From Gemmatimonadota bacterium (lineage in GTDB: Bacteria; GCA-2686955), in contig NYZA01000042.1 in the NCBI GenBank assembly GCA_002686955.1, positions 1 to 7,957 of the forward strand: a DNA stretch of 7,957 bases, read 5' to 3'. The translations under genes were made by a program, and so were the position numbers. Under the pieces are notes generated by a model. The model was not told the DNA's origin. It made no database searches and saw only the letters and a program-made list of their open reading frames with translations. Shown piece after piece: positions 1 through 7,957 of this stretch (the stretch's first letter is position 1; each line of letters starts with the position of its first letter).

Positions 1-386
1 ACCCAGTCGCGCACCAACCCCTGGTGGAGGCTCCAGCGGGTGTTGGTCGTCGGCCACGCCGGCACCCTTGGGATTACGCGCAATCCGAACTCATTCGCTT
101 CATCCATGATCCGCATCAGATCGCGTTTCGTGGGGAAGACCTGGGATCCGAACTGATCTGTAGTGCTGGTTCCGGTCACGAGCGGAGATGTCGGCAGGAT
201 CACGCCGGTGAAGCCCAGATTGCTGATCTGCTGAAAGTCCGCTACGAGCGATTGGTAGTCGGGCGGGGCATTGGTGTAGGTGAGGTAACGCGGTGCGCTC
301 GGGGACCAGGGGTTCCCGGCATCGGCGCGTTCGTGTAGAAAGCCCTCTCTGGTGAGGGTCATCTCGACCGGCGGGTCTTCCGCATG
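1..386 (-). pseudogene. Continuation of the same gene in a second frame: TIM-barrel glycosidase-like start, cut by window edge
   Basis: If one C of the seven-C run (minus strand) is skipped, the frame stays open from 386 to the window edge, at least 128 codons without a stop. The text is clearly protein-like: GFLHERADAGNPWSPSAPRY, then ISNLGFTGVILPTSP, then LMRIMDEANEFGLRVIPRV. The order (a strand with GFTGVIL, a helix ending in EANEFG, a strand LRVIPRVPAW) is what is seen at the start of (beta/alpha)8 glycoside hydrolases, which place the substrate above the strand ends. Catalytic residues would lie beyond the window. No separate start codon with a ribosome site precedes it; an internal ATG at 362 has none. 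It is therefore best read as the second half of the upstream gene. The break may be an assembly error, a real mutation or, less likely, programmed frameshifting. Confidence 0.6.
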
Positions 387-1143
387 GGGGGGCCTCCCAG
401 GTCAGCTCGTCGCCCATGCCGATCCAGTCGATCACGGCTTCATCGGGCGCCCCGCCGCCAACGTCGGCGTTCTCGCTACGCCAGCCGATCTGAAGACCGC
501 ACATCAGTACCGGCTCCGCGAAGCTGAAGCGCCCTTCGTACGTGGCCCACTCCTGGTCGATCTCGAACTCTTCGACGAAATAGCCGACCGACCCGCTCGT
601 CGCGAGCTGCACATCGTCGAGAACGACATACAGAGTGCCATCGACTCCGTTACCCTTGGCACCGACTTGGACGATGACATCGGAGGTCGCCCACTGATTC
701 TGTAAGACTCCGAGGTGTTCGTTGTGGGCGTAGCGCCGGTACGTTGCGACGACCTGCGGTCGCGCGGGTGAGGAAACTGGCGGCGTGCTCTGCGTGAACA
801 CCACGAGCGGCTTGTACGACGTGTCGTCACGCCAACGCACATAGCTGTCGGCAGCGTTCGCCCAATTGGCGGTCTCCGGCTTGATCCAACCCCCGTAAGC
901 TTCTGTCACGAAGGGCGTGTTGTAGCCGCGAGCGGCCCAGAAGAGCAGGGGGGGCTGGCACGGGTCTGCGGTGCAGTCGTGATAGCTGTTGAGCTCGAAG
1001 CTCGCGTTCTCGAGCAGATTCAGGCTCAGAGGCGGCGGTGCGGGGCGCGGGGGCGGGATCTGTTGGGCCTGGCACGCTCCGACGTCAAAGCCGAAGCTCA
1101 CACACAAGACGAGAAGAGAGAGCTGACGCGCGTGCGACATCAT
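100..1143 (-). CDS. Exported carbohydrate-binding-like protein, N-terminal part (frame broken at 386-392)
   Basis: The start is the first of two tandem ATG codons; AGGGAG lies 7 nt upstream of it. Residues 1-24 look like a signal peptide: basic MMSHARQ, hydrophobic LSLLVLCVSFGF, then VGAC, a possible lipobox with Cys24 as the lipidated residue. Signal peptidase I cleavage nearby is the alternative. A Pro-rich linker (about 29-38) follows. Residues 42-250 begin NLLENASFELN, an opening typical of carbohydrate-binding beta-sandwich modules, and continue as alternating strands (GTLYVVLDDVQL, ATYEGRFSF). After about residue 252 this frame turns into Arg/Pro/His-rich sequence, unlike a folded protein, and stops at 100. 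The real protein resumes in another frame from 386 (next entry). The role is inferred: surface polysaccharide binding or degradation. Specificity cannot be told. Confidence is high that it is a gene and moderate for the domain class. Confidence 0.72.
   Translation of the reverse strand: MMSHARQLSLLVLCVSFGFDVGACQAQQIPPPRPAPPPLSLNLLENASFELNSYHDCTADPCQPPLLFWAARGYNTPFVTEAYGGWIKPETANWANAADSYVRWRDDTSYKPLVVFTQSTPPVSSPARPQVVATYRRYAHNEHLGVLQNQWATSDVIVQVGAKGNGVDGTLYVVLDDVQLATSGSVGYFVEEFEIDQEWATYEGRFSFAEPVLMCGLQIGWRSENADVGGGAPDEAVIDWIGMGDELTWEAPPCGRPAGRDDPHQRGLSTRTRRCREPLVPERTALPHLHQCPARLPIARSGLSADQQSGLHRRDPADISARDRNQHYRSVRIPGLPHETRSDADHG
386..392 (-). other. Seven-base homopolymer at the frame break
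   Basis: Seven consecutive G on the plus strand (C on the coding strand) sit exactly where the N-terminal frame loses protein character and the second frame gains it. The coding strand reads GCC CCC CCA TGC in the first frame. Six C would give GCC CCC CAT GCG and join both parts into one reading frame. Confidence 0.75.
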
Positions 1144-1150
1144 GGATTTG

Positions 1151-1156
1151 CTCCCT
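1151..1156 (-). promoter_or_regulatory. Ribosome binding site deciding the start at 1143
   Basis: AGGGAG on the minus strand lies 7 nt before the first of two adjacent ATG codons. This favours 1143 over 1140, and over the in-frame ATG at 1236, which would put about 31 polar residues before the signal peptide. Confidence 0.6.
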
Positions 1157-1203
1157 ACTCCATTGGCACTTGGGCCAGGATGTCCTGTTGCTGATTCGTT
1201 ACC

Positions 1204-1232
1204 AGCGTAGCGGGTCGATGCACTGTTTTCAA
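1204..1232 (-). promoter_or_regulatory. Candidate sigma70-type promoter for the exported protein gene
   Basis: On the minus strand, TTGAAA (1232-1227) and TACGCT (1209-1204) are separated by 17 bp. The predicted RNA would start near 1197, giving a leader of about 55 nt. The -35 box matches 5 of 6 consensus bases, the -10 only 3 of 6, so this is a tentative call from spacing and position. Confidence 0.3.
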
Positions 1233-1390
1233 GCACCGTTGGTCAGTCAGGGTCGCGTGCCCCTGGCTCCGGCGACGCCACCGAAGGAGAGGCACGGAGC
1301 TTGCGCTCTGGGCCAACGGCACAAGGGCGCCCGCCGCAGCACCGACGCCGGCAACCTTTTGATCGACAACGTTTTCAGACCACAATCCGC

Positions 1391-1395
1391 AGGAG
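1391..1395 (+). promoter_or_regulatory. Ribosome binding site of radC
   Basis: AGGAG lies 5 nt before the ATG at 1401. It fixes the start and makes the long open stretch upstream of 1401 in the same frame irrelevant. The second in-frame ATG, at 1422, has no comparable site. Confidence 0.7.
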
Positions 1396-1400
1396 CAGAG

Positions 1401-2165
1401 ATGTCAGTAATCGACCCAACCATGGGTGAATGGAGAACCCCTGGCGAACCGGGGCGGGCGCCCGATCAAGGGCACGAGGGAAGTGCCCTGGTCGACCGGC
1501 CGAGGGAGCGGTTGCGCGCACTCGGCGCGGTCTCGCTGGCCGACGAGGAGCTGATGGCCCTGATCTTGGCGACGGGAGCTCGAAATACTCCGGTGATCGA
1601 GCTCGCGGGGCGGCTCATGAAGGAGGGGGGCGGGCTGCGGCGAATGTCGGCGCGGAGCGTGGGGGAGCTCGAGCGCTATCACGGCCTGGGACCGGCGAAG
1701 GCGTCGAGGATCGCGGCGGCCTTCGAGATGGGGCGGCGGGTGGCGCGACTTCCGTTGCGCGCGGGCGAGAGCATCACTTCGGCGGCCGATGTAGCGGCAC
1801 ATTTCGGTCCCCATTTGCGCGACCGGAAGCAGGAGATCTTCCTGACTTTGCTGCTCGACGGGCGGCGGCGGCTGCTACGGGCGGCGAGGGTGGCCGAGGG
1901 ATGTTTGACGGCGGCGCTGGTCCATCCGCGCGAGGCGTTGCGACCTGGAGTGCTGGAGGCCGCGGCGGCGGTGATCTTCGTACACAACCATCCTTCGGGC
2001 GATCCGACGCCCAGCCCGGAGGATCTCGATCTCACGCACCAGCTCGTGCGGGCGGCCGACATTTTGGCGATCGAGGTGCTCGACCATGTGATCGTGGGTG
2101 ACGGGACGCACACGAGTCTTCTCGCGGAGGGGCTGTTGCGGCCTGAGCTCGGTGTCTCGGCGTGA
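1401..2165 (+). CDS. radC: RadC family JAB/MPN-domain protein
   Basis: This 254-residue protein belongs to the RadC (UPF0758) family. Residues about 31-118 are the N-terminal helical domain with a helix-hairpin-helix-like segment (LERYHGLGPAKASRIAAAFE). Residues about 125-250 are the JAB/MPN metalloprotease-like domain. The JAMM motif is complete: H195-N-H197, seven residues, S205, two residues, D208, in VHNHPSGDPTPSPED; Glu145 in KQEIF is the likely upstream acid. These residues bind zinc in JAMM peptidases, but the cellular role of RadC is unsettled; the old DNA-repair assignment from E. coli is not well supported. Homologues are near 220-230 residues; the excess here is an N-terminal tail of about 25-30 polar residues. 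It stands alone, with a 257-bp gap before it and the inverted-repeat array starting 37 bp after its stop. No phage or plasmid gene adjoins it. Confidence 0.93.
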   Translation: MSVIDPTMGEWRTPGEPGRAPDQGHEGSALVDRPRERLRALGAVSLADEELMALILATGARNTPVIELAGRLMKEGGGLRRMSARSVGELERYHGLGPAKASRIAAAFEMGRRVARLPLRAGESITSAADVAAHFGPHLRDRKQEIFLTLLLDGRRRLLRAARVAEGCLTAALVHPREALRPGVLEAAAAVIFVHNHPSGDPTPSPEDLDLTHQLVRAADILAIEVLDHVIVGDGTHTSLLAEGLLRPELGVSA

Positions 2166-2201
2166 GGAGAGGGACGAATCGGCGCGCTGGAGAACCAAAC
2201 C

Positions 2202-2435
2202 TGTGTCACAACTCCCGATTCAAGGATTGAAACACGGAGCTATGACGCATATGGCTGTCGTAACTGCCCGATCACCCATGAGAAATGTGAGTTGCGACAC
2301 ACATATCGGTCGCAAGTGGAGGTCCAATTCGTGAATGAGAAGTTGTGACGCAAAGAACTGTCGCAACTGTGGCTTCTACTTCCGGAGCTCGAGGTTGTGA
2401 CCTGGAGAAGCCGGTGGCCCGTGAATTGTGACGCG
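2202..2435. repeat. Array of alternating inverted copies of a GAGTTGYGACRCA motif, 51-52 bp period
   Basis: Nine copies of a heptamer core TTGYGAC (with CTATGAC and TTACGAC variants) are visible. Plus-strand cores: 2240-2246, 2292-2298, 2343-2349, 2395-2401, 2426-2432. Minus-strand cores: 2205-2211, 2257-2263, 2309-2315, 2360-2366. The first eight alternate minus/plus. Same-orientation spacing is 52, 52, 51 for the minus copies and 52, 51, 52 for the plus copies. Three complete inverted pairs (2240-2263, 2292-2315, 2343-2366) each have exactly 10 nt between cores and stems of 7-9 pairs. The stems differ but still pair: A-T in the first, G-C in the others at one position, and T.G against C-G at the next. 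Sequence between copies is not conserved and looks more A/T-rich than its flanks. This may be an operator array, an RNA hairpin series or a REP/BIME-like element; no known family was recognised. Confidence 0.75.
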
Positions 2436-2677
2436 GGGTGGAGTGCGTGGAGCTTCGCCGCCCCTTTTTGCCTGGCAGGGCGTCGCGTTCGGGGCGCGCG
2501 GGGCGACGGGGCATGCCTGGCTCGGGTTCACGGAACCCGATCGCAGTGCGTCCCCCATCCAAAGTCTTCTCTTCCGGGAACTCCCGCGACGGAGTCACGC
2601 CCATCGAGCCCAAGGAGCGCGCCGACGAATGCGCTAAGCTCTGCCCCTCTCCAGAACCTCTGTCCGTAGGCACGCAC
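2436..2677. other. Non-coding stretch between the repeat array and the aminotransferase gene
   Basis: No further motif copy, convincing promoter or terminator is seen. The aminotransferase frame is open back to 2438, but the translation there (Arg/Pro/Ser-rich) does not resemble the family N-terminus. The promoter for the 2678-5485 genes presumably lies here or in the array, but I could not find one. Confidence 0.5.
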
Positions 2678-3880
2678 ATGACAGACATCCACCGCCTGAA
2701 TCCTGTCGTCGATCGGATCGAACCTTCCGCCACGATCGCGATTACGAACCGGGCTCGAGAGTTGAAACGAGCCGGAGTCGATGTGATCTCCTTGAGCGCA
2801 GGCGAGCCCGATTTCGACACTCCGGCGCACATCATCGAAGCGGCTTTCGCGGGGGTGAAGGCGGGGATGACCCGCTACACGCCGGCCGACGGCTCGCTCG
2901 AGCTGAAAGAGGCGATCGCGGCCAAGCTGAAGCGCGAGAACGGGGTCGATTACGCGCTGGAGGAGATTGCGGCCTCTTGCGGAGGGAAACACACGCTGCA
3001 CAATATCTTCGCGGTGATTCTGGCGCCGGGCGACGAGGTGATCATTCCCGCTCCATACTGGGTGAGCTACCCGGAGCAGGTGCGGCTGGCGGGGGGCGTT
3101 CCGCGGGTGATCGAGGCCGGCGCGGGGGACGGTTTTCGGATCACGGCGGAGATGTTCGAAGAGGCGATCGGCGAGCGGACGCGCGCGCTCGTCCTCAATT
3201 CGCCGAGCAACCCGACGGGGGCGGTCTACGGGAGGGCCGAGATCGAGGCGCTGGTCGAGGTGGCGGTGAGGCGCGGGGTGCTCGTCGTTTCCGATGAGGT
3301 GTACGAGCACATCCTCTACGATGGGGCGGCCCAGATTTCGCCGGCGTCGCTCTCGGCCGAGGCGCGGGAGCATGTGATCGTGGCGAACTCGGTGAGCAAG
3401 ACCTACGCAATGACCGGATGGCGGGTCGGCTATGCGGCGGGTCCGGCGAAGATCATGAGGGCGATGGCGCGGCTGCAGAGCCACCAGAGCCAGAATCCGG
3501 CGAGCCCTTCGCAGGCGGCCGCCACGGCGGCGCTCGGCGGGGGACTCGATTGCGTTCGACCGATGCTCGCGGCCTTCACGGAGCGGCGAGCGATGACGAT
3601 CGGCGCGATCGAGTCGATGCCGGGCCTGAGCCTGGCGGTGCCGCGGGGCGCCTTCTACGCCTTCCCCGACGCGACCGAGGTTCTGCGGCCGGCCGGGTCG
3701 CGATTCGAGGGTTCGGTCGGTCTGTGCGCGCATCTTCTCGACGAATACAAAGTGGCCTGCGTGCCGGGCGAGGCGTTCGGAGCGCCGACCTGCTTCCGGA
3801 TCTCGTTCGCGACGGCGACCGATGCACTGCGGGAGGCGCTCGATCGGATCGCGCGGGCGATCGGAGCTCTGCGCCGCTGA
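2678..3880 (+). CDS. Class I (fold type I) PLP aminotransferase, aspartate aminotransferase-like
   Basis: This 400-residue enzyme has normal family length. The start ATG has a weak AGG 7 nt upstream, and the translation begins at the expected place for class Ib aspartate aminotransferases (RIEPSATIAITNRARELK). Visible landmarks: SLSAGEPDFDTP at 38-49; GGKHTLHN at 102-109; the PLP-stacking region PYWVSYPEQ at 126-134; NSPSNPTG with Asn178; SDEVYE with Asp206, which pairs with the PLP ring nitrogen; SKTYAMTGWR with Lys241, the Schiff-base lysine; FRIS with Arg374, which binds the substrate alpha-carboxylate. It is a cytosolic enzyme moving amino groups between aspartate or similar amino acids and 2-oxoglutarate. 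Some class Ib members also use prephenate. The gene lies 21 bp upstream of serA and is probably co-transcribed with it, so a role in serine synthesis is possible but inferred. Confidence 0.92.
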   Translation: MTDIHRLNPVVDRIEPSATIAITNRARELKRAGVDVISLSAGEPDFDTPAHIIEAAFAGVKAGMTRYTPADGSLELKEAIAAKLKRENGVDYALEEIAASCGGKHTLHNIFAVILAPGDEVIIPAPYWVSYPEQVRLAGGVPRVIEAGAGDGFRITAEMFEEAIGERTRALVLNSPSNPTGAVYGRAEIEALVEVAVRRGVLVVSDEVYEHILYDGAAQISPASLSAEAREHVIVANSVSKTYAMTGWRVGYAAGPAKIMRAMARLQSHQSQNPASPSQAAATAALGGGLDCVRPMLAAFTERRAMTIGAIESMPGLSLAVPRGAFYAFPDATEVLRPAGSRFEGSVGLCAHLLDEYKVACVPGEAFGAPTCFRISFATATDALREALDRIARAIGALRR

Positions 3881-3901
3881 CCCTAGAGGGAGTCATCGAT
3901 C

Positions 3902-5485
3902 ATGACCAAAGTGCTGATTGCCGATGCGGTGAACGTGGTTTGCGCCGAGCGGCTGCGCGAATCGTGCGAGGTGATCGAGAAGCCGGGGCTGGACGAGGCG
4001 GGGCTGATCGAGGCGGTGGCCGGTGTCGACGCCATGGTGGTTCGCAGCGGCGTTCGCGTGACCGAGGCGGTGATTCGCGGGGCGGATAGTCTGCGCGTGA
4101 TCGGCCGCGCCGGCGCTGGAGTCGACACGATCGATGTCGAGGCCGCGACGCGGGCCGGGATCATCGTCATGAACACGCCAGGCGGCAACTCGGTCTCGAC
4201 CGCGGAGCACACCATCGCCCTGCTCTTCTCCTGCGCGCGCAACATCGCCGAATCGGATCGAAGCGTGCGTGCCGGTGGATGGGATCGGCGCCGCTTCGTC
4301 GGAACGGAGCTGCGCGGCAAGATCCTCGGGATCGTGGGGCTCGGCAAGGTCGGCCGAGAGGTGGCGCGCATCGCCGAGGCGATCGGTATGCGGGTCCTGG
4401 CGCACGATCCCTTCCTGGCCGAATCGGAGAGCCCCCCCCTGATCGAGCTCGACCGCCTCTTCGCCGTGTCCGATTTCGTGACCCTTCACTCGCCTCTCAC
4501 CGAGAGTACGCGCCATCTCGTCAACGAAGAGCGCCTTGCGTCGATGAAGCCGAGCGCCCGGCTGATCAACTGCGCGCGCGGTGGGTTGGTCGACGAGGCC
4601 GCGCTCGCGGAGGCGATCTCCAGCGGGCGGATCCTCGGCGCGGCGGTCGACGTCTACTCGAGCGAGCCGCCCACCGGGAATCCCCTGCTCGAAATCGATG
4701 CGATCACGACTACGCCGCATCTCGGCGCTTCGACACGCGAGGCCCAGGTGCAGGTGGCGGTGCAGATCGCCGAGCAGATCGAGGCGTGGGCCCGCGACGG
4801 AAGTGTCGTGAATGCGGTCAACTTCCCATCGCTCGGGGGCGAGGCGGCTTCGCGCATGGCGCCCTATCTCGATCTCGCCGAGAATCTGGGCTCGCTCGCG
4901 GCGCAGCTACTGACCGGAGCACCCACGGAGCTCGTCGTCGAAATCCGGGGGGAGCTGCTGGAGATCGATAGCCGCCCTCTGCTGGCATCGGCGGCGAAAG
5001 GGATGCTCGACACCATGCTCGCCGAGCCGGCGAATCTGGTCAGCGCGGCCGCCCTCGCCCGAGATCGCGGGATCGAGCTCAAAGAGATCCGCAGCTCCGA
5101 GGCCGAAGATTTCTCGGCGCTGATTTCGGTCAAGGCCTCGGCGGAGACCGATTCTCACTCGGCCTCGGGCGCCCTTTTCGGCCGCAAGGAGCGGCGGCTC
5201 GTCGGCCTGGACGGCATGCGCTTCGATGCCGCGCTCCAGGGCCCGATGCTCCTGATCGAAAACGTGGACCAGCCGGGGGTCGTCGGTGTGTTGGGCACGA
5301 TCTTGGGCGAGCGGGGCGTCAACATTGCCGCGATGAGCCTCTGCCGGGCGGCCGATGGCGCCCGAACTCTGCTGAATCTCGATGCGGCCGCGTCCGACCC
5401 CCTCGTGCAAGAGCTCGAGACTCGCCCCGAGTTCGGCGCGGTGCGGGCGTTGCGGATCAAGGGTGATCCGGTCCGGCCGAATTAA
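3902..5485 (+). CDS. serA: D-3-phosphoglycerate dehydrogenase, long form with C-terminal ACT domain
   Basis: The 527-residue product is the usual length of long-form SerA, which oxidises 3-phosphoglycerate to 3-phosphohydroxypyruvate with NAD+ as the first step of serine synthesis in the cytosol. The substrate-binding domain is split around the NAD domain (about 100-285). The Rossmann motif is GLGKVG at 146-151, with acidic Asp169 (AHDP) as the likely NAD-ribose ligand. The catalytic trio is present: Arg226 (CARGGLVDE), Glu255 (SSEPP), His273 (TPHLGAST). An intervening domain (about 315-440) and an ACT domain (about 449-527, LLIENVDQPGVVGVLGTILG) follow; in long-form relatives these serve in allosteric control, often by serine. 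The start has GAGGGAG about 9 nt upstream. The gene follows the aminotransferase in probable operon; no SerC or SerB gene is in view. Confidence 0.96.
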   Translation: MTKVLIADAVNVVCAERLRESCEVIEKPGLDEAGLIEAVAGVDAMVVRSGVRVTEAVIRGADSLRVIGRAGAGVDTIDVEAATRAGIIVMNTPGGNSVSTAEHTIALLFSCARNIAESDRSVRAGGWDRRRFVGTELRGKILGIVGLGKVGREVARIAEAIGMRVLAHDPFLAESESPPLIELDRLFAVSDFVTLHSPLTESTRHLVNEERLASMKPSARLINCARGGLVDEAALAEAISSGRILGAAVDVYSSEPPTGNPLLEIDAITTTPHLGASTREAQVQVAVQIAEQIEAWARDGSVVNAVNFPSLGGEAASRMAPYLDLAENLGSLAAQLLTGAPTELVVEIRGELLEIDSRPLLASAAKGMLDTMLAEPANLVSAAALARDRGIELKEIRSSEAEDFSALISVKASAETDSHSASGALFGRKERRLVGLDGMRFDAALQGPMLLIENVDQPGVVGVLGTILGERGVNIAAMSLCRAADGARTLLNLDAAASDPLVQELETRPEFGAVRALRIKGDPVRPN

Positions 5486-5529
5486 AGAACGCGAGCCTAC
5501 ACATTTGGTCTCCCCCCCCGGGATCTTCG

Positions 5530-6624
5530 ATGAGCGGAACCGTGCACAGGAACGAGAGCGCCACCGATGCCGGCGCGGAGCAGGAGCTTCGGCGCCTGCG
5601 AGAGGCAATCGACAACCCGATCGCGCGCATCGACGGCGAAGGGAATCTCGTGGTGGCGAATGCGGCTCTCGAGTCGCTCCTGGGGGTCGAACGCGCACAC
5701 ATCTTGGGCTACCCGGCGGAGCGCTTCCTGACCCGCGAGAGCCTGGTTTGGATCGAGCGCGCCGGCGCCGAGCCCTCGATGGTGGAGGTTGCGTTCATCC
5801 GCGACGATGGCACGACGCTTAGCGTCGGCGCCCGTGTGGAGCGGCTGCCCACGCAGGAGATCGAGCTCCTCGTCGGCGCTTCCGTCGACGTCTCCACCGC
5901 CCTGGTCGAGCTTCACGGCAAGGCAGGAATCGGGTCGATCGCGGCGGAGGTCGTGCACGAAGTCAACAATCATCTGCTCGTTCTCGGTGGCTACGCCCAG
6001 CTCATGCCCTTGCACATCCGGCGCGCGCAGTGGGCGAAGGTGGAGAAGGACGCCGGCATGGTCGCCTCCGAGGTAGAGCGCTGCCGCGCACTGACCGACG
6101 GAATGCTCCATTTCTCCCCGAGAATCGACGGGGAAGCCGTGTCGCCCTTGAAGAGCGCCTTGCGCCAGGCCGAGGCCTTTCTCACGCGCCTCAATCGCTT
6201 CGATTCGATCGTCTTGAGGCTGGATCTTCCGGAAGATTTCCCCGTGGCTCTGATCGCGCCGATGCTGCTCCGTCAGATGCTGCTGAACGCCCTGGGGGCG
6301 GCGGCGGCGGTGCTGCATCGCACCAGCAGAGGGCAAGGAGAGATCCTGGTGCGCCTGCTGGCGCGCCAATCACAGGCGACGCTCACGATCGACGCGGTCG
6401 GAGCGCTCCCCGAAGCCGGCGAGAGAGAAGACGGCGCCGGCGGCTCCCTTCCGCCCGATTTCGCCCCCTCCTTGATCGGGACCAATCCAGCCCTATCCCA
6501 CCAGGTCCTGATGCGGATCTGCCGCGCGACCAACACCGAGATCGCGACTGGCCCGGCGGGAGCCACGATCGGCGAGGACGCCGAGCACCTGGAGCTCCGC
6601 ATTCCACTCGCGAACACGCCCTGA
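5530..6624 (+). CDS. PAS-domain protein with NtrB-like phospho-acceptor domain and degenerate kinase ATP site
   Basis: This 364-residue protein has no membrane segment. A PAS domain spans about 17-125 (AIDNPIARIDGEGNLVVANAALESLLG). The dimerisation/phospho-acceptor helix follows at about 130-200, with H-box VVHEVNNHLLVLGGYAQL: His143 is the phospho-acceptor, and Glu144/Asn147 fit the E-x-x-N phosphatase signature of HisKA proteins. Residues about 215-360 align with the HATPase fold, but its boxes are eroded. The N-box reads LLRQMLLNALGAAAAV, with Ala257 where the Mg-ligand Asn is expected. The G1 region reads DAVGAL (Asp288 kept, DxGxG lost), and G2 reads GTNPALSHQ in place of GTGLGLS. It may act as a phosphatase, phosphotransfer scaffold or ligand-sensing partner. 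It starts 44 bp after serA, without a clear ribosome site. No response regulator is adjacent. Confidence 0.85.
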   Translation: MSGTVHRNESATDAGAEQELRRLREAIDNPIARIDGEGNLVVANAALESLLGVERAHILGYPAERFLTRESLVWIERAGAEPSMVEVAFIRDDGTTLSVGARVERLPTQEIELLVGASVDVSTALVELHGKAGIGSIAAEVVHEVNNHLLVLGGYAQLMPLHIRRAQWAKVEKDAGMVASEVERCRALTDGMLHFSPRIDGEAVSPLKSALRQAEAFLTRLNRFDSIVLRLDLPEDFPVALIAPMLLRQMLLNALGAAAAVLHRTSRGQGEILVRLLARQSQATLTIDAVGALPEAGEREDGAGGSLPPDFAPSLIGTNPALSHQVLMRICRATNTEIATGPAGATIGEDAEHLELRIPLANTP

Positions 6625-6753
6625 ATTCGTACGCGAGCGCCTCGATGGACATATACTGGACATGTGCGCGCGAAAGTGTCGAGACCGTGCGCGGCGAACC
6701 CCCCGCTTCGGAGCCCGTTGCGTCGCGTGGGCGGATCTTGTCAGCCATGTGTG

Positions 6754-6782
6754 TGCAACTTCTTGAAATGAGGTGCGTTGCA
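6754..6782. repeat. Inverted repeat TGCAAC/GTTGCA upstream of the promoter
   Basis: Six-base perfect arms lie 17 bp apart. If transcription starts near 6829-6830, the centre at 6768 is about 61-62 bp upstream, a common activator position. Short arms with a wide gap can also arise by chance. Confidence 0.3.
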
Positions 6783-6793
6783 GAGGATTGCCG

Positions 6794-6822
6794 TTGACAG
6801 GCTCCAAACGTGGAGCTAAACA
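6794..6822 (+). promoter_or_regulatory. Sigma70-type promoter with spacer-filling palindromic operator
   Basis: TTGACA (6794-6799) is a perfect -35 box. Exactly 17 bp later is TAAACA (6817-6822), a weak -10 matching 3 of 6 bases. The spacer contains a perfect inverted repeat at 6801-6816, GCTCCA-AACG-TGGAGC, so a dimeric protein bound there would cover the polymerase contact zone. The next gene encodes an XRE regulator, and this family commonly represses its own promoter through such palindromes. The identity of the binding protein is inferred. Confidence 0.55.
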
Positions 6823-6965
6823 GTAGTATGCCGCGTGGACATGGGTCTCTGCACCACCGGGCTCAGCCGGAAACCGCAGTGTGAAATGGACCCTTTTCCA
6901 GCTCACGCATTGAACTCGGGTCGGCGGCGATCGCTCGACGCTTCGCTCGAAACCACTCTTACGTC

Positions 6966-6970
6966 GGAGG
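6966..6970 (+). promoter_or_regulatory. Ribosome binding site of the XRE-cupin gene
   Basis: GGAGG lies 6 nt before the ATG at 6977 and fixes this start. Confidence 0.7.
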
Positions 6971-6976
6971 TCAAGG

Positions 6977-7543
6977 ATGGTCAACTCCGCCGAAGTCGGC
7001 AGGCGCATTAAGAAGGTCCGCTCAGAGAAGCAGATGACATTGCGCGATGTCGCTCGACGCGCCAGTGTTTCGGCGACGCTCATCTCGGATATCGAACGCG
7101 GCAAGACCTCTCCGACGATCAAGAGCCTCTCCAAGATCAGCAAGGCGCTCGACGAAAGCATCGTGCTCTTCATCGAAGAAAGCCTCGCGACCGAGATATC
7201 TCTGACCACGGCAAACGAGCGGGCCACGGTGGTATCCGACAGAGGCGAGGTCATGATGACCTCGATGACCGGCGGCATCTCGTCGAGCCATCTCGATGTC
7301 ATCGAAGTGACCTACCAGCCACAGGCCGAGTCGCCATCGGCTCTCGTCCACCACGGGGAGAAATGCGGCTTGGTGATCGAAGGAGAGATCGAGGTCGAGA
7401 TCAAAGGCCAACTCCACCGAGTTCCCGAAGGCGCTAGCATCCATTTCAAGGCGGCTCATCCCCATACGATCGCCAACCCGCTCAACCAAGCCTCTCGTGT
7501 GCTCTGGGTCGTAACCCCCCGTCTGACCGTCCCGATGCTTTGA
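6977..7543 (+). CDS. XRE-family transcriptional regulator with C-terminal cupin domain
   Basis: The 188-residue protein has the two-part layout of XRE-cupin (PuuR/SutR-like) regulators. Residues about 7-62 form the helix-turn-helix domain (VGRRIKKVRSEKQMTLRDVA, then SVSATLISDIERGKTSPTIK, with the recognition helix near 32-42). Residues about 105-182 form a small cupin barrel. Cupin motif 1 is HHGEKCGLVIEGEIEV (His125/126, Glu128), and motif 2 is PEGASIHFKAAHPHTIANP (His156, His161, His163), so a metal or small ligand may be bound. Members usually repress catabolic, amino-acid, polyamine or sulfur genes and release DNA when the ligand binds; the ligand here is unknown. The ribosome site and promoter-palindrome upstream are strong. 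Its stop codon overlaps the start of the small membrane protein gene, so the two are probably made together. Confidence 0.92.
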   Translation: MVNSAEVGRRIKKVRSEKQMTLRDVARRASVSATLISDIERGKTSPTIKSLSKISKALDESIVLFIEESLATEISLTTANERATVVSDRGEVMMTSMTGGISSSHLDVIEVTYQPQAESPSALVHHGEKCGLVIEGEIEVEIKGQLHRVPEGASIHFKAAHPHTIANPLNQASRVLWVVTPRLTVPML

Positions 7544-7842
7544 GCGAGTCCAAGGGGCCACGGGACTCGATCCGCGCCGTGGCGCGTCTATACGTCTTCT
7601 GCGCCGCGATCATCGGCCTCTTCGCGGGGATAGGGGCCGTGACCCTGGCGACCTGGGGCGGGAATCTCCTGTCGATCGGGGGCGCCGTCGCGCTCCTGAC
7701 CCTCGCCGCCATCTTGGTCGCCACTCTGCTGCTCTTCGCCCAGCTATTCGAGCTCTTCGTCGAGGCGGTGGGATCGATTCAGGAGCAGACCAGGCTTCTG
7801 CGCGAGCTGGTTCGGATCGCGCGCTCGCGACCGGAGGACTGA
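7540..7842 (+). CDS. Small two-helix membrane protein, function unknown
   Basis: The 100-residue product begins at TTG, which shares TTGA with the TGA stop of the regulator gene, a layout typical of translational coupling. A GTG at 7579 is an alternative start that would leave almost no residues before the first helix. Two hydrophobic segments are visible, about 17-39 (LYVFCAAIIGLFAGIGAVTL) and 44-75 (a long run rich in Leu, Ala and Val). A charged tail (QEQTRLLRELVRIARSRPED) may form a short amphipathic helix. The N-terminus is also charged, so a helical hairpin with both ends in the cytoplasm is likely. I recognise no family. Possible jobs are a partner of the XRE regulator or an unrelated membrane protein. 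Continuous good codon use supports a real gene. Confidence 0.68.
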   Translation: MSESKGPRDSIRAVARLYVFCAAIIGLFAGIGAVTLATWGGNLLSIGGAVALLTLAAILVATLLLFAQLFELFVEAVGSIQEQTRLLRELVRIARSRPED

Positions 7843-7859
7843 TCGGTCTTCGGGGCCGG

Positions 7860-7880
7860 GCCTCAAGAGGCTAGGAGCCT
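7860..7880 (+). terminator. Overlapping hairpins after the membrane protein gene (weak terminator candidate)
   Basis: Two mutually exclusive stems overlap: GCCTC/GAGGC (7860-7871) and AGGCT/AGCCT with an AGG loop (7868-7880). There is no T-tract; GTTGCA follows. They may shape the RNA end but are not a classical Rho-independent terminator. Confidence 0.25.
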
Positions 7881-7957
7881 GTTGCACATAGCCTTCGCTT
7901 CGCCCGGCATCCGCCTTCGTTCCGATCTCTGCGTTGACGGGGCGCCATCCAGGCGCC
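7873..7957. repeat. Possible edge of a dispersed repeat or insertion-related sequence
   Basis: After the last gene the text becomes rich in short inverted words: CTTCGCTTCGC, GGCGCC at 7941-7946 repeated at 7952-7957 around ATCCA, and AGGAGCCTGTTGCA near the left side, a word resembling insertion-sequence ends. No gene is visible and the window stops here. This is impression-level evidence; only a genome-wide copy search can decide. Confidence 0.2.

Follow-up and report, generated by a model that had tools for sequence, protein, structure and literature searches.

A phased half-site array downstream of radC is very probably the interior of an old, truncated MITE-like element

An array of inverted half-sites between radC and an aminotransferase gene

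The stretch of DNA analysed here, referred to as the window, comprises 7,957 nucleotides and is contig C42 of genome G000, a MAG of 4.28 Mb in 270 contigs that is 84.5% complete. An intergenic gap of 512 bp separates the radC stop at 2165 from the start of an aminotransferase gene at 2678, and it contains an array of short motifs in alternating orientation, followed by a repeat arm that we call X. The half-sites are the 7-mers GTCRCAA and TTGYGAC, named M and P, respectively.

1401-2165, plus strand: radC, the upstream neighbour (Pfam RadC, UPF0758_N)
2202-2435, no strand assigned: array of about four 52-bp units and one extra half-site, defined by shuffle counts, spacing and homology
2204-2247, plus strand: unit 1, M at 2205-2211 and P at 2240-2246, gap of 28 nt
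2256-2299, plus strand: unit 2, M at 2257-2263 and P at 2292-2298
2308-2350, plus strand: unit 3, M at 2309-2315 and P at 2343-2349, gap of 27 nt
2359-2402, plus strand: unit 4, M at 2360-2366 and P at 2395-2401
2426-2432, plus strand: additional P half-site, 31 bp beyond the P of unit 4, out of phase with the others, where the array meets arm X
2436-2554, minus strand: right arm X, a subterminal inverted repeat adjoining the array (model R2)
2678-3880, plus strand: aminotransferase class I/II gene, the downstream neighbour (Pfam Aminotran_1_2)

At the start of the window, on the minus strand at 3-1236, lies a probable secreted glycoside-hydrolase-like gene that is apparently split into two frames; a run of seven G is found near 388-394, and the split reflects a sequencing error or else a genuine frameshift.

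A first-pass annotation of the window had described nine motif copies at 2202-2435, and its coordinates, spacing and alternation are all correct. Successive half-sites lie 35, 17, 35, 17, 34, 17, 35 and 31 bp apart. The P-to-P and M-to-M period of 51-52 bp, about five helical turns, was likewise borne out, and the ninth copy is on the same strand and 31 bp out of phase, as that reading had implied. Exact matches to TTGYGAC/GTCRCAA are present in seven of the nine half-sites, with one mismatch in the copy at 2257 and two in the copy at 2240. When counted against shuffled sequence, as the annotation had proposed, the array exceeds chance: 2166-2677 holds 7 exact cores, compared to a mean of 0.16 and a maximum of 4 in 2000 dinucleotide shuffles. 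The three inverted pairs with 10-nt gaps that it reported are partly upheld, in that two are found in 2166-2677 at one mismatch or fewer (shuffle mean 0.0045) and the third (2240/2257) is reached only at two mismatches.

The 28-nt gap from M to P is likewise flanked by an extended imperfect palindrome, which the first reading had missed, as it had the repeat arm directly after the array at 2436-2554. Comparison of copies showed that M-28-P is an extended palindrome as valid as the 24-bp P-10-M unit. The statement that paired arms vary together did not hold up: pairing and co-variation equal the shuffled expectation in both comparisons made (9 units with 9 pairs for the 10-nt gap; 10 units with 14 pairs for the 28-nt gap), and the differences between units resemble scattered transitions on either side.

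Copies of the array in the host genome

The host genome was searched at the DNA level, using the window array and the copy on contig C139 as queries, and also by means of a 52-nt unit model. Besides the window, six other array loci were found, plus two remnants (C128 and C102); full copies are named below by their contigs.

C139:12403-12570: array copy
C266:7340-7490: array copy
C55:2700-2820: array copy
C171:44200-44315: array copy, at the contig end
C149:6545-6690: array copy
C68:13986-14130: array copy

DNA and unit-model searches both identified the window array as homologous to the C139, C55, C171 and C266 copies. These four form one recent subfamily of about 90% identity that reaches beyond the array, and the window, C149 and C68 copies are old and diverged. 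The half-site spacing of 35/17 bp is common to every full copy, and the window copy has one unit more than the C139 type. Homology thus identifies the window array as the interior of a dispersed element, in a diverged copy.

The copies always lie in intergenic repeat islands, and the genes beside them are unrelated (RadC, GreA/B, a sigma-54 activator, ClpP, radical SAM, TilS, NMT1 and SIS). The first-pass annotation had left a REP-like family, an operator and an RNA element as candidates, to be separated by a genome-wide search for recurrence, and the array was indeed found again, in islands of this kind. Since it recurs beside unrelated genes, the notion of a dispersed element was right and that of a radC operator wrong; neither a REP assignment nor RNA-hairpin co-variation survived.

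Inverted arms, tips and target-site duplications

Arm X is about 125 bp long and has about 117 matches in the host genome (genome scan with model R2), which reveals a large MITE-like family in a poorly sampled bacterial lineage. Both X models, A4 and R2, were trained without the window sequence, and R2 matches the window at 2436-2554 with 40 bits and an E-value of 3e-11 (1.5e-9 in the genome scan). At nine of nine array places X lies within about 0.5 kb, oriented so that the array is on its inner side, for which the calculated chance is about 1.3% per array place. In C149 and C68, inverted X arms are present on both sides of the array. The right arms of C149, C68 and C266 are 0.69-0.75 identical to each other and the left arms of C149, C68 and C139 0.70-0.72; left-versus-right identities are mostly lower, with the exception of C149-right against C139-left (0.72). 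Because left and right arms fall into separate identity groups, arm, array and arm were probably inherited as one unit.

A 16-bp tip, CTGACGTTTCGAYATA, lies about 26 nt outside X. It has 41 genomic sites at two mismatches, compared to 0 for a reversed control pattern, and at seven loci inverted tips bound elements that span 195-826 bp. Exact target-site duplications abut the tips in two of the seven pairs tested, namely AAACTCC in the C133 element and TTCGGCGG in the C128 element, which carries an array remnant inside; the other five have old or mixed ends. With terminal inverted repeats, a target-site duplication, short length, multiple copies and no transposase gene, the elements show the hallmarks of MITEs.

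In the window itself, no tip was found within 3 mismatches on either side of the array, and neither X nor tip matched on the left, between the radC stop and the array. The window copy is thus truncated: its right arm X remains, and the left arm, both tips and a duplication are lacking.

A putative parent transposase

A genome of the same family and another genus, G001, has one X match (R2, E 5e-10). On its contig C421 a tip and X are followed, about 245 nt inward, by an open ORF that spans no fewer than 252 aa and continues past the contig end. This ORF matches DDE_Tnp_1 with an E-value of 0.0096 and 16.1 bits, below the Pfam cut-off of 23 bits, and gives weak matches to IS5/IS4 transposase models. 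In the host genome, fragments 75-79% identical to it occur on C6, where they lie inward of an X arm, and on C180; no intact transposase was found in the host MAG (84.5% complete), and neither a plasmid collection nor PHROGs yielded transposase homologues. Given the association of tip, X and a DDE-like ORF in G001, and the relics in the host, X most likely represents the end of a DDE insertion sequence from which the array-bearing elements were derived as non-autonomous forms. The presumed parent resembles IS4/IS5-like (DDE_Tnp_1) insertion sequences in its inverted tip, transposase ORF and 7-8-bp duplications; unlike them, its DDE_Tnp_1 and IS5/IS4 matches stay below the family cut-offs. Up to the contig end, the G001 C421 piece shows tip, X and ORF and no array.

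The C6 locus was considered as an autonomous copy, with 3,054 bp between its tips, and was rejected, since nothing but transposase relics and a beta-helix ORF of unrelated kind was found in it. There (L101 1038-4091; C6:9037-12090), the bounding inverted tips are of two types, and between them lie an X arm, the decayed transposase and an ORF of 517 aa. This right-handed beta-helix-like ORF is possibly a case of composite gene capture between MITE ends.

Distribution beyond the host

The 52-nt unit model (R1) had no match in 97 other genomes, G001 included, and the X model R2 was run on 30 other genomes. G001 was the sole same-family genome among the relatives, and beyond it none belonged to the host's order, class or phylum. 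In 84,980 species genomes, from which the host records were possibly left out, a scan for the exact pattern returned one isolated hit, in a Micavibrio MAG, where a single motif pair stands without an array and is within chance expectation. The same kind of scan of viral contigs, again with host records possibly left out, returned none.

The array as part of a MITE-like element

Taken together, the dispersed copies, the inverted X arms, the tips, the duplications and the joining of tip and X to a DDE-like transposase ORF in G001 indicate that the array is internal transposon cargo. We conclude that it very probably belongs to the interior of a non-autonomous, MITE-like DNA transposon, and that the copy in the window is old and shortened at both ends. 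In intact members, the tip CTGACGTTTCGAYATA is followed by X of about 125 bp, an interior whose array has three to four units of 52 bp, another arm or a different end, and lastly the tip in inverted orientation. A DDE-like transposase would move such elements in trans by reading their tips, and the array would hitch-hike, being copied as part of the element. Less surely, the half-sites at their five-turn period may be, or may once have been, sites for a dimeric protein (the transposase or some factor of the host) and not just a neutral tandem duplication. The window array implies no function for radC or the genes around it, and it illustrates how the remains of a degraded mobile element can look like a regulatory array.

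Nearest in kind are MITEs with internal tandem repeats, among which the present element is lineage-specific and has a mildly unusual interior. BrickBuilt, from Porphyromonas gingivalis, is a MITE with an internal minisatellite (PMC4596501). Both are non-autonomous, intergenic and species-limited, with inverted-repeat ends, variable target-site duplications and an interior of tandem units (PMC4596501). Whereas BrickBuilt contains 23-bp direct repeats without spacers (PMC4596501), the units described here are 52 bp long, few and diverged, with alternating inverted half-sites at two fixed spacings, and they are carried between arms of about 125 bp.

The array also resembles REP/BIME elements (PMC2817692), in which motifs are regularly spaced and alternate in orientation, and which are intergenic, dispersed in many copies and restricted to a lineage. 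Those elements are mobilised by RAYT transposases (PMC2817692). Here, unlike in REP/BIME, no RAYT was found, there is no GTAG head, and the half-sites are not self-palindromic hairpins; the carrier, moreover, has DDE-type inverted ends and target-site duplications. The absence of a REP head had been recognised in the first-pass annotation, and the GTAG tag is indeed lacking from the aligned units. The sole Y1_Tnp match in the MAG (84.5% complete) is the following.

C59:8842-9117 (L070): TnpA of IS200 type, truncated; no array nearby

Since this single Y1 transposase is a truncated IS200 TnpA with no array in its vicinity, a RAYT/REP origin is not supported and was rejected. In the CGTC-REPs (PMC3733652), as in the array, an extended half-site (C/T)GTCRCAAC stands at the foot of an inverted repeat. 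CGTC-REPs have a stem of 8-9 bp, a loop of 4-5 nt and a CCA tail (PMC3733652); this class was rejected for the array, whose loops are 10 or 28 nt and which has no CCA tail. An integron attC array was discarded as well: the half-site GTTGYGAC does not fit the RYYYAAC/GTTRRRY boxes, in agreement with the earlier remark that GTTRRRY is not matched.

Possible roles of the array within the element

The readings below, and the likelihoods attached to them, apply to the role of the array inside the element; they do not compete with the element itself, which we hold to be very probable. We give an even chance to the array being a neutral relic. In this reading a 52-bp palindromic unit would have been tandemly duplicated once in an ancestral element and carried along since, its cores persisting only through recent common descent and through the way in which the copies were found. 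The identity of about 90% among four copies beyond the array is consistent with this, as are the lack of co-variation between paired arms and the existence of MITEs with internal tandem repeats of no proven role, such as BrickBuilt (PMC4596501). On the other hand, the spacers of C139, C149 and C68 have changed more quickly than the cores, and indels inside the array are nearly absent.

In a second reading, which we regard as plausible and somewhat short of even, the half-sites are functional and constitute helically phased candidate sites for a dimeric protein, be it the transposase or a host factor acting as enhancer or repressor. The 35/17 bp spacing (period 51-52 bp) has been kept while the intervening DNA is about 45-60% identical, and among C139, C149 and C68, with the window excluded, identity is 0.73 in the cores versus 0.56 between them, a difference that circularly shifted masks reach in only 2 of 152 cases, one of which is a shift of 1 nt. 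The earlier proposal of selection on the motif thus finds some support in diverged copies other than the window, where cores are better conserved than intervening DNA and spacing is kept. In the same comparison the X arms are 0.57-0.75 identical, so that the cores evolve about like the arms and the spacers faster. Because the cores outlast the intervening DNA in other copies, phased protein-binding sites are a possibility. However, the copies were found by a model that favours cores, and part of the conservation is therefore ascertainment; furthermore, the parent-like G001 element shows no array. The half-site GTTGCGAC is loosely like the tip stretch GTTTCGAY, a likeness that is not significant (permutation p ~0.06), and derivation of the half-site from the transposon tip was rejected on that value. 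We consider a narrower version rather unlikely, in which a dimeric protein, perhaps the DDE transposase of the parent, binds the phased alternating half-sites cooperatively and thereby drives or restrains non-autonomous transposition. If the half-sites are real binding sites, the family would exemplify in nature a transposition signal that is internal and built as an array.

It is improbable that the array forms structured RNA, that is, hairpins in element transcripts from neighbouring genes that would serve as a terminator, mRNA stabiliser or processing site. The plus strand does fold better than shuffles (z -4.6 for the window, z -2.9 for C139), but inverted repeats alone yield such z-scores, compensatory change is no more frequent than in shuffles under either the 10-nt-gap or the 28-nt-gap pairing, and the best fold of the window joins distant arms instead of forming repeated unit hairpins. 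An Rfam search retrieved no family and only a chance miRNA match (E 0.88). It is very improbable that the array acts as an operator or regulon site, either for radC or for the biosynthetic genes downstream: the array does lie directly downstream of radC and its 24-bp sites are palindromic, but the neighbours of other copies are unrelated, the array occurs only inside the transposon family and is absent from the same-family genome and 96 others, and no sigma-70 promoter-like site was found in 2100-2700.

Other repeats in the host genome

Between X and the array, C139, C55, C171 and partly C266 have in common a GC-rich, coding-like stretch containing AALIAAMTAALVSMAAGG (L003 ~1220-1290; left flanks of L021 and L022), for which no Pfam match was found. 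A second dispersed palindromic family, with the sequence AAGGGTTCGCGCAAGAATAGAATG, is present for example at C55:2985-3386 (L044) and C41:203-316. This family and X at C55 have the 16-bp tip CTGACGTTTCGACATA in common, which suggests that several MITE families may use one transposase. Finally, GGAGCCTGTTGCACATAG, at 7874-7891 near the contig end of the window, is also found at C139:12111-12128 inside the C139 element and is probably another dispersed repeat.
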